Assembly: GCA_023475345.1 (NCBI GenBank) | Contig: JAMCWD010000033.1 | Span: 1 to 64,000 of the forward strand | Length of the DNA: 64,000 bases | Source of the DNA: Chloroflexota bacterium | GTDB taxonomy: Bacteria > Vulcanimicrobiota > JAMCWD01 | Direction: 5' to 3' | Shown here: positions 1 to 64,000 of the stretch, one piece after another | Position numbering within the stretch: the first letter of the stretch is position 1 | Layout: every line of letters starts with the position of its first letter | The notes under the pieces: model-generated | What the model saw: only the letters and a program-made list of their open reading frames with translations | Told to the model about the DNA's origin: nothing | Databases searched by the model: none | Made by a program: the position numbers and the translations under genes

Positions 1-529
1 AACTTACTCCTATTATTGGCTCAAACAACGATATGTTCTGCTCCGCAGCCCTTCCCCCGATATTCGATACCTTCGATGACATGGATACAGACCTCAGACC
101 CGCATTGAGATTGAACTCCCCGGTATCATTCCTCCCAAGCAGCCATTCGTAGCGACCGTCTATAAGACTGGATTTCAAAACGGAATCTATCCTGCTCCCG
201 GTATTGAACGTTACACCCTGGTAGATAAACGGCTTTGACAGGATATTTGAGCCTTCATTGTTGAAATGCATGTAATTTACAAGCACGCGATGGTTGGGAT
301 CAAAGTTGTACCCTACCCCAAGCCCCATCGGGTTATACTTCCCCAGGTTGAGGTCATCCCTTAAATTGATTGTGTAACCTGAAGGATTTATAGACCCTGA
401 CAGGGTGGGCATCCACATCTCGACACGGGCGCTGAAGCCCGCACCCTCCTTCGCATATAAGGCGCCCGAACAACTGATGAATATCATGAGTACGACTAAT
501 ACAGCAATTAACAATCTGGCTTTTCCCAT
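1..529 (-). CDS. Probable outer-membrane beta-barrel protein, 3' part missing at window edge
   Basis: Reading the minus strand from an ATG at 529 gives an open frame of 176 codons that runs off the left edge without a stop. The N-terminus is a signal peptide (basic MGKAR, then a hydrophobic stretch rich in L, I and V, then a small-residue region ending near ALYA). The mature part alternates polar and aromatic residues (ARVEMWMPTLSGSI, LGVGYNFDPNHRVLVNYMHF, DGRYEWLLG), the pattern of membrane-spanning beta strands in porin-like surface proteins. No family is recognised. AGAGGTG lies a few bases upstream of the ATG. It is transcribed in the same direction as the FHA gene 178 bases upstream. The barrel call is inference from the strand pattern; partial coding status is well supported. 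Confidence 0.6.
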   Translation of the reverse strand, partial: MGKARLLIAVLVVLMIFISCSGALYAKEGAGFSARVEMWMPTLSGSINPSGYTINLRDDLNLGKYNPMGLGVGYNFDPNHRVLVNYMHFNNEGSNILSKPFIYQGVTFNTGSRIDSVLKSSLIDGRYEWLLGRNDTGEFNLNAGLRSVSMSSKVSNIGGRAAEQNISLFEPIIGVS

Positions 530-687
530 CTCGCACCTCTCTTTGAAAATTTTTGTATAGAAACTTGCCGGATAATTTATCCAAAAAATCGGTTTTTCCT
601 CTTTAATGAAAGCTCCGACTTTTTATTTAACCGGCGCCTGCTCAAGTGTGCCAATATTGTCATGCAATGTAAATTTCCGCCCGGCAG

Positions 688-705
688 GCCGCCGCTCCCG
701 GCGGC
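688..705 (-). other. GC-rich hairpin just after FHA stop codon
   Basis: A perfect 7-bp stem (GCCGCCG / CGGCGGC) with a 4-base loop starts one base after the TGA of the FHA gene. No run of T follows, so it is not a standard intrinsic terminator. It may protect the 3' end or be part of a weak terminator. Confidence 0.35.
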
Positions 706-706
706 A

Positions 707-1000
707 TCATTTCCATGTAACCTGCATATCGGTTTTTCCGACCCTGAAATACTGGCCGTTTTTCAAAACTATCCTGCCCTTTAACTGCTCGCCTTCGATA
801 AAAGTACCGTTGGTGCTGTTCAGGTCTTCCAGGAAAGCCTCCGGCTCAATTACCAGGAGCCTTGCATGCCTGCGCGAGATGTAATTGTCGGTGGTTATGC
901 TTATGCCGCAGGTAGGGTCCCTGCCCATATCTATCGATTTATTGAACGTATATATCTGGCCGTCCAGGGGGCCTCCCAGAACTTCAAGATATACTTTCAT
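707..1000 (-). CDS. FHA domain protein
   Basis: A 97-aa protein that is almost wholly one forkhead-associated domain, a fold that binds phosphothreonine peptides. The hallmark motifs are present: GRDPTCGI near residue 27, the SRRHA phosphate-contact loop near residue 43, and LEDLNSTNGTFIEG near residues 58-71. There is no kinase or other domain, so it is probably an adaptor read by a Ser/Thr-kinase pathway encoded elsewhere. The ATG at 1000 is chosen because GGAGG sits 6 bases upstream; the TTG two codons earlier would overlap that site. It lies 18 bases after the pseudopilin-like gene and downstream of the Clp ATPase in the same direction, probably in one transcript. FHA proteins next to Clp ATPases are known from type VI secretion, but no other such component is present here. 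Confidence 0.9.
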   Translation of the reverse strand: MKVYLEVLGGPLDGQIYTFNKSIDMGRDPTCGISITTDNYISRRHARLLVIEPEAFLEDLNSTNGTFIEGEQLKGRIVLKNGQYFRVGKTDMQVTWK

Positions 1001-1018
1001 CTTCAACCTCCGAAATTT

Positions 1019-1513
1019 TTACTGATTGCCGGTATCCGGAACGCCTTTTATCAATCCCTTCAGACTTGAATACTGAGGGTAACAGCCTTCCTGCATGCCG
1101 GGAAGCCTGTGTCCGGCCCGGCATGTTATCGTGAATGCACCCCTCTCATCATTCACTTCATAAGTATAGTTTCGGCCGCCCAGGCAGAGGGGGATCTCCT
1201 TGCCTTTTCCCAAGTAAACATATTTCAAAGAATCGGGATAAACGCCTTCATTCTTAGCCGCGTACAACCCCAGCGATTGTGCTATCGTAAACTGGTTCTG
1301 ACAGCACCTGTTAAAATTGACGGTACTTGCCAGCCTTGCATAACCGGGCAGCCCCCAGACGCAGAGCAATATGCTGACGATGACCCATATAACCAGCCTT
1401 ACCCATAGCCCTTTGAAATCTTTCCTGGCGAATCTAATCAGCATGAGGAAAGGGAGCGCCGCAAACAGCCCGAGCAGCACCAGGAATCCCACCATAAAAA
1501 GCAGGTAACTCAC
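1019..1513 (-). CDS. Membrane protein with pseudopilin-like C-terminal module
   Basis: A 164-aa protein with two membrane segments (about residues 4-27 and 38-60) and a soluble C-terminal half. That half resembles the globular part of pseudopilin-type proteins: a helix (CCQNQFTIAQSLGLYAAKNE), a GVYPDSL turn, a conserved IPLC cysteine, a Y-x-Y strand, FTITC and a closing YPQYSS. The same module occurs in the 318-aa protein at 60321-61277, so it is a lineage-specific building block. There is no prepilin peptidase site, so it is probably not a filament subunit. The start is GTG with AGGAG nine bases upstream, and the Clp gene stops six bases before it. Function unknown. Confidence 0.75.
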   Translation of the reverse strand: MSYLLFMVGFLVLLGLFAALPFLMLIRFARKDFKGLWVRLVIWVIVSILLCVWGLPGYARLASTVNFNRCCQNQFTIAQSLGLYAAKNEGVYPDSLKYVYLGKGKEIPLCLGGRNYTYEVNDERGAFTITCRAGHRLPGMQEGCYPQYSSLKGLIKGVPDTGNQ

Positions 1514-1519
1514 TTTTTA

Positions 1520-4072
1520 TTACTCCTGATCTTTCGGGTTTCCGGGGGTCGTCTCGGGAGGCGGGGGAGTCATTCCCTCACTATGGGTAGTCTCACCGGC
1601 CGGGCCGAACAATTTTCCGGGAATGAATTTCACCGTTTCCCCGTCTGCCACGGCTACTAAGGTTTCCCCCGGTTCCGGGCGTTCGGCTATCAAAGCCGAA
1701 GCAAGCGGCTTGGCGATGTAATTCTGGATCGCGCGGTTAAGCGGTCTTGCCCCGTATGCCGGGTCGTATCCTTCTTTTTCAAGGAGCAAAATGACCGATT
1801 CGTCGATCTTTAGTTCGATATCCTTGCCTGCAATCAGTTCCTTCAGCGTTTCCAGGTGTAATAAAATGATCTGGGACAGAACATCCTTGCCGAGAGGGTT
1901 GAAGACAAGTATTTCATCGATCCTGTTTAAAAACTCCGGGCGGAAATTTTGCCGGAGGACTTTCATGATCTCTTCTCTGACTTTAGGGTCTCTGGTGTCG
2001 AGGAGCCTGATATTGCCGTTTTCATCCACCTGGCTTGTGCCAAGGTTGGATGTCATAATTATAACGGTATTTGCAAAATTAACCGTCCTGCCCTTCCCGT
2101 CCGTGAGGCGGCCGTCGTCGAAAACCTGGAGGAAAAGATCGAAAACTTCGGGATGTGCTTTTTCAATTTCGTCCAGGAGCACCACGGAATAAGGCTTCGT
2201 GCGAACCAGGCGGGTAAGCTGCCCTTCTTCTTCATGGCCCACATAGCCGGGGGGCGACCCTACAAGGCGGTAAATGGTATGCTTGTCCATGAATTCGGAC
2301 ATATCCAGCCTGATCATATCCTTTTCGCTCCCGAAAAGGAATTCGGCAAGGGCTTTTGCAAGCTCTGTCTTCCCTACCCCGGTGGGGCCGAGGAAGAGGA
2401 AGACGCCGCTCGGACGGCTGGGCGATGTAAGTCCCATCCTTGCCATGCGTATAGTCTCGGCAACCGCTTTTATAGATTCACCCTGGCCCAGTACACGCTC
2501 TTCGAGATAATCTTCAACGGCAAGCAGCCGTTCCGATTCTTCCTGGGTGAGCTGAGCGACAGGTATGCCTGTCCATAATGAAACAACCTCTGCGACCTGT
2601 TCTTCATCGACCTGAAAGGAAGGGACTCCGGATTCCGCCGCCGGTTTGTCGGTGCCCAGGGAATGAGTTTTTACCCTGGCCGCGGCCTCGTCGATAAGAT
2701 CAATGGCCTTGTCGGGGAGATTCCTGTCGGGCAAAAACCTCACGGACAACTTCACCGCGGCAAGCAGAGCCTTCTCGGTGAACGTTACTCCGTGATGCTT
2801 TTCATACCTGTCCTTGATCCCTTTAAGGATCTCGAAAGCCTCCGCCTCGGACGGCTCGTTGACAAGCACGGGCTGGAACCGCCTTTCAAGCGCGGGGTCT
2901 TTTTCGATATATTTCCTGTACTCGTTGGTAGTGGTGGCGCCGATACAGGGGAACTCTCCCCTTGAAAGCGCGGGCTTCAAAATATTCCCGGCATCCATGC
3001 CGCCGCGGGAATCTCCCGCGCCGGCAATCGTATGGATCTCATCGATAAACAGGATAATCTCGGGGGCTTTCTTGACCTCATTCATCACGTCCTGGAGGCG
3101 TTCTTCAAATTCCCCGCGATGCTTGGCGCCAGCCAGGATCCCCGACATGTTAAGCTCAAGCAGCACCTTGTCCTTCATGGCTTCGGGGACTTCGCCGCTT
3201 GCGAGCCTCAAAGCCAGGCCGTAAACTACGGCTGTCTTGCCGACACCCGCTTCGCCGATGAGGACAGGGTTGTTTTTTGTCTTCCGGGTAAGCGTTTGGA
3301 GGACACGGCGGATCTCGTCGTTTCTCCCGATCACCGGGTCAACTTTGCCTTCCCTGGCAAGCTCAACAAGGTTCCGGGCATAGCGGTCCAGGTGAGGGGT
3401 TTTTGTTTTCTTGTCTTTCTCAAACTCTTTCTCGATCTTTTTTTCCGGGCTGGCCCCATCGCTTTTCATCCCCATAAGACTTGAAAAGGCCTTTTCGGTA
3501 TTTCCCCCGACTTCGATAAGCGCCCTGGAAGGCACAGAATTGCGATCTTTAAATATCGAAGCAAGCAGGTGCCTCGGCTCGATGTTATATGCTTTATCTT
3601 CGACTGCTTGCTCTTCGGCCTTTTTCATAAGCCGCTTGAGCCTCGGCGTGGTGGGTATGCCTTCCCAGTTTGCGGCTTCAAGGCGGGGGGGACATAATTC
3701 AAGTATCTTCTCCTCGTAGCGGCCCGGGACCTGAAGCACATTTACCAGCCATCCCTCTTTCAGCCCTGCCAGGACATAATGCTCACAACCAAGGTAAAAA
3801 TGTCCCAGATCTTTACATAATTTCGTTGCCCTGTCTTTCATCTCATCGAGGGACCCGGAAGGATATAACGGCATGTTTTCACCTCTTTTTGGGGTTTGAT
3901 CTCTATCCTTAGATTGATATTCTTCTGGGGAATACCTGTCAATTTCCTGCCGGGATTCATCCGGCGGTTCTTCGTCCTGTTTTTTTCCTGGAATAACGAG
4001 CCTGACCTTACCGTAAGGGCGCCCTTTTTTATCCGTCATCCCGGACGGGGAAACAGGCTTTGAAACTTCCAT
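1520..4072 (-). CDS. Clp-type double AAA+ ATPase (no middle domain)
   Basis: An 850-aa protein unfoldase with a Clp N domain (from about residue 67), AAA-1 with Walker A GEAGVGKT and Walker [10 protein letters not shown], and AAA-2 with GPTGVGKT and [15 protein letters not shown], followed by the C-terminal small domain. The linker between the two ATPase modules is short: the coiled-coil middle domain of ClpB/ClpC is missing, as in ClpA. At the place of the ClpP-binding I/V-G-F/L loop I read NIRLLDTRD, so docking to ClpP looks unlikely. The ATG at 4072 follows the RNase H gene by 14 bases. A second in-frame ATG at 3874 has a strong AAAGAGGTG site seven bases upstream and begins exactly at the Clp N domain. 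The preceding 66 residues are charged and probably disordered, so a shorter 784-aa form may be the main product. Confidence 0.93.
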
Positions 4073-4086
4073 ATCAATAATATCCC

Positions 4087-4971
4087 TTACTGCTCCAGGA
4101 CTTTTCTTGCTCTGTTGAGCACTTCCTTTTCGTTGTAATAGGTCAGCTTTCGCTCGGCCTGGCCGGGCGAGAACCACTCCACGAGATATGCTTCCTTATC
4201 ACGCTCCCTTGCGTTTTCTTCCACAAGTTCCATCCTGAAAAAGTGTACTTTTTTATGATAAAGCGTGTTCACATCGCGCCAGTAAAATTTGTATTCCAAC
4301 TCGGCGATCTTTTCGGCAACCCGTGCAAGGTTGCCTGTTTCTTCCAGGATCTCCCGCTCGGCGCACTGTTCGGGAGTCTCGCCCTCACGCAGCCTCCCTT
4401 TCGGCAAAGCCCACACCCTGCCTTCCTTTTTACTGACAAGGCAGACTTTTATCTTTTTCCCGTCTTTCTTATAAACGACTCCGCCAGCCGAGACCTGGAC
4501 ATCTTCTTTGACCTTTTCAGGCTCAACGTTTTCTTTGACGGCTTCTTTTTCGCAAGGAGCAAATTTTTCGTCAATAGCCTCGTTCGCCAGCCTGTCTGCC
4601 GCCTTATTCTCCTCCCTGGGGATGTGAGAAATCTTCCACGTAAATCCCCACGGGTTTCTGACTTTTATAAGAAGTTTCATAAGGTCTTGATTTTTAACCT
4701 TGTACTGCCCTTTGACCTGGCGCACGATAAGCTCCGAATCGGAATAAATCCCGGCATTGCGTATCCCCAATTCGGCAAGTTTTTCCAGGGCTAAGAGAAG
4801 CGCGTTATATTCCGCCTGGTTATTTGTCATTTTACCGAGGTATTTTTTCAGGCGGAAGATCTCGCCGCCATCCGCATCGGTGATACTGACCCCGGCTCCC
4901 GAATGCCCGGGGTTCCCCCTGGATGCTCCGTCAATAAATACTTTTAAGGGTTCGTTATAATCTGTTGCCAT
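4087..4971 (-). CDS. RNase H-like / Nudix hydrolase fusion
   Basis: A 294-aa two-domain protein. Residues about 8-130 are an RNase HI domain with its acidic residues in VFIDGASRGNPG, NNQAEYNALLLAL, IYSDSELIV and NKAADRLANEA; it should cut RNA in RNA-DNA hybrids. Residues about 160-290 are a Nudix domain whose box is almost complete: G, five residues, E, seven residues, REILEETG (GRLREGE...REILEETG). Nudix enzymes hydrolyse nucleoside diphosphate-X compounds. A charged linker joins them. The ATG at 4971 is used; a TTG nine codons earlier is possible. It probably heads the transcript that continues into the Clp, pseudopilin-like and FHA genes. The substrate of the Nudix half cannot be told. Confidence 0.92.
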   Translation of the reverse strand: MATDYNEPLKVFIDGASRGNPGHSGAGVSITDADGGEIFRLKKYLGKMTNNQAEYNALLLALEKLAELGIRNAGIYSDSELIVRQVKGQYKVKNQDLMKLLIKVRNPWGFTWKISHIPREENKAADRLANEAIDEKFAPCEKEAVKENVEPEKVKEDVQVSAGGVVYKKDGKKIKVCLVSKKEGRVWALPKGRLREGETPEQCAEREILEETGNLARVAEKIAELEYKFYWRDVNTLYHKKVHFFRMELVEENARERDKEAYLVEWFSPGQAERKLTYYNEKEVLNRARKVLEQ

Positions 4972-5051
4972 ACTATAGTTTTCTAAGGACGGGGGCAAAA
5001 ACCTGCAAGGGACCGCAGGGTTGGCAATAACTTCATGGCGTTGCCTGATAT

Positions 5052-5080
5052 AAAAAGGCGGCGTTTTTGCCGCCGTCTTT
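5052..5080 (-). terminator. Intrinsic terminator of the acs/MaoC operon
   Basis: On the minus strand a perfect GGCGGC / GCCGCC stem with a six-base loop is followed at once by TTTTT. It lies 27 bases after the stop of the last MaoC-like gene (5107), so it closes the acs operon and separates it from the RNase H-Nudix gene. Confidence 0.85.
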
Positions 5081-5106
5081 GATCGCCGGTTACCGGGCGG
5101 ATACCG

Positions 5107-5586
5107 CTAAAAGCCTTCCCACACGGCTTCAAGGGCGGTCAGTCTCCGCTCCGCAGGGATAACGACCGATTCGCCCTCCAGAACCTGGACCCCGGCCTGG
5201 TTGTAACTTTTGAATTTCACCGTAATCCTGCCCCGTTCCCTGTTAACATCCATAACTTCCGCATCGGTAGTAATCGTATCGCCGCTTCTGACAGGATGGA
5301 GGAACTTGAATTTTTCCCTTACGGTAATACAACCGGCCCCCGGTAATTTGTTTGCAAGGACGGCGTCGGCCAGCCCGCATGTAAGGATGCCCGGCGCGAT
5401 AGGCGCCCTGAAGTGTGTCTTTTCCGTGTAATTCCAATCCAGATACAACGGGTTAAGATCGCCCGTGATGCCTGCATATAAATAAATATCTGTGCTGGAT
5501 ATCGTCTTTGACAACTCCGCCCTGTCGCCGACATTGATTTCGTCGATGGTCTTTCCCAGGTGGAGGAATTTCCTGCCGGAGTGCAT
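5107..5586 (-). CDS. MaoC-like hotdog protein 2 (catalytic His replaced by Tyr)
   Basis: A 159-aa single-hotdog protein of the MaoC / (R)-specific enoyl-CoA hydratase family. The hydratase motif region reads TGDLNPLYLD. In PhaJ-type enzymes this is D-x-N-P-L-H, with Asp and His as catalytic pair; here Asp is kept and His is Tyr. The rest of the fold is intact (IAPGILTCGL helix, FLHPVRSGDTI, EGESVVIP). It is the last gene of the acs operon, and its ATG shares one base with the stop of its paralogue (TAATG), so the two are translationally coupled and may form a heterodimer. Likely acts on, or binds, an acyl-CoA; ordinary hydratase activity is doubtful. Confidence 0.85.
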   Translation of the reverse strand: MHSGRKFLHLGKTIDEINVGDRAELSKTISSTDIYLYAGITGDLNPLYLDWNYTEKTHFRAPIAPGILTCGLADAVLANKLPGAGCITVREKFKFLHPVRSGDTITTDAEVMDVNRERGRITVKFKSYNQAGVQVLEGESVVIPAERRLTALEAVWEGF

Positions 5587-6047
5587 TATTTACCGTCCCC
5601 CTTTTTAGCATGCAGCGGGCGGGGTTTGGCAATGACCTCTCCCTCAAGCACAAGCGTCCCTTCCTGGTTCTTACAGATACAATGAAGCAGTACCTCGTTC
5701 TTTTCTTTATCGACTTTCTCAACTGTTATTTCAGTGGTAACGGTATCATCACTGCGTACCGGGTTCCGGTAACAAAAATCCTGAAAAACCGTTACGGTGC
5801 CGGGGCCGGGAAGCTCCATATCGATGGCGGCGGTAACCAAACCCGCGGTAAATACGCCGGGGACGATAGTCCCTTTGAAGCGCGTATGCCTTGCATATGT
5901 CTCGTCGAGGAAAAGGGGGTTAAGGTCGCCTGTAATGCCGAGATACATGTAAATATCCGCTTCGGACACAGTCTTGCTTAAAGTAGCTTTCTGGCCGGGC
6001 TTGAGGTCTTCGATGGTTTTTCCAATACGGCAAATGTATTCGGGCAT
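5586..6047 (-). CDS. MaoC-like hotdog protein 1 (catalytic His replaced by Phe)
   Basis: A 153-aa paralogue of the next gene (shared KTIxxLxxGxxAxLSKT start, ITGDLNPL, IxPGxxTxGL, VRSxDTxTT). The motif reads TGDLNPLFLD, so the position of the hydratase histidine is Phe. Losing the same residue in both coupled copies suggests a changed reaction, or a binding or structural role, rather than chance decay. It lies 15 bases after acsE. Single-hotdog dehydratases work as dimers, and the coupled stop/start suggests a heterodimer. What it does beside methyltransferase genes is unknown; a link between the acetyl-CoA product and acyl-CoA metabolism is only a guess. Confidence 0.85.
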   Translation of the reverse strand: MPEYICRIGKTIEDLKPGQKATLSKTVSEADIYMYLGITGDLNPLFLDETYARHTRFKGTIVPGVFTAGLVTAAIDMELPGPGTVTVFQDFCYRNPVRSDDTVTTEITVEKVDKEKNEVLLHCICKNQEGTLVLEGEVIAKPRPLHAKKGDGK

Positions 6048-6062
6048 ATTCCGTCCCCTATA

Positions 6063-6869
6063 TTATATTTTCGCAGTCGAGTGCTTCTGGCGATAAGCCT
6101 CCAGGAAAGAATCGCAGTAAATATCCTCGTTCAGCAGGAGGCGCGCGGTGATCATGGCATCCATGAGATCATCGTCGAAGGGATCCAGGATGCATGCACT
6201 CAGCCCCATCGCCATCGCCATGACAAGGTAAGTGCGGTTTATAAGTTTCCTGTTATTGCATTTCTGGGAGACATTGGAAAGCCCCAGGATAACTGCAGGG
6301 GCCGGGTCCGAAAGCATCTTGCACGAGTGGATAGCTTCCAGCACCCTTTTGGGAACATCCTGGGCGGCATTGACCGGGAGAATTATAGGATCGATAAATA
6401 TATCCTCTATCTCGATCTCGTGTTCCATGCAGGCGGCAAGGAACTTCAGCGCAACTTCGGTGCGGCCTTCGGCGGTGCCGGGCACGCCGTTCTCGTCTAT
6501 CGTCAGGCCGATCACCCTGGAGTTGTATTTTTTGGCCATCGGCAAAAGCTTGTTCATGACCTCGGGATCTGCGGTGGTCGAGTTGATAATCGGCTGTACC
6601 CTGCAGTTCTTCAGCCCCGCCTCTATCACATCGGGCTTGGGACTGTCTATGGACAACGGAAACTCCCCGACTTCGTTTATGGTTTTAACAAGCCATTCCA
6701 TTGCTCCAACCTGGTCCCTCGTCGCAGGGCCTACGTTGACATCGAGGCAGTCGGCGCCATGCTCCATCTGAGTTAATGCAAGTTCCTGAATAACGGATTT
6801 ATCCTGCGCCAGGATGGCTTCCTTAACATTTTTGAACATCCCGTTGATTCTCTCGCCTATGATATACAT
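6063..6869 (-). CDS. acsE: Methyltetrahydrofolate:corrinoid/iron-sulfur protein methyltransferase
   Basis: A 268-aa TIM-barrel methyltransferase that passes the methyl group of 5-methyl-tetrahydrofolate to cobalt(I) of the corrinoid iron-sulfur protein in the Wood-Ljungdahl pathway. The length fits the Moorella enzyme (about 262). Residues known to bind the pterin there are found here at the same numbers: Asp75 (LSID), Asn96 (QPIIN), Asp160 (IFID) and Asn199 (LGLSN). The ATG at 6869 is preceded by GAGGG. It follows acsD in the same direction and precedes the two hotdog genes. Distant relatives are the methyltransferase domains of MetH and of other corrinoid systems, but the acsD/acsV context makes AcsE the best call. 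Confidence 0.95.
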   Translation of the reverse strand: MYIIGERINGMFKNVKEAILAQDKSVIQELALTQMEHGADCLDVNVGPATRDQVGAMEWLVKTINEVGEFPLSIDSPKPDVIEAGLKNCRVQPIINSTTADPEVMNKLLPMAKKYNSRVIGLTIDENGVPGTAEGRTEVALKFLAACMEHEIEIEDIFIDPIILPVNAAQDVPKRVLEAIHSCKMLSDPAPAVILGLSNVSQKCNNRKLINRTYLVMAMAMGLSACILDPFDDDLMDAMITARLLLNEDIYCDSFLEAYRQKHSTAKI

Positions 6870-6990
6870 CTCTTACCCTCCCCTGATTTATTCCTTAAAT
6901 TAAAACCCCTTGAAAATTTACAGTATCGGTGCCTGCTTTCCCCTTCTTGATTTCACCTGGCATGAAGGATATATGTCCCCCCTGAAAGAC

Positions 6991-7941
6991 TTATTTCCCC
7001 ATCAATTCATCGAGCATCTGCCTGACGATCTTGAGCGCATGGGGATGGCGAAGCACCAGTATGTCCGAACCTGCCTGGAGCATGGAAATAGCCCCGACGG
7101 CTTCCCATAACGGGGCGCGTTTTTCAATGTCTCCCCATTCCTCGTTTTCGGCCTTGGTTTCCTTGGCCCTCCAGGATTCCTGCCCTATATAACTTATAAA
7201 CGGCTGGGCAAGGACGGTATCGCCGCCGAGGGCCGCAAGCCTTGCGCGCTCCATTATCGAAAAAGTATATTCAAGGCCGTATCCCAGGCCGCCGGTAGTG
7301 GGATCCATAACTATCCTGTCCGTCGGGAACCCCATATCCGTAACGAGTATGTTTACCTGCTTGGCAATGTTTATATCGATGGGGGATTCGGTGATGATAC
7401 AATGACCGTCAGCCAGCGCCGAGGCTACGATGGTCTTGTAATTATCCTGTACCGCAGAGCCTAGAAGCACTCTTTCGCCTGCGGCGGCCTGGCTTGCGGC
7501 CGGGATTATCAGGTTGTCCTTTTCGGCAACGCCCGGAGCCCGGATAATTAAAGGGACCCCTACGGCCTTCAAAACCTTCCTCACCGTTTCGACGGCATGT
7601 TTCTCGTCCGTATCGCCTTCATCCGGGTGAGCGGAAAGAAGTTGTACGGAGATCATCTCCGCGCCGAATTCCTCAACGCATTTCCTGGCCCATTCACCTG
7701 GGTCTCCCCAGACATCGCCGAAAACTTTTTTAAGGGATTCCGAAGGCTCATCAGGGATCTTGTCCAGCACTTCCATTGCCAGGACCGGCCTGTTCGGCAT
7801 CCCGCCTTCAAAATCGTAAAACGGCATGGTAGTCTCGCCGCCTGCCCTGACGACCGCAGTGCGGGTTCCCCCCTCGGCACCGGTAGCGCCAATAATTACT
7901 TCATGGACCTTACCGGTCCATTTTTCCTTTACCAGTTCCAT
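6991..7941 (-). CDS. acsD: Corrinoid/iron-sulfur protein small subunit
   Basis: A 316-aa protein of the AcsD/CdhD family, the small subunit of the CoFeSP heterodimer that carries the methyl group from AcsE to acetyl-CoA synthase. It has the TIM-barrel fold features of the family: VHEVIIGATGAEGGTRT near the N-terminus, FEGGMPNRPVLAMEV, IIRAPGVAEKDN, and DPTTGGLGYGLEYTFSIMER in the second half. No cysteine cluster is present, as expected: the 4Fe-4S cluster sits on the large subunit AcsC, which is not in this window. The ATG at 7941 is preferred because AGGGA lies nine bases upstream; a GTG at 7950 would touch that site. The 121-base gap to acsE shows no other gene. Confidence 0.93.
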   Translation of the reverse strand: MELVKEKWTGKVHEVIIGATGAEGGTRTAVVRAGGETTMPFYDFEGGMPNRPVLAMEVLDKIPDEPSESLKKVFGDVWGDPGEWARKCVEEFGAEMISVQLLSAHPDEGDTDEKHAVETVRKVLKAVGVPLIIRAPGVAEKDNLIIPAASQAAAGERVLLGSAVQDNYKTIVASALADGHCIITESPIDINIAKQVNILVTDMGFPTDRIVMDPTTGGLGYGLEYTFSIMERARLAALGGDTVLAQPFISYIGQESWRAKETKAENEEWGDIEKRAPLWEAVGAISMLQAGSDILVLRHPHALKIVRQMLDELMGK

Positions 7942-8003
7942 ACCCAACACTCCCTGTAATTATTCTTCAATGTTCCCGGAAAATGGAAAATCAGCCGAAA
8001 ATC

Positions 8004-8192
8004 TCAAGAATGCTTGGAAAGCGCCTCGGTTACATCTTCCTCGGTTGCTCCCAGCTTGTTGGCTACTATGGCAAGTATCAGGTTGGCCGTATCCAGACGA
8101 TTGGCAATATCATAAAGACGCATCTGGACAGCCAGCATGACTATCTGGGCTATGAAAATCAAGATCGCAATTACCAGAATTACACCTTCCAC
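8004..8192 (-). CDS. Small single-span membrane protein in the acs operon
   Basis: A 62-aa protein with one hydrophobic helix (about residues 3-22: VILVIAILIFIAQIVMLAVQ) followed by an amphipathic soluble tail (RLYDIANRLDTANLILAIVA, then GATEEDVTEAL). The GTG at 8192 is taken as the start because a perfect AGGAGGG lies exactly six bases upstream; a TTG two codons earlier would be only one base from that site. It sits between cooC and acsD with short gaps, so it is surely co-transcribed with them. No family is recognised. It could tether a CODH/ACS maturation or methyl-transfer component to the membrane; this is inference from position only. Confidence 0.7.
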   Translation of the reverse strand: MEGVILVIAILIFIAQIVMLAVQMRLYDIANRLDTANLILAIVANKLGATEEDVTEALSKHS

Positions 8193-8234
8193 ACTCAACC
8201 CTCCTGTACTTATTTTTGTCTGAATTCCCTCTCG

Positions 8235-9008
8235 TTACCGGATTTTCCTCCACGATTGGAATAAAGTATCCATTATTCCGCCTGCCGCTTTTACGGAAAC
8301 CGCATCGTCAGGCAGATCAAGAAGCGGCTTCCCCTCGAGAACAAATTCATAAACGAGGGGGTCATACGGGATTGTACCCCACAACTCGAGACCGCTCTTT
8401 TCCGCTTCTTCCATCACTTTACCGGGGATTTTTTCAGGCGCCCTGGCAAGAACCAGCCCTTCTTTCCCCGCGGTTATTTTCAGCTTCCTGGCCACCTGTG
8501 CTATACGCACTGCGGATTCCAGCCCTACGGGGGTCGGCTCGGAAACTATGAAAAGGTTATCCACGTTCCTTGCAGTCCTTCTGGAAAGATGCTCCATCCC
8601 GGCCTCGTTATCCATAACCACCACTTTGTACGATTTCGAAATGCCCTCCAGGTGCTTCTGTAAAAGGGTGTTGGCATAGCAATAACAGCCCGGCCCTTCG
8701 GGAGTGCCCATAACCAGCAAATCCAGGCCGTTACCTTCTTCCAGGGCCTCCTGGAGGCGCAGTTCTATGAAACGGTCCCTGGTCATCCCGGCAGGCAGTT
8801 GATCCGGGTGTATTTCCTTGGATTCCTCGATAACATCCGCGATGCTTTTCGCATATTTGATCCCGAGCGCTTTATCCAGGTTGGCATTGGGATCGGCATC
8901 GATTGCAAGAACGGGCGCGATCCCGAAACCCATGATATGCTTTATCAGCAGGGCCGCAAGCGTCGTCTTGCCGGTACCTCCCTTGCCCGCTATCGCCAGA
9001 AAAGTCAT
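8235..9008 (-). CDS. cooC: CooC/AcsF-type nickel-insertion ATPase
   Basis: A 257-aa P-loop ATPase of the MinD/NifH-like family that helps load nickel into carbon monoxide dehydrogenase/acetyl-CoA synthase. It has the deviant Walker A GKGGTGKTT at residues 9-17, AIDADPNANL, VVMDNEAGMEHLSRR, and the C-x-C metal site of the CooC family (GCYCYAN, Cys108 and Cys110). The C-terminal part (LVLARAPEKIPG, LWGTIPYDPLV) is typical. It lies 53 bases downstream of acsV. Its presence implies that the cell makes a nickel CODH/ACS, encoded outside this window. AcsF, the ACS-specific paralogue, is an equally good name. Confidence 0.92.
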   Translation of the reverse strand: MTFLAIAGKGGTGKTTLAALLIKHIMGFGIAPVLAIDADPNANLDKALGIKYAKSIADVIEESKEIHPDQLPAGMTRDRFIELRLQEALEEGNGLDLLVMGTPEGPGCYCYANTLLQKHLEGISKSYKVVVMDNEAGMEHLSRRTARNVDNLFIVSEPTPVGLESAVRIAQVARKLKITAGKEGLVLARAPEKIPGKVMEEAEKSGLELWGTIPYDPLVYEFVLEGKPLLDLPDDAVSVKAAGGIMDTLFQSWRKIR

Positions 9009-9061
9009 TTTCCCCCCGGTTGATTTTATTAATTTAAAGATTTATACCATAAACCCTCAGG

Positions 9062-10972
9062 CTATTTCCATCCCAATTCCTTCAGCACATTCGGGAAAAG
9101 ATCGCTTTCAGTGTGCGGCAGAAACAGTGCCGATGTAAATTCGTTCATGAAACCCGGCTCGACGCTCAACTCGAAATTCGTCATCATCCTGGCCGTCAAA
9201 CCTGCCCTCTCGAACGCTTTCCTCGACTTCAGACACAACCTTGCCCCGGTCAGCGAACTGTTCCCGATGAACTGAAATTTATCCATGTCTATATCGGGAA
9301 GGAGGCCTATCGTAACTGCATTTTTCAGGTTGATGTAATTCCCGAAACCGCCGCCTATATAAAATTTCGACAGGTCGTTGAAACTCAAGCCCGCTTTCTG
9401 GAACAAAAACCGCGCCCCTACATACATCGCGCCCTTTGCCCGGAGCAGGTTCTCCATATCGATCTCCGTAAAAACGACATCTTCCCCGCTCGCAGTCTCC
9501 CCGGCATAAACTACAACGAATTCCATGCCCTCATCGGAGCTTCTCAGCCTGTCCCCCGCTTTTTCGGTAAACCTGCCCGCCCTGTTTACAAGGCCGTTCC
9601 TCATCATCCCGGCAACTAGGTCAATCAATCCAGACCCGCAGATCCCGCGCGGCTTAACATCCCCGATAACCCTGTACGATATATCGCCGTTATCGATTTT
9701 TATCTCCTGGATAGCCCCGGCGGACGCCCTCATGCCGCATTTTATCCCGCCTCCTTCAAACGCAGGCCCGGCGGAACATGAACAGCACATGAGCCAGTCT
9801 TTACAACCCAGCACCACTTCGCCGTTCGTGCCGATATCCATCAGGAAGCTTATCTCATCGGAATCCGCAAGTCCCGAAGCTATGACGCCGGATGTGATAT
9901 CGCCCCCGACATAGCTGGCAACCCCCGGCACGCATCTCAGGAGTCCCCGCGGGTTTATAAAAATGCCGGCTTCCATAGCATGAACCGGCGGCAGTTCTGC
10001 AGCCACCGGGATATAAGGCTCTCTCCGTATATATGACGGATCAAGCTTCAGCAAAAGATGCATCATCGTCGTGTTCCCCGCGGCAACAACACACGTTACA
10101 TCATGGATTGAAATCCCGTTTTCCGAACAGATGGACGAAATCAGCCGGTTTATCGCCCCTGAGACGACCCGCTGAAGCTGCTCCAGTCCGCCGTTTTTCC
10201 CTGCATAAATGATCCTGGATATGACATCGGCCCCGAACGACGCCTGGGGGTTATACGCGGCCCTGGTCTCAACAATGCCGTTACGCGCAAGATCTACAAC
10301 GCTGACGGCTATCGTGGTGGTCCCTATATCTACGGCAGCCCCGTAATTCCGCCCGGAACAATCCCCCTCCTCGATATCTATCACTTCAATATTGCCGTTA
10401 CAATTGCCCGCCGCAGCGGTTACCTTCCATTCCGATCCGCGAAGGAGGGCCGGCAGCCTGCTTATGTTATAAAGGCTGATATTTATGGAAAAGTTGTCGT
10501 GATGTTCCCTGATGCCCCTCACAAGCCTTGAGAGGTCGCTCATGCTGTCATTCAAAGACGGCGGCGGGAGTTCGAGGAAAATCTTTTCGCACAACGGGGA
10601 AAAGGGATAAGATATTTCCTTTTCAAGTTTCTCAAGGCCGGTAATTTTTTCCGAATGGCCTTCTCCGGGCAGAGCCTGGATCTCGCCGACCCTTGAGTCC
10701 TGTGGGATTTCAACCGAGCAGTCGGAATCCACGTTTGAAATACATGCAAGCACCAGGGATTTTCGGATCTCGTCCCTTGAAAGAAGCGCGGTAGGAGCCA
10801 TGTTAACATGGCCTTCCCTTACGATCATCCTGCATTTCCCGCAGATGCCTTCCCCTCCGCATGAAGCATCTACAGGGATGCCTGCCGACCTTGCCGCAAA
10901 CAACAGCGTCTCGCCGCGCGGGAGCTCGACTTTTTTTTGATCGGGATAAAATGTAACTATTACTTTTTCCAT
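9062..10972 (-). CDS. acsV: Reductive activator of CoFeSP (RACo / AcsV)
   Basis: A 636-aa protein that reductively reactivates the corrinoid iron-sulfur protein when its cobalt is oxidised, coupling ATP hydrolysis to electron transfer. Residues about 1-90 are a [2Fe-2S] ferredoxin domain with the C-x5-C-x2-C pattern (CGGEGICGKC) and a later cysteine in LVLACISN. A linker follows, then an ASKHA-type ATPase region with GAAVDIGTTTIAVSVVDL near residue 211, VAAGNTTMMHLLL, LMDIGTNGEVVLG, GPAFEGGGIKCGMRA and FYIGGGFGNYINL. Length and order match RACo of acetogens. It is the first gene of the operon; upstream is a 310-base gap with an inverted-repeat element. It ends 53 bases before cooC. Confidence 0.94.
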   Translation of the reverse strand: MEKVIVTFYPDQKKVELPRGETLLFAARSAGIPVDASCGGEGICGKCRMIVREGHVNMAPTALLSRDEIRKSLVLACISNVDSDCSVEIPQDSRVGEIQALPGEGHSEKITGLEKLEKEISYPFSPLCEKIFLELPPPSLNDSMSDLSRLVRGIREHHDNFSINISLYNISRLPALLRGSEWKVTAAAGNCNGNIEVIDIEEGDCSGRNYGAAVDIGTTTIAVSVVDLARNGIVETRAAYNPQASFGADVISRIIYAGKNGGLEQLQRVVSGAINRLISSICSENGISIHDVTCVVAAGNTTMMHLLLKLDPSYIRREPYIPVAAELPPVHAMEAGIFINPRGLLRCVPGVASYVGGDITSGVIASGLADSDEISFLMDIGTNGEVVLGCKDWLMCCSCSAGPAFEGGGIKCGMRASAGAIQEIKIDNGDISYRVIGDVKPRGICGSGLIDLVAGMMRNGLVNRAGRFTEKAGDRLRSSDEGMEFVVVYAGETASGEDVVFTEIDMENLLRAKGAMYVGARFLFQKAGLSFNDLSKFYIGGGFGNYINLKNAVTIGLLPDIDMDKFQFIGNSSLTGARLCLKSRKAFERAGLTARMMTNFELSVEPGFMNEFTSALFLPHTESDLFPNVLKELGWK

Positions 10973-11282
10973 AAAAATCTCCAGAATGAGTTTTTTCTCC
11001 GCTATAACGCTTAATCCTTGTTGTAAAAGCCGGCTGAAAAATCAGAAAGAGTGGGGCGAGGTTTCCTCCTTCTGGATTTTCAAGTTTCTCGTTTCGTCAT
11101 CCCAGTGGAGGCGGACAACGGTGTCATTCCGAACTTGTTTCGGAATCTCAAAAAGTGGAGAATCCAGGTGATGAGCCGATATGATGGGGACGGGGGACGA
11201 TGGTTAAACGATAGATCCTGAAACAAGTTCAGAATGATATCTTAACATGCCTTTTTAACAGGTTCGCTGTCCCCCAATTCAA
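10973..11282. other. Gene-free gap holding an inverted-repeat element
   Basis: This 310-base stretch lies between the start of acsV and the end of the phosphatase gene. I see no credible gene; the short plus-strand open frame here has no ribosome site and no protein-like pattern. Its right half is the inverted-repeat element at 11124-11237. The acsV promoter should lie in its left part, but I cannot pick out clear -35 and -10 boxes. Confidence 0.6.
11124..11237. repeat. Inverted-repeat element (MITE-like)
   Basis: Two 25-base arms face each other: the left begins TCATTCCGAACTTGTTTC (11124-11148), and the right (11213-11237), read on the other strand, begins TCATTCTGAACTTGTTTC. They differ at only a few positions, with 64 bases of non-coding DNA between them. 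Arms of this kind around short spacers are typical of dispersed non-autonomous intergenic elements. Only one copy is in this window, so dispersal is not shown here. Confidence 0.6.
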
Positions 11283-12512
11283 TTACGGCTGGGAGCTCTG
11301 GATCTGGCGGGTGTAGTTGACGGTTCCAGTATCATCAATAAGCTGTGCCGTGGCGGTGTCCCCATGGATCGTCCAGAGAGTCCATTGGTTTGGAGCATCC
11401 TCGACGCAGCCGGAATTCCCGTTCAGCCACTGCACGACGCCCCCCTGTCCCAACTGGTCATCAAAGCCGTGGTGGTGCCCGCAGATGTAGGCGTCCACCT
11501 TGTACTCCTTGAGGATGTCCCAGAACTTGTCCCGCTGGGCCGGGTTGGCGCTCCCCAGGTATGTAACATGCCAGTCGGACTTAGCCCAGGCGTGGGTGTG
11601 CCCGATGACGAAGATGTGGCGCACATGGCGTGCCTGGGCATGCTGGAGATCGGTCTCCAGCCAGGTGAGCTGGGCGTCGCTGATGAAATACATTCCGTGG
11701 GAAGGCTGGCTCTCGTCAAAGTGGCAAGTATCCACTGAGGCAAAGTGGGAATTGCCGCAATCCCACGAGAAGACCGTCCCCTCGAATCCCTCCAGGGTCT
11801 GCGGCTGGGCGAACTCCTCGTTGAAGAGCTTGAGAGGGTCGAAACCGGGAGTGGGATACTGTGGATTGAGGGGGTACATCTCGTGGTTGCCCGGGCTGAT
11901 CAGCAATGGAGTGTTTTTTGCCAGCGGGTCCGTCGCCCTTTTGAAGGAAGCGTAAAGACCCTGCATTTGCGTTATATCCGGAGTGTGGCCAAAGAAAAGG
12001 TCTCCGGCATGGATGGCGAAGTAGGCGTTTTGCTCGGAAGCCAGTTGTACTATATCGAGGAATGCCTGCGGGAGGCTGACGATGTCATCATGGTCTGATG
12101 CGCCCCGTCCGTCCGCCATGGAGATAAAAGTAAAGTCCGTTTCAGCCGTTACGGCGGTTTTAAAGGTGTTGTCCTCTGAGCTGGCTGTCCCGGTTACTAC
12201 CTGGTAGTGGTAAGTAATGCCCGGCGAAAGACCTGAGATGGTGAGCCGGTGATTCGTTACAGCAGACGGTTCCTGCATCGTAGAGGAATAGGCGGAGCTT
12301 ATTCCCCAATTGACCAGGCCGATGGCGGGGTTGTCCGTGTCCCAGTAGATCGTGGCTTTGTCTGAGGTTACAAGCCCCAGTCGGGGGCCATGGACGATGT
12401 TGATGGAGATTGTGGCGGACGGAGACGAAATAAAGTCCACGCTTCCGCAGCCGGAAATCAGCAATGTGGTTAAAACGAGAATACAAAGCAGGTAGTTCCT
12501 TGATTTTTTCAT
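11283..12512 (-). CDS. Purple-acid-phosphatase-like lipoprotein (metallophosphoesterase)
   Basis: A 409-aa exported lipoprotein. The signal peptide ends in the lipobox LLISGC. Residues about 35-130 form a fibronectin-III-like domain as found at the N-terminus of purple acid phosphatases (TSDKATIYWDTD, LSPGITYHYQVV). The catalytic metallophosphoesterase domain follows with its metal ligands: HAGDLFFG, SPGNHEMYP, VIGHTHAWAKSD and ICGHHHGFD. It should cleave phosphate esters outside the cytoplasmic membrane. The ATG at 12512 is chosen because AGGGGAG lies seven bases upstream and it begins the signal peptide; the frame is open 25 codons further. It stands alone between an inverted-repeat element and a divergent gene. 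Confidence 0.88.
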   Translation of the reverse strand: MKKSRNYLLCILVLTTLLISGCGSVDFISSPSATISINIVHGPRLGLVTSDKATIYWDTDNPAIGLVNWGISSAYSSTMQEPSAVTNHRLTISGLSPGITYHYQVVTGTASSEDNTFKTAVTAETDFTFISMADGRGASDHDDIVSLPQAFLDIVQLASEQNAYFAIHAGDLFFGHTPDITQMQGLYASFKRATDPLAKNTPLLISPGNHEMYPLNPQYPTPGFDPLKLFNEEFAQPQTLEGFEGTVFSWDCGNSHFASVDTCHFDESQPSHGMYFISDAQLTWLETDLQHAQARHVRHIFVIGHTHAWAKSDWHVTYLGSANPAQRDKFWDILKEYKVDAYICGHHHGFDDQLGQGGVVQWLNGNSGCVEDAPNQWTLWTIHGDTATAQLIDDTGTVNYTRQIQSSQP

Positions 12513-12814
12513 TCGACACTCCCCTTTTTTTATAAAAAAACCATAAGATGATTCCTTTTTCCCTCCAATATTACCTCCTTTTTTCATCTTTGCAAATCCT
12601 CCGCCTCAGACCTTGACAATCTGTCCGAAAATAACTTCTTCAACTTTTCATAATCCATAATTTCATGCTATCTTCATACCACCGACATTGAAAAGCTCTT
12701 TCGCACTCCCTGCCACCTCATCCAGGAGTCCCTTCAAGGCTCCTTTAGACTTTTTAACTGCCTCTCATTAAAAACATTGAAGGTTCGGACAGTCCCCCGG
12801 AGAATAGTCCCCGC
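12513..12814. other. Divergent intergenic region with two tiny minus-strand frames
   Basis: This 302-base region separates the phosphatase gene (minus) from the aldo/keto reductase gene (plus) and must hold promoters for both. On the minus strand two 24-codon frames follow each other: TTG 12737 to TGA 12663, and ATG 12658 (MDYEKLKKLFSDRLS) to TGA 12584. The second overlaps an upstream in-frame ATG of the phosphatase frame as ATGA. They may be leader peptides or the worn-down start of a lost gene; evidence is weak. No terminator or riboswitch fold was recognised. Confidence 0.3.
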
Positions 12815-13759
12815 ATGGAAAAAGTAATATTCGGGAATACCGGGATAAAAGTAAGCAGGCTGGCGTTCGGAACCTTAACTATCGGCCCCTGGCAGGCGGA
12901 AATGCCGGTAAAAGAAGGCGCCATGATCCTCCGGGAAGCTTTTGACAGCGGCATAAATTTGTTCGATACCGCCCAGGCGTACGATACTTACCCTTACCTG
13001 AAAGCCGCCTTTAATAAACAAACGGGGTATCCCCATTTGATCTCCAGGTCGTATGCATATTCGTATGACCTGATGAAAAACGCCGTCACGGAAGCGCTTG
13101 ATGAAACAGGCTTCCCAGAATTCCTGTGTTTCATGCTCCACGAGCAGGAATCGAGCCTCACTCTCAAAGGGCACAGGGGGGCGCTTGAATTCCTTATAGA
13201 AGCAAAAAAGCACGGCATAACGAGGTCCGTCGGCATATCGACGCATAAGCCCGACGGGGTGCGGGCCGCATTAGAGGAAGATGCGGTAGACGTTATTTTC
13301 GCCATGCTGAATAAAGAAGGCATCGGCCTGGGCGAAGGAAAGCTTGAAGAGATGCTGGGCCTCCTTGAATCCGCGGCTTCATGCGGAAAAGTCATAATGC
13401 TTATGAAAGCCCTTGCAGGGGGGCATTTATTCCGTGAGGTCGTACCCGCGCTCGAATGGGCAAGAGACCTCCCCTTTTCTCCGATAATCGCAGTAGGGAT
13501 GCAAAACATCGCCGAAATCAAAGTCAATACCGCGATTTTTTCCGGTGAAAATATCGACAGGGCCATGATGGAAAAAACTATGGAACACGAAAGACGTCTC
13601 CACACTGAAGACTGCCAGGGCTGTGGGGAGTGTGTCGAACATTGTCCTTTCGGCGCTCTGTCATTAAGAGACGGGAGAGTACACTGCGATCATTCCCGTT
13701 GTATGTTATGCAGCTATTGTGCGCGTGCATGCCCTCATTTCTGCCTTTACGTAACCTGA
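12815..13759 (+). CDS. Aldo/keto reductase with C-terminal 2x[4Fe-4S] ferredoxin domain
   Basis: A 314-aa fusion. Residues about 1-235 are an aldo/keto reductase TIM barrel (TGIKVSRLAFGTLTIG; the FDTAQAYD segment with catalytic Asp and Tyr; FMLHEQE with the His). The position normally held by the catalytic Lys (TKSYAY in related clostridial-type proteins) reads ISRSYAY here, so Lys seems replaced by Arg. Residues about 265-312 carry two cysteine clusters, CQGCGECVEHCP and CMLCSYCARACP, for two [4Fe-4S] clusters. Such fusions are common in anaerobes and probably link substrate oxidation-reduction to ferredoxin rather than only to NADPH. Substrate unknown. It is the first gene of the plus-strand run. 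Confidence 0.9.
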   Translation: MEKVIFGNTGIKVSRLAFGTLTIGPWQAEMPVKEGAMILREAFDSGINLFDTAQAYDTYPYLKAAFNKQTGYPHLISRSYAYSYDLMKNAVTEALDETGFPEFLCFMLHEQESSLTLKGHRGALEFLIEAKKHGITRSVGISTHKPDGVRAALEEDAVDVIFAMLNKEGIGLGEGKLEEMLGLLESAASCGKVIMLMKALAGGHLFREVVPALEWARDLPFSPIIAVGMQNIAEIKVNTAIFSGENIDRAMMEKTMEHERRLHTEDCQGCGECVEHCPFGALSLRDGRVHCDHSRCMLCSYCARACPHFCLYVT

Positions 13760-13826
13760 AAATGAAGGAATATCAGGCATAAAGTATAAATTAAATGTAA
13801 GATAATTTAAGAAAAGGGGTGGAATA

Positions 13827-14249
13827 ATGGATATAAAATCCGGAGCGGAATTTGCAAACAGAAATCCTGTAGCCTTCGTGGCGACAATCGAGGGAGACCA
13901 GCCGCGTGTCCGCGCATTCATGCTCTTATTCGCAAACGATAACGGGTTCTACTTCAATACAGGCGCGCGCAAGGATTTTTACAAGCAGGTAGAAGCAAAC
14001 CCCCACATGGAAATCTGCTTTTTTGATCCTGAAAAATTCGAAATGCTCCGCGTGGCGGGCAAATTCGAAGTCGTCGAGGATATGGATCTTAAGAAAAAGA
14101 TTTTCGACGAGCGGGAATTCCTCCAGAAAATTGTCAAAAGTCCCGACAATCCTGATTTTGTAGTATTCAGAATCGCTCACGGCAAAGGGAAACTGTGGAG
14201 ACCTGTAATAGAAACCGGGGAAGCTCCTCCTGAAACTTTTGAATTCTAA
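13827..14249 (+). CDS. Pyridoxamine 5'-phosphate oxidase-family flavin protein
   Basis: A 140-aa FMN-binding split-barrel protein. Family features are the N-terminal PVAFVATIEGDQPRVRAFML strand pair, FYFNTGARKDFYKQVEANPH (flavin phosphate region) and MEICFFDPEKFEMLRVAGKF. It is much shorter than true PdxH and lacks its C-terminal part, so it is one of the many small general-stress or flavin-reductase-like members. AAAAGGGGTGG precedes the ATG. It lies 67 bases after the aldo/keto reductase gene, and a shared redox role is possible but not shown. Confidence 0.85.
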   Translation: MDIKSGAEFANRNPVAFVATIEGDQPRVRAFMLLFANDNGFYFNTGARKDFYKQVEANPHMEICFFDPEKFEMLRVAGKFEVVEDMDLKKKIFDEREFLQKIVKSPDNPDFVVFRIAHGKGKLWRPVIETGEAPPETFEF

Positions 14250-14268
14250 GATAAACGAGGACCTGCCG

Positions 14269-15189
14269 ATGAAGGCGGCAATCGATATCGGGACCAACTC
14301 GCTGAAACTCCTCGTCGGAGAATCGCTCCCTGACGACAGGTTTAACCTTGTATTTTATACCATCCGATTTACCAGGCTGGGAGAAAGAATTCCGAAAGAG
14401 GAGATCATCTCCCCCCAGGCCATGGAACGCACTCTCCTGGCTCTTGAAGAGCTGAAAAAACTGGCGGTGGAATTCGGAGCGGATAAAATCGGGGCGTTCG
14501 CAACCGAAGCGGCAAGGCGGGCAAAAAACAGGGACGAGTTCCTGCATGAAGCTCAACGAGTCCTGGGAGGTCCGGTAACGGTATTAACGCCCGGGCAGGA
14601 AGCGGGGTTTTCAAGGAAAGGCGCGATGTTAAACCAGTCCCTGCCGCCCGGTGGCGCCTACATCATAGACATAGGCGGAGGCTCAAGCGAAATCGTCGGC
14701 CCCGGCCGCTTATATTCAACATCCCTCGGGTGCATAAGCGTTATGGAAGAATTTATCATAAGCGATCCCGGCGCCCCGGAAGAAATCGAAGCCGCAAGGA
14801 AACATATTGATGAAGCGCTGGATGCGGCCGGCCTTGAAGAAATACCCGCCGGAACCCCGGTAATCGGGGTGGGCGGAACGGTTCACAGCCTGGCGTTATT
14901 GGCACACCTCGGGGAAAAAAATCCTCCCGAATCCGTTCACGGGGAAAAGCTGGAAAAAGACAAAATAGCATCAATCGTCAACCGGCTTTTCACACTCAAC
15001 AGGGAGACGAGGATGCTGAAAACCGGGCTTGCCCCCAGGAGATCCGACATCCTCCCCGCCGGGGGCCTCATACTGCTGGGCATAATGGAAAAATTAAAGG
15101 CCGACTCATTGTTTGTCAGCGAGCTGGGCATGCTGGCAGGAGCCCTGGCCGGGACGGATAAACTGGAAAATGCCTTCTGGAGCCTGTAA
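14269..15189 (+). CDS. Ppx/GppA-type exopolyphosphatase / pppGpp phosphohydrolase
   Basis: A 306-aa ASKHA-fold phosphatase. The two phosphate-binding loops are clear: AAIDIGTNSLKLLVGE at residues 2-17 and AYIIDIGGGSSEIVG near residue 130. GAFATEAARRAKN and IGVGGTVHSLA are also typical. The length equals the two-domain core only, without the C-terminal HD domain of E. coli Ppx/GppA, as in many short homologues. It hydrolyses terminal phosphates of polyphosphate or pppGpp; which one cannot be said. The ATG at 14269 is used, with GAGG eight bases upstream; the frame opens ten codons earlier inside the previous gene. The next gene begins directly after its stop (TAAATG). Confidence 0.9.
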   Translation: MKAAIDIGTNSLKLLVGESLPDDRFNLVFYTIRFTRLGERIPKEEIISPQAMERTLLALEELKKLAVEFGADKIGAFATEAARRAKNRDEFLHEAQRVLGGPVTVLTPGQEAGFSRKGAMLNQSLPPGGAYIIDIGGGSSEIVGPGRLYSTSLGCISVMEEFIISDPGAPEEIEAARKHIDEALDAAGLEEIPAGTPVIGVGGTVHSLALLAHLGEKNPPESVHGEKLEKDKIASIVNRLFTLNRETRMLKTGLAPRRSDILPAGGLILLGIMEKLKADSLFVSELGMLAGALAGTDKLENAFWSL

Positions 15190-16914
15190 ATGATTGAGAA
15201 ACCTGAAAAACAAAATATGCCGGATACCAACCCTGTCTTCTCAATGATCAAAAATTATGCCGTTAAACTGGGCATAGAGACGCCGGGCGGGGTATCGGAT
15301 TATGTGAACGATGAACTGACCCGCATGTCCGTTTTAACATTGCTGCTGTCTTACTCGTCCGACGTTCTTGAAAATGAAAAAATCGGCGAAGGCGAACTGA
15401 TCCAGCTCATGGAGGGTCTGCTGTGGTCCCTGGGCGGAAAGGCGGCTTTCCTTTTCTCCATCGGGGAAAAAGATCAAAAGTCTCACCTCATGGCAAAGTA
15501 TGGAAGCGGATGGGCCGTACATGAAAAAATTTACCTGGCCCTGAAGAAAGCCGATTTTTACATGCTTCTGAGAGACAGCGACGAAAATTACATTGAAGGA
15601 AATTTTACACCGGAAAACGATATCGAAGTGGCTTCTCCCGGGAAATTCCTTTTTATACGGTTGGGCGAACGGGGCAAAATACGCGGGGCTCTCGTCCTGG
15701 AAACCGGTGAGGAGAAGGAAGGATTTTCTCCCATGGAGATAAACCTGTCGATATCTTTTTGCGCGCTGCTTTCCTCGTGGCAAAAGAGGAGGGAACTGGA
15801 GCAAAAGCTTCACCTGCAGACAAAAGAACTTGATGCGCGTGAATTCCGCCTGTTCACCGTTTACCAGGTAAGCAAGGCCCTGGGCGCCATGCTCGAGATC
15901 GAAGAAGTCATAAGGCTCACGTCGGATATGCTGGTTGAAGTTATGAATGCGGACCTCTCTCTGATTTTGCTGATGAACGAGGAGGGAGACCGCCTTGAAG
16001 TGGCAGGCGGCAAACACCTGGAGCCGGGAACACGGATGCCTGAAATCACCATAGACTGTGGGGACGACCTGCCCGCATGGCTTGAACATATCGGCGGCGA
16101 GGGAGAAGTTTTCACCGATTTCTCATCCCCGTCACTGCGCGCCGCATTCCCCGGCATGGAGAAAACTTTCCTGCTCCACGGCATCCAGATGGCGGTGCCC
16201 ATGATCCACAAGCATAAACTTCTGGGGTTCCTTGCGCTGGGGAAAAAATTCGGAGGAGCCTCGTACAACAAACAGGATATCGAATTCATGTCAATCCTGG
16301 GGCCTCTTGCCGCAAACGCCATATCCAACGCCCAGCTTTACGAGTTGTCCATACTCGACGGAACCACGAGGCTTTTCATGATGCGCTATTTCAAGCAGAG
16401 ATGCCGCGAAGAATTAAAACACGCCGCGCGTTATAAAAAACCGCTTGCGATAATCATGTGGGATATAGATTTCTTTAAAGACGTCAACGATACTTACGGG
16501 CACATCAAGGGCGATGAAGTATTGAGAAAAATCGGCCAGATATTCAAAAAGGGCACCCGTCCCGATGTCGATGTAGTGGCGCGGTACGGCGGGGAAGAAT
16601 TCATCATGATGATGCCCCGGTACGCTCACGAACAGGCCGTTAAATCCGCAAATGACATAAGGGAGACATTCGGCGCTTATCCTTTCCTCGACGGGGCGGT
16701 AAAGCTTACGATAAGCGGCGGTGTCGCCATGTTCCCTGAAGACGGGTCCAGCTATGACGAGCTTATCGAATGCGCAGACGATCAGTTGTACCGGGCCAAA
16801 AGGGGCGGAAGGAACAATATCTGCTGCTCAAAAAAAATCGTTGGTAAAGAAAAAACAGATGCCGATCCCAAAAAGAAAATGAAGAAAAAACAGGAGAAAC
16901 AGCATGGAAGATAA
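15190..16914 (+). CDS. GAF-domain diguanylate cyclase (GGEEF)
   Basis: A 574-aa signalling enzyme. The first 190 residues are soluble and unassigned, perhaps a degenerate sensor. Residues about 220-385 are a GAF domain (KALGAMLEIEEVIRLTSDML ... MAVPMIHKHKLLGFLALGKK). Residues about 395-555 are a GGDEF domain with IMWDIDFFKDVNDTYGH and the active-site ARYGGEEFIMM. It should make cyclic di-GMP from two GTP. The RxxD inhibitory site usually found before the motif reads PDVD, so product inhibition through it looks absent. The C-terminus is very lysine-rich. No membrane segment. It directly follows the Ppx/GppA gene and overlaps the CheC gene by 11 bases. Confidence 0.93.
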   Translation: MIEKPEKQNMPDTNPVFSMIKNYAVKLGIETPGGVSDYVNDELTRMSVLTLLLSYSSDVLENEKIGEGELIQLMEGLLWSLGGKAAFLFSIGEKDQKSHLMAKYGSGWAVHEKIYLALKKADFYMLLRDSDENYIEGNFTPENDIEVASPGKFLFIRLGERGKIRGALVLETGEEKEGFSPMEINLSISFCALLSSWQKRRELEQKLHLQTKELDAREFRLFTVYQVSKALGAMLEIEEVIRLTSDMLVEVMNADLSLILLMNEEGDRLEVAGGKHLEPGTRMPEITIDCGDDLPAWLEHIGGEGEVFTDFSSPSLRAAFPGMEKTFLLHGIQMAVPMIHKHKLLGFLALGKKFGGASYNKQDIEFMSILGPLAANAISNAQLYELSILDGTTRLFMMRYFKQRCREELKHAARYKKPLAIIMWDIDFFKDVNDTYGHIKGDEVLRKIGQIFKKGTRPDVDVVARYGGEEFIMMMPRYAHEQAVKSANDIRETFGAYPFLDGAVKLTISGGVAMFPEDGSSYDELIECADDQLYRAKRGGRNNICCSKKIVGKEKTDADPKKKMKKKQEKQHGR

Positions 16915-17524
16915 AACCGGAGCAAAATACCTTCTAACACCGCTTCAACTTGATGCATTAAGGGAGATAGGCAACATAGGTTCCGGTCATGCGGCAACCG
17001 CGTTATCCCAGTTGATTTCCTGCCCCGTTCACATGCAGCCTCCGAATATAAGGCTCATTGAAAAAGACCAGTTGGAAAAGCTCCTCGATGACCCCGAACA
17101 GGTCGGTGTAAGGATAAGGATCCTGGGCCATTTGCGGGGCGATATATTTCTCCTTTTGAGCAGGAACGACGCTGAAAAACTTCGCGAATTAATGTGCGGG
17201 TTCGGGCAGCTCAGCGGAAGAGACATCAGCCTTGAAGCCGCCATATCCGAAATGGCGAACATCATGGCGGGCGCATACAGCACCGCCCTTTATGAAATGA
17301 GCAGGCTGCCTATCCTGTGCTCCGTCCCCGAAATCCTGGCGTCGAAAGATCTTGTAAGCAGGGACCTTGAAAGCGCATCATTGCTTATTGAAAATTACCT
17401 GAATATCCACGAATTCGATTTCCATAACCTGCTCCTTCTCCACCCATCGCCGGAATCTCTCAACCTCTTCCTTGAAAGGATCGGGGTTCCTCAAATGGAG
17501 CAGAGGCTCAATGACTCAAAATAA
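16904..17524 (+). CDS. cheC: CheC-family chemotaxis phosphatase
   Basis: A 206-aa CheC-type protein that dephosphorylates CheY-P. Both active-site helices are present: LREIGNIGSGHAATALSQL near residues 19-37 and ISEMANIMAGAYSTALYEMS near residues 111-130, each with the E-x2-N signature, so both catalytic sites look intact. The start overlaps the cyclase gene by 11 bases, so the two are translated together. This links phosphatase control of a response regulator to cyclic di-GMP output. No other chemotaxis gene is in the window; the target regulator lies elsewhere. Confidence 0.9.
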   Translation: MEDKTGAKYLLTPLQLDALREIGNIGSGHAATALSQLISCPVHMQPPNIRLIEKDQLEKLLDDPEQVGVRIRILGHLRGDIFLLLSRNDAEKLRELMCGFGQLSGRDISLEAAISEMANIMAGAYSTALYEMSRLPILCSVPEILASKDLVSRDLESASLLIENYLNIHEFDFHNLLLLHPSPESLNLFLERIGVPQMEQRLNDSK

Positions 17525-17558
17525 TAACATCCAATAAAACCGGAGAGGAAATAAAAAA

Positions 17559-18086
17559 ATGTCCGTCCCGCGAGATCCTGCCGACGTCAAGCTGTTTACA
17601 GGCATGCTGGCGGGAGACCCTTCAAACTTCCCGGAAGCATGCGGTCCCTTTTCCCGTGTTTACGGCCCTGTTGATTACGAATCGGAACCTGTCCCCTTTA
17701 CCGCCACCGATTTCTATAAAAACGAAATGGGAGAAAACCTGTTTAGAAAATTTTACTCCTTTAAAAATCTGATCCCGCCTGGCGAGATAGTCAACGCCAA
17801 ATACCTGAGCCGCGAAATAGAAGAGCAGTTCAAGGACGAAGACGGGCACAGGCGGATAAATATCGACCCCGGGTACATGTGCCTGGGGAAGCTTGTCCTT
17901 ACAAGCTTCAAAGATCACCAGCACCGCATATACCTGGCCGATAATGTTTACGCCGAGTGTACTCTCAGGTTCAGGCGGGGCCGCTGGGATCCCTGGGAAT
18001 GGACGTTCCCGGATTACCGCACCGAAGAATACAATAAAATCCTGATGGAAATAAGAAATATATATTACAACCAGGTCCGGGGCTGA
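17559..18086 (+). CDS. DUF4416 family protein
   Basis: A 175-aa soluble protein that I recognise as the DUF4416 family by its ADVKLFTGMLAGDPSNF start, VYGPVDYESEPVPFT segment and conserved middle (NIDPGYMCLGKLVLTSFKDH). The family is found mainly in anaerobic bacteria with complex metabolism and has no established function. Aromatic and acidic residues are abundant. GGAG lies upstream of the ATG, 35 bases after cheC. It is co-directional with the siroheme decarboxylase-like gene 41 bases downstream. Confidence 0.8.
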   Translation: MSVPRDPADVKLFTGMLAGDPSNFPEACGPFSRVYGPVDYESEPVPFTATDFYKNEMGENLFRKFYSFKNLIPPGEIVNAKYLSREIEEQFKDEDGHRRINIDPGYMCLGKLVLTSFKDHQHRIYLADNVYAECTLRFRRGRWDPWEWTFPDYRTEEYNKILMEIRNIYYNQVRG

Positions 18087-18127
18087 TACCGGCAGGTTTA
18101 AACGGCCGCCTGGTAGAACTCATCGAT

Positions 18128-18607
18128 ATGAATCTTACCGAAAGCGAGATAAGCGCGCTTTCCGCGCTGGAACAGGGCATCCCGGCAATTCCCAGGCCGT
18201 ATGAAGAGCTTGCCCGCACGGCTGGCATGGCCGAAAAAGAATTCATCGAAATTTTAAAAAACCTTGTCAGCCGCGGTATAGTCCGCAGGCTCGGAGCCAG
18301 GATAAACCATTACAACGCAGGCTTCATGCACAACGCGATGGTCGTGTTTTGCGTCTCCGAAGAAGACGCCGATGAAGCGGCCGAGAGCCTTTCGGCAAGC
18401 CCTTCCGTAAGCCATTGCTACCTCCGCCCCGGCTTCCCCGGCTTTAAATACAACTTATATGCAATGGTTCACGCCGGGAGTTCACAGGATCTTGAAAAAA
18501 GCATAAGCGATCTTGCTGGAGAATGCGGCATCAACGATTTCATAATACTGCGGTCGCTTCGCGAATTTAAAAAATCACCGCCTGTAATTTGTAAGGACAA
18601 AGATTGA
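18128..18607 (+). CDS. AhbA/AhbB-type siroheme decarboxylase-like protein (Lrp/AsnC fold)
   Basis: A 159-aa protein with an N-terminal winged helix (LARTAGMAEKEFIEILKNL, then GIVRRLGARINHYNAGF) and a C-terminal RAM-like domain with VSHCYLRPGFPGFKYNLYAM. That last segment is characteristic of siroheme decarboxylases (AhbA/B and NirD/L/G/H) rather than of Lrp regulators. These enzymes remove two acetate carboxyls of siroheme to give didecarboxysiroheme in the alternative heme pathway of anaerobes. Only one subunit is here; the partner must lie elsewhere or this one acts alone. An AhbD/NirJ-like radical SAM gene lies 0.9 kb away on the other strand, which supports the assignment. Confidence 0.8.
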   Translation: MNLTESEISALSALEQGIPAIPRPYEELARTAGMAEKEFIEILKNLVSRGIVRRLGARINHYNAGFMHNAMVVFCVSEEDADEAAESLSASPSVSHCYLRPGFPGFKYNLYAMVHAGSSQDLEKSISDLAGECGINDFIILRSLREFKKSPPVICKDKD

Positions 18608-18626
18608 AAGGAGCCGGACCCGCATA

Positions 18627-19469
18627 TTGGATTTCTTATTTTTGGCGATAAAGACAATATTAAGGATTATCATAGAAGGCGGCGCAAGCCTTGTAAAGCT
18701 TCTCGTAATATTTACGCCCGTCGTAATCCTGCTCTTCCTTCTCTATCACGCAAGCAATTATTTCCAGAACTTACAGATAAAGGTTCTCGGGTTTTCGAAA
18801 GCAATATGGTTTTTTGCACCTGGCATAGCGCTGCATGAAGCAAGCCATTTCCTGGCGTGCGTGCTGACCGGCGCGCCCGTAGGGAGGGTAGTGCTGTTTA
18901 CACCGCGGGGGGAACGCGGAAGAGGCGGAAGATACACACTGGGCTTCGTCGAGCACGGGGACCCGTCGCTTCCGGGAGGCGACATCCTTATTGCCCTGGC
19001 CCCGTTCATCGGTATAAGCATCGTCCTGGTCATTGCGGTGAAATTGCTCCTGCCCGCCTTTACGCTGCCGCCTTTATACGCGGCAACTTCCGGCGGCATC
19101 GCCGCCGTCCCGTTTGATTACATATTTAAAATCCTCGGCTCCGGGTGGGCTCTTTTGAAAAGCATGAACTGGCTCGACATAAAAACTTACCTGTTCCTGT
19201 ACCTCATGCTTGCGGCCGCACCCGGGATAGCTCCCAGCAAAGAAGACTTCCGGACTTTCTGGAAAGGGGTTGTTATTTTATTCGGGTTCTTTTTCTGTTT
19301 CCTCGTTTTAGTTACCATGCTCAATGTAAATATTTACGAGACTTCCCTGCCCTCATTTTTTATCAGGCAATCGGCGATCCTGTCGTCATACCTTTCGTTA
19401 AGCCTTATCTGTACGCTCCTGGGGATGCTGTTATTTCATGTCCTCTTATATTTGCAGGAGAAAAGATAA
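18627..19469 (+). CDS. Polytopic membrane protein with HExxH motif (M50-like)
   Basis: A 280-aa integral membrane protein with about six to seven hydrophobic segments. The third begins with GIALHEASHFLACVLTGAP, an HExxH zinc-protease motif inside a membrane helix, as in intramembrane M50 metalloproteases. A basic loop (TPRGERGRGG) and a further helix with LIALAPFIGISIVLVIAV follow. The second M50 signature (N/D-PDG) is not obvious, so catalytic activity is uncertain; DUF3267-like proteins are an alternative. The start is TTG, with AGGAG unusually far (about 13 bases) upstream. It sits between the siroheme decarboxylase-like gene and the convergent radical SAM gene, ending 22 bases from it. 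Confidence 0.75.
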   Translation: MDFLFLAIKTILRIIIEGGASLVKLLVIFTPVVILLFLLYHASNYFQNLQIKVLGFSKAIWFFAPGIALHEASHFLACVLTGAPVGRVVLFTPRGERGRGGRYTLGFVEHGDPSLPGGDILIALAPFIGISIVLVIAVKLLLPAFTLPPLYAATSGGIAAVPFDYIFKILGSGWALLKSMNWLDIKTYLFLYLMLAAAPGIAPSKEDFRTFWKGVVILFGFFFCFLVLVTMLNVNIYETSLPSFFIRQSAILSSYLSLSLICTLLGMLLFHVLLYLQEKR

Positions 19470-19491
19470 GCCGGTTATCCACCTGTTCAGC

Positions 19492-20532
19492 TTATATAAG
19501 GATGTCCCTGGCAAGATCGTCTCCCACCTCGTCAGGTGAATATACGCATACCGGGTCTTCGGCCAGGAAGTCGCCCGACGTTTCAAAATACGCCCTTGCC
19601 CGGCATCCCCCGCAAATCTCCTGGTAATGGCATATCCCGCACTTGCCGTGATATACGCCCCTGCGCAGTTCGTGGAAAACATCGTTCCCCGCCCATATTT
19701 CTTCGAACGGCACATCCCTGACATTGCCGAGAGAAAGCGGGAAATAAGGACACGGGTGGACTTCACCGCCGGGAAGTATTACGCAATACGATACCCCGGC
19801 CAGGCATCCCTTTTTGAACCTGTGCCTTATCCCTTTGTTGGACGCTATCCTCATGAACTGGGGGGCGCATGTAGGCTTGATCACAATAGGGCATGAGTCC
19901 ATTTTCTCTACAAGTTTCTGGAGGAATATTTCATAATCTTTTTTATCAAGAAAAAGCTCTTCGTGTTCGCTCGCTCTCCCGGTGGGCACGAGGAAAAATA
20001 TGTGATGCGCTTCTGCGCCTGCCCGGACGGCAAAATCCGTTATCTGGAAAATCTCGTCAACATTTCTTTTCGTAACAGTGGTATGGACCTGGAAAGGCAA
20101 GCCGTAAACCCTGCATGCCTGCATGCCGTCAACGGACTTCTGGAGCGCCCCTTCGAACCGGCGAAACTCGTCATGGACAGCGGTATTCAAGCTGTCGATG
20201 CTTATGCCGACCCTTGCGACACCGGCCCTTTTCAACTTCATAACGGTGCCCTCGGTCAAAAGCGTCCCGTTGGTCCCCATAACCACACGCAGCTTAAGCT
20301 CCACGGCTTTTTCGATAAGCTCGTAAATATCGGCGCGCAGCAGCGGTTCCCCGCCTGACAGGACAAGCACCCTGAAACCCGCCTTTGCTATCGATTCCAG
20401 CAGGTGTTTGCCTTCCAGCGTTGTAAGCTCGAACAGCCCGGCCTCGCCTGCATCCCGGTAACAATGCAGGCAGCTGAGGTTACACTTTTTCGTAACATTC
20501 CATGATATTAAAACAGGTGTAGGATCAAACAT
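19492..20532 (-). CDS. AhbD/NirJ-like radical SAM heme-biosynthesis protein
   Basis: A 346-aa radical SAM enzyme with a SPASM-type C-terminus. The SAM cluster motif is KKCNLSCLHCYRDAG at residues 15-29, followed by VLSGGEPLLR. The C-terminal cysteines form two groups, including GCLAGVSYCVILPGGEVHPC and KCGICHYQEICGGCRARAY, with EDPVC near the end. This pattern is typical of AhbC, AhbD and NirJ, which act on iron-coproporphyrin or didecarboxysiroheme in heme b or d1 synthesis. With the decarboxylase-like gene nearby, a role in the siroheme route to heme is likely; which step cannot be fixed by eye. Other SPASM peptide-modifying enzymes are the alternative. Confidence 0.82.
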   Translation of the reverse strand: MFDPTPVLISWNVTKKCNLSCLHCYRDAGEAGLFELTTLEGKHLLESIAKAGFRVLVLSGGEPLLRADIYELIEKAVELKLRVVMGTNGTLLTEGTVMKLKRAGVARVGISIDSLNTAVHDEFRRFEGALQKSVDGMQACRVYGLPFQVHTTVTKRNVDEIFQITDFAVRAGAEAHHIFFLVPTGRASEHEELFLDKKDYEIFLQKLVEKMDSCPIVIKPTCAPQFMRIASNKGIRHRFKKGCLAGVSYCVILPGGEVHPCPYFPLSLGNVRDVPFEEIWAGNDVFHELRRGVYHGKCGICHYQEICGGCRARAYFETSGDFLAEDPVCVYSPDEVGDDLARDILI

Positions 20533-20576
20533 AGGGTATTTATTTCAGGGAAAGATTTCATTTCCCTTTTCGTTTT

Positions 20577-21704
20577 TTAGGCGACCTGCCTCCTGAACCT
20601 CAGCACGCTGAGGCCGAAGACCAGCAGGCCCATTATCAAAAGCGCCAGGGCATCGGGCCACAGCACGGTTATGCCGACGCCTTTAAGAAAAATTCCGCGG
20701 ACGATGCTGATGATGTATCTCAGCGGGATAAGATAAGTAACGGCCTGGAAAAAAGGCGGCATACTGTCTATTGGGAAGACGAAGCCAGACAGCCACATAT
20801 TCGGCAGCATAAAAAAGAAAGCCGTCATCATGGCCTGTTCCTGGCTCCTGCTTATCGTCGATATGAAAAGGCCCAGGCCCAGGCTCGTCATCAAAAATAT
20901 CCCCGACAGGAAAAAGAAAACGACCAGGTTGCCCCTGATGGGGACGCCGAACCAGCAGCAGCCTACGGTTACGGCCAGGATCAACTCAACGTAAACGATG
21001 ATGACGAAGGGGAGCAACTTTCCTAAAAGTATTTCATAAACCCTGAGCGGGCTGACGAGAAGCTGCTCGATAGTGCCGCTTTCCCTTTCCCTGACAAGCG
21101 ACAAAGACGACGAAATCATAGTTACCATAAGGAGCAGAAGGCACAGCATCCCGGGGATCATGAAAACTGCCGACTTGAGATCGGGGTTGTACCAGATCCT
21201 GGGTTCGATCGTTATGGGATAAGCCAGGGAGCCGCTTTTGCCCTTCAGATTCAAACGCTGTCCCGTAAGGTTTTCATTAAACGCCTGTGTTATTTTCGTG
21301 GCGTAAGCAAGGCTTATCTGGGCCGTGTTGTTATCGCAGCCGTCAAGCAGGAACTGGATTTTTGCAGGCGGGAAGCCGAGGAGATCCCTCGTAAAGTCTG
21401 CGGGTATATTTATGCCGACGGAAATCTTCCCCCCGTCAAGCAGGCGGGACAGGCCGCCGGGCTTTTCAACTCTTGAAACCAGCACGAAATATCCCGAGTT
21501 CAGGAAATCCCTCAATAAATCTCTGCTGTAATACGACCTGTCACTATCGAGAAGTCCCAGCCTGATATTTTTAATGTCGAGATTTATCGCGTAGCCGAAA
21601 ATGATCAACTGCGCTATCGGGATTATTAAAAGCAATACAAGCATCCGCCTGTCCCTCAGGACCTGGATGAACTCTTTCCTTATCATACTTAAAATTCTGA
21701 TCAT
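20577..21704 (-). CDS. ABC-2 type permease (YbhR-like)
   Basis: A 375-aa permease of the ABC-2 family. One N-terminal membrane helix (residues about 23-40) is followed by a large extracytoplasmic domain of about 140 residues and then five helices, with the ABC-2 signature RERESGTIEQLLVSPLRVYE. It is a paralogue of the next gene upstream (21716-22864). Together with two ATPases and a membrane-fusion protein it forms a YbhGFSR-like exporter; relatives pump cations, drugs or unknown hydrophobic compounds out of Gram-negative cells. It is the last gene of the operon. Confidence 0.92.
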   Translation of the reverse strand: MIRILSMIRKEFIQVLRDRRMLVLLLIIPIAQLIIFGYAINLDIKNIRLGLLDSDRSYYSRDLLRDFLNSGYFVLVSRVEKPGGLSRLLDGGKISVGINIPADFTRDLLGFPPAKIQFLLDGCDNNTAQISLAYATKITQAFNENLTGQRLNLKGKSGSLAYPITIEPRIWYNPDLKSAVFMIPGMLCLLLLMVTMISSSLSLVRERESGTIEQLLVSPLRVYEILLGKLLPFVIIVYVELILAVTVGCCWFGVPIRGNLVVFFFLSGIFLMTSLGLGLFISTISRSQEQAMMTAFFFMLPNMWLSGFVFPIDSMPPFFQAVTYLIPLRYIISIVRGIFLKGVGITVLWPDALALLIMGLLVFGLSVLRFRRQVA

Positions 21705-21715
21705 AATAAAATACC

Positions 21716-22864
21716 CTACAACTGTTTCTTAAACCTTTTGAAGCTCACGAGAAGAATTGCGGAGGCAAATACCAGAAGCGCGGCTACATCCGGCCAGAAC
21801 GCAGTGATGCCGACGCCTTTCAGCAGTACCCCCCGCAGGATGACCAGGAAATATTTCGCAGGGACCAGGTAAGATATGGCCTGTAAAAAGTAAGGCATCC
21901 CGTTAAGCGGGAAAACGAACCCCGACAGAATGAATGACGGTAAAAGCGAAATAAAAAGCGCCAGCATCATCGCCATCTGCTGTGTAGTGGCTACGGTCGA
22001 TACGAGAAGCCCGATGCCCAGCGCTCCCACGAGAAAAACCGGCGCAATGATCAAAAGCAGCAGAAGGCTCCCTTTAACAGGCACGTGGAAAACGCTCCAC
22101 CCCACCAGCAGTATGATCAAAACATCGGTATAAGCTATGAAACCGTACGGTATCAGCTTCCCCAGTATGAATTCGGAAGATTTTATCGGCGAGACGATTA
22201 TCTCTTCAAGAGTGTTTTTCTCCCGCTCCCTGACCACCGCCATCGACGAAAGCATCGCGGCGGCCATCATCATTATAATGGCGATAAGGCCCGGGACAAT
22301 GAAGTTGGCCGATGAAAGACCGGGGTTGTACCAGAACCTGGGGATCAATTCCAGGGACGGTTTTAGCATGCTTGAAGGTATGCCCGCTGCCGACGACCTT
22401 TCTTCCAGCATCCTCAGGGCTTCCTGGCCGCTTATCGACGAAAGGTATCCCATGCTCAAATTGGCTGCGTTGGGGTCGGAGCCGTCGAGCAATACCTGGA
22501 TATGTGCCGTCCTGCCGCTGTCGATCTCGCTTTCAAGATCCCTGGGAAATACTACCGCAACTTTCGCCCTGCCGGAATCCAGGGCATTCCTGACCTGGGC
22601 GTAATCCCGCGCGTAACCGTACAACCGGAAATTTTTGCCCGCAGTAAAAGCGTCAACAAGCTTCTGTGAAGTAACGCTGTGGGAATTATCGTAAACTATC
22701 AACGGCAGGTTTTTTACATCGAATGAAATTGCAAGACCGAATACCGTCAGCATTATGACGGGCATTGCAAGCACTATGACAAGCGTCCAGGGGTCTCTCA
22801 AGATATGGAGGAATTCCTTCCTGGCTATTGCAAGCATCCGCCTCCTGAAAGCGCCTGTATTCAT
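21716..22864 (-). CDS. ABC-2 type permease (YbhS-like)
   Basis: A 382-aa permease with the same plan as its neighbour: an N-terminal helix, a periplasmic domain and a C-terminal five-helix bundle with the signature REREKNTLEEIIVSPIKSSE. The ATG overlaps the TGA of the upstream ATPase gene (ATGA), so the two are translationally coupled. The two permeases most likely form a heterodimer. Eleven bases separate it from the last permease gene. Confidence 0.92.
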   Translation of the reverse strand: MNTGAFRRRMLAIARKEFLHILRDPWTLVIVLAMPVIMLTVFGLAISFDVKNLPLIVYDNSHSVTSQKLVDAFTAGKNFRLYGYARDYAQVRNALDSGRAKVAVVFPRDLESEIDSGRTAHIQVLLDGSDPNAANLSMGYLSSISGQEALRMLEERSSAAGIPSSMLKPSLELIPRFWYNPGLSSANFIVPGLIAIIMMMAAAMLSSMAVVREREKNTLEEIIVSPIKSSEFILGKLIPYGFIAYTDVLIILLVGWSVFHVPVKGSLLLLLIIAPVFLVGALGIGLLVSTVATTQQMAMMLALFISLLPSFILSGFVFPLNGMPYFLQAISYLVPAKYFLVILRGVLLKGVGITAFWPDVAALLVFASAILLVSFKRFKKQL

Positions 22865-23796
22865 TTTGCGGCGCCCTCCTGTTCACGCATCAGGCTGACG
22901 AATACATCCTCTATGCCCGGCGATATCCGCTTTATATCGCTTACTTTTATGCCGCCCGATTCCAGCTTTTCTTTTATGGCAGGCACGGAATCCATCGATG
23001 AGACCACAAGATGAATCCTCATACCATAAGGCGTAACCTCGACAATACCGGGCATATCTACAAGCAGCGATTCGGCCCTGTATATAGAGTCACATGAAAG
23101 TTCCAGGAGGACTCCCCGCATCATCTCCCTGACCTTGGCGGGCGTGCCCTCGGCTATAAGGCGGCCTGCATAAAGGAGCGCCATGCGGTTACAATACTCG
23201 GCTTCATCCATGTAATGTGTGGTGCAGAAGATCGTAGCTCCTTCTTTTGCAAGGCTGTAAATGATCTCCCAGAAAACGCGCCTTGCAAGTGGATCCATGC
23301 CTGCGGTAGGCTCGTCGAGGAAGATAAGGCCCGGGTCATGCATGAGAGCGCATGCAAGCGCAAGCCTCTGGCGAAAACCTCCCGGCAGCGATGATGCAAG
23401 CATTTTCCTGTACCCGCCCAGGCCGAGCTTTTCAACCAGCTTCTCTTTCCTGTCTTTCATCAACCTGCCGTTTATCCCGTAAATGCCCGCGTAGAATTCC
23501 AGGTTTTCGTCAACGGTAAGGTCGGGGTACAGGCTGAAAAGCTGAGACATGTAGCCGATCTGGGCGCGGACGGATTCCGATTCTTTTGCAACATCGGAGC
23601 CGAGAACGACAGCCTTGCCGGAGCTGGGGGCAAGGAGGCCGCACAGCATCCTTATCGTCGTCGATTTGCCGGAGCCGTTGGGGCCGAGGAAACCGAAGAT
23701 CTCGCCGCGATCGACAGTGAACGAAATGCCGTCAACTGCGATAAAATCACCGAACCGGCGGACAAGGTTCTCTACTTTAATCGCCGCGCCCGGCAT
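22861..23796 (-). CDS. ABC transporter ATPase (second of the pair)
   Basis: A 311-aa ATPase. Walker A is GPNGSGKSTT, the signature region reads LPGGFRQRLALACALMH (a slightly changed LSGG), Walker B is LIFLDEPTAGMD and the H-loop is TTHYMDE. A C-terminal extension of about 80 residues is typical of drug- or antibiotic-exporter ATPases. The ATG at 23796 has AGGAGG six bases upstream and overlaps the preceding ATPase gene by 20 bases; the open frame continues further upstream but has no better start. In E. coli the two ATPase halves are fused in YbhF; here they are separate genes. Confidence 0.92.
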   Translation of the reverse strand: MPGAAIKVENLVRRFGDFIAVDGISFTVDRGEIFGFLGPNGSGKSTTIRMLCGLLAPSSGKAVVLGSDVAKESESVRAQIGYMSQLFSLYPDLTVDENLEFYAGIYGINGRLMKDRKEKLVEKLGLGGYRKMLASSLPGGFRQRLALACALMHDPGLIFLDEPTAGMDPLARRVFWEIIYSLAKEGATIFCTTHYMDEAEYCNRMALLYAGRLIAEGTPAKVREMMRGVLLELSCDSIYRAESLLVDMPGIVEVTPYGMRIHLVVSSMDSVPAIKEKLESGGIKVSDIKRISPGIEDVFVSLMREQEGAAK

Positions 23797-24736
23797 AGGT
23801 TTCCTCCTTCCTGACAATGTCGATAAAAACATCTTCCATCGCGGGGCGTCCCGGCCGGTATTCCTTAAGAACAACCCCCTTTTCCGAAAGCAGAGCCGAT
23901 ATTTTATCCTCCGGGTATTCTATGCTGCTGCGGATGTTTATGTGATCGCCCATCAGGTAACAGGATTGAATGCCCGGCTCGTCCGAAAGCGCCTCCACCG
24001 CCTGGAACGGCTTATCGGCGGTTATCTCAATGAAGAAGCCCCTCATGGTTTCGAGGATTTCGAAAGGCGAGCCCTGCTTCAAAAGCCTCCCTTTATAAAG
24101 AAATCCCATCCGGGTGGTCATCTCCACCTCGTCCATGTAAGGGGTTGAAACGATTATCGTCATCCCTTCGGCGTTAAGGTCCGAAAGTATTTTCCACAGT
24201 TCTCTCCTGGAGAGAGCATCAACGCCGGTGGTAGGCTCGTCGAGGAACAATATATCGGGGTCATGGATAAGGGCGCATGAAAGAGCCAGCTTTTGCTTCA
24301 TGCCCCCGGAAAGCGCACCGGCCCTGCGTTTCAGGAAAGGCGAAAGCCTGCTGAATTCCATCAGGCGGGTAAGTTTTTTCCTGTATTGATCCTTTGGAAC
24401 GCAAAAAACATCCCCGTAAAAACTGAGATTTTCTTCGACCGTCAAATCCTCGTAGAGGCTGAACCTCTGGGGCATATACCCGATGCGCTCGCTTACCGCG
24501 TCGGGGTTTTTCAAAAGGTTGAGACCTGCTATTTCAATTTCGCCGGAATCCGGAGGGATAACGCCGCAGAGGAGGCGGAAAGCCGTCGTTTTCCCGGCCC
24601 CGTCGGGCCCGACAAGGCCGAAGATCTCTCCCCTGAAAATCGTCAGGTCAAGCTCTTTGAGCGCCTTAATTTCTCCATAGCTCCTGGAGAGCTTAGTTGT
24701 TATTACCGCCGGGTCCTGTTTCATGAATCCTGACAT
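23777..24736 (-). CDS. ABC transporter ATPase (first of the pair)
   Basis: A 319-aa ATPase. Walker A is GPDGAGKTTA, the signature is LSGGMKQKLALSCALIH and Walker B is ILFLDEPTTGVD. The H-loop position reads VSTPYMDE: where the sister gene has the usual His, this one has Pro, so its site may be the degenerate one of an asymmetric pair. Two start codons are possible, ATG 24736 and ATG 24724; both overlap the end of the membrane-fusion gene by 32-44 bases, so translation is coupled. Confidence 0.92.
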   Translation of the reverse strand: MSGFMKQDPAVITTKLSRSYGEIKALKELDLTIFRGEIFGLVGPDGAGKTTAFRLLCGVIPPDSGEIEIAGLNLLKNPDAVSERIGYMPQRFSLYEDLTVEENLSFYGDVFCVPKDQYRKKLTRLMEFSRLSPFLKRRAGALSGGMKQKLALSCALIHDPDILFLDEPTTGVDALSRRELWKILSDLNAEGMTIIVSTPYMDEVEMTTRMGFLYKGRLLKQGSPFEILETMRGFFIEITADKPFQAVEALSDEPGIQSCYLMGDHINIRSSIEYPEDKISALLSEKGVVLKEYRPGRPAMEDVFIDIVRKEETYAGRGD

Positions 24737-25979
24737 CCGCCGGCAGTCCCGGCTTCAGCATAAGATCTTTATTGTCCACCGTTACCTTCACCCTGAAGGT
24801 CAGAGTAACACGCTCCTCTTTCGTCTGGATGAATTTGGGCGTAAATTCGGCTTCCTGGGATATAAAAGTTACTTTGCCGGAGAATTTTTTGCCGGGATAG
24901 CTGTCAACGGTAACATCCGCTGGATCCTGAAGCTTTATCCTCCCTACCTGGGTCTCCGGCAGATACACCGTAACCCATGCTTTCTCCAGGTCGGCCATGG
25001 TAACTATTACGCTGCCGGGAACCGCAAGGTCGCCCAACTCCATGATCTTCTTGGTGACGAACCCGGAATAAGGCGCATAAATAACCGTTTCTTTAACATT
25101 TTGCCCTGCGATTTTCATCGCTGCAAGGGCCTGTTGTGCAAGATAATTTGCAGCTTCGGCTTCCCGCTTAGCACTTGTGAGTTTTGCCTTTGCAGCATCC
25201 AGGTCTTTCTTTGAGATATCCTTGTTGTACAGCCCTGCCTGGGCGGAGGCCAGACCTGCAAGCGCGCCCTGGTATGAGGCCTCTCCTTCACGCACCGATT
25301 CCTTTCGGTAGCCGGATTCCGCCATCGAATAAGCCGCCCTGGCCGCTTCGTACCTTGCTTTAGAACTGTCATAATTCGACTGGGCCATGTCCAGCTCGGA
25401 TTTGCTTATAGCCCCGGCCTCATAAATGTTCCTGCTTCTTTCGATACTCTTTTTGCTGAGGGTGTAAGCGGCTTCGGCGGCGTCCATATTTTCCCTGGCC
25501 TGCTTCACTTCCTGGACGCGAAGACCGCTCTGGAGCGCTTGCAGTCTCTGGCTCGACACATCTACGGCGGCCTTTGCCTGACCGATGCCGGCATCGACCG
25601 AGGCATCGGTCAACGAAACTCTTTTTTCCGCCTGGGCGGCAAGGGCTTCTGCGCTCTTCACCTGTTCCTTCGCCGCTTTTGCTTTCTTTACGACAGCCTT
25701 ATAATTTGCTGCGGCTTGGTTATATGCATCTTTTATCTCCGGCGCCGTCAGCTTTGCGATAACATCACCCTTCTCGATTTTAGCGCCCTCTTCGATAACC
25801 CACTCTATCCGCCCCGTAACCTTGCTGGCCACCCGGGCTTCATCGACTTCTATAGTCCCCGATGCCTCAAGCTTCTGGGGCATGAGGCGCAAAAACAGGT
25901 AAATTCCCGCTATTATAACGGCCGCCAGTATTATAAACGGTATTATTCGCTTGATTTTTTCCCCGTGTATTTCCGCCAT
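24693..25979 (-). CDS. HlyD-family periplasmic adaptor (YbhG-like)
   Basis: A 428-aa membrane-fusion protein. It has one N-terminal membrane anchor (residues about 10-30), a first lipoyl half (EVDEARVASKVTGRIEWVIE), a long alanine-rich coiled-coil hairpin (about residues 80-290, full of AKAAKE- and SAEALAAQAEKR-like heptads), the second lipoyl half (VIYAPYSGFVTKKIMELGDL) and a beta-barrel domain. It bridges the ABC exporter to an outer-membrane channel, implying a two-membrane envelope. It is the first gene of the operon, 77 bases downstream of a palindromic operator. The hairpin is long for the family. Confidence 0.93.
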   Translation of the reverse strand: MAEIHGEKIKRIIPFIILAAVIIAGIYLFLRLMPQKLEASGTIEVDEARVASKVTGRIEWVIEEGAKIEKGDVIAKLTAPEIKDAYNQAAANYKAVVKKAKAAKEQVKSAEALAAQAEKRVSLTDASVDAGIGQAKAAVDVSSQRLQALQSGLRVQEVKQARENMDAAEAAYTLSKKSIERSRNIYEAGAISKSELDMAQSNYDSSKARYEAARAAYSMAESGYRKESVREGEASYQGALAGLASAQAGLYNKDISKKDLDAAKAKLTSAKREAEAANYLAQQALAAMKIAGQNVKETVIYAPYSGFVTKKIMELGDLAVPGSVIVTMADLEKAWVTVYLPETQVGRIKLQDPADVTVDSYPGKKFSGKVTFISQEAEFTPKFIQTKEERVTLTFRVKVTVDNKDLMLKPGLPADVRIHETGPGGNNN

Positions 25980-26056
25980 CGTTACTTCCGAATTTTTTTA
26001 ATAATTTTATTCTTCTACCAAATACATGAAAAAGCCTTTAAAAATACCCTCCCTGC

Positions 26057-26084
26057 AATATTAACCAACCGATTAGTTAATATT
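26057..26084 (-). promoter_or_regulatory. 28-bp palindromic operator overlapping a -10 box
   Basis: Two 12-base arms (AATATTAACCAA at 26057-26068, and its counterpart AATATTAACTAA on the other strand, 26073-26084) flank the centre CCGA with one mismatch. On the minus strand a TATAAT box at 26082-26087 overlaps the upstream arm. Palindromes of this size and spacing are typical TetR-family sites, and E. coli ybhGFSR is controlled by the TetR-type CecR. No regulator gene lies in this window, so it must be encoded elsewhere. Confidence 0.75.
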
Positions 26085-26154
26085 ATACCGCTCTCCTTAT
26101 CAATCAAGATATACAACGCCCGCCCCGAAATGGCAGGCCGGGAACGAAACAAAT

Positions 26155-26511
26155 CTATCTTTTAACAATATGAATTATTATCAGAACTACGAATTCAATG
26201 ATGAAAAAAATCAGATAAAATATGATGGTCAAAAGCCCCGCCAGCATCGCCATCGCAGTAACCTTGCCCGTCCCCTGGAACGTAACCACCGACACATACA
26301 ACGCCAGGGCAAGGGCGATAACGAACCTTATAAACTCTTTCCTTTTTGTTTTTTGTATTTCTTTTTTTATATACTCGCCGTGAAGCTTATTTAATCCTTC
26401 GATAAGCTCGGCGGTTTTTTCATCCACATGGCCGATCTCATCCTTGTTTATCATGATCTCGCTTTGTATATCCTCGCGAGCGGCCCCTATTTCTTCTTTT
26501 TCTTCAGCCAT
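26155..26511 (-). CDS. Small membrane protein with coiled-coil N-terminus
   Basis: A 118-aa protein. The first 60 residues are charged and helical (MAEEKEEIGAAREDIQSEI, TAELIEGLNKLHGEYIKKEI) and probably coiled. Two or three close membrane helices follow (IRFVIALALALYVSVVTF, AMLAGLLTIIFYLIFF, VVLIIIHIV). No family is recognised. The ATG at 26511 is preferred over an open frame 25 codons longer, because the extension looks non-protein-like (basic and cysteine-containing). It points toward the exporter operon but is separated by the operator region, so it is probably its own unit. Confidence 0.65.
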   Translation of the reverse strand: MAEEKEEIGAAREDIQSEIMINKDEIGHVDEKTAELIEGLNKLHGEYIKKEIQKTKRKEFIRFVIALALALYVSVVTFQGTGKVTAMAMLAGLLTIIFYLIFFIIEFVVLIIIHIVKR

Positions 26512-26615
26512 TCTCCAAACCTTCCGGCATATCTTAAAAATGTCACCGGCCAAACCCCGGCTTTTAAAACCCCGTATCACCCACACCCGGAAAATATGCT
26601 GAATTAATTCTATCG

Positions 26616-26647
26616 CATCCCTGTAATTACCTTCAAAGACAGGGATG
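26616..26647. other. Nine-bp perfect inverted repeat upstream of the YfhO-like gene
   Basis: CATCCCTGT (26616-26624) and ACAGGGATG (26639-26647) form perfect arms around 14 bases. It lies 122 bases before the YfhO-like gene and about 105 bases before the divergent small gene, so it could be an operator for either. A transcript hairpin is also possible; no T-run follows on the plus strand. Confidence 0.3.
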
Positions 26648-26769
26648 AAAATCTAATAAACATCGCCCGCCGGCAAATCTAAAAGACTCCCTGGAGGTTT
26701 AGAAAAAATTTTATAGAAAATTTATACGGCAAAATAATCAAGACCGGCCGCCCCACTTCAGGAGGATGT

Positions 26770-29283
26770 TTGAATCAGTTTCTGAACCGGGTCAATAAAT
26801 CCCTGGAAAACTTGAGCTTCCGAAAAACCGTCCCGGCCCTTTTAATTATAATATTGCTCGGGTTCCTGTTTTTTCGATTTTTTCTGCTGGGCCAGGTTTA
26901 CACGACCGACGATTTTCTCAGTTGGTTTTATCCCTGGAGATATTACGAAACAGGTTCTTCGAATTCCCATACCTTCATGCCCGGGAACGTGCTCCTGCGC
27001 GATGTAACGATCCTCTATGCTCCCGAAGACCGGTTTTTCAACGAGTCCATAAAGTCCGGCATACTCCCGTTGTGGAACCCGTACAACTTATGCGGGCTGC
27101 CTCTCCAGGCCGTCGGATATCCCAACCTTCTGAACCCGCTGAGGGTGATGTTACACCTTCTTTTCCCGCCGGGCGCCGCCCATACCTGGATCCTGATAAT
27201 ATCTTTGCTTTTATCAGGGCTGGGAGCCAACATGTTCCTGAGATCTATAAAACTATCCCGCCTGTCGTCGGCTTTCGGCGGGATGGTATGGATGCTTTCG
27301 GGATTTGTCATTGCATACATGCAATACGAATATGTCCCGCTTGCCGCCGCCAACCTTGCATGGGGGTTGTATTTCGCCGAGCTTCTATTCGGGCAGGGCA
27401 GGAAAATCCACATCTTCTCCCTTGCCCTTATTTTCGGCTCCCTGTTGCTCGTCGGTATGTGGCAGTTCATCCTGTACACCGGCCTTTTCATTGTGCTTTA
27501 TTCCCTCTTCAGGTCGATACAACTGAAGAGGTATAATTATCTTGCAATACTGATCCTGGTAATTATCATGGGCGCAGCGGCCGGAGCCGCCCAGCTTCTA
27601 CCGTCCGTCCAGCTTTTCGCCCAATCACAGAGGCCGACTTTTACAACAGACGAGCTTTTTGCCGGTTCACGGTTTTATCCCGAGAACTTATTGACAATCC
27701 TGATACCGGATTTCCTGGGACATCCCGCGAAGCATTTTTACCTGGCAAGAGTGTATTCGGGAGTACAGAACTATATCGACCAGTGTGCATACACCGGCGT
27801 CATCCCGTTCTTTCTTGCATTGATCGGATTATGGAACAGGCGGCGCGGCATTGCAGTATTTATGGGGGTTTCCGGCCTGTTGATCCTGCTTTTTGCAATG
27901 GGGACGCCGGTAATAAAAAATATCGTCCTCATCCTGCCCGGGTTCAAAAACCTGATCCCCACAAGGATCCTTTATCTTTTCACTTTCTGCATTTCAATAT
28001 TATCGGCGCTTGGGCTTGAGCATCTGCTTGAAAAAAGGAGACAGTCGGCGGCGCTGCTGCTGATACCGGGGAGCATCTTCCTCCTGCTCACTATCGGCCT
28101 TTCGATATTTTTCCGGAAACTGGATTATGATCCCCAATTCGCAAAAAGTTTCCTCGCCTTCTTCCCGGCTATAATGCAGATGCCGAATTATTGCCCCGAC
28201 CCGCAGGCTTTCCTCCGCTACGAACTGATGAGGATATTCAGTCACTTTTCTTTCAAAGACCCGTCGTTTTATATACCTCTCAGCGCCGGGTGGGCGGGAA
28301 TCCTTTTAATGTTCCTGTGGTGCCGGGGAAAAATTTCAAGAAGTTTCCTCGCCTTCATGCTGATTTTCCTCGTAAGCGTGGATCTCATAGGATACGGCCT
28401 GGGGCTTAACCCTTCGATGCGTGAAGACCGAATGTTCTTTACGCCTGCCGGGATCAAATACTTACAACGGGACACCACTTTTCACCGGGTCGCAGGTTTA
28501 AGGAGGATGGCGGTCCCCAATTCGCTCATGCCGTACCGGTTGTATGACCTTGCGGGGAACGCAGGAATGATGCCCCGGAGAATTTATGAGCTTGTCAGGG
28601 GAGCTTCCGGGGACAACATCCCGTACATCATGGCGTACCTTCTGGAAGGGAAAAACTATTATCCTCCGCTTGCATCGTTTTTAAATATCAAATATCACTA
28701 CACCGACCTCACTCACCCGCTTCCGCCGAAATGGGGGACGAAGCTGCCGGTACGCGATATGGGGTTGTATGTAAATGAGAGATGCCTGCCCCGCTTTTTC
28801 ATGGCGGGCAAATACCAGGTGGTAAAGGACACGGGCAAAGTCCTGAGCCTGATGCTGTCGCCTTATTTCGTACCCGCCGAAAGGGTTTTCCTTGAGGAAG
28901 AGCCGGATTCCGCACCGGCTCCGGCGGATGAAATTTCGGGCGAAGTTACAGTTGAAAAATATACGCCGAACAGGGTCGATCTCAATGTTGAAAGCGATAA
29001 GGACTGCTTCCTGGTCATGAGCGAAACTTACTACCCCGGATGGAAAGCAGCCATTGACGGCGCCCCTGTCCGGATCTACCGGGCCGACTACGCGTTCCGG
29101 GCCATCGTAATCCCGAAAGGCGTGCATAAAGTAACAATGGAATTCAGGCCGCCGTTATTTTACTACGGGTTATGGGTAAGCTTGGCGGGAATAATTACTT
29201 GCATCGGGGGGCTCCTGTATTTTAAAAGAAAGCGGCTCCCGGCATCCGGAGAAAAAACAGCGCCGCCGGAAACCTTGAATTAA
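26770..29283 (+). CDS. YfhO-family membrane protein
   Basis: An 837-aa polytopic membrane protein with about 12-13 helices. It matches the bacterial YfhO family: an early loop with TTDDFLSWFYPWRYY, LPLWNPYNLCGLPL, then a helix-rich core and a large extracytoplasmic C-terminal domain (SETYYPGWKAAIDGAPVRIY, a strongly conserved family signature) before a last helix. Members have the fold of GT-C glycosyltransferases and take part in decorating cell-surface polymers; the acceptor here is unknown. The start is TTG with AGGAGG four bases upstream. It stands just before two TPR lipoprotein genes in the same direction. Confidence 0.88.
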   Translation: MNQFLNRVNKSLENLSFRKTVPALLIIILLGFLFFRFFLLGQVYTTDDFLSWFYPWRYYETGSSNSHTFMPGNVLLRDVTILYAPEDRFFNESIKSGILPLWNPYNLCGLPLQAVGYPNLLNPLRVMLHLLFPPGAAHTWILIISLLLSGLGANMFLRSIKLSRLSSAFGGMVWMLSGFVIAYMQYEYVPLAAANLAWGLYFAELLFGQGRKIHIFSLALIFGSLLLVGMWQFILYTGLFIVLYSLFRSIQLKRYNYLAILILVIIMGAAAGAAQLLPSVQLFAQSQRPTFTTDELFAGSRFYPENLLTILIPDFLGHPAKHFYLARVYSGVQNYIDQCAYTGVIPFFLALIGLWNRRRGIAVFMGVSGLLILLFAMGTPVIKNIVLILPGFKNLIPTRILYLFTFCISILSALGLEHLLEKRRQSAALLLIPGSIFLLLTIGLSIFFRKLDYDPQFAKSFLAFFPAIMQMPNYCPDPQAFLRYELMRIFSHFSFKDPSFYIPLSAGWAGILLMFLWCRGKISRSFLAFMLIFLVSVDLIGYGLGLNPSMREDRMFFTPAGIKYLQRDTTFHRVAGLRRMAVPNSLMPYRLYDLAGNAGMMPRRIYELVRGASGDNIPYIMAYLLEGKNYYPPLASFLNIKYHYTDLTHPLPPKWGTKLPVRDMGLYVNERCLPRFFMAGKYQVVKDTGKVLSLMLSPYFVPAERVFLEEEPDSAPAPADEISGEVTVEKYTPNRVDLNVESDKDCFLVMSETYYPGWKAAIDGAPVRIYRADYAFRAIVIPKGVHKVTMEFRPPLFYYGLWVSLAGIITCIGGLLYFKRKRLPASGEKTAPPETLN

Positions 29284-29344
29284 TGCCGAACAAGGGATTG
29301 GAATTTTCCTTAAGAAAAAGGCATAATATAGCGTAAGTGGAATT

Positions 29345-31528
29345 ATGAAATGTTTTTCATCTGTAAGGGATTATGAATATATGAAAAATTCCGTAACCGG
29401 GCTCTTATCTATCGGACGGCCGGACTTTGTTTCCGATAAAAACGGCTTCTTCAGAGGTTTCGTTCCGGCCTTTGCAGGTTTCATCCTGTTGTTTGCCGTT
29501 CTTTTTATTGTCTGTGCCGGTTGTTCAAGGCCGGAGCGCGATATGCCGGCTGACAGGGGGAAGGATATTGTAAATCAATCCGGGCAGGCTCCTGAAAAAG
29601 GCGATAATTTGAAAGATAACTCTATCGAAATAAACAATGTTGAAGATATCAGGAACGCTCTTGAGCAAGGGAACCTCGATTGTCAGAAAGCGGAGAAAGT
29701 GCTCGACCCGCTGCTGGAAAAAAATCCCGGCGATGTATCGCTGCTCCAGCTTAAATCCAGGGTACTGTGGTCGGAAGGAAAATTCCAGGAAGCCATCGAT
29801 ACCATTGATGCCATTCTGAGCAAAAATCCCGATAATACCGATGCGCTGGCCTTTAAAATCCAGATCCTTCTTGATCACTTCAAGAACGATGAGGCGGCAA
29901 AGCCGCTTGATCGCCTTATGAAACTCAAGCCGGACGAGGATCCCCACAAGCTGTTAAAGGCGCGCTACCTTGTCAATACCGGCAAATATGACGAAGCGGA
30001 ATTGATTGCACGGCAATTGATCAAAAAAAATCCCGATAATTTTGAGCCTTACCTGCTGGTGATGGATATTTATGCGGATACACAGCGCTACGACAAGGGC
30101 GTAAATTTTATAAAGGAAGCTTTGAAAAGGGACTGGCCCGGCCCGGAAGCAAAATCGGCGCTGACAGACAGGATGGGCGAGTTTCTTGAAAGGCAGGGCA
30201 AGGGCAAAGAAGCTGTTAAATATTATGAGGAATCGCTCAAAATCAATCCCGATAACGTAGATGCGCGCTCCAAGCTTGCAAGCTCGATGGTTGAAAAGGC
30301 AGACCCCGTAAGGATGAGGGAAGAGGTAAACAAGGCGCTGGAAAAGGGCATAGACGATCCCGACCCGCTTTATGCCCTGGCCCAGATGAATTTTAACGGA
30401 GGCCATATTACCCTGGGAATGGCCGCCCTTTACAAGGCCATCAATATGTTCCCCCTGGAAGTCGAGGCTCATAACAAGATTGGTTATTTCTCGTTGTATT
30501 TCAGGCATTACAGGGAAGCGCAGGCGGCTTATGCCCGTGCGAAAAAGCTTTTGCCGGGAAATTATGACGCGCTGATGGGAGAAGCCCTTATCGCGATAAT
30601 ACGGAGGGATTTTAAAACCGCCGACGTTATCCTGTCGAAGCTGAAACCCCCGGAATACCGCATGTCCGAGCATTACAGGAGGCTGGGCGACGCATACATG
30701 ATCCACCTGCGGGATTATGACAAGGCCGCGGGATATTATGAAAAATCGTTTGAATACATGGGACAGGGACAGGATCCGCTGATGGGGTTGATTAACCTTG
30801 CCAATATAGAGCTTGCAAACAACCGGGCCGGACGGGCTGAAAAATATTTCAACGAAGCCCTGGAAAAGATGTCGGGTGATATTTATCTCTATACCGAGAT
30901 TATCTACGTGGCCCTCCAGAACCGCCGCTACGATATTGCGAAGAAATATATCGACAGGTGGGAAAAGGCCGCCACCGGATGGGACGCCATAACGCGGTGC
31001 TCGTTTTATATGAGATTCGCCCAGCCGTGTATGATAAACGGGGACCTGGACAAAGCCCAGGTAATGGTGGATACCGCCAGAAAGATATTGCCGGAGGTCC
31101 CCGATTTCGGCAAATTGCTCCTGGTAAGAGGCGAAACCGAAAAAGCAAAAAAAGCTTTCGGCAGTGTTGTAAAAGAATTTCCCGACGAATCGGATTCCTG
31201 GTTTTACCTGGGCTTTATGGCCGAAGAAGAAGGGGATGCTAAATTAGCCCGATATTATTACGGCAGGGCCGGGGGCGGCTTCAGATCCCCCGGCGATTTC
31301 GATTATGAAAAAGCGTGGATCTATTCCATCAAGAGAGAGAAAGAAAAAGCGATCAAATATCTCAGGGAAGCCTGCAAGAAAGATATTTTCAATGCCTGCA
31401 GGGCTTATAACGATTATGCCATGGACTGGATGAGGGACGATCCTTTCTTTAAAAAAGACCTCCCCGTATTGATAAGCCGGGTTAAAGAAAAGACCGCGAC
31501 GCCTCCATCCGAGGTGCTTGTATGGTGA
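29345..31528 (+). CDS. TPR-repeat lipoprotein (727 aa)
   Basis: A large exported protein. A hydrophobic segment (about residues 38-58) ends in FIVCAGC, a lipobox-like site, so it is probably a lipoprotein with a long N-terminal extension; the ATG 12 codons in is an alternative start. From about residue 95 to the end it consists of tetratricopeptide repeats, roughly 14-16, with typical A-x3-F/L...NP spacing (for example KYDEAELIARQLIKKNPDNF). TPR arrays hold protein complexes together. It overlaps the next TPR gene by seven bases. Position next to a YfhO-like enzyme suggests an envelope-assembly scaffold. Confidence 0.85.
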   Translation: MKCFSSVRDYEYMKNSVTGLLSIGRPDFVSDKNGFFRGFVPAFAGFILLFAVLFIVCAGCSRPERDMPADRGKDIVNQSGQAPEKGDNLKDNSIEINNVEDIRNALEQGNLDCQKAEKVLDPLLEKNPGDVSLLQLKSRVLWSEGKFQEAIDTIDAILSKNPDNTDALAFKIQILLDHFKNDEAAKPLDRLMKLKPDEDPHKLLKARYLVNTGKYDEAELIARQLIKKNPDNFEPYLLVMDIYADTQRYDKGVNFIKEALKRDWPGPEAKSALTDRMGEFLERQGKGKEAVKYYEESLKINPDNVDARSKLASSMVEKADPVRMREEVNKALEKGIDDPDPLYALAQMNFNGGHITLGMAALYKAINMFPLEVEAHNKIGYFSLYFRHYREAQAAYARAKKLLPGNYDALMGEALIAIIRRDFKTADVILSKLKPPEYRMSEHYRRLGDAYMIHLRDYDKAAGYYEKSFEYMGQGQDPLMGLINLANIELANNRAGRAEKYFNEALEKMSGDIYLYTEIIYVALQNRRYDIAKKYIDRWEKAATGWDAITRCSFYMRFAQPCMINGDLDKAQVMVDTARKILPEVPDFGKLLLVRGETEKAKKAFGSVVKEFPDESDSWFYLGFMAEEEGDAKLARYYYGRAGGGFRSPGDFDYEKAWIYSIKREKEKAIKYLREACKKDIFNACRAYNDYAMDWMRDDPFFKKDLPVLISRVKEKTATPPSEVLVW

Positions 31529-33342
31529 AGCGGAGATTGCTGCATGCCGTGTTGTGCCTGTTCTTGTTATCGTTAACTTTCTTCATAGCGGGCTGTTCAG
31601 GGAAGACCGAAAAGTTGGCGCCGGAGGAGACCAGGCAACTGCTGATATCGGCTGAAGGCGCATTTGACAGGGGCGATCAGCCCGAATTGAGGCGGATAGT
31701 GGATAAGCTGCTTGCCGCCGATCCGAAAAACCTCGAAGCCTTGATTTACCAGGGACGGTTGGAGATGGAATCAGGCGACGGCAAAAAGGCTCTCCTGTCT
31801 TTCAAGAAAGCCGCAAGGTATCATCCTGGTAACGGGATGCCTTTTTTCTGGCTGGGGAAGATGGAGATGGAGCAGGGAAACAGGAAGAAAGCCCTTAAAG
31901 ATTTCAAAAAAGCATCAAAGATGGATGACCCCCGGGTGTTTCTTGCTCTTTACGAAATTTACGAAGATATGAACATGCTCGGTGAAGCCGGGGCTATCCT
32001 CGACAGGGCGAGGAAACTCGACATTAAGGACAATGCCCTTAAGGCCACGATAGAGACGTCCCTTGCGCTGCGTTGTGAGAGGCGCGACGATCTCCGGGGT
32101 GCGCTGGAGCATTACAGGACCGCTTATGAGCTTGATCCCATGCCGGAATACATGGCCCACCAGGCCCAGGTACTGTTTGAGCTTGAAAAATATGAAGAGG
32201 CCGAGAAGATTTTTTACGACATCCTTGCCAGAAACCCTTATAATTACCAGGCTATCCTCGGTATAGGCAAGGTGTACCGGGAGTTGGGCTTTTACGACGA
32301 CGCCATCCGAATGCTTAATAAGATAGCCGCCGGGCAGGAGAAAAAGATATCGGCCTACCTGCTTTTAGGCAATATTTTTCTCGAGCGCCGGGAATACAAG
32401 TACGCAATGGAATTCTTCAACAGGGCAAGGGAAATGTCACCCGACACGCCGGATTCCTACCTGGGGCTTGCCAAGGCCAGCATTGCGATGGGAGACGAGA
32501 AAAGCGGCCTGGAATATTTAAGCAGGATGAAAAACCTTTCCAGCTTCGAAATGGCCGACATGGAATGCCAGATCGCTGGGATATACCTGGATCACCTGGA
32601 ACGCCCGTCGGAAGCCGTGAACCATTACAGGAAGGTTACGAAGATAATGCCGGAAAACGGTGAAGGATGGGTCGGCATGGGACGTTGTCTCCTGGCGCTG
32701 GGAGATAAGGAAGCGGGAATGAAAGCCATGGAGAAAGCCCAGGAGCTTTCCAGGAACCCTGGGATGATGTCAGCCGATGTTTCCCACTGGTATATCATGC
32801 CCCAGAATAACGAGCAAGATCAAAAACCCGACGATTCGCTCATGCAACGAAGGGGGAAAATAAAATCTCCCAGGATGGAGTCCGCGATGCTGCTTCGCCT
32901 TGCCGATCTTTACCTGGAGACCGACAAATTCGAAGAGGCGCGGGCGAAGGTGGAGGATGCGCTCAAAGTTTACAAGCCTACGGCGCATACTTATTCGATG
33001 CTTGGAAAAATAGCACTGGCAACGGGCGATAAGACGGGGGCGGACAAATATTTTTCATCCGCAATAAAACTGGACCCTGAAAATAAAGATGCCATGCTGG
33101 GAACGGCAGAGATCCTGAGCATCAAGGGCGATAATAAAAAAGCGCTTGCCATCCTCCGAAAAACCAGGGAAATATACCCGTGGGATTCCGAGACGATCTT
33201 CGTCATGGCCGAAATCAAAAGCAGGAGCGGGCAGAGCGATGAAGCCGCAAAGCTTTTAAAGGAAGCGGTTGATATCCAGCCCCGCCTTAAAAAACAGGCG
33301 AAAAAAATCCCCGAACTTGCAAAACTTCTTAATAAAAGCTAA
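31522..33342 (+). CDS. TPR-repeat lipoprotein (606 aa)
   Basis: A second TPR protein, with a clear lipoprotein signal: basic MVKRR, hydrophobic core and FIAGC lipobox at about residues 21-25. Some 12-14 TPR units fill residues 40-600 (KALLSFKKAARYHPGN, KYEEAEKIFYDILARNP, KKALAILRKTREIYP). The ATG overlaps the end of the first TPR gene by seven bases, so the two are made in fixed ratio and may act together at a membrane. No catalytic domain. The particular partner is unknown. Confidence 0.88.
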   Translation: MVKRRLLHAVLCLFLLSLTFFIAGCSGKTEKLAPEETRQLLISAEGAFDRGDQPELRRIVDKLLAADPKNLEALIYQGRLEMESGDGKKALLSFKKAARYHPGNGMPFFWLGKMEMEQGNRKKALKDFKKASKMDDPRVFLALYEIYEDMNMLGEAGAILDRARKLDIKDNALKATIETSLALRCERRDDLRGALEHYRTAYELDPMPEYMAHQAQVLFELEKYEEAEKIFYDILARNPYNYQAILGIGKVYRELGFYDDAIRMLNKIAAGQEKKISAYLLLGNIFLERREYKYAMEFFNRAREMSPDTPDSYLGLAKASIAMGDEKSGLEYLSRMKNLSSFEMADMECQIAGIYLDHLERPSEAVNHYRKVTKIMPENGEGWVGMGRCLLALGDKEAGMKAMEKAQELSRNPGMMSADVSHWYIMPQNNEQDQKPDDSLMQRRGKIKSPRMESAMLLRLADLYLETDKFEEARAKVEDALKVYKPTAHTYSMLGKIALATGDKTGADKYFSSAIKLDPENKDAMLGTAEILSIKGDNKKALAILRKTREIYPWDSETIFVMAEIKSRSGQSDEAAKLLKEAVDIQPRLKKQAKKIPELAKLLNKS

Positions 33343-33382
33343 ACGCATTGAGGCGCGGCATCATTTTTCCGGGACCTGAAAT

Positions 33383-33661
33383 TTAAGCTGATCGTTTCCT
33401 GATCGTGCGGATAAGGGTCGCAATAAAAAGCACGACGGACACGATTCCGACACCCGTAAAGAAAAACGCCGGGAATGGGTCTTCCGGCCATGAATATACC
33501 GCAAGTATAAAAAGCAGCACTGCCGCTGCGGCAAGGCTTAAAGGCAGCATCAGGGCATACAACATTTCGGGAAGCTCCCTGGCCATGCGCGGCCTTTCCT
33601 CAGGGTCGGGATCATTTCCGCACAACGCCATCCCTGTAATCAATGCCAGAAGTATTTTCAT
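33383..33661 (-). CDS. Small two-helix membrane protein
   Basis: A 92-aa protein with a soluble, proline- and acid-rich stretch (CGNDPDPEERPRMARELPEM) followed by two hydrophobic helices (LPLSLAAAAVLLFILAVY and FTGVGIVSVVLFIATLI) and a basic end. No family is recognised and no clear ribosome site precedes the ATG, so it is less sure than its neighbours. It is convergent with the TPR genes and lies downstream of the ADP-ribosylglycohydrolase-like gene on the same strand. Confidence 0.5.
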   Translation of the reverse strand: MKILLALITGMALCGNDPDPEERPRMARELPEMLYALMLPLSLAAAAVLLFILAVYSWPEDPFPAFFFTGVGIVSVVLFIATLIRTIRKRSA

Positions 33662-33738
33662 AATTATAGATTACCACACGAATACAAAGTAGTTCAATTA
33701 CTCGACAGGTATCAATTTAACATCCCGGCGGGCATTTT

Positions 33739-34779
33739 TCAATCCCAGATCTTCATATTGGCAAGCCTGTGAGAAATTTCAGTGATGTATTCCGCATCCT
33801 TGACGTTTTCGCGCCAGCCCAGGGGGATGGAACTTACGCCGTTATATGCGCCGCAAAGAGCCCCTGCGATTGCGCCTATCGTGTCGGAATCGCCGCCTTT
33901 GCTGACCGCGGAAAGAATACAACTGTAATAATTATCGAAAGAATGAATAAAGCAGTAGAATGCCGCGGGGACCGTCTGTAAGATATTGCCTTCCGCCTTT
34001 GAATCGATCCCGATATCATAAATATGTTTCGCCTCGTTTACGAAAAGCAGGGCCTCAGCCATTTCCTTGTTTTCAAGCCGTACGAAATCCGATACGGTTT
34101 GAATGTATTCTTGCTTGTTTAAAGGTTCGGCAGATTTGAGAGCCATCGCCGTTCCGAACGCCACGGCCAGGGCGCCTGCAACCACGCGGGAATCGCGATG
34201 CGTGATGCTGGTACAGAGGGTGGTAAGCTCCCGTAATTTCTGATTCTGGTTATAATACAACAGGCCCAGCGGTACGACTCTCACCGCTGCGCCGGACTGG
34301 AGGGATTCCTCCATGCTGTCAAGCTCGCGGCGTCCTTCCTTTCCAAGGCGGCCCGACAGGGCGGGAGTTTTTTCATCTGTTTCAAGAAGGCCTTTATCCC
34401 ACAGGTTTACGAGGTACTTGAGATATACTTCCGAGTGGCGGCCTTTTTTCTTCAACAGTTCCAGGGCATCGAGGTTTATTTTCAGGTGTCCTATGAGACC
34501 TCTTTCCAGAAGATAAACCAGGTACCTGACATATACCTCGGTCTTGAAATGTTTTACTTCCATGATTGATGTGGCAAGAGCTATGGCAAGCTGTGTAAGT
34601 TCGGAATATTGTCCTGCCGGCAGGTTATATTTTTCCGACGGGAGGAAGCTTTTTATCGGGCCGATATTCTTCCGTATATCCCTTTCGTTCATGCCCTTGA
34701 CGGGTATTCCCATCGCATCGCCGATGGCAAGACCCAGCATGGCTCCTATAAATTTTCTTTCTTTTACTTCAAGTTCCAT
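33739..34779 (-). CDS. ADP-ribosylglycohydrolase-family protein with altered metal motif
   Basis: A 346-aa all-helical protein of the ADP-ribosylglycohydrolase/DraG family (GAMLGLAIGDAMGIPVKGM at the start). Active members hold two Mg ions with a T/S-D-D-T motif after about 60 residues and a GGDxDT motif near the end. Here the first motif reads SELT (Ser59-Thr62, in GQYSELTQLAIAL), while the second is intact (GGDSDTIGAIAGALCGAYNG). The insert at residues 85-160 (LERGLIGHLKINL, WDKGLLETDEKT) looks like a short duplication. It may bind ADP-ribose or hydrolyse a changed substrate. It stands alone; no ADP-ribosyltransferase gene is nearby. Confidence 0.85.
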   Translation of the reverse strand: MELEVKERKFIGAMLGLAIGDAMGIPVKGMNERDIRKNIGPIKSFLPSEKYNLPAGQYSELTQLAIALATSIMEVKHFKTEVYVRYLVYLLERGLIGHLKINLDALELLKKKGRHSEVYLKYLVNLWDKGLLETDEKTPALSGRLGKEGRRELDSMEESLQSGAAVRVVPLGLLYYNQNQKLRELTTLCTSITHRDSRVVAGALAVAFGTAMALKSAEPLNKQEYIQTVSDFVRLENKEMAEALLFVNEAKHIYDIGIDSKAEGNILQTVPAAFYCFIHSFDNYYSCILSAVSKGGDSDTIGAIAGALCGAYNGVSSIPLGWRENVKDAEYITEISHRLANMKIWD

Positions 34780-34855
34780 ATATCCACCCCCGAAAGCGGA
34801 AGAGAAAATTTCTCAAATTATATTTATTAATTCTCCTTAACATCATACATCCCTG

Positions 34856-35623
34856 TTATTGCCCATCTCTTGTTACCAGGCTGAGAGCCTGCCCGGAGCA
34901 GTTGCTTACGCATAACCCACAGCCGTAACAGCGTTCCGGGTCAACATGTATTCCATGATTCATATTCAGAGCCGAAAAATGACAGACTGAAACACACTTT
35001 CCGCATTCAATACAACGATCCCCGTCATGGCTTATTATGAAAGGCGATTTCTGCATTACGTTGTATCCCTGCTTGCTTGCCTGAAAAGAAATACAACAGC
35101 ACGGGCAGCAGTTACAGATGCAGTAAACGGTATTCTGGTTGGGGAAAAAAACGGTCTGGTGTATCAGGCCTGCCTGTTCGGCTTCCAGGAGAATTTTTTC
35201 CACCTCTTCCGTCGATGCGTTTCTTTTGATTTCGTGCACCGAGCGGTCAAGGAGTATCGGCTCTCCGAACCAGATACAATTATTCGTCGGGGCGTCGCAT
35301 TTTTTTGCATGAGTCCGGCAGTAGCATTCGGTGATATGGATTGAAGCTGCTGACTCGACCAGTTTCATGGCATCGGCGCGTGAAAGAATGCGGTGTTCCC
35401 CGCTCATGCTGACCCGCAGTGGAATTACCTGCGTGCCCGCCGTTGTTCCGAAAAGCGTGGAAACGAACTTGGCCAGAGGCAGGTATATGATATCTTTTAA
35501 GTTAAATTTTCTCTTTTTCCGGTCAAGAAGATAATCCTCAGCAAGGTGGATTACGAATTGTTCATGCCTTGCCGCAAGCCTGCTGAGCGCTTTCCTGAAA
35601 GAGTCTTTGAAATTATAAAGCAT
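34856..35623 (-). CDS. Cysteine-rich ferredoxin-type protein
   Basis: A 255-aa soluble protein. The N-terminal 75 residues are helical. The middle has cysteine-rich groups (ECYCRTHAKKC then NNC; CICNCCPCCC), and the C-terminal 60 residues carry two standard [4Fe-4S] motifs: CIECGKCVSVC and CYGCGLCVSNC. The CICNCCPCCC group suggests a further metal centre. Such proteins occur widely in anaerobes as probable electron carriers or redox sensors; the partner is not evident. It lies between the ROK kinase and the ADP-ribosylglycohydrolase-like gene in the same direction. Confidence 0.8.
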   Translation of the reverse strand: MLYNFKDSFRKALSRLAARHEQFVIHLAEDYLLDRKKRKFNLKDIIYLPLAKFVSTLFGTTAGTQVIPLRVSMSGEHRILSRADAMKLVESAASIHITECYCRTHAKKCDAPTNNCIWFGEPILLDRSVHEIKRNASTEEVEKILLEAEQAGLIHQTVFFPNQNTVYCICNCCPCCCISFQASKQGYNVMQKSPFIISHDGDRCIECGKCVSVCHFSALNMNHGIHVDPERCYGCGLCVSNCSGQALSLVTRDGQ

Positions 35624-35677
35624 CTGGCGGATTCAATTCTTTTAAACGGCTAAAACTCCTTTTTCTGATAAATCCTT

Positions 35678-36640
35678 TCAATGCTTTTCTATCCAGGAAA
35701 GGGCAAGAGCCGCGCCTCCCATAACGCCTGCGTTTTCAGCAAGTCCGGCATGTTTTATTTCGGTGAAATCGGGCGGGACCATGCGCGCCCGGAACCTTAC
35801 TTCGTTTAAAAGAGCAGGCAGGAAAAGGTCCAGGGCGTTGGCCACCCGTCCGCCTATCAATATGCGGTCAGGGTTTAAAACAGTTATCAGGTTTGCAATG
35901 CCGATGCCGAGGTAGCGCCCGGTCTCCTCCCATATTTTTATAGCCAGCGGATCGCCTGCAGCCGCCGCCCGTTGTATTGTTCCGGCGGTGACTTCCTCGA
36001 TGCCGTCCAATCCGGGGGCAAGCTCTCCCTCGCCGCGCTCTAAGGCTTCGCGGTACCTGCGGGCTATATTCGGCCCGGAACAAAGCGCTTCCAGGCATCC
36101 CCTGTTCCCGCAGTTGCAGAGGTATCCGTCGGGCACGATGGTCATGTGGCCGATTTCCCCCGCGCTTTCAATCGCGCCGAGCACAAGCCTGCCTTCGTTG
36201 ACTATACCGCCGCCGATGCCGGTGCCTATCGCCATCAATATAAAATTATCCACGTCTTTCCCCAGGCCGAACATCTGCTCCCCCAGCGTAGCCACCGTAA
36301 CATCGTTCATGACATGGCACGGGATATTGAATTTTTCTTCCAGCTTCGGCCCCACCGGCACGTTATGCCACTGGAGGTTGGGCGAAAAATGGCAGATCCC
36401 CGTCCTGCTGTCGATACGGCCCGGCAGGCCCATCCCTATTGATGAAACCCTGCCCGGGGAATTCTTTATAACTTTTTCTATTACGGGGAAAATAGATTTT
36501 TCAAAAACCTCATCGGCACAATGGGATAAATCCACCGGCAATTCGTACTGGTAATATATATTGCCTTCCCGGTCAACAACCACCGCTGCTGCGTGTGTGC
36601 CTCCCAGGTCTGCGCCGATAACGAATGTTTTTTCAGCCAT
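35678..36640 (-). CDS. ROK-family sugar kinase (probable glucokinase)
   Basis: A 320-aa kinase of the ROK family. The ATP-binding motif is IGADLGGTHAAAVVVD at the N-terminus, the substrate region reads AIGTGIGGGIV, and the zinc site is complete: GHMTIVPDGYLCNCGNRGCLEAL with the CxCGxxGC cysteines. It most likely phosphorylates glucose to glucose-6-phosphate with ATP. The ATG at 36640 is used because AAGGAG lies about eight bases upstream; a TTG two codons earlier would be too close. It follows the sugar-phosphate isomerase gene directly, which suits a glycolytic entry role. Confidence 0.92.
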   Translation of the reverse strand: MAEKTFVIGADLGGTHAAAVVVDREGNIYYQYELPVDLSHCADEVFEKSIFPVIEKVIKNSPGRVSSIGMGLPGRIDSRTGICHFSPNLQWHNVPVGPKLEEKFNIPCHVMNDVTVATLGEQMFGLGKDVDNFILMAIGTGIGGGIVNEGRLVLGAIESAGEIGHMTIVPDGYLCNCGNRGCLEALCSGPNIARRYREALERGEGELAPGLDGIEEVTAGTIQRAAAAGDPLAIKIWEETGRYLGIGIANLITVLNPDRILIGGRVANALDLFLPALLNEVRFRARMVPPDFTEIKHAGLAENAGVMGGAALALSWIEKH

Positions 36641-36642
36641 CC

Positions 36643-37722
36643 TCAATTCTCCTTACAACAAGTGCTGTTTATGGGATGCCTGGCAAGCTCTTTTTTGAAA
36701 TCTTCTATCAGCCGGACAGGCAGCGGGTCGATGCCGCCAAGTATCGCCATGTAAACGCTGGTGAGATCGCCGAGGTAAATCAGCGAAAATAACCGGGAGA
36801 GCAGGCTGTTGCCTTCCCCTTCGAATTCAAGCGCTCCTGTCTTTTCCTCCAGGATTTTCCTCAGGATGTCCGACCTCAACGCGTTCCGGGGATGCTCCGC
36901 GCCCCTGAGGAGCACCGGGGCGAATTTGCGATAGTCTGTATCGGGATGCGCCCAGCCCATTATCTCGTTATGGTTCATTTCAGGCAGCGTGTGGCTGAAT
37001 GCATGGAGCCTTGCGTTTTCGTTTATCTGGCATTTCCACCTGTACGCCACCGCCCCCTGCGGCCCCGCGCCGTATATGACGGGGATCCTGCCCCATAAAT
37101 TCTCCGCCGTCTTCTTGGGGAGGTTCACGTCAACGGGCCTGTCAGGCGACCATTCATCAGACAGTTCATCCAGGATTTTGCATGTTTCTTCAATATCGGC
37201 GGAAATATCCGGCAGGATTCCCATGCCCGAAAGAAGCAGCGCCGGCGGGAAAAAAGTATATGCGATAGCCGCTCGAGGTGCAAGTCCTCCCGGCAGTATC
37301 AAATGGGGATGGCCTGTTTTTTTTGCTTCTTCGGCAAGTATCCCTCCCGAAGAAAATGTTACCATTGCCGCGCCTCTATCCCTTGCCTGCCTGTACGAGG
37401 AAAGCGACTCCTCGGTATTGCCGGAATAACTCACCGTAAGAACAAGCGATCCCTCCCCTACAAATGCAGGGACTTCGTAATCCCTCACCACCGTCAGGGG
37501 CACGCGGGCGCTGTTTTTGAAACACGATGAAAGAAGCTCTCCGCCTATGGCCGAGCCTCCCATGCCCAGCATCACTATAGACCTGAATTCTTCAGGCTCT
37601 ACCTCCAGTGATCTCCCCAGTTTCACAGCCTCCCTTACCTGGCCCGGAAGGCCGTGAGTACAACGAAGGAACCCTGTCGGATCTATGCGGCTGAGTTCTT
37701 TAGGGTCGTCAAGCATGTTCAT
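36643..37722 (-). CDS. Bifunctional phosphoglucose/phosphomannose isomerase
   Basis: A 359-aa SIS-domain isomerase of the archaeal-type PGI/PMI family. Motifs: VMLGMGGSAIGGELLSS, VLTVSYSGNTEESLSSY, GGLAPRAAIAYTFFP, and the conserved LPEMNHNEIMGW with the catalytic Glu/His region. It interconverts glucose-6-phosphate or mannose-6-phosphate and fructose-6-phosphate. AAGGAG sits six bases before the ATG at 37722. It is followed by the ROK kinase, giving a two-step path from glucose to fructose-6-phosphate. The C-terminal CC pair is unusual but not known to matter. Confidence 0.92.
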   Translation of the reverse strand: MNMLDDPKELSRIDPTGFLRCTHGLPGQVREAVKLGRSLEVEPEEFRSIVMLGMGGSAIGGELLSSCFKNSARVPLTVVRDYEVPAFVGEGSLVLTVSYSGNTEESLSSYRQARDRGAAMVTFSSGGILAEEAKKTGHPHLILPGGLAPRAAIAYTFFPPALLLSGMGILPDISADIEETCKILDELSDEWSPDRPVDVNLPKKTAENLWGRIPVIYGAGPQGAVAYRWKCQINENARLHAFSHTLPEMNHNEIMGWAHPDTDYRKFAPVLLRGAEHPRNALRSDILRKILEEKTGALEFEGEGNSLLSRLFSLIYLGDLTSVYMAILGGIDPLPVRLIEDFKKELARHPINSTCCKEN

Positions 37723-37839
37723 GTTTTTCTCCTTAAAGGTATAAAGTTTTATTCGTCATGTTTTCTCAAGCCCCTACCGGGGAGGGGATTTTATAAATGG
37801 AATAGAATACTCTTTTAACATGATTTTGGAGGAACCCAG

Positions 37840-39012
37840 GTGTCAGAGGTAGTTCTAAAAAGCATAAACAAGGTATTCAAAGGCACCCAGCCTTTGAAGA
37901 GAAAATGGTGGGAGATATGGAGGCCCCTTTCAAAGCCTGTGGATGTCCACGTGGTCAAGGACGTCGGCCTGGATATCAAGGACGGGGAGTTCCTTGTCCT
38001 CGTGGGGCCGTCGGGTTGTGGCAAGACTACCACGCTCAGGATGATCGCAGGTCTTGAAGACATAACATCGGGAGAGATCGTTATCGATGAGAAGGTGGTC
38101 AACGACGTATCCCCCAAGGATCGCGACATAGCGATGGTTTTCCAGAATTACGCGTTGTATCCGCACATGAACGTTTATGATAACATGGCGTTCGGGCTGA
38201 GGCTCCGCAAATTTTCAACGGATGAGATCGAATCAAGGGTACAGGAAGCCTCGACGCTTCTGGGGATCCAGAACCTGCTTAACAGGAAACCCAAGGAGCT
38301 TTCAGGCGGCCAGAAGCAGAGGGTGGCAATGGGCAGGGCCATAGTCCGCAGGCCCAAAGTTTTTCTCATGGACGAGCCTCTGAGCAACCTGGACGCAAAG
38401 CTGCGGGTCCAGATGCGGGCCGAGCTTCAGAAGCTCCACAGAAGCCTCGGGGTTACCACTATTTATGTAACTCATGACCAGACCGAGGCCATGACCCTGG
38501 GAGACAGGCTCGTGCTTATGAAAGACGGCGTTATCCAGCAGATAGGGCCGCCGCTGAAATTATACCAGGACCCAGCCAACCAGTTTGTTGCAGGGTTTAT
38601 CGGAAGCCCCTCGATGAATTTTGTCCCCTGTAAAGTTAAAAAAACCGACGAGGATATTTTCCTGGAATCGTCTGGCTTTACAATCAGGCTGCCGGAAGGC
38701 AAAAAAGAAAAGCTCGGTCCGTTTATCGACAGGGAAGTGGTTATCGGCATAAGGCCCGAGGATTTATATGACCGGATGTTCGCCCATGACTATACGCCTG
38801 AAAATATTTTCACGGCGAAAGTTGATGTCGTCGAGCCGATGGGGAGCGAGATTTACATTTACCTGTCATCGGGAAAAGATACGCTGATAGCCAGGATGTC
38901 CGCGAATACAAGGGCGAAAGTAGGAGACAACATCGAGGCCGTTATCGATATAAACAAGATCCATGTTTTTAATCCCGTTACCGAAGAGAACCTTTTTCAT
39001 ACCGGCGGGTGA
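37840..39012 (+). CDS. MalK/UgpC-type ABC transporter ATPase
   Basis: A 390-aa ATPase of the CUT1 sugar-importer class. Walker A GPSGCGKTTT, Q-loop FQNYALYPHM, signature LSGGQKQRVAMGRAIVR, Walker B VFLMDEPLSNLD and H-loop YVTHDQTEAM are all present. The C-terminal regulatory TOBE/OB domain (residues 240-390) is present too. A 13-residue insert before Walker A (LKRKWWEIWRPLS) is unusual. The start is GTG with GGAGG seven bases upstream. No permease or binding-protein gene is nearby, so it is an orphan that may serve several importers. It ends before a strong terminator. Confidence 0.92.
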   Translation: MSEVVLKSINKVFKGTQPLKRKWWEIWRPLSKPVDVHVVKDVGLDIKDGEFLVLVGPSGCGKTTTLRMIAGLEDITSGEIVIDEKVVNDVSPKDRDIAMVFQNYALYPHMNVYDNMAFGLRLRKFSTDEIESRVQEASTLLGIQNLLNRKPKELSGGQKQRVAMGRAIVRRPKVFLMDEPLSNLDAKLRVQMRAELQKLHRSLGVTTIYVTHDQTEAMTLGDRLVLMKDGVIQQIGPPLKLYQDPANQFVAGFIGSPSMNFVPCKVKKTDEDIFLESSGFTIRLPEGKKEKLGPFIDREVVIGIRPEDLYDRMFAHDYTPENIFTAKVDVVEPMGSEIYIYLSSGKDTLIARMSANTRAKVGDNIEAVIDINKIHVFNPVTEENLFHTGG

Positions 39013-39049
39013 AATAAAGTTTTAAGCGTAATATCAAATTTCGGGCATT

Positions 39050-39081
39050 AAAAAAGGCCGGTGGTTAAGCCGGCCTTTTTT
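39050..39081. terminator. Bidirectional intrinsic terminator
   Basis: A GGCCGG / CCGGCC stem with an eight-base loop is flanked by six A on the left and six T on the right, so it can stop transcription from both sides: the MalK-type gene (plus) and the convergent MFS gene (minus). Confidence 0.92.
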
Positions 39082-39112
39082 GTTTCATTTAATCGGTTGA
39101 TCTTCGGTTGAT

Positions 39113-41065
39113 CTATAGAGAAGTGAACAGGATAAATGCGCCGTAAGCCGTCGCTATGATGCTTGCGATTATGGTGAATACCCCCATCTTCATGGCAGGC
39201 CCGTAGAGTTCCAGGTACTGCTTTCCGATATTCTTCTCGTCGATCAGTTTCTTCGCTCCATTTGCGCGGTTAACGGCCAGGATGCCTATAAGTATGCCCA
39301 GGAACGCCATGATCATGACGGCAATCACCTTGTTGTCAAGGAATGACATGAGTACGTTCACGAATCCCTGGCTTTGCCATAAACCTATATCTTTTAACAT
39401 CCCCAGCATTTTTGAAATGACTATAACCAGCGGGAACAGAACCATCAACAGGCTGAATATGCCGGTGTTGAAGGCTTCTTTGGATTTGAGAGCGATGGCT
39501 TTGAAGGCGCCCATATCCACGCCGCAGGAATCGCAATTGACTTTATCAGCCTGGCTCTGGACACCGCAGTCAGGGCAGAGAACGAACTCTTCAACCGCGC
39601 CGCCTTTCTTCTTGGGGAGAGCATTCCAGCGAGTAGCCATCAGGATGCCTCCGATCAGGGCAAACGGGATTATTGTCCATGCCCACGCATCCCAGCTATA
39701 TTTATCAAGTACCCAGCCCATAAGCGAGCCGGTTACTATCCCGCCTGCAAGGTATTGTATGCCGTCCAGGAGCCCGGCGGCTGTAGCCGCGGCTTTTCTC
39801 CCGCCGAAGTCCATGCTTGCAGTCCCTGCAAGGAGGCCGTGGCATCCGTTAAGGAAGAAGTAGAGGATCATCAATATTATCGCGGCTGTCCATGGGCCCG
39901 GCTTTGCAAGGCCGAAAACAAGCAGCAATACGGCCATGAAAAAATATGCTATGGCTGTTACCGGGCCGCGTCTGGACTGAAAGTAACGATCGGAAATATT
40001 GCCCATAACGAACGAGCCGAAGATCCCTATCATGACCTGTCCTGCAAAAGCCACAAGAAACACCATCGAATCAGATGCCACATGATGGACATCCATGAAA
40101 TAGCTGGGCGCCCATTGCTCGATAGTATGGCGCACTACTCCGGTGCACAACATGGCTCCAGCAATTATCCACAATGTCGGGTTTTGCCATATTATTTTCA
40201 ATATGGTTGAATATGAAGGCTTTTCCTCTGCATCCGTCTCGGCTACAAGCACATCGTCCTGCCTTGCGTATCCCAGTTCCTCCGGCGTATCCTTTACCAC
40301 CATAATTACATATATGAGCATTGCCGCAAGCACTATTGTCGGTATGATATGTACCCACTGCCATGAGCTTGCCGCCAGTATGACTCCGCCAACGGGAATG
40401 GCAAGAATTCTTCCGAACTGGATCATCGCGCCGAACAATCCTGCGAATATCCCGCGCTCTGAAATGTGAAACCATGCCGCATTAACCTTGACTACCGATA
40501 ATGCGCCGTATGACTGGAAGTACATGTTGATACACCAGATCACAATAAAATATGTAAGAAGCGGCAGCCAGGGAACATCATACCAGTTGATCGCCTGGAG
40601 CACCCAGGGATTATATGTAAGATGGAAAAGGCTGCAGAAAAGCCCGGCAATCCCGTTGACAATGCCTGTAAACAAACCGGTCAGCCAGTTGACTACCCCG
40701 AGAGCATTGGCCAGCCAGGGCGATTTTTCCCAGTTAAATATCTTGAAAATTTGACCCGCTGCAAACAGAAGGTTTAAAAGGAGCGCTCCGAAACCCCCTA
40801 TGAGTATGGCCTTTTTGCCGCCTATCCTATCGGCAAGAGGCCCGTTAAACAGCACGCTTAAGCCATAAACTATAAGCGAAGCGGATATGATCCAGCCGAA
40901 CTGCTCCTTGTTCCAGTTGAATGCATCACGCAATGCCGGGTTAGTTACGGTAATGTTGTACCTGCTCATATAAAACGCCGCGTACATCAGCCCCAGCGGA
41001 AGCCAATTGTTTACGCGGCGCATCTCGAATTGGTATTCCTTGCTTTTTTCGCTTGAATGCACCAT
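39113..41065 (-). CDS. Organophosphate:phosphate-antiporter-family MFS protein with zinc-ribbon and extra helices
   Basis: A 650-aa membrane protein. Residues about 15-480 are a 12-helix major facilitator of the GlpT/UhpT type (AAFYMSRYNITVTNPALRD, GPLADRIGGKKAILIGG, then MDFGGRKAAATAAGLLDG). Two extra segments lie between helices 2 and 4. After the transporter comes a cytoplasmic zinc ribbon (C497PDC500 and C511DSC514), then three more hydrophobic segments to the end, a very unusual tail. Relatives exchange phosphate for glycerol-3-phosphate or hexose phosphates. The zinc ribbon may bind a partner or sense metal. It is divergent from a shorter homologue (41205-42521), and the two share about 140 bases of promoter region. 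Confidence 0.88.
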   Translation of the reverse strand: MVHSSEKSKEYQFEMRRVNNWLPLGLMYAAFYMSRYNITVTNPALRDAFNWNKEQFGWIISASLIVYGLSVLFNGPLADRIGGKKAILIGGFGALLLNLLFAAGQIFKIFNWEKSPWLANALGVVNWLTGLFTGIVNGIAGLFCSLFHLTYNPWVLQAINWYDVPWLPLLTYFIVIWCINMYFQSYGALSVVKVNAAWFHISERGIFAGLFGAMIQFGRILAIPVGGVILAASSWQWVHIIPTIVLAAMLIYVIMVVKDTPEELGYARQDDVLVAETDAEEKPSYSTILKIIWQNPTLWIIAGAMLCTGVVRHTIEQWAPSYFMDVHHVASDSMVFLVAFAGQVMIGIFGSFVMGNISDRYFQSRRGPVTAIAYFFMAVLLLVFGLAKPGPWTAAIILMILYFFLNGCHGLLAGTASMDFGGRKAAATAAGLLDGIQYLAGGIVTGSLMGWVLDKYSWDAWAWTIIPFALIGGILMATRWNALPKKKGGAVEEFVLCPDCGVQSQADKVNCDSCGVDMGAFKAIALKSKEAFNTGIFSLLMVLFPLVIVISKMLGMLKDIGLWQSQGFVNVLMSFLDNKVIAVMIMAFLGILIGILAVNRANGAKKLIDEKNIGKQYLELYGPAMKMGVFTIIASIIATAYGAFILFTSL

Positions 41066-41204
41066 GTCTGCTCCTTTCGTAAATACAATTTCAGGGAATT
41101 TCTGGAAATCGGCGGCAATTCCTCCTTAATTAAAACTTACAGGGAAATAGCCGCCCTCTCTTGAAATCCTACGAATTCATAGAGATATAAGAGGCTATTC
41201 CAGG

Positions 41205-42521
41205 ATGGACAGACATAAATACAACAATGATTTCATCAGGCGCAGGTGGTTCAACATAATCCTCCTGGGGGGGTTGTATTCTTCATATTACATGATCCGG
41301 TACAACTTCCCGCTTGCGAACAAGGCTCTCTGTAATGTATTTGGCTGGTCGATGGAAGATATCGGCTGGGTCATTACCGGGTTTTTCTGGGTGTATGCTC
41401 TTGGACAGCTTGTAAACGGCACGATAGCCGACAACCTGGGGGGCAGGAAGACTATACTCCTGGGCGCTTTTGCCAGCGTTGCTTTGAATATCCTCATCGG
41501 CTCGGCCCAGATTTTAAATATAATATCGGGGAAGCTGGGAATTTTCATCAATACGATGACTATAGTAGGCGCCTTCTGGATCCTGAACGGTTACTTCCAG
41601 GCATTCGGGGCATCGGCGATGGTGAAAATAAATACAAACTGGTTCGCCCGCGATGAAAGAGGCCGGTATAACGGGGTATTCGTTTTCATAATCCAGCTCG
41701 GCAGGTCTTTGATTATACTTGCCGGAGGGTATCTCCTGGCGGTCTCGTGGAACATGATCTTCATAGTGCCCGCCCTGGTAACCCTGGGAGTCGCCGTTGC
41801 CTGCCTTATCGGTCTCAGGAACAATCCCGAAGATATCGGCTTCCCGCCTGTCGAGGAAAAGCTGGAGGAAGATAAAACTCCTTTTGCCGAAACTTTGAAG
41901 GCTGTCTTCGGCAGCCCGGTGATATGGGCCTTCGCCCTTGCATATTTCACGACAGGTATCGTGCGCCACGGTCTGGAGCAATGGTTCCCGCGGTTTTTCC
42001 AGGACGTCCATGGCATGGATTTCAGAGATATGGGTTTCTGGCTCATAGGGATAAGCATCCCGGCGGCGATGGTGCTGGGCGCTTATTTTTCGGGATACAT
42101 GTCCGACCTGCTCTTCAAAACAAGGCGCGGCCCCGCAATAGGGGTGATGTACCTGGGCCAGATCATAACGCTTGTACTTTTCTTCTTTACCGGCGGCAAA
42201 AGCTCGGCCCTTTACGACGGCCTGCTCCTTGCCCTGCTGTCGTTTTTCATGTCCGGCCCCCATTCCCTGCTCGGCGCCGTCGTTGCAATGGATTTCGGCG
42301 GGAGAAAAGGGGCAGGCTCCGCCGCAGGTTTGATAGACTGCTTCCAGTACCTGGGCGCGGGCTTTTCAGGATTCTTCCTGGGCGGTGTCCTCGACCGCTT
42401 CGGGTGGGATTACTGGGCGGTTTTCCTTGCCGCCGCTTCGCTGGCAGGCTTTATTTTCATGCTGGCGTTATGGAACGCCATGCCGGAGAAACCGGCAAAA
42501 GATGCGGCCGGAGAATCTTGA
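41205..42521 (+). CDS. Organophosphate:phosphate-antiporter-family MFS protein
   Basis: A 438-aa, 12-helix transporter of normal length for the GlpT/UhpT class. Family motifs: GGLYSSYYMIRYNFPLANKA in the first helix, GTIADNLGGRKTILLGAF, and MDFGGRKGAGSAAGLIDC in the second half. It is a paralogue of the divergent 650-aa protein but lacks the extra loop helices, zinc ribbon and tail. Substrate probably a phosphorylated organic compound; no metabolic neighbour tells which. It ends before a hairpin and converges with the saccharopine gene. Confidence 0.9.
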   Translation: MDRHKYNNDFIRRRWFNIILLGGLYSSYYMIRYNFPLANKALCNVFGWSMEDIGWVITGFFWVYALGQLVNGTIADNLGGRKTILLGAFASVALNILIGSAQILNIISGKLGIFINTMTIVGAFWILNGYFQAFGASAMVKINTNWFARDERGRYNGVFVFIIQLGRSLIILAGGYLLAVSWNMIFIVPALVTLGVAVACLIGLRNNPEDIGFPPVEEKLEEDKTPFAETLKAVFGSPVIWAFALAYFTTGIVRHGLEQWFPRFFQDVHGMDFRDMGFWLIGISIPAAMVLGAYFSGYMSDLLFKTRRGPAIGVMYLGQIITLVLFFFTGGKSSALYDGLLLALLSFFMSGPHSLLGAVVAMDFGGRKGAGSAAGLIDCFQYLGAGFSGFFLGGVLDRFGWDYWAVFLAAASLAGFIFMLALWNAMPEKPAKDAAGES

Positions 42522-42525
42522 AGAG

Positions 42526-42564
42526 ATAAAAAAACTCCAGCGCATGACCTTATGCGCTGGAGTT
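42526..42564 (-). terminator. Intrinsic terminator after the saccharopine genes
   Basis: A perfect 13-bp stem (AACTCCAGCGCAT / ATGCGCTGGAGTT) with a six-base loop; on the minus strand it runs into TTTTTTT. It lies 35 bases after the stop at 42599 and closes the lysine operon. On the plus strand it lacks a T-run. Confidence 0.88.
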
Positions 42565-42598
42565 CAGGATTGACTTAAACCGCCCCGGGTTTAAACCC

Positions 42599-43942
42599 TT
42601 ATGCTACTACCTCTTTCACCTTCTCGGTAAAGTGGACGCCGTGCTTTTCGACAAGCTCTTTCAGGACGGGGTTATATATTTCCGGTATAACCGGGATAAT
42701 AACGCCGGAGCCTTTCAGCAGGCCCTGGAGTATCATCCGGGTGGCTATTGCGGCGGGGAGACCCACGGTGCGCGCCATCGCGGTATCGCCGTGAGGTATG
42801 CCGTAATCTATGAAAAGGGATGTGATGTGCTCTTTCTTCCCGCCGGGATATTCGGCGTCGAACTCGTGCTGCATGATGATCATATCTCTTTCGCCCTTCC
42901 GGTAAAAAAGCTCTCTCAAAAGAAGATCGGCCAGAACGTCAAGAGGACTGCTTTTCTCGCATGTCAGCTTTTCTTCATCACTGAAAATGCCGATATGCTC
43001 AAGTTTCTTTATTACGGGATCATCGGGTTTTATGCCCAGCTTTTCCGCAATATGGGCCTTGACATCGCCTTCGGGATCGGCTCCTACCACGCCCGCCATG
43101 AATTCAAGATATGTCTTCCCGGACAGATCCAGTATCTCTTCCTTGCTCAGCAGACCCATCTCGGTTATCTTATCCCATGTACGGCACCAGTCGAGGTTCC
43201 TCAATGTCCCGCGGTACATCGTGTTTACCCCTTCGAGACCGTAAATATCGATGTAACCGAGAGAATCCCTGTTGGGATATGCTTCGAATTTCCCCAGACC
43301 TTCTACATCAAGGATATGATTATCTTCAAACAGCTTCCCTGTGGGGATATCGACGATTTTCCCATTCAAAAGATAGCGAGCGCTGTTCGTAGCTGCAAGA
43401 ACTACCCCCTTCGGGCTCCAGGAGAACTTGTAGCCGTAAGGGTTATCGTTGGCCTCCGGCGCGGGAAGCCCGCCGCAGTAAGATCTGAAAGCCGTTATTT
43501 TGCCGCCTTTTGACTTGACCCTGTCTATGACCTGCATCGCCGACATGTGGTCGATGCCAGGGTCAACACCTATCTCGTTCAGCAGCATAACGCCAGCCTC
43601 TTTTGCGGCCGCGTCCCTTTCCTTCATATCCTTGCTGACATAAGAAGTCGTAACTAAGTGCTTTTTATGCTTGATGCAAAGGTCCGCAACCTTGACATGA
43701 TAAGCATACGGGAGAAGGCTTATCGCCAGGTCGTGATCCGCAACAAGCTTTTCCAGCGGCTCTATGCCGTCATTGACGACATCCAGCTTGACCGCTTCTG
43801 CGTTCAAGTGATTCCCGACAAGGGCCTCGGCCTTCGACAGCGTCCTGCTTGCAATCGTCATGAAGAAATCGGGTTCATCAAGAAGATAGTTGACCAGTGG
43901 TCTTGTTACCAGTCCTGCTCCGAGCAAAAGAATGCGTTTCAT
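42599..43942 (-). CDS. Saccharopine dehydrogenase (glutamate-forming type)
   Basis: A 447-aa NAD(P)-dependent enzyme. The N-terminal Rossmann motif is ILLLGAGLVTRPLVNYLLD. Other family marks are HLVTTSYVSKDM, NEIGVDPGIDHMSAM, SYCGGLPAPEANDNPYGYKF and SYSPKG-like SWSPKGVVLAATNSA. The sequence matches the C-terminal half of the animal bifunctional enzyme AASS, and yeast Lys9: it cleaves saccharopine to aminoadipate semialdehyde and glutamate in lysine breakdown (or the reverse in synthesis). It lies 24 bases downstream of the gene for the partner half, so here the two activities are separate proteins in one operon. Confidence 0.9.
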   Translation of the reverse strand: MKRILLLGAGLVTRPLVNYLLDEPDFFMTIASRTLSKAEALVGNHLNAEAVKLDVVNDGIEPLEKLVADHDLAISLLPYAYHVKVADLCIKHKKHLVTTSYVSKDMKERDAAAKEAGVMLLNEIGVDPGIDHMSAMQVIDRVKSKGGKITAFRSYCGGLPAPEANDNPYGYKFSWSPKGVVLAATNSARYLLNGKIVDIPTGKLFEDNHILDVEGLGKFEAYPNRDSLGYIDIYGLEGVNTMYRGTLRNLDWCRTWDKITEMGLLSKEEILDLSGKTYLEFMAGVVGADPEGDVKAHIAEKLGIKPDDPVIKKLEHIGIFSDEEKLTCEKSSPLDVLADLLLRELFYRKGERDMIIMQHEFDAEYPGGKKEHITSLFIDYGIPHGDTAMARTVGLPAAIATRMILQGLLKGSGVIIPVIPEIYNPVLKELVEKHGVHFTEKVKEVVA

Positions 43943-43966
43943 ATTATTACTCCTCTTTTCTATTAT

Positions 43967-45280
43967 TTATTTTTCGACATACTGCCTTATATATTCATAC
44001 GCCGGGGTGAACCTGCCCCGGTGAATTATAACCGCATTTTTCAATTCCGCGGGAAGGTTCAATGAACCGAAATCCGCATCGTAATCCGCCGAGACCAGGG
44101 CTGGCACGAATTTTTTTATAATGCCGCTGAAAAAATCGGACGAGTCGCGCGGCAGTTCGCTGGGCAGGAAATCGACCGCCAGGACAACCACTCCCCTGCC
44201 CTCCCATCCGTCTTTTATCGTGCCGTCTTCCGGGTTATATACGTAAACCGGGTTACCGGGGTCTGTGGGCTTGAGAGTACACTCAATGGACCCCTCCACA
44301 TCACAACTCACGTCTCCTATGACCCGCAGGCGGACGTGGACGCCCTCTTCATCCCACTTTTTAAGCTGTTCTTTTGTCAGGAGCCTGGGATAACGCTCTT
44401 CCCAGTAGATCCCGTTCAACAGCACCGTCAGGTGGGGGGTGTATCTTTCAAATATCGACCTGTATTTTTCAGGGTGCCTGTAATATTCGTCAAGGTTGAA
44501 TATGGCGCCGGGCTCCACCGGCTCGACCATGTCTTCCTCATGGAACACGACTTTATATAAACGGTCGCCCGGCAGGTTTTCTTTTTTAACTACGGAGGCC
44601 ACGTCACCGGGCTTTATCTCTTCAAACGGCAGCAAGTCGAATACTTCCTGCGCCCCTATAGAAACATTCCCGTAGCCTGCGAAGCCGAATATCATGGGCC
44701 GCAAATTTTCGGGCAGGGGATTTTCTTTCAGCAGTCCGCCCACAGCCGAGATCGATTTTCCGGCTTCTTCCAGATCCTTATATTCCTTTGCACACAGGAT
44801 TTTCGAAAAGGGCGTTTCGTACCCTTCCCACTCAAGCCTTTTGCCAAGCGCCCACAACGAATCTATCATGCCCGCCTGGCCCGCCTGCCTGCCGAAAAAT
44901 ACAAGCCTCCGGCCTTTTTCATCGACTATCTTCTCATAATCGATTAAAGTACAACCGAGCTCCATCATCCTCCTGAGCATCGGCATATTATATTCCTGTC
45001 CCTTGATGACATGCGAAAAAAAGACATACGTTCTGTCCGGAAGAAAAAAAGACGGCGGGATCTCCTTTACCCCCATAACGACCCTGCAATCGGAGAGGTC
45101 CTCGTTAATCTCGGCACCGGCACAACGGTATTCCCGCTCGTTATATATCCTGGTCCCTGAAGGCTGCACTACAACATTTATCCCGAAACTCTCAATCAAA
45201 TCCCTTATGTCGTCAGGCACAAGGGGAACCCGCACTTCCCACCTGTTCTTGTCTTCTCTCCTGATGCCCAGGTTGTACAC
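43967..45280 (-). CDS. Lysine-ketoglutarate reductase (AASS N-terminal-half-like)
   Basis: A 437-aa enzyme of the alanine dehydrogenase/LKR superfamily. The N-terminus NLGIRREDKNRWEVRVPLVP, SHVIKGQEYNMPMLRRM and GFAGYGNVSIGAQEVFDLLP correspond to the lysine-ketoglutarate reductase half of animal and plant LKR/SDH. It should condense lysine and 2-oxoglutarate to saccharopine. The C-terminal part (IGDVSCDVEGSIECTLKPTD) is also characteristic. With the next gene it gives a complete saccharopine pathway step pair. No downstream aminoadipate-semialdehyde enzyme is in the window, so direction (breakdown or synthesis) is inferred only from similarity to catabolic AASS. Confidence 0.88.
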   Translation of the reverse strand: MYNLGIRREDKNRWEVRVPLVPDDIRDLIESFGINVVVQPSGTRIYNEREYRCAGAEINEDLSDCRVVMGVKEIPPSFFLPDRTYVFFSHVIKGQEYNMPMLRRMMELGCTLIDYEKIVDEKGRRLVFFGRQAGQAGMIDSLWALGKRLEWEGYETPFSKILCAKEYKDLEEAGKSISAVGGLLKENPLPENLRPMIFGFAGYGNVSIGAQEVFDLLPFEEIKPGDVASVVKKENLPGDRLYKVVFHEEDMVEPVEPGAIFNLDEYYRHPEKYRSIFERYTPHLTVLLNGIYWEERYPRLLTKEQLKKWDEEGVHVRLRVIGDVSCDVEGSIECTLKPTDPGNPVYVYNPEDGTIKDGWEGRGVVVLAVDFLPSELPRDSSDFFSGIIKKFVPALVSADYDADFGSLNLPAELKNAVIIHRGRFTPAYEYIRQYVEK

Positions 45281-45419
45281 TTTTCCTCCTGATTAAAAAA
45301 AAGTCGGGGACTTCCCTCGACGATGGTAAATTCTACAAGATCCATATCTTTTTCCTTCTTTGTATTATGAAATATTTTTAAGGGGGAAAACCGGCGCAGT
45401 TATAGAATTTTTAAATATC

Positions 45420-46019
45420 ATGGGAGAGTTGATAATAAGGGATTACAGACCTGAAGATAAGGAAGAATGGCTCCGCCTGAGAGTTGTCTCATTTTTGCAT
45501 ACGGCATATTATGATGACGTGTATGATGACCGTATCCCCAGGGATAATCCTCTAATAGATCTCGTAGCCGAGCTTGACGGCGAGTTGGTCGGCCTGCTTG
45601 AAACGGAGATAGATCCCGATCCCGAGAGCATATTCGAGCATCCGCCGGGCTTATGCGGGATAGTCTGGAACCTTGCAGTACACCCGGACCACCGGAGAAA
45701 AGGCATCGGCGGCAAACTTCTTTCCGAGCTTGAAAATAGAGCGCGGCAGGCCGGGATAACATACCTGGAGGCATGGACCAGGGATGATGAAGATGTGCTA
45801 CGGTGGTACGGCGGAATGGGGTTCGAGATTAAATACGTGTATCTCCATGTTTACCTGGAAAACGAAGAGCACAAAGGCATATTGAAATCCTGCGTAAAAG
45901 GATTGACTCCGGTAAAATCATTCTGCCACGGCATCGGTGTAAGTGCTTCAAAGCTGGTTAAAAAGCATCGCGTAAAGAGAATACATGCCTGTAACGGCAT
46001 GATGAAAATCCTGGCGTAA
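45420..46019 (+). CDS. GNAT-family N-acetyltransferase
   Basis: A 199-aa protein with a GNAT domain in the first 150 residues: IIRDYRPEDKEEWLRL at the start, the acetyl-CoA-binding motif VHPDHRRKGIGGKLLSELE and WYGGMGFEIKY near its end. A C-terminal basic tail (about residues 150-199, ending CNGMMKILA) is unassigned. The substrate is unknown. The ATG at 45420 begins the domain, though no clear ribosome site precedes it; a TTG 20 codons upstream is possible. Divergent from the lysine operon. Confidence 0.82.
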   Translation: MGELIIRDYRPEDKEEWLRLRVVSFLHTAYYDDVYDDRIPRDNPLIDLVAELDGELVGLLETEIDPDPESIFEHPPGLCGIVWNLAVHPDHRRKGIGGKLLSELENRARQAGITYLEAWTRDDEDVLRWYGGMGFEIKYVYLHVYLENEEHKGILKSCVKGLTPVKSFCHGIGVSASKLVKKHRVKRIHACNGMMKILA

Positions 46020-46072
46020 TATCAAATTCCGGGCGGCGGGATTTCTGTATCCGAAGCCATCATAAGACAAAA

Positions 46073-47101
46073 TCAGGAAGCATCCGGCTCATTCGTTTTC
46101 AGGGGATGGGCCGGGTCGGCCTGTGCTGGTTGTTGCTGCTGGGTGTAAGCATATCCTTCAGGGGCGTACTCATAAGGCTCCTGCTTTACCGGGGGATATC
46201 CGGCAGGTTCCCTGTATCCAAGGTTTTCAGCCAGGATCTCGAGATCCATGCCTTCCTTCCTGATCCTGATGTCATAATACAGAAGCACGTAGCCAGCCTG
46301 CGCGAATGGGATCAAGACCGTCCCGCCGATTTGAGACAGGACATTCCCGATATATGATGCGGCGATGGCATTCGACCCTGACCCTAATATAACACCCACT
46401 GGTATCAATACGACAAAGCTCAGTATCATCTGTATCACGGAGGATAATATAACCATGAGGATAATCAGGAGAAGCACCTTGCCGGGCGAATCCTGGAAAA
46501 GCTTTTTGCTCCGCCATAAGCCGGTTATATTATACTTATTTTCAATCACCATTACCGGCGGGAGGAGTATGCTCCATAACATGAACAGGATGGAGGAACT
46601 TAACCCCAGTATAATCAACACTATTCCCGGCAGCAGAAAATTCTTTATTATTAATGGAAACCCTAGAACAATAAGCAGAAACTCCATCATTATAATTATG
46701 CCTAAAAGTAAAAAAGTGCCTATAATTTTCCATTTTCTCCTGAAAACTTCGGCATAAGCCGATTTTATGGTTACTTTTTTTCCCAGGTAATTTTCCGATA
46801 TCGCCCATGTTATGGCGCACATAGACAGGGGCCATGCAAAGATAATGATAAAAAAATAAAGCAGCATCAGTGGAACAAAGATTTTTAAAACGCTTGCAGG
46901 TGAAGCATAGTTTTTCGCATCGCCTACAGACACAATAAAAAGGCCTAAAATCACCAGGGCAGGTATCCATATTATCAGGATGATGCCCAGGTACGTTACG
47001 AAATTTCTTTTGTAAAGCTTAAACGCGGTATCGAATATATCTCCGAAGTCCATCGGGACGAATGGAAACGGCTTATTTTCGGATTTGCTTAACATTAACA
47101 A
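46073..47101 (-). CDS. Multi-pass membrane protein (GPDPase membrane-domain-like)
   Basis: A 342-aa protein with about six hydrophobic helices and a proline-, tyrosine- and glutamine-rich cytoplasmic tail (residues 295-342, including YAYTQQQQPAQADP). The start FPFVPMDFGDIFDTAFKLYKRN and the end of the last helix (GYVLLYYDIRIRKEGMDLEI) are typical of the large family of glycerophosphodiesterase membrane-domain-like proteins, which have no proven function. GGAGG lies six bases upstream of the ATG. It stands alone between the GNAT and uppP genes. Confidence 0.75.
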   Translation of the reverse strand: MLMLSKSENKPFPFVPMDFGDIFDTAFKLYKRNFVTYLGIILIIWIPALVILGLFIVSVGDAKNYASPASVLKIFVPLMLLYFFIIIFAWPLSMCAITWAISENYLGKKVTIKSAYAEVFRRKWKIIGTFLLLGIIIMMEFLLIVLGFPLIIKNFLLPGIVLIILGLSSSILFMLWSILLPPVMVIENKYNITGLWRSKKLFQDSPGKVLLLIILMVILSSVIQMILSFVVLIPVGVILGSGSNAIAASYIGNVLSQIGGTVLIPFAQAGYVLLYYDIRIRKEGMDLEILAENLGYREPAGYPPVKQEPYEYAPEGYAYTQQQQPAQADPAHPLKTNEPDAS

Positions 47102-47252
47102 CCTCCCGGTTATCCCCCTGTAAATATTTCACGCTACCGCGATATTTATCCTGCATGGGCACGGGATAAAAAGGAAACTTGGGAACATAAAAATTCAGCC
47201 GTGAAAAAATCCTGTTAATCCGGTCTTTATATACGGCTTAACAGCGCCGATA

Positions 47253-48080
47253 TCATGCGTGAAACGCCAGGTACAGGAGGAAGGCGCCCAGGATCAGCCT
47301 GTAAATAACGAAGGCGTCGAAGCCGTGTTTCCTGAGATACTTGAGAAGGAACGCGACGACTGCGTACCCGGTCAATGCGGAAGTTATAATGACGATCAAA
47401 GTCGGTACCAACGGGCATGACACTTCTCCCGAGACCGCCATTTTGCCGCCTTCGTAAAGAGCGGCGGCGGCTATTACCGGGATGGATATAAGGAATGAAT
47501 ACCTTGCGGCGGTTTCCCTTGTAAAGCCTGAGAGAAGGGCGTAAGTCATTGTGATGCCGGACCTGGAAACGCCTGGTATCAGGGCCAGGGCCTGTGCAAG
47601 CCCGATGAGCAGGGAGTCGGCCCAGGAAACATCTTTCAATTCCCTCTTCTTTGACCCGAAACGGTCGGCTGCGAACAAAATTATTCCAAAAAGGATCAGC
47701 ATCGCGGCTATGCTGGAGACAGTGCTCATGTGGTCTTCGATCCATCCGCCCATCAATACGCCGAATATAGCCGCAGGCACCGTGCTTACGATCATGAACC
47801 ATGCAAGCTTTCCCTCGGGATTTTCCTTCAGCCCCCCCAGGCGGAAACTTTTGAAAAATCCCGACGCCAGGCCGCCAAGCTCCCCCCTGAAGTAAACTAA
47901 TAGCGCGATGAGAGTCCCTACATGAGCGGCGACATCGAATGCTTTCCCGAAATATTCCCAGTGAAAAACAAGCGGAAAGATGACAAGGTGAGCGGAGCTG
48001 CTTACAGGCAAAAACTCGGCTGCGCCCTGGATTATCCCCAGGATTATGGCTTCGATTATGGGATTGGACATCGCAGTCAT
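47253..48080 (-). CDS. uppP: Undecaprenyl-diphosphate phosphatase
   Basis: A 275-aa integral membrane enzyme (BacA/UppP) that recycles the undecaprenyl carrier of cell-wall synthesis; it also gives bacitracin resistance when abundant. Its two active-site signatures are intact: GAAEFLPVSSSAHL near residue 21 and LIPGVSRSGITM in the second half. Eight helices are predicted by eye. The ATG at 48080 shares one base with the stop of the amidase gene (TAATG), so they are coupled; an ATG three codons later is possible. It ends a three-gene envelope operon. Confidence 0.95.
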   Translation of the reverse strand: MTAMSNPIIEAIILGIIQGAAEFLPVSSSAHLVIFPLVFHWEYFGKAFDVAAHVGTLIALLVYFRGELGGLASGFFKSFRLGGLKENPEGKLAWFMIVSTVPAAIFGVLMGGWIEDHMSTVSSIAAMLILFGIILFAADRFGSKKRELKDVSWADSLLIGLAQALALIPGVSRSGITMTYALLSGFTRETAARYSFLISIPVIAAAALYEGGKMAVSGEVSCPLVPTLIVIITSALTGYAVVAFLLKYLRKHGFDAFVIYRLILGAFLLYLAFHA

Positions 48081-50017
48081 TATTTTTTCCCGGAGAGATA
48101 AACTCTCAGTCCTTCGGCAATGCCCTCCGCAAGCTTCTGGCGGAAATTGGGATCGGTGAGCAGCCTCGCTTCCGTCGGGTTGGAGATATAACAACATTCG
48201 ACAAGGGCCGCAGGCATCGTTGTATGAGCGAGGACATAAAAACGGTTACGCCTTACACCCTGATTTTTTCTCTGCCCTTTCTGTATTACGCTCTGGAGGA
48301 GGCAGTCCGCAAGCTGCTTGTCTTTCTGCTTGTAATAATGGAGGGATGTCCCGTTGACATTACTACTGTATGAAGCGTTTATGTGTATGCTGATGAAAAG
48401 GTCGGCCCCCATCGAATTGGCAACCCTGACCCTTGCCCCCAGTTCTTCGCGTGCGGTTGATCCCTGGTAGCTGACATCCCTGTCGTCATATCTCGTCAGT
48501 ATGACGTTCAGACCCCAGCCTGTAAGTATCTTCGTCAGCCTGTCGGTGATATCGAGAGTCAGGTATTTTTCGCTCAGGCCGACCCCCGTATTCATCGCGC
48601 CGGGGTCGCTTCCGCCGTGACCGGGGTCTATGCATATAGCCGCCCCTGTAAGCGGGAAGCCTGTTGCGCCGACCCCTCTCAATATGGAGGATTCGGGATC
48701 TATTTTCTTGTGTGTAACGAGGACTACAAGCTGGTTCCCGGCTTTTTTCCCCACCAGGAATTCAACATCGACAGGTTCTTTCAGCGCAAGTACAACGCGG
48801 GTTATCGGCAGGGGGTTCACCTGGAACTGTGCGGCTCTGACCTGTGATATGACGGGGTCCGAAAGGTTTTCTATAACTTTCGAGCCTCCGAGGACAGCCC
48901 GGCCGAAATCTATGAATATGCGGTTATCAGGCTCCCTGAGCCTGTGCCATTCATACTGCATCGGCCCTGTGCCTATCACCACTATCCTAACGCCTTCGTC
49001 TCCCGGCAGGTCCTCGACCTGTATGCTTTTGATTTGCTGCCGTGCGAAGTTCTGACCGGGCGCATACGCGGGGGGGAGCTCTATGCTTATAACAGCCTCG
49101 CGGAGATCCATCCGGGAGTTCATCTTTACCCTGACTTCCTGCGTGAGCGGAATAACGATCCTGACAAGGTTAGGCGCAGTGGTAAATTGCCCGTAACGGA
49201 TCTCGCCCGCATCGGGATGCACCATCTTTACCGGCTCGGCTCCTAAAACGGCATTCGGTATGTCTATTACGTACCGGGCAGGCTCTCTCAGGAAAAAGTC
49301 TTTTACCTTGAGAGGTGATGACGCCCTTATCATCAGGTCGTAATTACCCTTGTTATGCTTGAGCCTTAATTCCGTAATAAGGGGATCGAGGTAATATTTG
49401 CCCGTGTCCTCTGCCTTTGAAAGACCGGCTTCGTAATACGCCGCTATAAGATAAAAATTTATGTAAGGCTTTCCATCAATTACCTGGAGCGGCTTGATGA
49501 ATTTCTCTTTCCCTACTGCCGCTTCTTCGCTGTCTTTCTTCAGAACCAGCGAATCCCTTTCTTTAGTGAGGGTCAGCTTGCCGCCTTTCCATGTAATGTT
49601 TCCCGCGAATGATGCGATTATATCTTTCGTTTCGTCGGCGTCCGCCTGAAGAAAAATATCTTCGCCTTTAAGACAGGCTTTTGCTTTCAGGCCGATGCCC
49701 ATGACTGCGACGTTTATCGTTTTGAATTCAGGCTCCGATGAAGCCGTGCCTTTGCCCGCGTTCACCTCGGAAGGCGTGATTTTGACTTCCGGTGACTCCT
49801 CATGGGACGGCTCCTTACCTTCGATATCCTGCTTGTTTTTGTCTTCAACTCCAGGTTCTACTTTTTCAAGCTGAACCATTTTCACCGACGTCGAAGACTT
49901 TCCGCCTGCGCCCGGCTCATTAATTTCTCCGAACGCCAGCGATGCGGAAACTAAAACGAAAATTAAAATCGTTACGATGATTTTCGATATAAAAGCGCAG
50001 CAGGTATTATGCTTCAT
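48080..50017 (-). CDS. N-acetylmuramoyl-L-alanine amidase with copper-amine-oxidase-like and AMIN domains
   Basis: A 645-aa exported peptidoglycan amidase. Signal peptide (residues about 1-30), an acidic linker, a domain resembling copper-amine-oxidase N-terminal repeats (about 100-210), two AMIN-like domains (about 215-420: VKDFFLREPARYVIDIPNAV, then a second with PDNRIFIDFGRAV), and a C-terminal Amidase_3 domain (about 450-642). The zinc ligands are present in IDPGHGGSDPGA, LSEKYLTLDI and SIHINASY, and VECCYISNP carries the catalytic Glu. AMIN domains target septa or secretion systems. It overlaps the deacetylase gene by four bases. Confidence 0.93.
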   Translation of the reverse strand: MKHNTCCAFISKIIVTILIFVLVSASLAFGEINEPGAGGKSSTSVKMVQLEKVEPGVEDKNKQDIEGKEPSHEESPEVKITPSEVNAGKGTASSEPEFKTINVAVMGIGLKAKACLKGEDIFLQADADETKDIIASFAGNITWKGGKLTLTKERDSLVLKKDSEEAAVGKEKFIKPLQVIDGKPYINFYLIAAYYEAGLSKAEDTGKYYLDPLITELRLKHNKGNYDLMIRASSPLKVKDFFLREPARYVIDIPNAVLGAEPVKMVHPDAGEIRYGQFTTAPNLVRIVIPLTQEVRVKMNSRMDLREAVISIELPPAYAPGQNFARQQIKSIQVEDLPGDEGVRIVVIGTGPMQYEWHRLREPDNRIFIDFGRAVLGGSKVIENLSDPVISQVRAAQFQVNPLPITRVVLALKEPVDVEFLVGKKAGNQLVVLVTHKKIDPESSILRGVGATGFPLTGAAICIDPGHGGSDPGAMNTGVGLSEKYLTLDITDRLTKILTGWGLNVILTRYDDRDVSYQGSTAREELGARVRVANSMGADLFISIHINASYSSNVNGTSLHYYKQKDKQLADCLLQSVIQKGQRKNQGVRRNRFYVLAHTTMPAALVECCYISNPTEARLLTDPNFRQKLAEGIAEGLRVYLSGKK

Positions 50018-51333
50018 TTATTTCCATCCTCGGAATATTTTTCTTGTCCCTGGGTTTCCGGTTTTTTCACGCCTTCTCCCTGCCCGGGCTCCCCGATTGT
50101 TTTAACCTTTTCAGGGGCTGGGCCTTCATTGTATTTGACCGTCTCTTCGATTATTGTTTCTTCGGTCCCTCCCCCGGTTGAAGGCTTGAACGCCTTTTGC
50201 GTTTTCTTCTTAGAATATTCGCCTTTATGTAATGTTTCAGTCTCGGTATATTCGATAACGGGGACGCCCTTTCCCGGCGAGGATTTTTTGACGGCCATAC
50301 CTGCTTTTTCTTTCGCGGCGGAAGCGGTATTCAACTCCCCTTCCCCGAGAACGCTGACGATGTCTTTTGCCGAAACCAACTCGAAGCCTTCGCTTTCAAG
50401 CTCCGGCAGGGCTTTCTTCAACGCTTCGACCGTTCCCCGGCGCGGATGCCCGATGGCCACTGCAAATCCCCTTTCTCTGGCGATCCTCTTTAGCTGCTCA
50501 ATCTGTCCTTTTACATATTCGGGATCATCGACATTATCCAGGAATACCTGTCTCCTCCCGAACGGGATCCCTACCTCCGCCGCAGCGGCCAGGCACCGGG
50601 AATCCGAAGATGTAGCGCTGTCAACGAAAAAAAGACCGTTATCTTTAAGATCTTTAAGCACGATACCCATGAGCTTTTCATCCGACGTGGCCTTTGAGCC
50701 TTCATGGTTATTGGCGCCGACGGCATAAGGCACCGATAACTGGGCTTTCTCGATAATGGCTTTTATCTCTTCGAAAGACATGCCCGTCATGATCCTTAAA
50801 GGCGTCTTTTCACGGGCGTTAAAAGATTCCATCGGCAGGTGTATCAGCACCGTTTTGCCCGTTTCATGCGCCTTCCCTGCCATTTCCTTCGATTTTGAAA
50901 GATCCGGTATAACCGAAATATTCAATGCGTAAGGCATATCGAGTATCGCCTTCTCGCGCTCGAAACCGTTTCCGAAATCGTCTATTATTATCACTATCCT
51001 GGGAGGGCCTGTATATTTCAGGGGCTTCGGCATCACCAGCGCAACAGGAGACTTTATAGCTGTCGGCTTCGCCTTCGGCACGACGGCCTGCGGCGGTGTA
51101 ACTTCAGGAGGCGGCGTTTCGACCTTAACCGGCGCGACCTTATGAACAGGAACTACAGCCTTTACAACGGGAGTATGCGATTTCCTGGTTTTGTTCACGG
51201 AATATATGAATGCGATTAAACCTGCGATGACAAAAATTATGATAAGGAAAATTATTGCGGCTATTAATATTTCACCGGATTGGCCGCAATTTTTTCCGGG
51301 AGTAATTTTCCTGAAGCTTTTATTTATCGTCAT
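50014..51333 (-). CDS. Divergent polysaccharide deacetylase-family protein (YibQ-like)
   Basis: A 439-aa protein with an N-terminal membrane anchor (residues about 23-45), a proline- and valine-rich periplasmic stalk (about 50-105) and a divergent polysaccharide deacetylase domain (about 108-330). Family motifs: RIVIIIDDFGNG, TVLIHLPMES, VGANNHEGSKAT and AVAIGHPRRGTVEAL. The C-terminal 100 residues are charged and disordered, ending in a proline/glutamate/glycine-rich part. It should remove acyl groups from a cell-wall or exported polysaccharide. The next gene starts inside its stop (ATGA), and a second amidase gene is divergent, 120 bases away. Confidence 0.9.
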   Translation of the reverse strand: MTINKSFRKITPGKNCGQSGEILIAAIIFLIIIFVIAGLIAFIYSVNKTRKSHTPVVKAVVPVHKVAPVKVETPPPEVTPPQAVVPKAKPTAIKSPVALVMPKPLKYTGPPRIVIIIDDFGNGFEREKAILDMPYALNISVIPDLSKSKEMAGKAHETGKTVLIHLPMESFNAREKTPLRIMTGMSFEEIKAIIEKAQLSVPYAVGANNHEGSKATSDEKLMGIVLKDLKDNGLFFVDSATSSDSRCLAAAAEVGIPFGRRQVFLDNVDDPEYVKGQIEQLKRIARERGFAVAIGHPRRGTVEALKKALPELESEGFELVSAKDIVSVLGEGELNTASAAKEKAGMAVKKSSPGKGVPVIEYTETETLHKGEYSKKKTQKAFKPSTGGGTEETIIEETVKYNEGPAPEKVKTIGEPGQGEGVKKPETQGQEKYSEDGNK

Positions 51334-51453
51334 TTATTATTATAAGCGTTGCCTTTATTTTTCCAGTCTGGATCTGCTTTTTCGCCGATCCAGTCTAAAC
51401 TCCTGCCGTTTCCGGAATGCAGGAACTTGTATTTAAAACATGAATTTTACAGC

Positions 51454-52950
51454 ATGAAAAAGAAGCTGTTGATCTTATTGTTACTTGGCATCCTGGCGGC
51501 AGTTCCTGTTTTTTCCGGCATCAAACCCGAGCTTGTTTCCCCAAGGGACGTGTTGTGGGTGATGCCGGGAGATTTGATCAGGCTTGAGGTCAAGGTGCCT
51601 TCCGGCGGGAAAGTAAAAGTAATACTGGCCGGAGATATATCCTGCGATTTGAAGGAGTCGGCACCGGGACTGTATTCGGGGGCTGTCATGGCGCCCGGTC
51701 CCGGAACAGATCTTTCTCCTTCGATTATTTTCAAAAAAGGTTTCGGAACAACTGAAGCCAAAGCGGACCTGAAAATCCTGATCCTTTCCCCGACGAAAGT
51801 ATTGACGGGGGCGGTCATAGAAAGTAAACAGCCCCTGCGCTCGGGACCGTCGTATGATTGTGACAGGATCGGCTATGCGCCCAAAGGGTGTCTCCTACAG
51901 GTAACCGGGAAGCAGGATAACTGGTGGAAAGTCAAATTGTCCGGCGCGCAAGACGGCTGGGTGGACTCCCGGACAATATCCGAGCCTGTAGAGGGAGCGA
52001 AGCCTTCCCATGCCTTTTTAGAAGGCATAAAAGTCCTGGATTATCCATCCTCCGACAGGCTCCGCATCCAGCTTACAGATAAAGTCCCTTACGATATCCG
52101 GGATACGTTGTATCCGGCGACGCTCGAACTCACCCTGTACTGCTGTGATCTCAGGATGTTCGAAATCAAATACAACAGGCTTTCCCCCAGGATTAAAGAG
52201 ATAACGCTGGTGCAAGAAGCATCGGGCATGGTGAAAGTCAGGATAGCGTACGGTGCGCCGCGTTTCTGGGGCTATGGCGCTCAATACAAGGGCAGCCTCC
52301 TGCTTCTCGATATAAAACGCCCCCCTAAGGTTTCTGAAAAAAATCTCAATGGATTGAAGGTGTTGATTGATCCCGGTCATGGCGGTAGTGATACAGGGGC
52401 GCTGGGCGTCTATGGGACGAATGAGAAGGACTTGAACCTGAGTGTTGCTTTCATGCTGGGGAAGATGCTGAGGCAGGCGGGGGCGGAAGTGTTTTTTTCC
52501 CGGTGGAAAGATGTCGATTTAACGCCGCCCGCATCGCCTGCAGCCGAAGAGCTTGACGCACGGGTCCAGTCCGCCGTCATGAATAACGCCGATATTATGG
52601 TGAGCATCCACCACAACGCAAAACCCGTGATCAAGGAAGCCCGCAAAGCCCGCGGGACTCATGTTTATTACTACAGGGCCCAGAGCCTCCCCCTTGCGGA
52701 ACATATCGCGAGGAACATGGGTGTTACTGTCAAAGAGCCGGAATACGTGCCCATCTGGAGATCTTTTTACCTGATAAGGGAATCCCGCCTGCCGTCGGTT
52801 CTCGTGGAGTGTGCGTTTTTATCGAACCCGTCATCGGAGTTGATGATGCTCGAAAAAGATTATCCCGAAAAAGCCGCATCCGGCATATACCGGGGGATAA
52901 GAGATTTCGTAACCGAGGCGGAGAAAACCGATCCTGAGATGAAAACCTAA
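51454..52950 (+). CDS. N-acetylmuramoyl-L-alanine amidase with SH3 domain
   Basis: A 498-aa exported amidase. Signal peptide MKKKLLILLLLGILAAVPVF; an Ig-like or Ca-binding-like region; a bacterial SH3 domain around residues 120-180 (QPLRSGPSYDCDRIGYAPKG, WWKVKLSGAQDGWVDSR); an AMIN-like region (about 190-290); and an Amidase_3 domain (about 305-490) with IDPGHGGSDTGA, TNEKDLNLSVAFML, SIHHNAKP and VECAFLSNPSS. It cleaves the amide between muramic acid and L-alanine. The ATG at 51454 starts the signal peptide; the longer open frame has no such sequence. Divergent from the deacetylase-amidase-uppP operon. Confidence 0.92.
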   Translation: MKKKLLILLLLGILAAVPVFSGIKPELVSPRDVLWVMPGDLIRLEVKVPSGGKVKVILAGDISCDLKESAPGLYSGAVMAPGPGTDLSPSIIFKKGFGTTEAKADLKILILSPTKVLTGAVIESKQPLRSGPSYDCDRIGYAPKGCLLQVTGKQDNWWKVKLSGAQDGWVDSRTISEPVEGAKPSHAFLEGIKVLDYPSSDRLRIQLTDKVPYDIRDTLYPATLELTLYCCDLRMFEIKYNRLSPRIKEITLVQEASGMVKVRIAYGAPRFWGYGAQYKGSLLLLDIKRPPKVSEKNLNGLKVLIDPGHGGSDTGALGVYGTNEKDLNLSVAFMLGKMLRQAGAEVFFSRWKDVDLTPPASPAAEELDARVQSAVMNNADIMVSIHHNAKPVIKEARKARGTHVYYYRAQSLPLAEHIARNMGVTVKEPEYVPIWRSFYLIRESRLPSVLVECAFLSNPSSELMMLEKDYPEKAASGIYRGIRDFVTEAEKTDPEMKT

Positions 52951-53026
52951 GAGTAATAACCCGGTAAGAAAAACTTTATCGCCGGACATCGGTAACAAAA
53001 ATTCATCTTCGCTTTACCTCCACGTG

Positions 53027-53055
53027 TTGCCCGACCGGGAGAAACGTTGTACAAT
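53027..53055 (+). promoter_or_regulatory. Sigma-70-like promoter giving a nearly leaderless mRNA
   Basis: TTGCCC (53027-53032), a spacer of exactly 17, and TACAAT (53050-53055). Transcription should begin near 53061-53063, only about 3-6 bases before the ATG at 53066. No ribosome site exists there, which fits a leaderless transcript. Confidence 0.55.
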
Positions 53056-53065
53056 AAAAGCTGTC

Positions 53066-54706
53066 ATGAAGTTGATATTGCTTTCAACCGTCGGCAAATG
53101 CGTCATGTTCCAGTGGGCATTCGATTTCATGGAACTGGCCCGCACCTTCGGATACAACACGGTTTTTCTCGGCTGTTCCACCCCTGTGCCGAAGATTCTG
53201 CAGGCGATTAAGATCCAGCAGCCCGACATCGTAGTCATCAGCCATCACATGCCGGAGGAAGACATCGGGCCTGTGATAGATGAGCTTTCAAAGTCGCTCA
53301 GTGATGAGTCCGGGCTGAAGCCCGTCTTCATATTCGGCGGGGATGCCTCATCGTCGAGGGCCGCCGAAAATTCTGGGATTTTTCAAAGGATATTTTCAGG
53401 AGATGAATCACCGCTTGAGATAAGCGACTTCCTCCGCGAAAGAAGAGATGATAAAGCGGGTCAGCCGTTCCCCGGCAACCTCGTAGAAAGGATCCGTTTC
53501 AGGTACCCGTTCCCCCTTCTCCATCATCACCTGGGGCTTCCCGACCTTGTCGAAACGGAGATGGCGGCTCATGCGCTGGCCGCATCTGAGATACTCGACG
53601 TCTTGACGCTTGTCCAGGATCAGAACGCCCAGGAGCATTTTTTCCATCCTAAGGATATGCAGCCGTCAAAAACAGAACTTACCGGGACCCCCCTCAGAAC
53701 CCCCGAGCACATGGAGGAGATATACGAGATCTCCCGCTGCGGCAATTATCCCCTGTTGAGAGCATATTCATCGACGAGGGATCTCGTTCGCTGGGCGGAG
53801 CTTCAGGAAAAGTGTCTGAAAACAGCCTGGGGAGCCATCCCCCTGACATGGTACAGCAAGCTTGACGGCAGGTCGAAGAGGCCGCTCCAGGAGGCAATAA
53901 AAGAAAACCTGAAGGCCATCAAATGGTATGCCGAAAGGGAGATCCCCGTCTCCGTGAACGAAGTCCATCACTGGAGCATGAGGGAGGCCCACGACGCCCT
54001 GGCCGTGGCCGTTGCATACATCGCCGCGTATAATGCAAAAGAGGTGGGGGTCAAGTATTTCGTCGCGCCTTTGATGTTCAATACTCCTTCAGGGACGTCT
54101 TTCAGCATGGATCTTGCAAAGATGATGGCCATGATCGACCTTATCGAAGAGCTTCACGGCAAGGATTTTACCACCTTCCGCCAGGTACGCCCCGGCGTGG
54201 GCCATTACCTGCCGGATGTCTCGGTGGCCAAGGGACAGATGGCCGCAAGCGCAACCATCGCCATGTATATCAAGCCCAACATCTTCCATGTAATAAGCAG
54301 CAGCGAGGCCCACCGCCCCGCAACCGTATCGGAGATTGTCGAAAGCTGCCGCATCATCCAGGGAGTTATGGAAGATTGTATGAGGGGTCTGCCCGACGTT
54401 ACGAAAGACAAGCTTATCCACCGGAGAAAGACCCAGCTTATAAGCGACGCAAGGCTGATAATCAAGGCCATAGAAAGCATCTCGAATGCGGAAAAGCCGC
54501 TGGCCGACCCTGCCACTCTTGTTAAAGCTATTGAAAAAGGGATCCTGGATGCGCCTAAGCTTCAGGGCCGCCCGCCGGGAAGAGGGAAACTTTTTACGAG
54601 GATGCTCCACGGGGCCTGTGTCCCTGCCGATCCCGAAACCGGCGACGCAATCACCGAAGAGGAAAGACTCGACCGGCTGGGGATTTTAAAAAAGATCAAG
54701 TTGTAA
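53066..54706 (+). CDS. B12-binding-like domain fused to a TIM-barrel-like enzyme domain
   Basis: A 546-aa soluble protein. Residues 1-120 resemble a cobalamin-binding Rossmann domain (ILLSTVGKCVMFQWAFDFM, GYNTVFLGCSTPVPKILQAI, IVVISHHMPEEDIGPVIDEL), but the D-x-H-x-x-G motif that supplies the lower cobalt ligand is absent; the equivalent reads LLSTVGKC. After a linker, residues about 230-500 look like the barrel of a B12-dependent mutase such as the glutamate mutase E chain (IPLTWYSKLDGRS, PVSVNEVHHWSMREAHDAL, VAPLMFNTPSGTSFSMDLAK, VRPGVGHYLPDVSVAKGQMA). I do not recognise a named enzyme. It stands alone with its own promoter. B12 use fits the corrinoid metabolism at 5-11 kb. Confidence 0.65.
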   Translation: MKLILLSTVGKCVMFQWAFDFMELARTFGYNTVFLGCSTPVPKILQAIKIQQPDIVVISHHMPEEDIGPVIDELSKSLSDESGLKPVFIFGGDASSSRAAENSGIFQRIFSGDESPLEISDFLRERRDDKAGQPFPGNLVERIRFRYPFPLLHHHLGLPDLVETEMAAHALAASEILDVLTLVQDQNAQEHFFHPKDMQPSKTELTGTPLRTPEHMEEIYEISRCGNYPLLRAYSSTRDLVRWAELQEKCLKTAWGAIPLTWYSKLDGRSKRPLQEAIKENLKAIKWYAEREIPVSVNEVHHWSMREAHDALAVAVAYIAAYNAKEVGVKYFVAPLMFNTPSGTSFSMDLAKMMAMIDLIEELHGKDFTTFRQVRPGVGHYLPDVSVAKGQMAASATIAMYIKPNIFHVISSSEAHRPATVSEIVESCRIIQGVMEDCMRGLPDVTKDKLIHRRKTQLISDARLIIKAIESISNAEKPLADPATLVKAIEKGILDAPKLQGRPPGRGKLFTRMLHGACVPADPETGDAITEEERLDRLGILKKIKL

Positions 54707-54823
54707 GATTGAATTCCCCTGAAGCAGGATGCAGAAGGAAACTAAATTCAGAACGGGAATTGTATTAATATGATATATGTGATCATTAAGATATATATGG
54801 ATATGTGAGGAGGGGGGATCTTT

Positions 54824-55684
54824 ATGAAAAGATTCCAGACCTTATTAACTAGGACATTTTTATTTTTTTGTATTATTTTGTCAGTCATCATTTTTCAGGG
54901 TTGTACCAGTAGTTCAAACCCCTCCTTAGCCGCCAAGCGATATAAAATGTTTTACGATACGGGTATAAGAGATCTGGAAAAAGGTAGGCTAGAAGAAGCC
55001 ATAGGAAATTTTTCCGATGTTCCCGAAAGCTCCGAATATTACCAGAAGGCCCAAAATCAAATTGAATATGTTAATCAAAGGCTTGATGAAAAAATAACTA
55101 TTGAATATGGGACTATATATAAATGTACAAAATGCGGCAAGGTTCTTAAAAAATTTATAAAACAAAAAAACTGCAAAAGGCGCGAGCGGGCGAATTTCAA
55201 CATAAATGAAGAGAGGGCGAGCCTTTGTCCTGACTGCGAAAGATCGGAAAAGCAAGCGGAATTCGAAAGAAAAAAGCTGGAACGACAAGCCGCCATTGAC
55301 CAAATGAAAAGATACGAACAAGGCATAGGCCCTGAAGAAGTTGCCGTTACCAGGATAAATATAAGCAAATGGGAATCGGGCTATACCGCCGGAGAAAATT
55401 GTCAATTTGTAGCAATGGGTATAAACGTTCTCAATACAGGCGATTCAACCACTCACGCCAATCCTAATTATTTCACACTGTCAACGCCAGACGGCTACAC
55501 TGTTAACCCTGATACAGATACAACATACGGGTTAAGCAGGCATTTCGACGCTATAGATCTTTCGCCTAACAGCTATACTTATGGCTGGCTTATTTTCCAT
55601 ATACCTATTAAGGATTATTATATATTGCATTATAAAACCTATGATAGCAGTGTTGACAAAAAAATAATTCCTCAAAATATATAA
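54824..55684 (+). CDS. Lipoprotein with zinc-ribbon and DUF4352-like domain
   Basis: A 286-aa lipoprotein (signal ends in IIFQGC). Residues about 40-85 look like one TPR hairpin (GIRDLEKGRLEEAIGNFSDV). A zinc ribbon follows (CTKCGKVLKKF and CPDCERSEKQAEFE), then a charged coil, and from about residue 165 an immunoglobulin-like DUF4352-type domain (FVAMGINVLNTGDSTTHANP). A cysteine zinc ribbon on an exported protein is odd. AGGAGGGGGG precedes the ATG. This gene opens an AT-rich run of small genes. Confidence 0.75.
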   Translation: MKRFQTLLTRTFLFFCIILSVIIFQGCTSSSNPSLAAKRYKMFYDTGIRDLEKGRLEEAIGNFSDVPESSEYYQKAQNQIEYVNQRLDEKITIEYGTIYKCTKCGKVLKKFIKQKNCKRRERANFNINEERASLCPDCERSEKQAEFERKKLERQAAIDQMKRYEQGIGPEEVAVTRINISKWESGYTAGENCQFVAMGINVLNTGDSTTHANPNYFTLSTPDGYTVNPDTDTTYGLSRHFDAIDLSPNSYTYGWLIFHIPIKDYYILHYKTYDSSVDKKIIPQNI

Positions 55685-55758
55685 GTCTCAAAATAAATGT
55701 TGACAAGGCCGTAAGACTTAACAGGAAACTTAAAAACACAAGGAAGGAGGGAACATAA

Positions 55759-55941
55759 ATGATTCCTGCAATAGCATTGATAATTGCAATTTATGCAACG
55801 GTAAGGCTTATTGAGATACCATTCAAGCCGGGGCACCCAACAATTGTCAGAATCTTTTTCGCAGTGCTCTCTGGCATTGCGATATTATTAATTTGGCTCG
55901 TGGCAAGCAGCGTAGTTCTTTCTGGAATGAACACGCCGTAA
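55759..55941 (+). CDS. Small two-helix membrane protein (60 aa)
   Basis: A 60-aa protein with two hydrophobic helices (MIPAIALIIAIYATVRLIEI and FFAVLSGIAILLIWLVASSV) joined by a short loop with FKPGHPTIV. A good AAGGAGGGA site lies upstream of the ATG, supporting translation. Function unknown. It is 74 bases after the lipoprotein gene and 18 bases before the next exported protein gene, probably in one transcript. Confidence 0.65.
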   Translation: MIPAIALIIAIYATVRLIEIPFKPGHPTIVRIFFAVLSGIAILLIWLVASSVVLSGMNTP

Positions 55942-55959
55942 AGAAAGGAGGGGATCTCT

Positions 55960-56535
55960 GTGAAGAAGGCAGTCCTTTTAATTTTTGCGATCCTGTTTAC
56001 AGCTTGTTCTTTGGGTGCAGAAGAAAAGAAACATGACTTCAGGAATGTTGACTGGGGGATGTCAAAGGCCCAGGTGAAGCAAGCAAATGAAAATATGATA
56101 CCTACCCTGGAAGATAAAGACACAATAAGCTATAGCGACAAGGTATCAGGTTTAAAGGCTATGTTGATCTTTTCTTTTGTAAACGACAAGCTGACGAGCG
56201 CAGGTTATTACTTCGAGGAAGAACACAGTAACGATAACGACCATATAGACGATTATCAAAAAATAGGAGATTTACTGACGGAAAAATACGGGAAACCCGT
56301 TAAAGATGAAGTTATTTGGAAAAACGATCTTTTTAAAAACAATCCTCAAAACTGGGGATTAGCTATCAGCGCAGGGCAACTTGTTTTAAAATCAAAATGG
56401 GAAAACGAAAACACTTATTTATATATGACGCTAAGCGGTGATAATTATAGGATAGCTCATTTATTAATCTATCAAAGCAAGGAATACGAACACTTAGACC
56501 AGAAGAGGCTCCGACAGGACACGGATAAAATTTAA
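55960..56535 (+). CDS. Small exported protein (191 aa)
   Basis: A 191-aa protein with a signal peptide ending near LFTACSLGAEE; the C there may be a lipobox cysteine (TAC). The mature part begins HDFRNVDWGMSKAQVKQANE, a pattern seen in many small periplasmic proteins of unknown function with an alpha-beta fold (SmpA-like beginnings). It is rich in charged and aromatic residues. The start is GTG with AAGGAGGGG six bases upstream. Part of the AT-rich small-gene run. Confidence 0.7.
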   Translation: MKKAVLLIFAILFTACSLGAEEKKHDFRNVDWGMSKAQVKQANENMIPTLEDKDTISYSDKVSGLKAMLIFSFVNDKLTSAGYYFEEEHSNDNDHIDDYQKIGDLLTEKYGKPVKDEVIWKNDLFKNNPQNWGLAISAGQLVLKSKWENENTYLYMTLSGDNYRIAHLLIYQSKEYEHLDQKRLRQDTDKI

Positions 56536-56550
56536 GGCAGGGTTATTATC

Positions 56551-56820
56551 ATGCCATTAATTCAATGCCCGGATTGCGGAAAGGAAGTTTCAGATAACGC
56601 CCCTGCATGTCCTAATTGCGGCAAGCCTTTTTCGACGGTGAAGATAGAAGAGAAGAAGGCGCTTGTTACCCGGCGTGAAGGCGGGAAATATGAGGCATGG
56701 GGCTTTTTCCTTATCGTTATAGGTATATTTTGCTTTTTTGGGAAAGGGATATATGTTCCGATAGGCTTCATATTAGGCTTAGTGGGTTTTATCGTTTTCT
56801 TGATCGGAAGATTTAAATGA
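56551..56820 (+). CDS. Zinc-ribbon membrane protein (89 aa)
   Basis: An 89-aa protein. A zinc ribbon (CPDCGKEVSDNAPACPNCGK) at residues 6-25 is followed by a short charged stretch and two membrane helices (WGFFLIVIGIFCFFGKG and IGFILGLVGFIVFLIG). Such small zinc-ribbon membrane proteins are common and uncharacterised. Its TGA overlaps the ATG of the NYN gene (ATGA), so the two are translated together. Confidence 0.8.
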   Translation: MPLIQCPDCGKEVSDNAPACPNCGKPFSTVKIEEKKALVTRREGGKYEAWGFFLIVIGIFCFFGKGIYVPIGFILGLVGFIVFLIGRFK

Positions 56821-57332
56821 AAACAACAAAAAACAACTATGCTTTTATTGACAGCCAAAATCTTAATCTTGGTGTAAGGAATTTGGGATGGGCACTAGAC
56901 TTTGTTAGGTTCAGGCGGTATCTTGCAGAGAAGTATCATGTATCAACTGCTTACTTATTCATAGGATACCTTGTTGAAAATCAAGATTTATATTTATCTT
57001 TACAAAAAAGCGGATATATCCTTATTTTCAAGCCTGTTTTGAAATATAAAAACGGCTGTGTCAAAGGCAATGTGGATGCCGAATTAGTATTACAGGCAAT
57101 GATAGACTATGAAAATTATGATCAGGCCATCATTGTAACAAGCGATGGTGATTTTGCATGCTTGGTAAATTACCTGTATCAACAGGATAAGCTCAGGCAG
57201 GTAATAAGCCCACACAAAGACACCTGCTCAAAGCTGTTAAAACAGGCAGCGAAAGATAAAATCGTTTTTATGAATAACCTTAAGGATAAACTTGAATATA
57301 AAAAAGCACCGCAAAAGGACGAAACCTGTTGA
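56817..57332 (+). CDS. NYN-domain (PIN-like) putative ribonuclease
   Basis: A 171-aa NYN/LabA-type protein. The acidic residues of the PIN-like active site are in AFIDSQNLNLG, KGNVDAELVLQAM and VTSDGDFACLVNYL. These proteins are predicted single-strand RNases or RNA-binding regulators. The ATG overlaps the stop of the zinc-ribbon membrane protein gene by four bases. Compact NYN proteins of this sort are frequent in candidate-phylum genomes and often transferred between bacteria; its AT-rich surroundings fit that. Exact target unknown. Confidence 0.85.
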   Translation: MKTTKNNYAFIDSQNLNLGVRNLGWALDFVRFRRYLAEKYHVSTAYLFIGYLVENQDLYLSLQKSGYILIFKPVLKYKNGCVKGNVDAELVLQAMIDYENYDQAIIVTSDGDFACLVNYLYQQDKLRQVISPHKDTCSKLLKQAAKDKIVFMNNLKDKLEYKKAPQKDETC

Positions 57333-57485
57333 AGTGCTTTTCCTGTGAATTCTAATTTTATTATAATAACGGCCTGACAATCTGTCAACTTTTTCTTGTG
57401 CGGCTTTGAATCCATCCGTTATTTGTTATAAAGATTAAACTTTCCTGAAGCGGGCTTCCGGGAATTATCAGGTTGAAAGATCGAT

Positions 57486-58466
57486 TCATTTCTGAAATAC
57501 CATGCAATAAAAATACTTTTTATTCCCAATGTCAATCATGGTAACATATTTGAAACCAATCCTCCTCATATGCTTCTTGACGGCGCTTGGATTCACTTGC
57601 GAAGTAACTCCGGGATTTTTACGCCTGCAGTCACAAATTGCAATTCTCGCCCCCGGTTTCAACGCCGAACGGATGCTTTCAAGCCAGGGTTTGATGTTCG
57701 AGTCAAAATATTCTTCCGAATTTTCTTTTTCTACACTGCTTACAACACAATGATAAACATCGAACATGAAAGCCCAGTCAAGGCTGTCTTGCGGCATACA
57801 TATATTTCTCGTTTCGCTTTTTACCGTTATTATATTTTCGATACCTTTTGACCGGGCTCTTTTTTTAATATACTCGGTTCTACGCTCATCTATATCTATT
57901 GCGTAAACCCTGCCGTTATTGCCGACGATTTTACTGAAATAAAAAACATGGTATCCGAACCCACAACCTATATCTGCACCAACCGAGCCTTTTTTGACGC
58001 AGGTTATCTCATCTATCTTTTCCATCCTGTCGTCTTGCGCCCTCTTCGGCCTTATGCAGTAATAGATCCTATGACGTTTATACGGGTCAGGATTTTTCAG
58101 GAAAGACACAACTTCATTTTTTGTCGGCAAAATTTCACTGATCAGATCCGGCCCGTCGTATTCGCCCTTTAGATATTGCACATAAGGAACCCAGGGGTTC
58201 GGCTGAAAAAAACCGTATATCTTCTCTATCTTTTCCTCGCTCTCGATAAAGCGGCGCTCTGCCGCTTCAAGTCTCCTTTTGTCGCCGGTCTCCAGATATC
58301 CCAACAGTTCGGCCTGGCCGGGTTTATCGTATTCCGCGTAAGCGTTGTATCGGACAGGCGGTCCGGCGGCTTCCTCATTTGGTTTCCTGAACATCAGGAA
58401 GCTGACGCCTAAAGATATCAAAATTACGAAAAATAAAATTAAAGATGATTTATAAAAAGATCTCAT
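57486..58466 (-). CDS. Membrane-anchored class I SAM methyltransferase
   Basis: A 326-aa protein with an N-terminal membrane anchor (SSLILFFVILISLGVSFLMF) and a soluble domain. Residues about 160-320 are a class I methyltransferase: motif I VGADIGCGFGYHVFYFS, the acidic end of strand 2 (YAIDIDERR), and a motif IV-like MFDVYHCVVSS. Residues 40-155 are a helical region of unknown nature. The domain faces either side of the membrane; the substrate is unknown. It is convergent with the NYN gene. Confidence 0.8.
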   Translation of the reverse strand: MRSFYKSSLILFFVILISLGVSFLMFRKPNEEAAGPPVRYNAYAEYDKPGQAELLGYLETGDKRRLEAAERRFIESEEKIEKIYGFFQPNPWVPYVQYLKGEYDGPDLISEILPTKNEVVSFLKNPDPYKRHRIYYCIRPKRAQDDRMEKIDEITCVKKGSVGADIGCGFGYHVFYFSKIVGNNGRVYAIDIDERRTEYIKKRARSKGIENIITVKSETRNICMPQDSLDWAFMFDVYHCVVSSVEKENSEEYFDSNIKPWLESIRSALKPGARIAICDCRRKNPGVTSQVNPSAVKKHMRRIGFKYVTMIDIGNKKYFYCMVFQK

Positions 58467-58599
58467 TCTTCCCCCACCTACAATTATAAATATAAACTAA
58501 AAAAAGATATTAAGAAAACCCCTGAACCTTATATACCAAAATTTATGCAAAAAAATGGAGCCGGAGAAGCGCGTCATAGCAAAAGGCACCTTCTTCCCT

Positions 58600-59925
58600 T
58601 TATTTGCATGAAAATATATGAAAAAAGAAGACCGCCTGGGGCTTCTTCGTGTTGACGAAACAATCCATGCGGGGAACACGGTACACAGACAAGGGGCAAA
58701 ATGTGCATCTGGATCCCAAAATACCCCAAAATAAAATCTGGCTGAAATTCCTGGATGAGTTCAGGAAAATTTTAGCGGCTCCGTCAAAGGAAATCTGCCG
58801 CACTTTTGAGATGCTGAAAGCCAATCGGGCGGTGTTTGGAGAGTGAGAAAGTCCCCTGGTTATCTGACCGGACGCCTGATTGATCGACGATATCACTGCG
58901 GACACAGTTCTCCCGCCGCTGCTGAATTTCACCGACATCCCCGCCTTGATCAATCCCCATATTGCGCTCGATTTCAGCGTTACAACCTTGCCGCTCCTCA
59001 CCGGGCTTGACACAGTCCCCAGCACTGACGCCGTTATTATATTCATCGCCCCCGTGCCTGCGCTCGGATCAATCTCCTCCGCCTTTGTCAGGATCTCATT
59101 CGTCAGCTTCGGCGGCTCAACGGCGAAGTTTCTCTGTAATAGCGGCCTTATATCCGAATGATATGTCGTGCCGTTGATCGTGAACTCATAATGGCAGTCG
59201 TATTCCCCGCTATCGCTGTCAGCGCTCCGGGGGATTTGCAGCGCTGTACTTACACCTATCTCCCTTATGCCTTCTCCATCGTCTGTATTACCCCAGCCGT
59301 CCTCTCCTTCATGGCAGGAGCAATTCTCATAAACCACCTTGTACGTTTCCTCCACCATCGGCGGGGCAAGAACGTGGACCACATGACATTCGTAAACAAG
59401 ATGCCTCTTGCCGTCTATCCACACCTCGTACCACTGCGTGATCTCATTATCGGTCAGCTCGGCGCACCATGCCTGGGCCTCGGTCTTCGTCATCGGCTCT
59501 TCACTGGCCCCGTACAACAGCGAATCCGAAGCCATCCCGTCTATTTCCTCCCTCAATTTCCCCTCATGATCCCGGTTAAAGTGAACCTCGTTGGCGAACA
59601 GCAAAGGCTCCGTACCGGTCTCGTTAAGCCCCGACCACATCACGAAATTGTAGTTCTTCGACTTCTGGACAAAATATTGCCCCGTATAGCTCCCTATCGT
59701 ATCGGTGATATTGTAGTGGAATACGCCGACTTCAACCTGGTGACTGCCGCCTCCCTGGCTGGCAAAATCGGTGTATGTGTAAAGCGGCGTCTTGTTGTTT
59801 GTGAGTAAAAGCTTCGTGTTTTGGCCGATACTCGGGCTGCTTGATGCTATGTTCGACACCAGGCCGCTCGCAGGCCCTGTCCCGCTGTCGGAGACTTCCG
59901 GCTTATCTTTACAAACTACAGGCAT
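58600..59925 (-). pseudogene. Displaced partial copy of the long HEIGH-protein gene
   Basis: The frame reads 441 codons, but only bases 58859-59887 (about 343 codons) match the long gene at 61296-64000, with about eight amino-acid changes and no length difference. The first 14 codons (MPVVCKDKPEVSDS) and the last 86 or so are unrelated to it; the tail looks like non-coding translation (cysteine- and phenylalanine-rich end). There is no ribosome site before the ATG. It lacks both the repeat N-terminus and the HEIGH C-terminus. I read it as a displaced module or remnant rather than a working gene. On the opposite strand at 58618-58846 two short frames look like a decayed unrelated gene. Confidence 0.65.
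58859..59887 (-). repeat. Duplicated 1,029-bp segment, copy A
   Basis: It matches 62137-63165 over the same length without insertions or deletions. Similarity starts at a shared GTTATCTGA and ends at a shared CCGCTG. The first 30 bases at the low-coordinate end are more divergent than the rest. Confidence 0.9.
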
Positions 59926-59997
59926 AAGGAAGGATTCGGGGAGGGAGAATCATGATCCTGCCGGAATTCGAGATTCAAGACCCTCTCCACCGAACAA

Positions 59998-60315
59998 CTA
60001 TAAATATAAACCCGTCAAGCACATTAGTGCTGTTGTTAAAAGTATGCCTGTAATTGCCATCCACTGTCCTTTAAGGTTTTTATGCCGTCCAATCCTGAAG
60101 AGTGAAATAGCACTAAAAATAGGGACGAGAAGCAATATAAAAAAGGAGAAAATATCTATGCAGTATGCAATTCGCACCTCAATATTCCATTCCAATGTGA
60201 TTAATGATAAGAAATACACAGCAAATGGGCATAGCATAGAGACTATCGCATAGATGTCATTTTTTTTCTTCAATATTTTTTCCCGACCGGGATCTCGCAT
60301 TTCCTGCTGCTCCAT
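59998..60315 (-). CDS. Small membrane protein, related to the preceding 318-aa protein
   Basis: A 105-aa protein with three hydrophobic helices. Its start MEQQEMRDPGREKILKKK closely matches the start of the 318-aa protein just upstream (MEPQESQNPRREKNLKKKK), so the two arose by tandem duplication, this one later shortened. The ATG lies five bases after the upstream stop. Membrane proteins directly downstream of secreted effector genes are often immunity proteins; that role is a hypothesis here. Confidence 0.75.
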   Translation of the reverse strand: MEQQEMRDPGREKILKKKNDIYAIVSMLCPFAVYFLSLITLEWNIEVRIAYCIDIFSFFILLLVPIFSAISLFRIGRHKNLKGQWMAITGILLTTALMCLTGLYL

Positions 60316-60320
60316 TTCAT

Positions 60321-61277
60321 CTACCGCCCTTCAAGTTCAAGATGTATTCTACCATCATCATATCTATGAAATTCAGGCATTGAACTATCATACTGGGGGA
60401 AACCGGGCTTGTAACCATAAGTGTCGGCATGAGCATTTTTACCTGTACACCATAAGGTGAAGGTTTTATGATCGTCACCGACTTTATAGCCATACTCAAG
60501 GGCAGTTGAAGGGCATATCGGCAGTTTTCTCAGGTATTTCGGAATGAGTGCATCAGGAGAAGGCGGAAACAACCCGTTATTATCTGCGGCATATAACCTC
60601 AGCGCCATGCCCTGGCTTTGCTGGTTAAAAAAACATGCTGCAGAACGGCGATAGGGTAGATAATTCACGACCGTGTGTGACAAACTTCCCATAACGAATA
60701 GGCTCATTATTATGACAGGAATACCGGATATGGCTATAATGGCGGCTATGCGTCCGTCTATATTTTTATCCAGAATGACAAGAACAAGCGAGATGATGCT
60801 TAAAACAACTCCGAGCCACATTAAAATATCGGTAACATAAATAATATTGATGAGAATATTACCCTGAAGTAATTTATATCTATGGAAAAGTGAATAGATA
60901 ATAAAAGCAACTATGACAATCAAAAGACTCAGCAAAAATGCACCGGCGGAAAAAATCAGGGAAAATTTATGATTGTCATTTTTTTCTTCCCTCCCCATCA
61001 TATCTCTATTACGGTCGGTCATAACGAGAGAGATGATGCTTAAAACAATAACAGGCCATATCAATAAAGAACCGGCTGTCCGAAAAGCAGGGCCATAATA
61101 ATAATCATAATACAGACACCGCATCTTTTCTTGGTAAAAAAACCAGTCGACAGACAGCAGTTGGGCCAGCAAAAGAGAGAGAAGAGAGCAAATCAGCGCC
61201 AATTTGCTCATTATAACTATCTTCTTTTTCTTAAGATTTTTTTCTCTTCTGGGATTTTGTGATTCCTGTGGTTCCAT
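60321..61277 (-). CDS. Multi-pass membrane protein with pseudopilin-like C-terminal module
   Basis: A 318-aa protein: a charged N-terminus, about six helices (to residue 205), then a soluble module (residues about 215-318) like the tail of the 164-aa protein at 1019-1513: FFNQQSQGMALRLYAADNNG, LFPPSPD, LPICPST, YGYKVGDD, FTLWC, GYKPGFPQYDSS. AGGAGG lies eight bases before the ATG, 18 bases after the stop of the long HEIGH protein gene, so the two are in one transcript. Function unknown; candidate immunity or export partner of that protein. Confidence 0.78.
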   Translation of the reverse strand: MEPQESQNPRREKNLKKKKIVIMSKLALICSLLSLLLAQLLSVDWFFYQEKMRCLYYDYYYGPAFRTAGSLLIWPVIVLSIISLVMTDRNRDMMGREEKNDNHKFSLIFSAGAFLLSLLIVIVAFIIYSLFHRYKLLQGNILINIIYVTDILMWLGVVLSIISLVLVILDKNIDGRIAAIIAISGIPVIIMSLFVMGSLSHTVVNYLPYRRSAACFFNQQSQGMALRLYAADNNGLFPPSPDALIPKYLRKLPICPSTALEYGYKVGDDHKTFTLWCTGKNAHADTYGYKPGFPQYDSSMPEFHRYDDGRIHLELEGR

Positions 61278-61295
61278 TTTATCCTCCTTTAACGA

Positions 61296-64000
61296 CTATT
61301 TTATTCTAAACCTCGCTTTCATATTAGCTACATATATTGGAGTATACTCAAGATAATGTGTTATGGCATAATGATTTAGGTTGTCGGCTACCATAACATT
61401 TGTATTTTCATAACCCCCAGTGTGAGTCATATCTGCATCATCTTTTATTTTGCTCAAAGCATGCCCGATTTCATGAAGTACTACGTTAGTTGAAAAATTT
61501 TGGAGATAAAAATGATAATATGTCATACTTAGGTCCTGAGGATGTTCATTTATAAAAGTCGTAAGCTCTCTGACTATATTATTTATATAAATTGTACTTA
61601 CATCCCAAGGATCTATCCCATATTTCCAACTGAACAAATTACCGGTATTACCCCCACTATTTTTAGCAACCGTTAATTCATCTATAAGCCAATAATTTCG
61701 AATGTCCACTTGTACATTATATGAGTCATAGCATGCTTTCTCATTAACTTCTCCTGTTTGTGGAGCAGTTCCGTTAAAGAACTCTATATCAATACCAAGT
61801 GCATCATGAAGTCTTGTTTCTATTATGTCCCATTGAATCGCTAACCCGAGGGCACTTTCTTTATAATAAATCCTTAACTTATTGATAGGTTTTTTACAAT
61901 AAAAATTGGGATCTGTCGCCACTATACCTTTAGTGGGAACAGAAGTTTCTGAGGCCACTTGGTTTGCTGCCAGTGCGTCATAACCAGAAGTTGATGCCGA
62001 TGCTAGGGTACCGGCTAATCCGAACAAAGAAGTTGAGGCGAGCAGGCCGCTTTCGCTTGATGATGAATAGCTGCTATTATAGCTGATCTCCGGCATCAGC
62101 AATGCGCCGGGATCAAGCGAGACTGCCGATGTCAATGTTATCTGATTGGATGCTTGGTTCACTGATGATATCACCGCGGACACAGTTCTCCCGCCGCTGC
62201 TGAACTTCACCGACATCCCCGCCTTGATCAAGCCCCATATTGCGCTCGACTTAAGCGTTACCACCTTGCCGCTCCTAACCGGGCTTACAACAGTCCCCAG
62301 CACAGACGCCGTTATTATATTCATCGCCCCCGTGCCTGCGCTCGGATCAATCTCCTCCGCCTTTGTCAGTATCTCATTCGTCAGCTTCGGCGGATTAACC
62401 ACGAAGTTTCTCTGTAATAGCGGCCTTATATCCGAATGATATGTCGTGCCGTTAATCGTGAACTCATAATGACAGTCGTACTCACCGCTATCGCTGTCGG
62501 CGCTCCGGGGGATTTGCAGCGCTGTACTTACACCTATCTCCCTTATGCCTTCTCCATCGTCTGTATTACCCCAGCCTTCCTCCCCTTCATGGCAGGAGCA
62601 GTTCTCGTAAACCACCTTGTACGTTTCCTTCACCATCGGCGGGGCAAGAACGTGGACCACATGACATTCGTAAACAAGATGCCTCTTGCCGTCTATCCAC
62701 ACCTCGTACCACTGCGTGATCTCATTATCGGTCAGTCCGGCGCACCACGCCTGGGCCTCCGTCTTCGTCATCGGCTCTTCACTGGCCCCGTACAACAGCG
62801 AATCCGAAGCCATCCCGTCTATTTCCTCCCTCAATTTCCCCTCATGATCCCGGTTAAAGTGAACCTCGTTGGCGAACAGCAAAGGCTCCGTACCGGTCTC
62901 GTTAAGCCCCGACCACATCACGAAATTGTAGTTCTTCGACTTCTGGACAAAATATTGCCCCGTATAGCTCCCTATCGTATCGGTGATATTGTAGTGGAAT
63001 ACGCCGACTTCAACCTGGTGACTGCCGCCTCCCTGGCTGGCAAAATCGGTGTATGTGTAAAGCGGCGTCTTGTTGTTTGTGAGTAAAAGCTTCGTGTTTT
63101 GGCCGATACTCGGGCTGCTCGATGCTATGTTCGATACCAGGCCGCTCGCAGGCCCTGTACCGCTGCCGTTGGTGGTGGGGATGTAGGTGTAGTAAGTGCT
63201 GACAGTCTTGCCGTCCTTAATGCCGGTTACCGTCCTGTCGGTGACGCCGTTCGAGGCAACGGTGAAGTTTAATCCGCTGCCGTTGTTGTAGTAAATGTAC
63301 CCGGCGTTGTTCCACGTACCGTCACCGCTGTCGTGGAAAATGTTCGCGGTGCTTTTCCACCCCACATGAAAATAATTCGCGCCTGTCGCGGTGCTTTCCG
63401 CAGTTACCGTGCCCGACGAATACCAGGTGTACCTGACATTGCCGATGACGGCTGTCAGATCGTCTATCTCATTAACGCGGCCGTCTGAGTAATGGAACTC
63501 GACTTTGTCGGAGCCGCGATGCTCCCACGGGTCATCCAGCGCGAAAGTATCCTGCTGGCGGAAGATCATGGTGAGATCGGTGAGCGTTACAGTAAGAACC
63601 TGGTTGTTTTCAGTGAGAGCGGCGATCTGGGAGCCGGACGCCACGTTCCAGGTCAAATCTATGCCGCTGCCGGATCTGGGCGTCTGAGTTACCGTCGTAC
63701 TGTCGGCGTCGAAGCTGTAAACCGTGGATTCGTCGGTATTGTATGTGATTGTCATGCCGTGTATCGTCTCCGTTACCCTGGAGCCGTCAGTGTTCCAGGT
63801 CGTTACGTTCCCCTCCGTATCAACCGTTATCACCGTCCCGTCGGACTCCCACTTCGTTACCGAGCCGTCGGGATCCACCTCGATGCTTATATTCTCGACA
63901 ATATCAAGTTTACCTTCCGTATCCTTTGTAATTATGTTCCCGTCAGGAGTTTGAATCGTTTCCTCACCGTCCGATGTTCTCTTGATCAATGTCCCATCGA
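61296..64000 (-). CDS. Very long repeat protein with C-terminal HEIGH metalloprotease motif (N-terminus beyond window)
   Basis: At least 900 codons are open, and the frame runs off the right edge; the TTG at 63989 lies inside the reading frame (preceded by DGT), so the real start is outside. Residues here numbered from 63989: about 1-85 are D-G/T-E-G repeats (GNIITKDTEGKLD, SVTKWESDGTVITVDTEGNV) similar in style to RHS/YD-type surface proteins; about 275-618 is the segment also found in copy A, with cysteines in NCSCHEG and YDCHYEF; a short Ser-rich linker (SSYSSSSESGLLASTS) follows; then a C-terminal region with LHEIGHAL at residues 838-845, then DADMTH and NVM, resembling a metzincin with a Met-turn. 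It may be a secreted protease or toxin-like effector. Confidence 0.75.
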   Translation of the reverse strand, partial: DGTLIKRTSDGEETIQTPDGNIITKDTEGKLDIVENISIEVDPDGSVTKWESDGTVITVDTEGNVTTWNTDGSRVTETIHGMTITYNTDESTVYSFDADSTTVTQTPRSGSGIDLTWNVASGSQIAALTENNQVLTVTLTDLTMIFRQQDTFALDDPWEHRGSDKVEFHYSDGRVNEIDDLTAVIGNVRYTWYSSGTVTAESTATGANYFHVGWKSTANIFHDSGDGTWNNAGYIYYNNGSGLNFTVASNGVTDRTVTGIKDGKTVSTYYTYIPTTNGSGTGPASGLVSNIASSSPSIGQNTKLLLTNNKTPLYTYTDFASQGGGSHQVEVGVFHYNITDTIGSYTGQYFVQKSKNYNFVMWSGLNETGTEPLLFANEVHFNRDHEGKLREEIDGMASDSLLYGASEEPMTKTEAQAWCAGLTDNEITQWYEVWIDGKRHLVYECHVVHVLAPPMVKETYKVVYENCSCHEGEEGWGNTDDGEGIREIGVSTALQIPRSADSDSGEYDCHYEFTINGTTYHSDIRPLLQRNFVVNPPKLTNEILTKAEEIDPSAGTGAMNIITASVLGTVVSPVRSGKVVTLKSSAIWGLIKAGMSVKFSSGGRTVSAVISSVNQASNQITLTSAVSLDPGALLMPEISYNSSYSSSSESGLLASTSLFGLAGTLASASTSGYDALAANQVASETSVPTKGIVATDPNFYCKKPINKLRIYYKESALGLAIQWDIIETRLHDALGIDIEFFNGTAPQTGEVNEKACYDSYNVQVDIRNYWLIDELTVAKNSGGNTGNLFSWKYGIDPWDVSTIYINNIVRELTTFINEHPQDLSMTYYHFYLQNFSTNVVLHEIGHALSKIKDDADMTHTGGYENTNVMVADNLNHYAITHYLEYTPIYVANMKARFRIK
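62137..63165 (-). repeat. Duplicated 1,029-bp segment, copy B
   Basis: Internal part of the long HEIGH-protein gene; near-identical partner of copy A at 58859-59887. The two are in the same orientation about 2.2 kb apart, separated by the HEIGH-coding end and two membrane-protein genes. Confidence 0.9.

Follow-up and report, generated by a model that had tools for sequence, protein, structure and literature searches.

The window examined here, by which we mean the whole 64,000-nucleotide stretch of DNA, carries on its minus strand two adjacent genes for MaoC-like hotdog proteins, M1 and M2, at the end of a run of Wood-Ljungdahl (acs) genes. The features of this unit are as follows.

9062..10972, minus strand: acsV, RACo-type corrinoid activation protein (NCBIfam AcsV at 664 bits, under the 800-bit cut-off)
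8235..9008, minus strand: cooC-like nickel-insertion ATPase (CbiA P-loop match)
6991..7950, minus strand: acsD, corrinoid iron-sulfur protein / ACDS delta subunit (profile searches)
6063..6869, minus strand: acsE, methyltetrahydrofolate:corrinoid/iron-sulfur protein methyltransferase (NCBIfam PRK07535, above cut-off)
5586..6047, minus strand: M1, His-less MaoC protein of 153 aa with DLNPLF and IVPGV; C-terminal tail lost
5584..5588, minus strand: TAATG, overlap of the M1 stop and the M2 start; translational coupling, as read from the sequence
5107..5586, minus strand: M2, His-less MaoC protein of 159 aa with DLNPLY and IAPGI; C-terminal tail ...LEAVWEGF
5057..5074, minus strand: intrinsic terminator hairpin GGCGGCAAAAACGCCGCC (GGCGGC-AAAAAC-GCCGCC), followed by TTTTT

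The sequence-only reading had reported two MaoC-like frames without the hydratase histidine at this place, translationally coupled and lying directly after acsE and ahead of the operon terminator, and this description was confirmed throughout. Pfam identifies both frames as MaoC proteins; the sequence at the motif is GITGDLNPLFLD in M1 and GITGDLNPLYLD in M2. M1 follows the end of acsE after a gap of 15 nt, and a GGGGGA-like Shine-Dalgarno sequence sits 5' of the TAATG overlap. The hairpin and its T-run (5074..5057) close the acs-M1-M2 unit downstream of M2 on the same strand.

The cooC-like ATPase of the window is 50-52% identical to the gene at the same position in loci L129-L132. Between it and acsD lies a hydrophobic 62 aa ORF (8004-8192, minus strand) that has no Pfam match and may encode a small membrane protein belonging to the acs operon. 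CODH and acetyl-CoA synthase are encoded on a different contig of this genome, C5, where locus L160 holds a second Wood-Ljungdahl cluster (1572-10305) with genes for a P-loop ATPase, CODH, ferredoxin-like, NuoE-like and NuoF-like proteins, a 2Fe-2S protein and acetyl-CoA synthase; this gene set suggests an NAD-linked CODH. Two further loci of the window were judged by eye. An ORF at 4087-4971 (minus strand) reads as an RNase HI domain at the N-terminus fused to a NUDIX hydrolase domain at the C-terminus, and an adjacent gene pair at 42599-45280 (minus strand) resembles saccharopine dehydrogenase and lysine-ketoglutarate reductase, a possible lysine degradation pair.

Fold and active site of M1 and M2

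Membership of the hotdog superfamily is supported by profile and by predicted structure. Pfam MaoC_dehydratas (PF01575) matches M1 and M2 at 67.5 and 67.0 bits against a cut-off of 27, and their AlphaFold models (pLDDT 84 and 83) lie 1.1-1.3 Å from PhaJ-type (R)-hydratases (1IQ6, 5CPG), the nearest solved relatives. M1 and M2 share 47% identity across a 135-residue alignment. The best NCBIfam match of both is PRK08190, at 109-112 bits against a 282-bit cut-off. A FapR-like regulator and a fused phosphotransacetylase were considered and dropped, since M1 and M2 have neither a DNA-binding nor a phosphotransacetylase domain.

The hydratase dyad of PhaJ (1IQ6) consists of Asp31 and His36 (PMC2698920). 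M1 and M2 keep the Asp, and the His is replaced by Phe in M1 and by Tyr in M2. Neither protein matches the hydratase 2 motif, [YF]-x(1,2)-[LIVG]-[STGC]-G-D-x-N-P-[LIV]-H-x(5)-[AS] (PMC4491049): M1 fits at every position except the His, and M2 also misses the final [AS]. The sequence-only reading held that the rest of the active site was intact, which proved wrong. The His-Gly motif is Pro-Gly in both proteins, the first residue of an F/Y-x-G motif is always Tyr, and M2 bears an extra tail.

Nearly all aligned relatives outside one clade keep the His at the dyad position, so its loss in M1 and M2 is not a matter of chance. The first and second positions covary: across 193 aligned MaoC places, taken from fetched loci with duplicate fetches counted, 150 were His/His, 38 Tyr/Pro and 5 mixed. 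Among 124 distinct proteins, 18 have Tyr or Phe at the His position, and in every one of these the second place is Pro and the YxG residue is Tyr. The full combination of D-x-N-P-x-[YF], Pro and YxG Tyr is thus found in 18/18 members of the clade, M1 and M2 among them, and in 0/106 of the others. Within the clade the Asp and Asn-Pro are invariant, the His is replaced without exception, Tyr takes its place in 17 of the 18, and His-Gly has become Pro-Gly/Ala/Ser/Thr. A C-terminal tail of the form xE[DNTG][YF] is present in 15 of the 18 (16 if MENF is counted) and in 0/106 others; M2 has one and M1 does not. M1 and M2 are very probably not canonical hydratases, in agreement with the original reading. 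A MaoC protein at about 3000-3450 of locus L216 (genome G306), placed outside the His-less clade, combines the catalytic His with a Pro in the His-Gly motif (NPIH ... IVPG) and is a possible intermediate state.

Loss of the catalytic His has precedents in subunits of larger hydratases. ChsH2 carries the same His-to-Tyr change, is called non-catalytic and works with the His-bearing ChsH1 (PMC11321319), and HadA lacks the hydratase 2 motif that HadB has (PMC4491049). M1 and M2 might likewise be inert subunits, each with a His-bearing MaoC partner that supplies the dyad. Against this, M1 and M2 are the only MaoC-domain (PF01575) proteins found in the 86%-complete assembly of the window genome, so a partner of the ChsH1-ChsH2 or HadAB type is unlikely there. 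In the 13 genomes of the Syntrophomonas phylum in which a clade member was detected, no second MaoC match was found at E <= 1e-25, a threshold that more distant MaoC proteins may fail to reach. The clade thus appears able to function with no closely related His-bearing partner. We regard the inert-subunit explanation as quite unlikely.

Descent and selection

The 18 His-less proteins among the 124 sampled, here termed MaoC-Y, formed one clade in maximum-likelihood trees. Support was 99/99 in a tree with the first eight members and 98/93 after the diagnostic motif columns and the tail region had been removed, so that common descent does not depend on the motif itself. This monophyly indicates a single loss of the His that predates both the split of M1 from M2 and the origin of the operon in the window. 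The proposal that both genes lost the same residue within this operon was not supported: the loss is ancestral to the clade. M1 and M2 branch off successively rather than as sisters, on long branches (0.8-0.9 changes per site) that make their placement unsure, and a recent local duplication as the source of the pair is not shown by these trees.

In three acs-linked relatives the dN/dS of the MaoC-Y gene was 0.06-0.08, similar to that of acsE in the same genomes (0.05-0.07). Such low values (about 0.07 in this one lineage) indicate that selection maintains the altered site, in the acs-linked relatives at any rate. M1 and M2 could be decaying, non-functional copies at the end of an operon, as their long branches and the Phe and missing tail of M1 would allow. 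A reading as pseudogenes was considered and dropped. Both frames are intact, coupled and furnished with ribosome-binding sites; GDxNP and PG are conserved in the two proteins, and the clade is under strong purifying selection elsewhere, in the lineage examined. Decay is a highly improbable explanation.

Purifying selection would also suit an enzyme that is still active as a hydratase, dehydratase or lyase on an unusual substrate, with Tyr standing in for His. The invariant Asp and Asn-Pro, and Tyr in 17 of 18 members, are what would be seen for functional residues. However, the non-catalytic ChsH2 is reported to carry Tyr at the same site, the Phe of M1 has no acid/base group, and the His-Gly motif has been replaced as well. 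We judge continued activity of this kind unlikely.

Gene neighbourhoods and the proposed link to acetyl-CoA synthesis

MaoC-Y genes were found in acs operons in the window and in four genomes of one class in another phylum (G356, G274, G536 and G331). The order in those four is acsB-acsC-acsV-cooC-acsD-acsE-MaoC; next on the 3' side come a pair of NfnAB-like iron-sulfur flavoprotein genes, then formate-THF ligase and ndk. In the G274 locus (L130) a strong inverted repeat, GGCCGCAGCGC...GCGCTGCGGCC, lies at about 6565-6690 between the MaoC gene and the following gene, and the acs unit of that genome may also end at MaoC. An acsD tree places the window genome near the class of G356 with weak support (86/65, 83/76), a result that bears on a possible horizontal transfer of the whole acs-MaoC operon between the two. 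The linkage of the pair to acs genes that had been anticipated was partly upheld, in that a single-copy homologue follows acsE in the four genomes; among the genomes sampled, two copies in tandem turned up in the window genome alone, and the clade is single-copy everywhere else.

Other members of the clade, in unrelated bacteria, have other neighbours, some of them named from the first residues of their ORFs. MaoC-Y lies downstream of icd-mdh in L211 and L218 and downstream of citrate synthase and icd, without mdh, in L219, in all three ahead of a response regulator. It adjoins a two-subunit fumarase and a malic enzyme (the latter identified from its first residues only) in L217, follows a three-subunit 2-oxoacid:ferredoxin oxidoreductase in L133, and has mixed neighbours in L214. 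In L134 and L148-L153, all from one class, it sits between a hemL-like aminotransferase and ndk. Given such varied contexts, with the hemL-ndk arrangement shared by a whole class, a link of the clade to central carbon metabolism rests on about four independent neighbourhoods.

Co-occurrence was assessed in 399 genomes from the Syntrophomonas phylum, of which 120 have acsD and 13 a detected clade member. acsD was present in 4/13 clade-bearing genomes and in 120/399 overall, which is the level expected by chance (Fisher p = 1.0 for 4/13 against 116/386 of the remainder). One could suppose that MaoC-Y assists the acs pathway alone, for example as a partner of acetyl-CoA synthase or of the corrinoid protein; its placement downstream of acsE in two phyla, within a common gene order, favours this. 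On the other side, no member was detected in 116 of the 120 acsD-bearing genomes, eight clade-bearing genomes that were searched (G174 plus seven from the hemL-ndk class) lack acetyl-CoA synthase, and G453, a class-mate of the four acs-linked genomes, has acsD-acsE without MaoC-Y. An acs-specific accessory is accordingly a doubtful explanation. Two lineages do show a genuine linkage to acs, but the family as a whole does not make a habit of it. Chance co-occurrence and the eight genomes without acetyl-CoA synthase leave a role specific to the Wood-Ljungdahl pathway unsupported, and the part in acs-based acetyl-CoA synthesis that the sequence-only reading suggested for the pair is further weakened by the TCA, 2-oxoacid oxidoreductase and hemL/ndk neighbours.

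Searches for further clade members found none in 149 genomes of the window's own phylum. In 395 genomes of a Desulfobacterota-type phylum none was detected among the best-ranked matches, all at 187 bits or less, where clade members score at least 203 bits. A pattern scan of the genome collection with M2 returned only three loci, all with ordinary His-bearing hydratases; two are Syntrophomonas tandem pairs and one is near a PHA synthase-like gene. The tandem PhaJ-like hydratases of Syntrophomonas (L034, 9494-10423; L035, 9493-10423) are a parallel duplication in which the dyad is kept. A literature search for MaoC proteins together with acsE, corrinoid or acetyl-CoA synthase found no paper in the library searched.

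Proposed role and comparison with known systems

We favour the explanation, at a probability of about 0.55, that M1 and M2 are tandem MaoC-Y members and that MaoC-Y proteins are non-hydratase, CoA-ester-binding hotdogs loosely tied to central carbon metabolism. The water-activating His was lost once, long ago, and the rest of the site altered alongside, with His-Gly giving way to Pro-Gly/Ala/Ser/Thr, a Tyr fixed in YxG and an acidic-aromatic tail at the C-terminus. M1 and M2 would retain the hotdog fold together with the Asp-x-Asn-Pro portion of the CoA-ester site, and presumably do not hydrate enoyl-CoA. M1 and M2 may bind a CoA thioester that neighbouring enzymes produce or consume, acetyl-CoA or the CoA ester of a C4 acid being the obvious candidates, and might either hydrolyse it slowly or serve, without catalysis, as a sensor or as the partner of an adjacent enzyme. 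Their coupling and asymmetric divergence suggest that the two possibly form a heterodimer, in which M2 would carry the conserved site and tail while M1, with its Phe and no tail, would have drifted further. A more ambitious version, which we consider somewhat improbable, makes MaoC-Y an unrecognised family that handles CoA esters (as thioesterase, sensor or repair enzyme) for acetyl-CoA and the TCA cycle, and makes the pair in the window an obligate, acs-dedicated heterodimer.

The clade appears to be uncharacterised; its fold and superfamily are already known. The database name "dehydratase" is unsupported by the active site of MaoC-Y. With genes for acetyl-CoA synthase, isocitrate-malate dehydrogenase, fumarase and 2-oxoacid oxidoreductase as its neighbours, such a conserved protein would fill a gap in core metabolism.

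Four known systems invite comparison. PRK08190, an enoyl-CoA hydratase/phosphate acetyltransferase fusion (hydratase by annotation), resembles M1 and M2 in its N-terminal MaoC domain, whereas M1 and M2 lack the phosphotransacetylase domain and score far below the 282-bit cut-off. According to PMC3425587, a "maoC" gene of Bacillus anthracis lies downstream of mdh/citC/citZ; the uncharacterised Bacillus "maoC like domain protein" that it encodes, GBAA4836, matches the L211 and L218 members in gene position, as it does the L219 member except that mdh is absent there, and it is by gene position alone that we liken it to MaoC-Y.

With the PhaJ-type (R)-specific enoyl-CoA hydratases (1IQ6, 5CPG), M1 and M2 have in common a lone hotdog domain some 150 aa long, sequence identity of 32-34%, a model rmsd of 1.1-1.3 Å and GDxNP with its Asp. 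They differ in Tyr or Phe for His, in PG for HG, in the extra tail of M2 and in a locus without a link to PHA synthesis genes. ChsH2 and HadA are likewise MaoC hotdogs with the catalytic His replaced (by Tyr in ChsH2). Those proteins pair with a His-bearing subunit and serve steroid or mycolic substrates; for M1 and M2, in contrast, no such partner was found in the genome, and they retain the Asp and most of the remaining motif.
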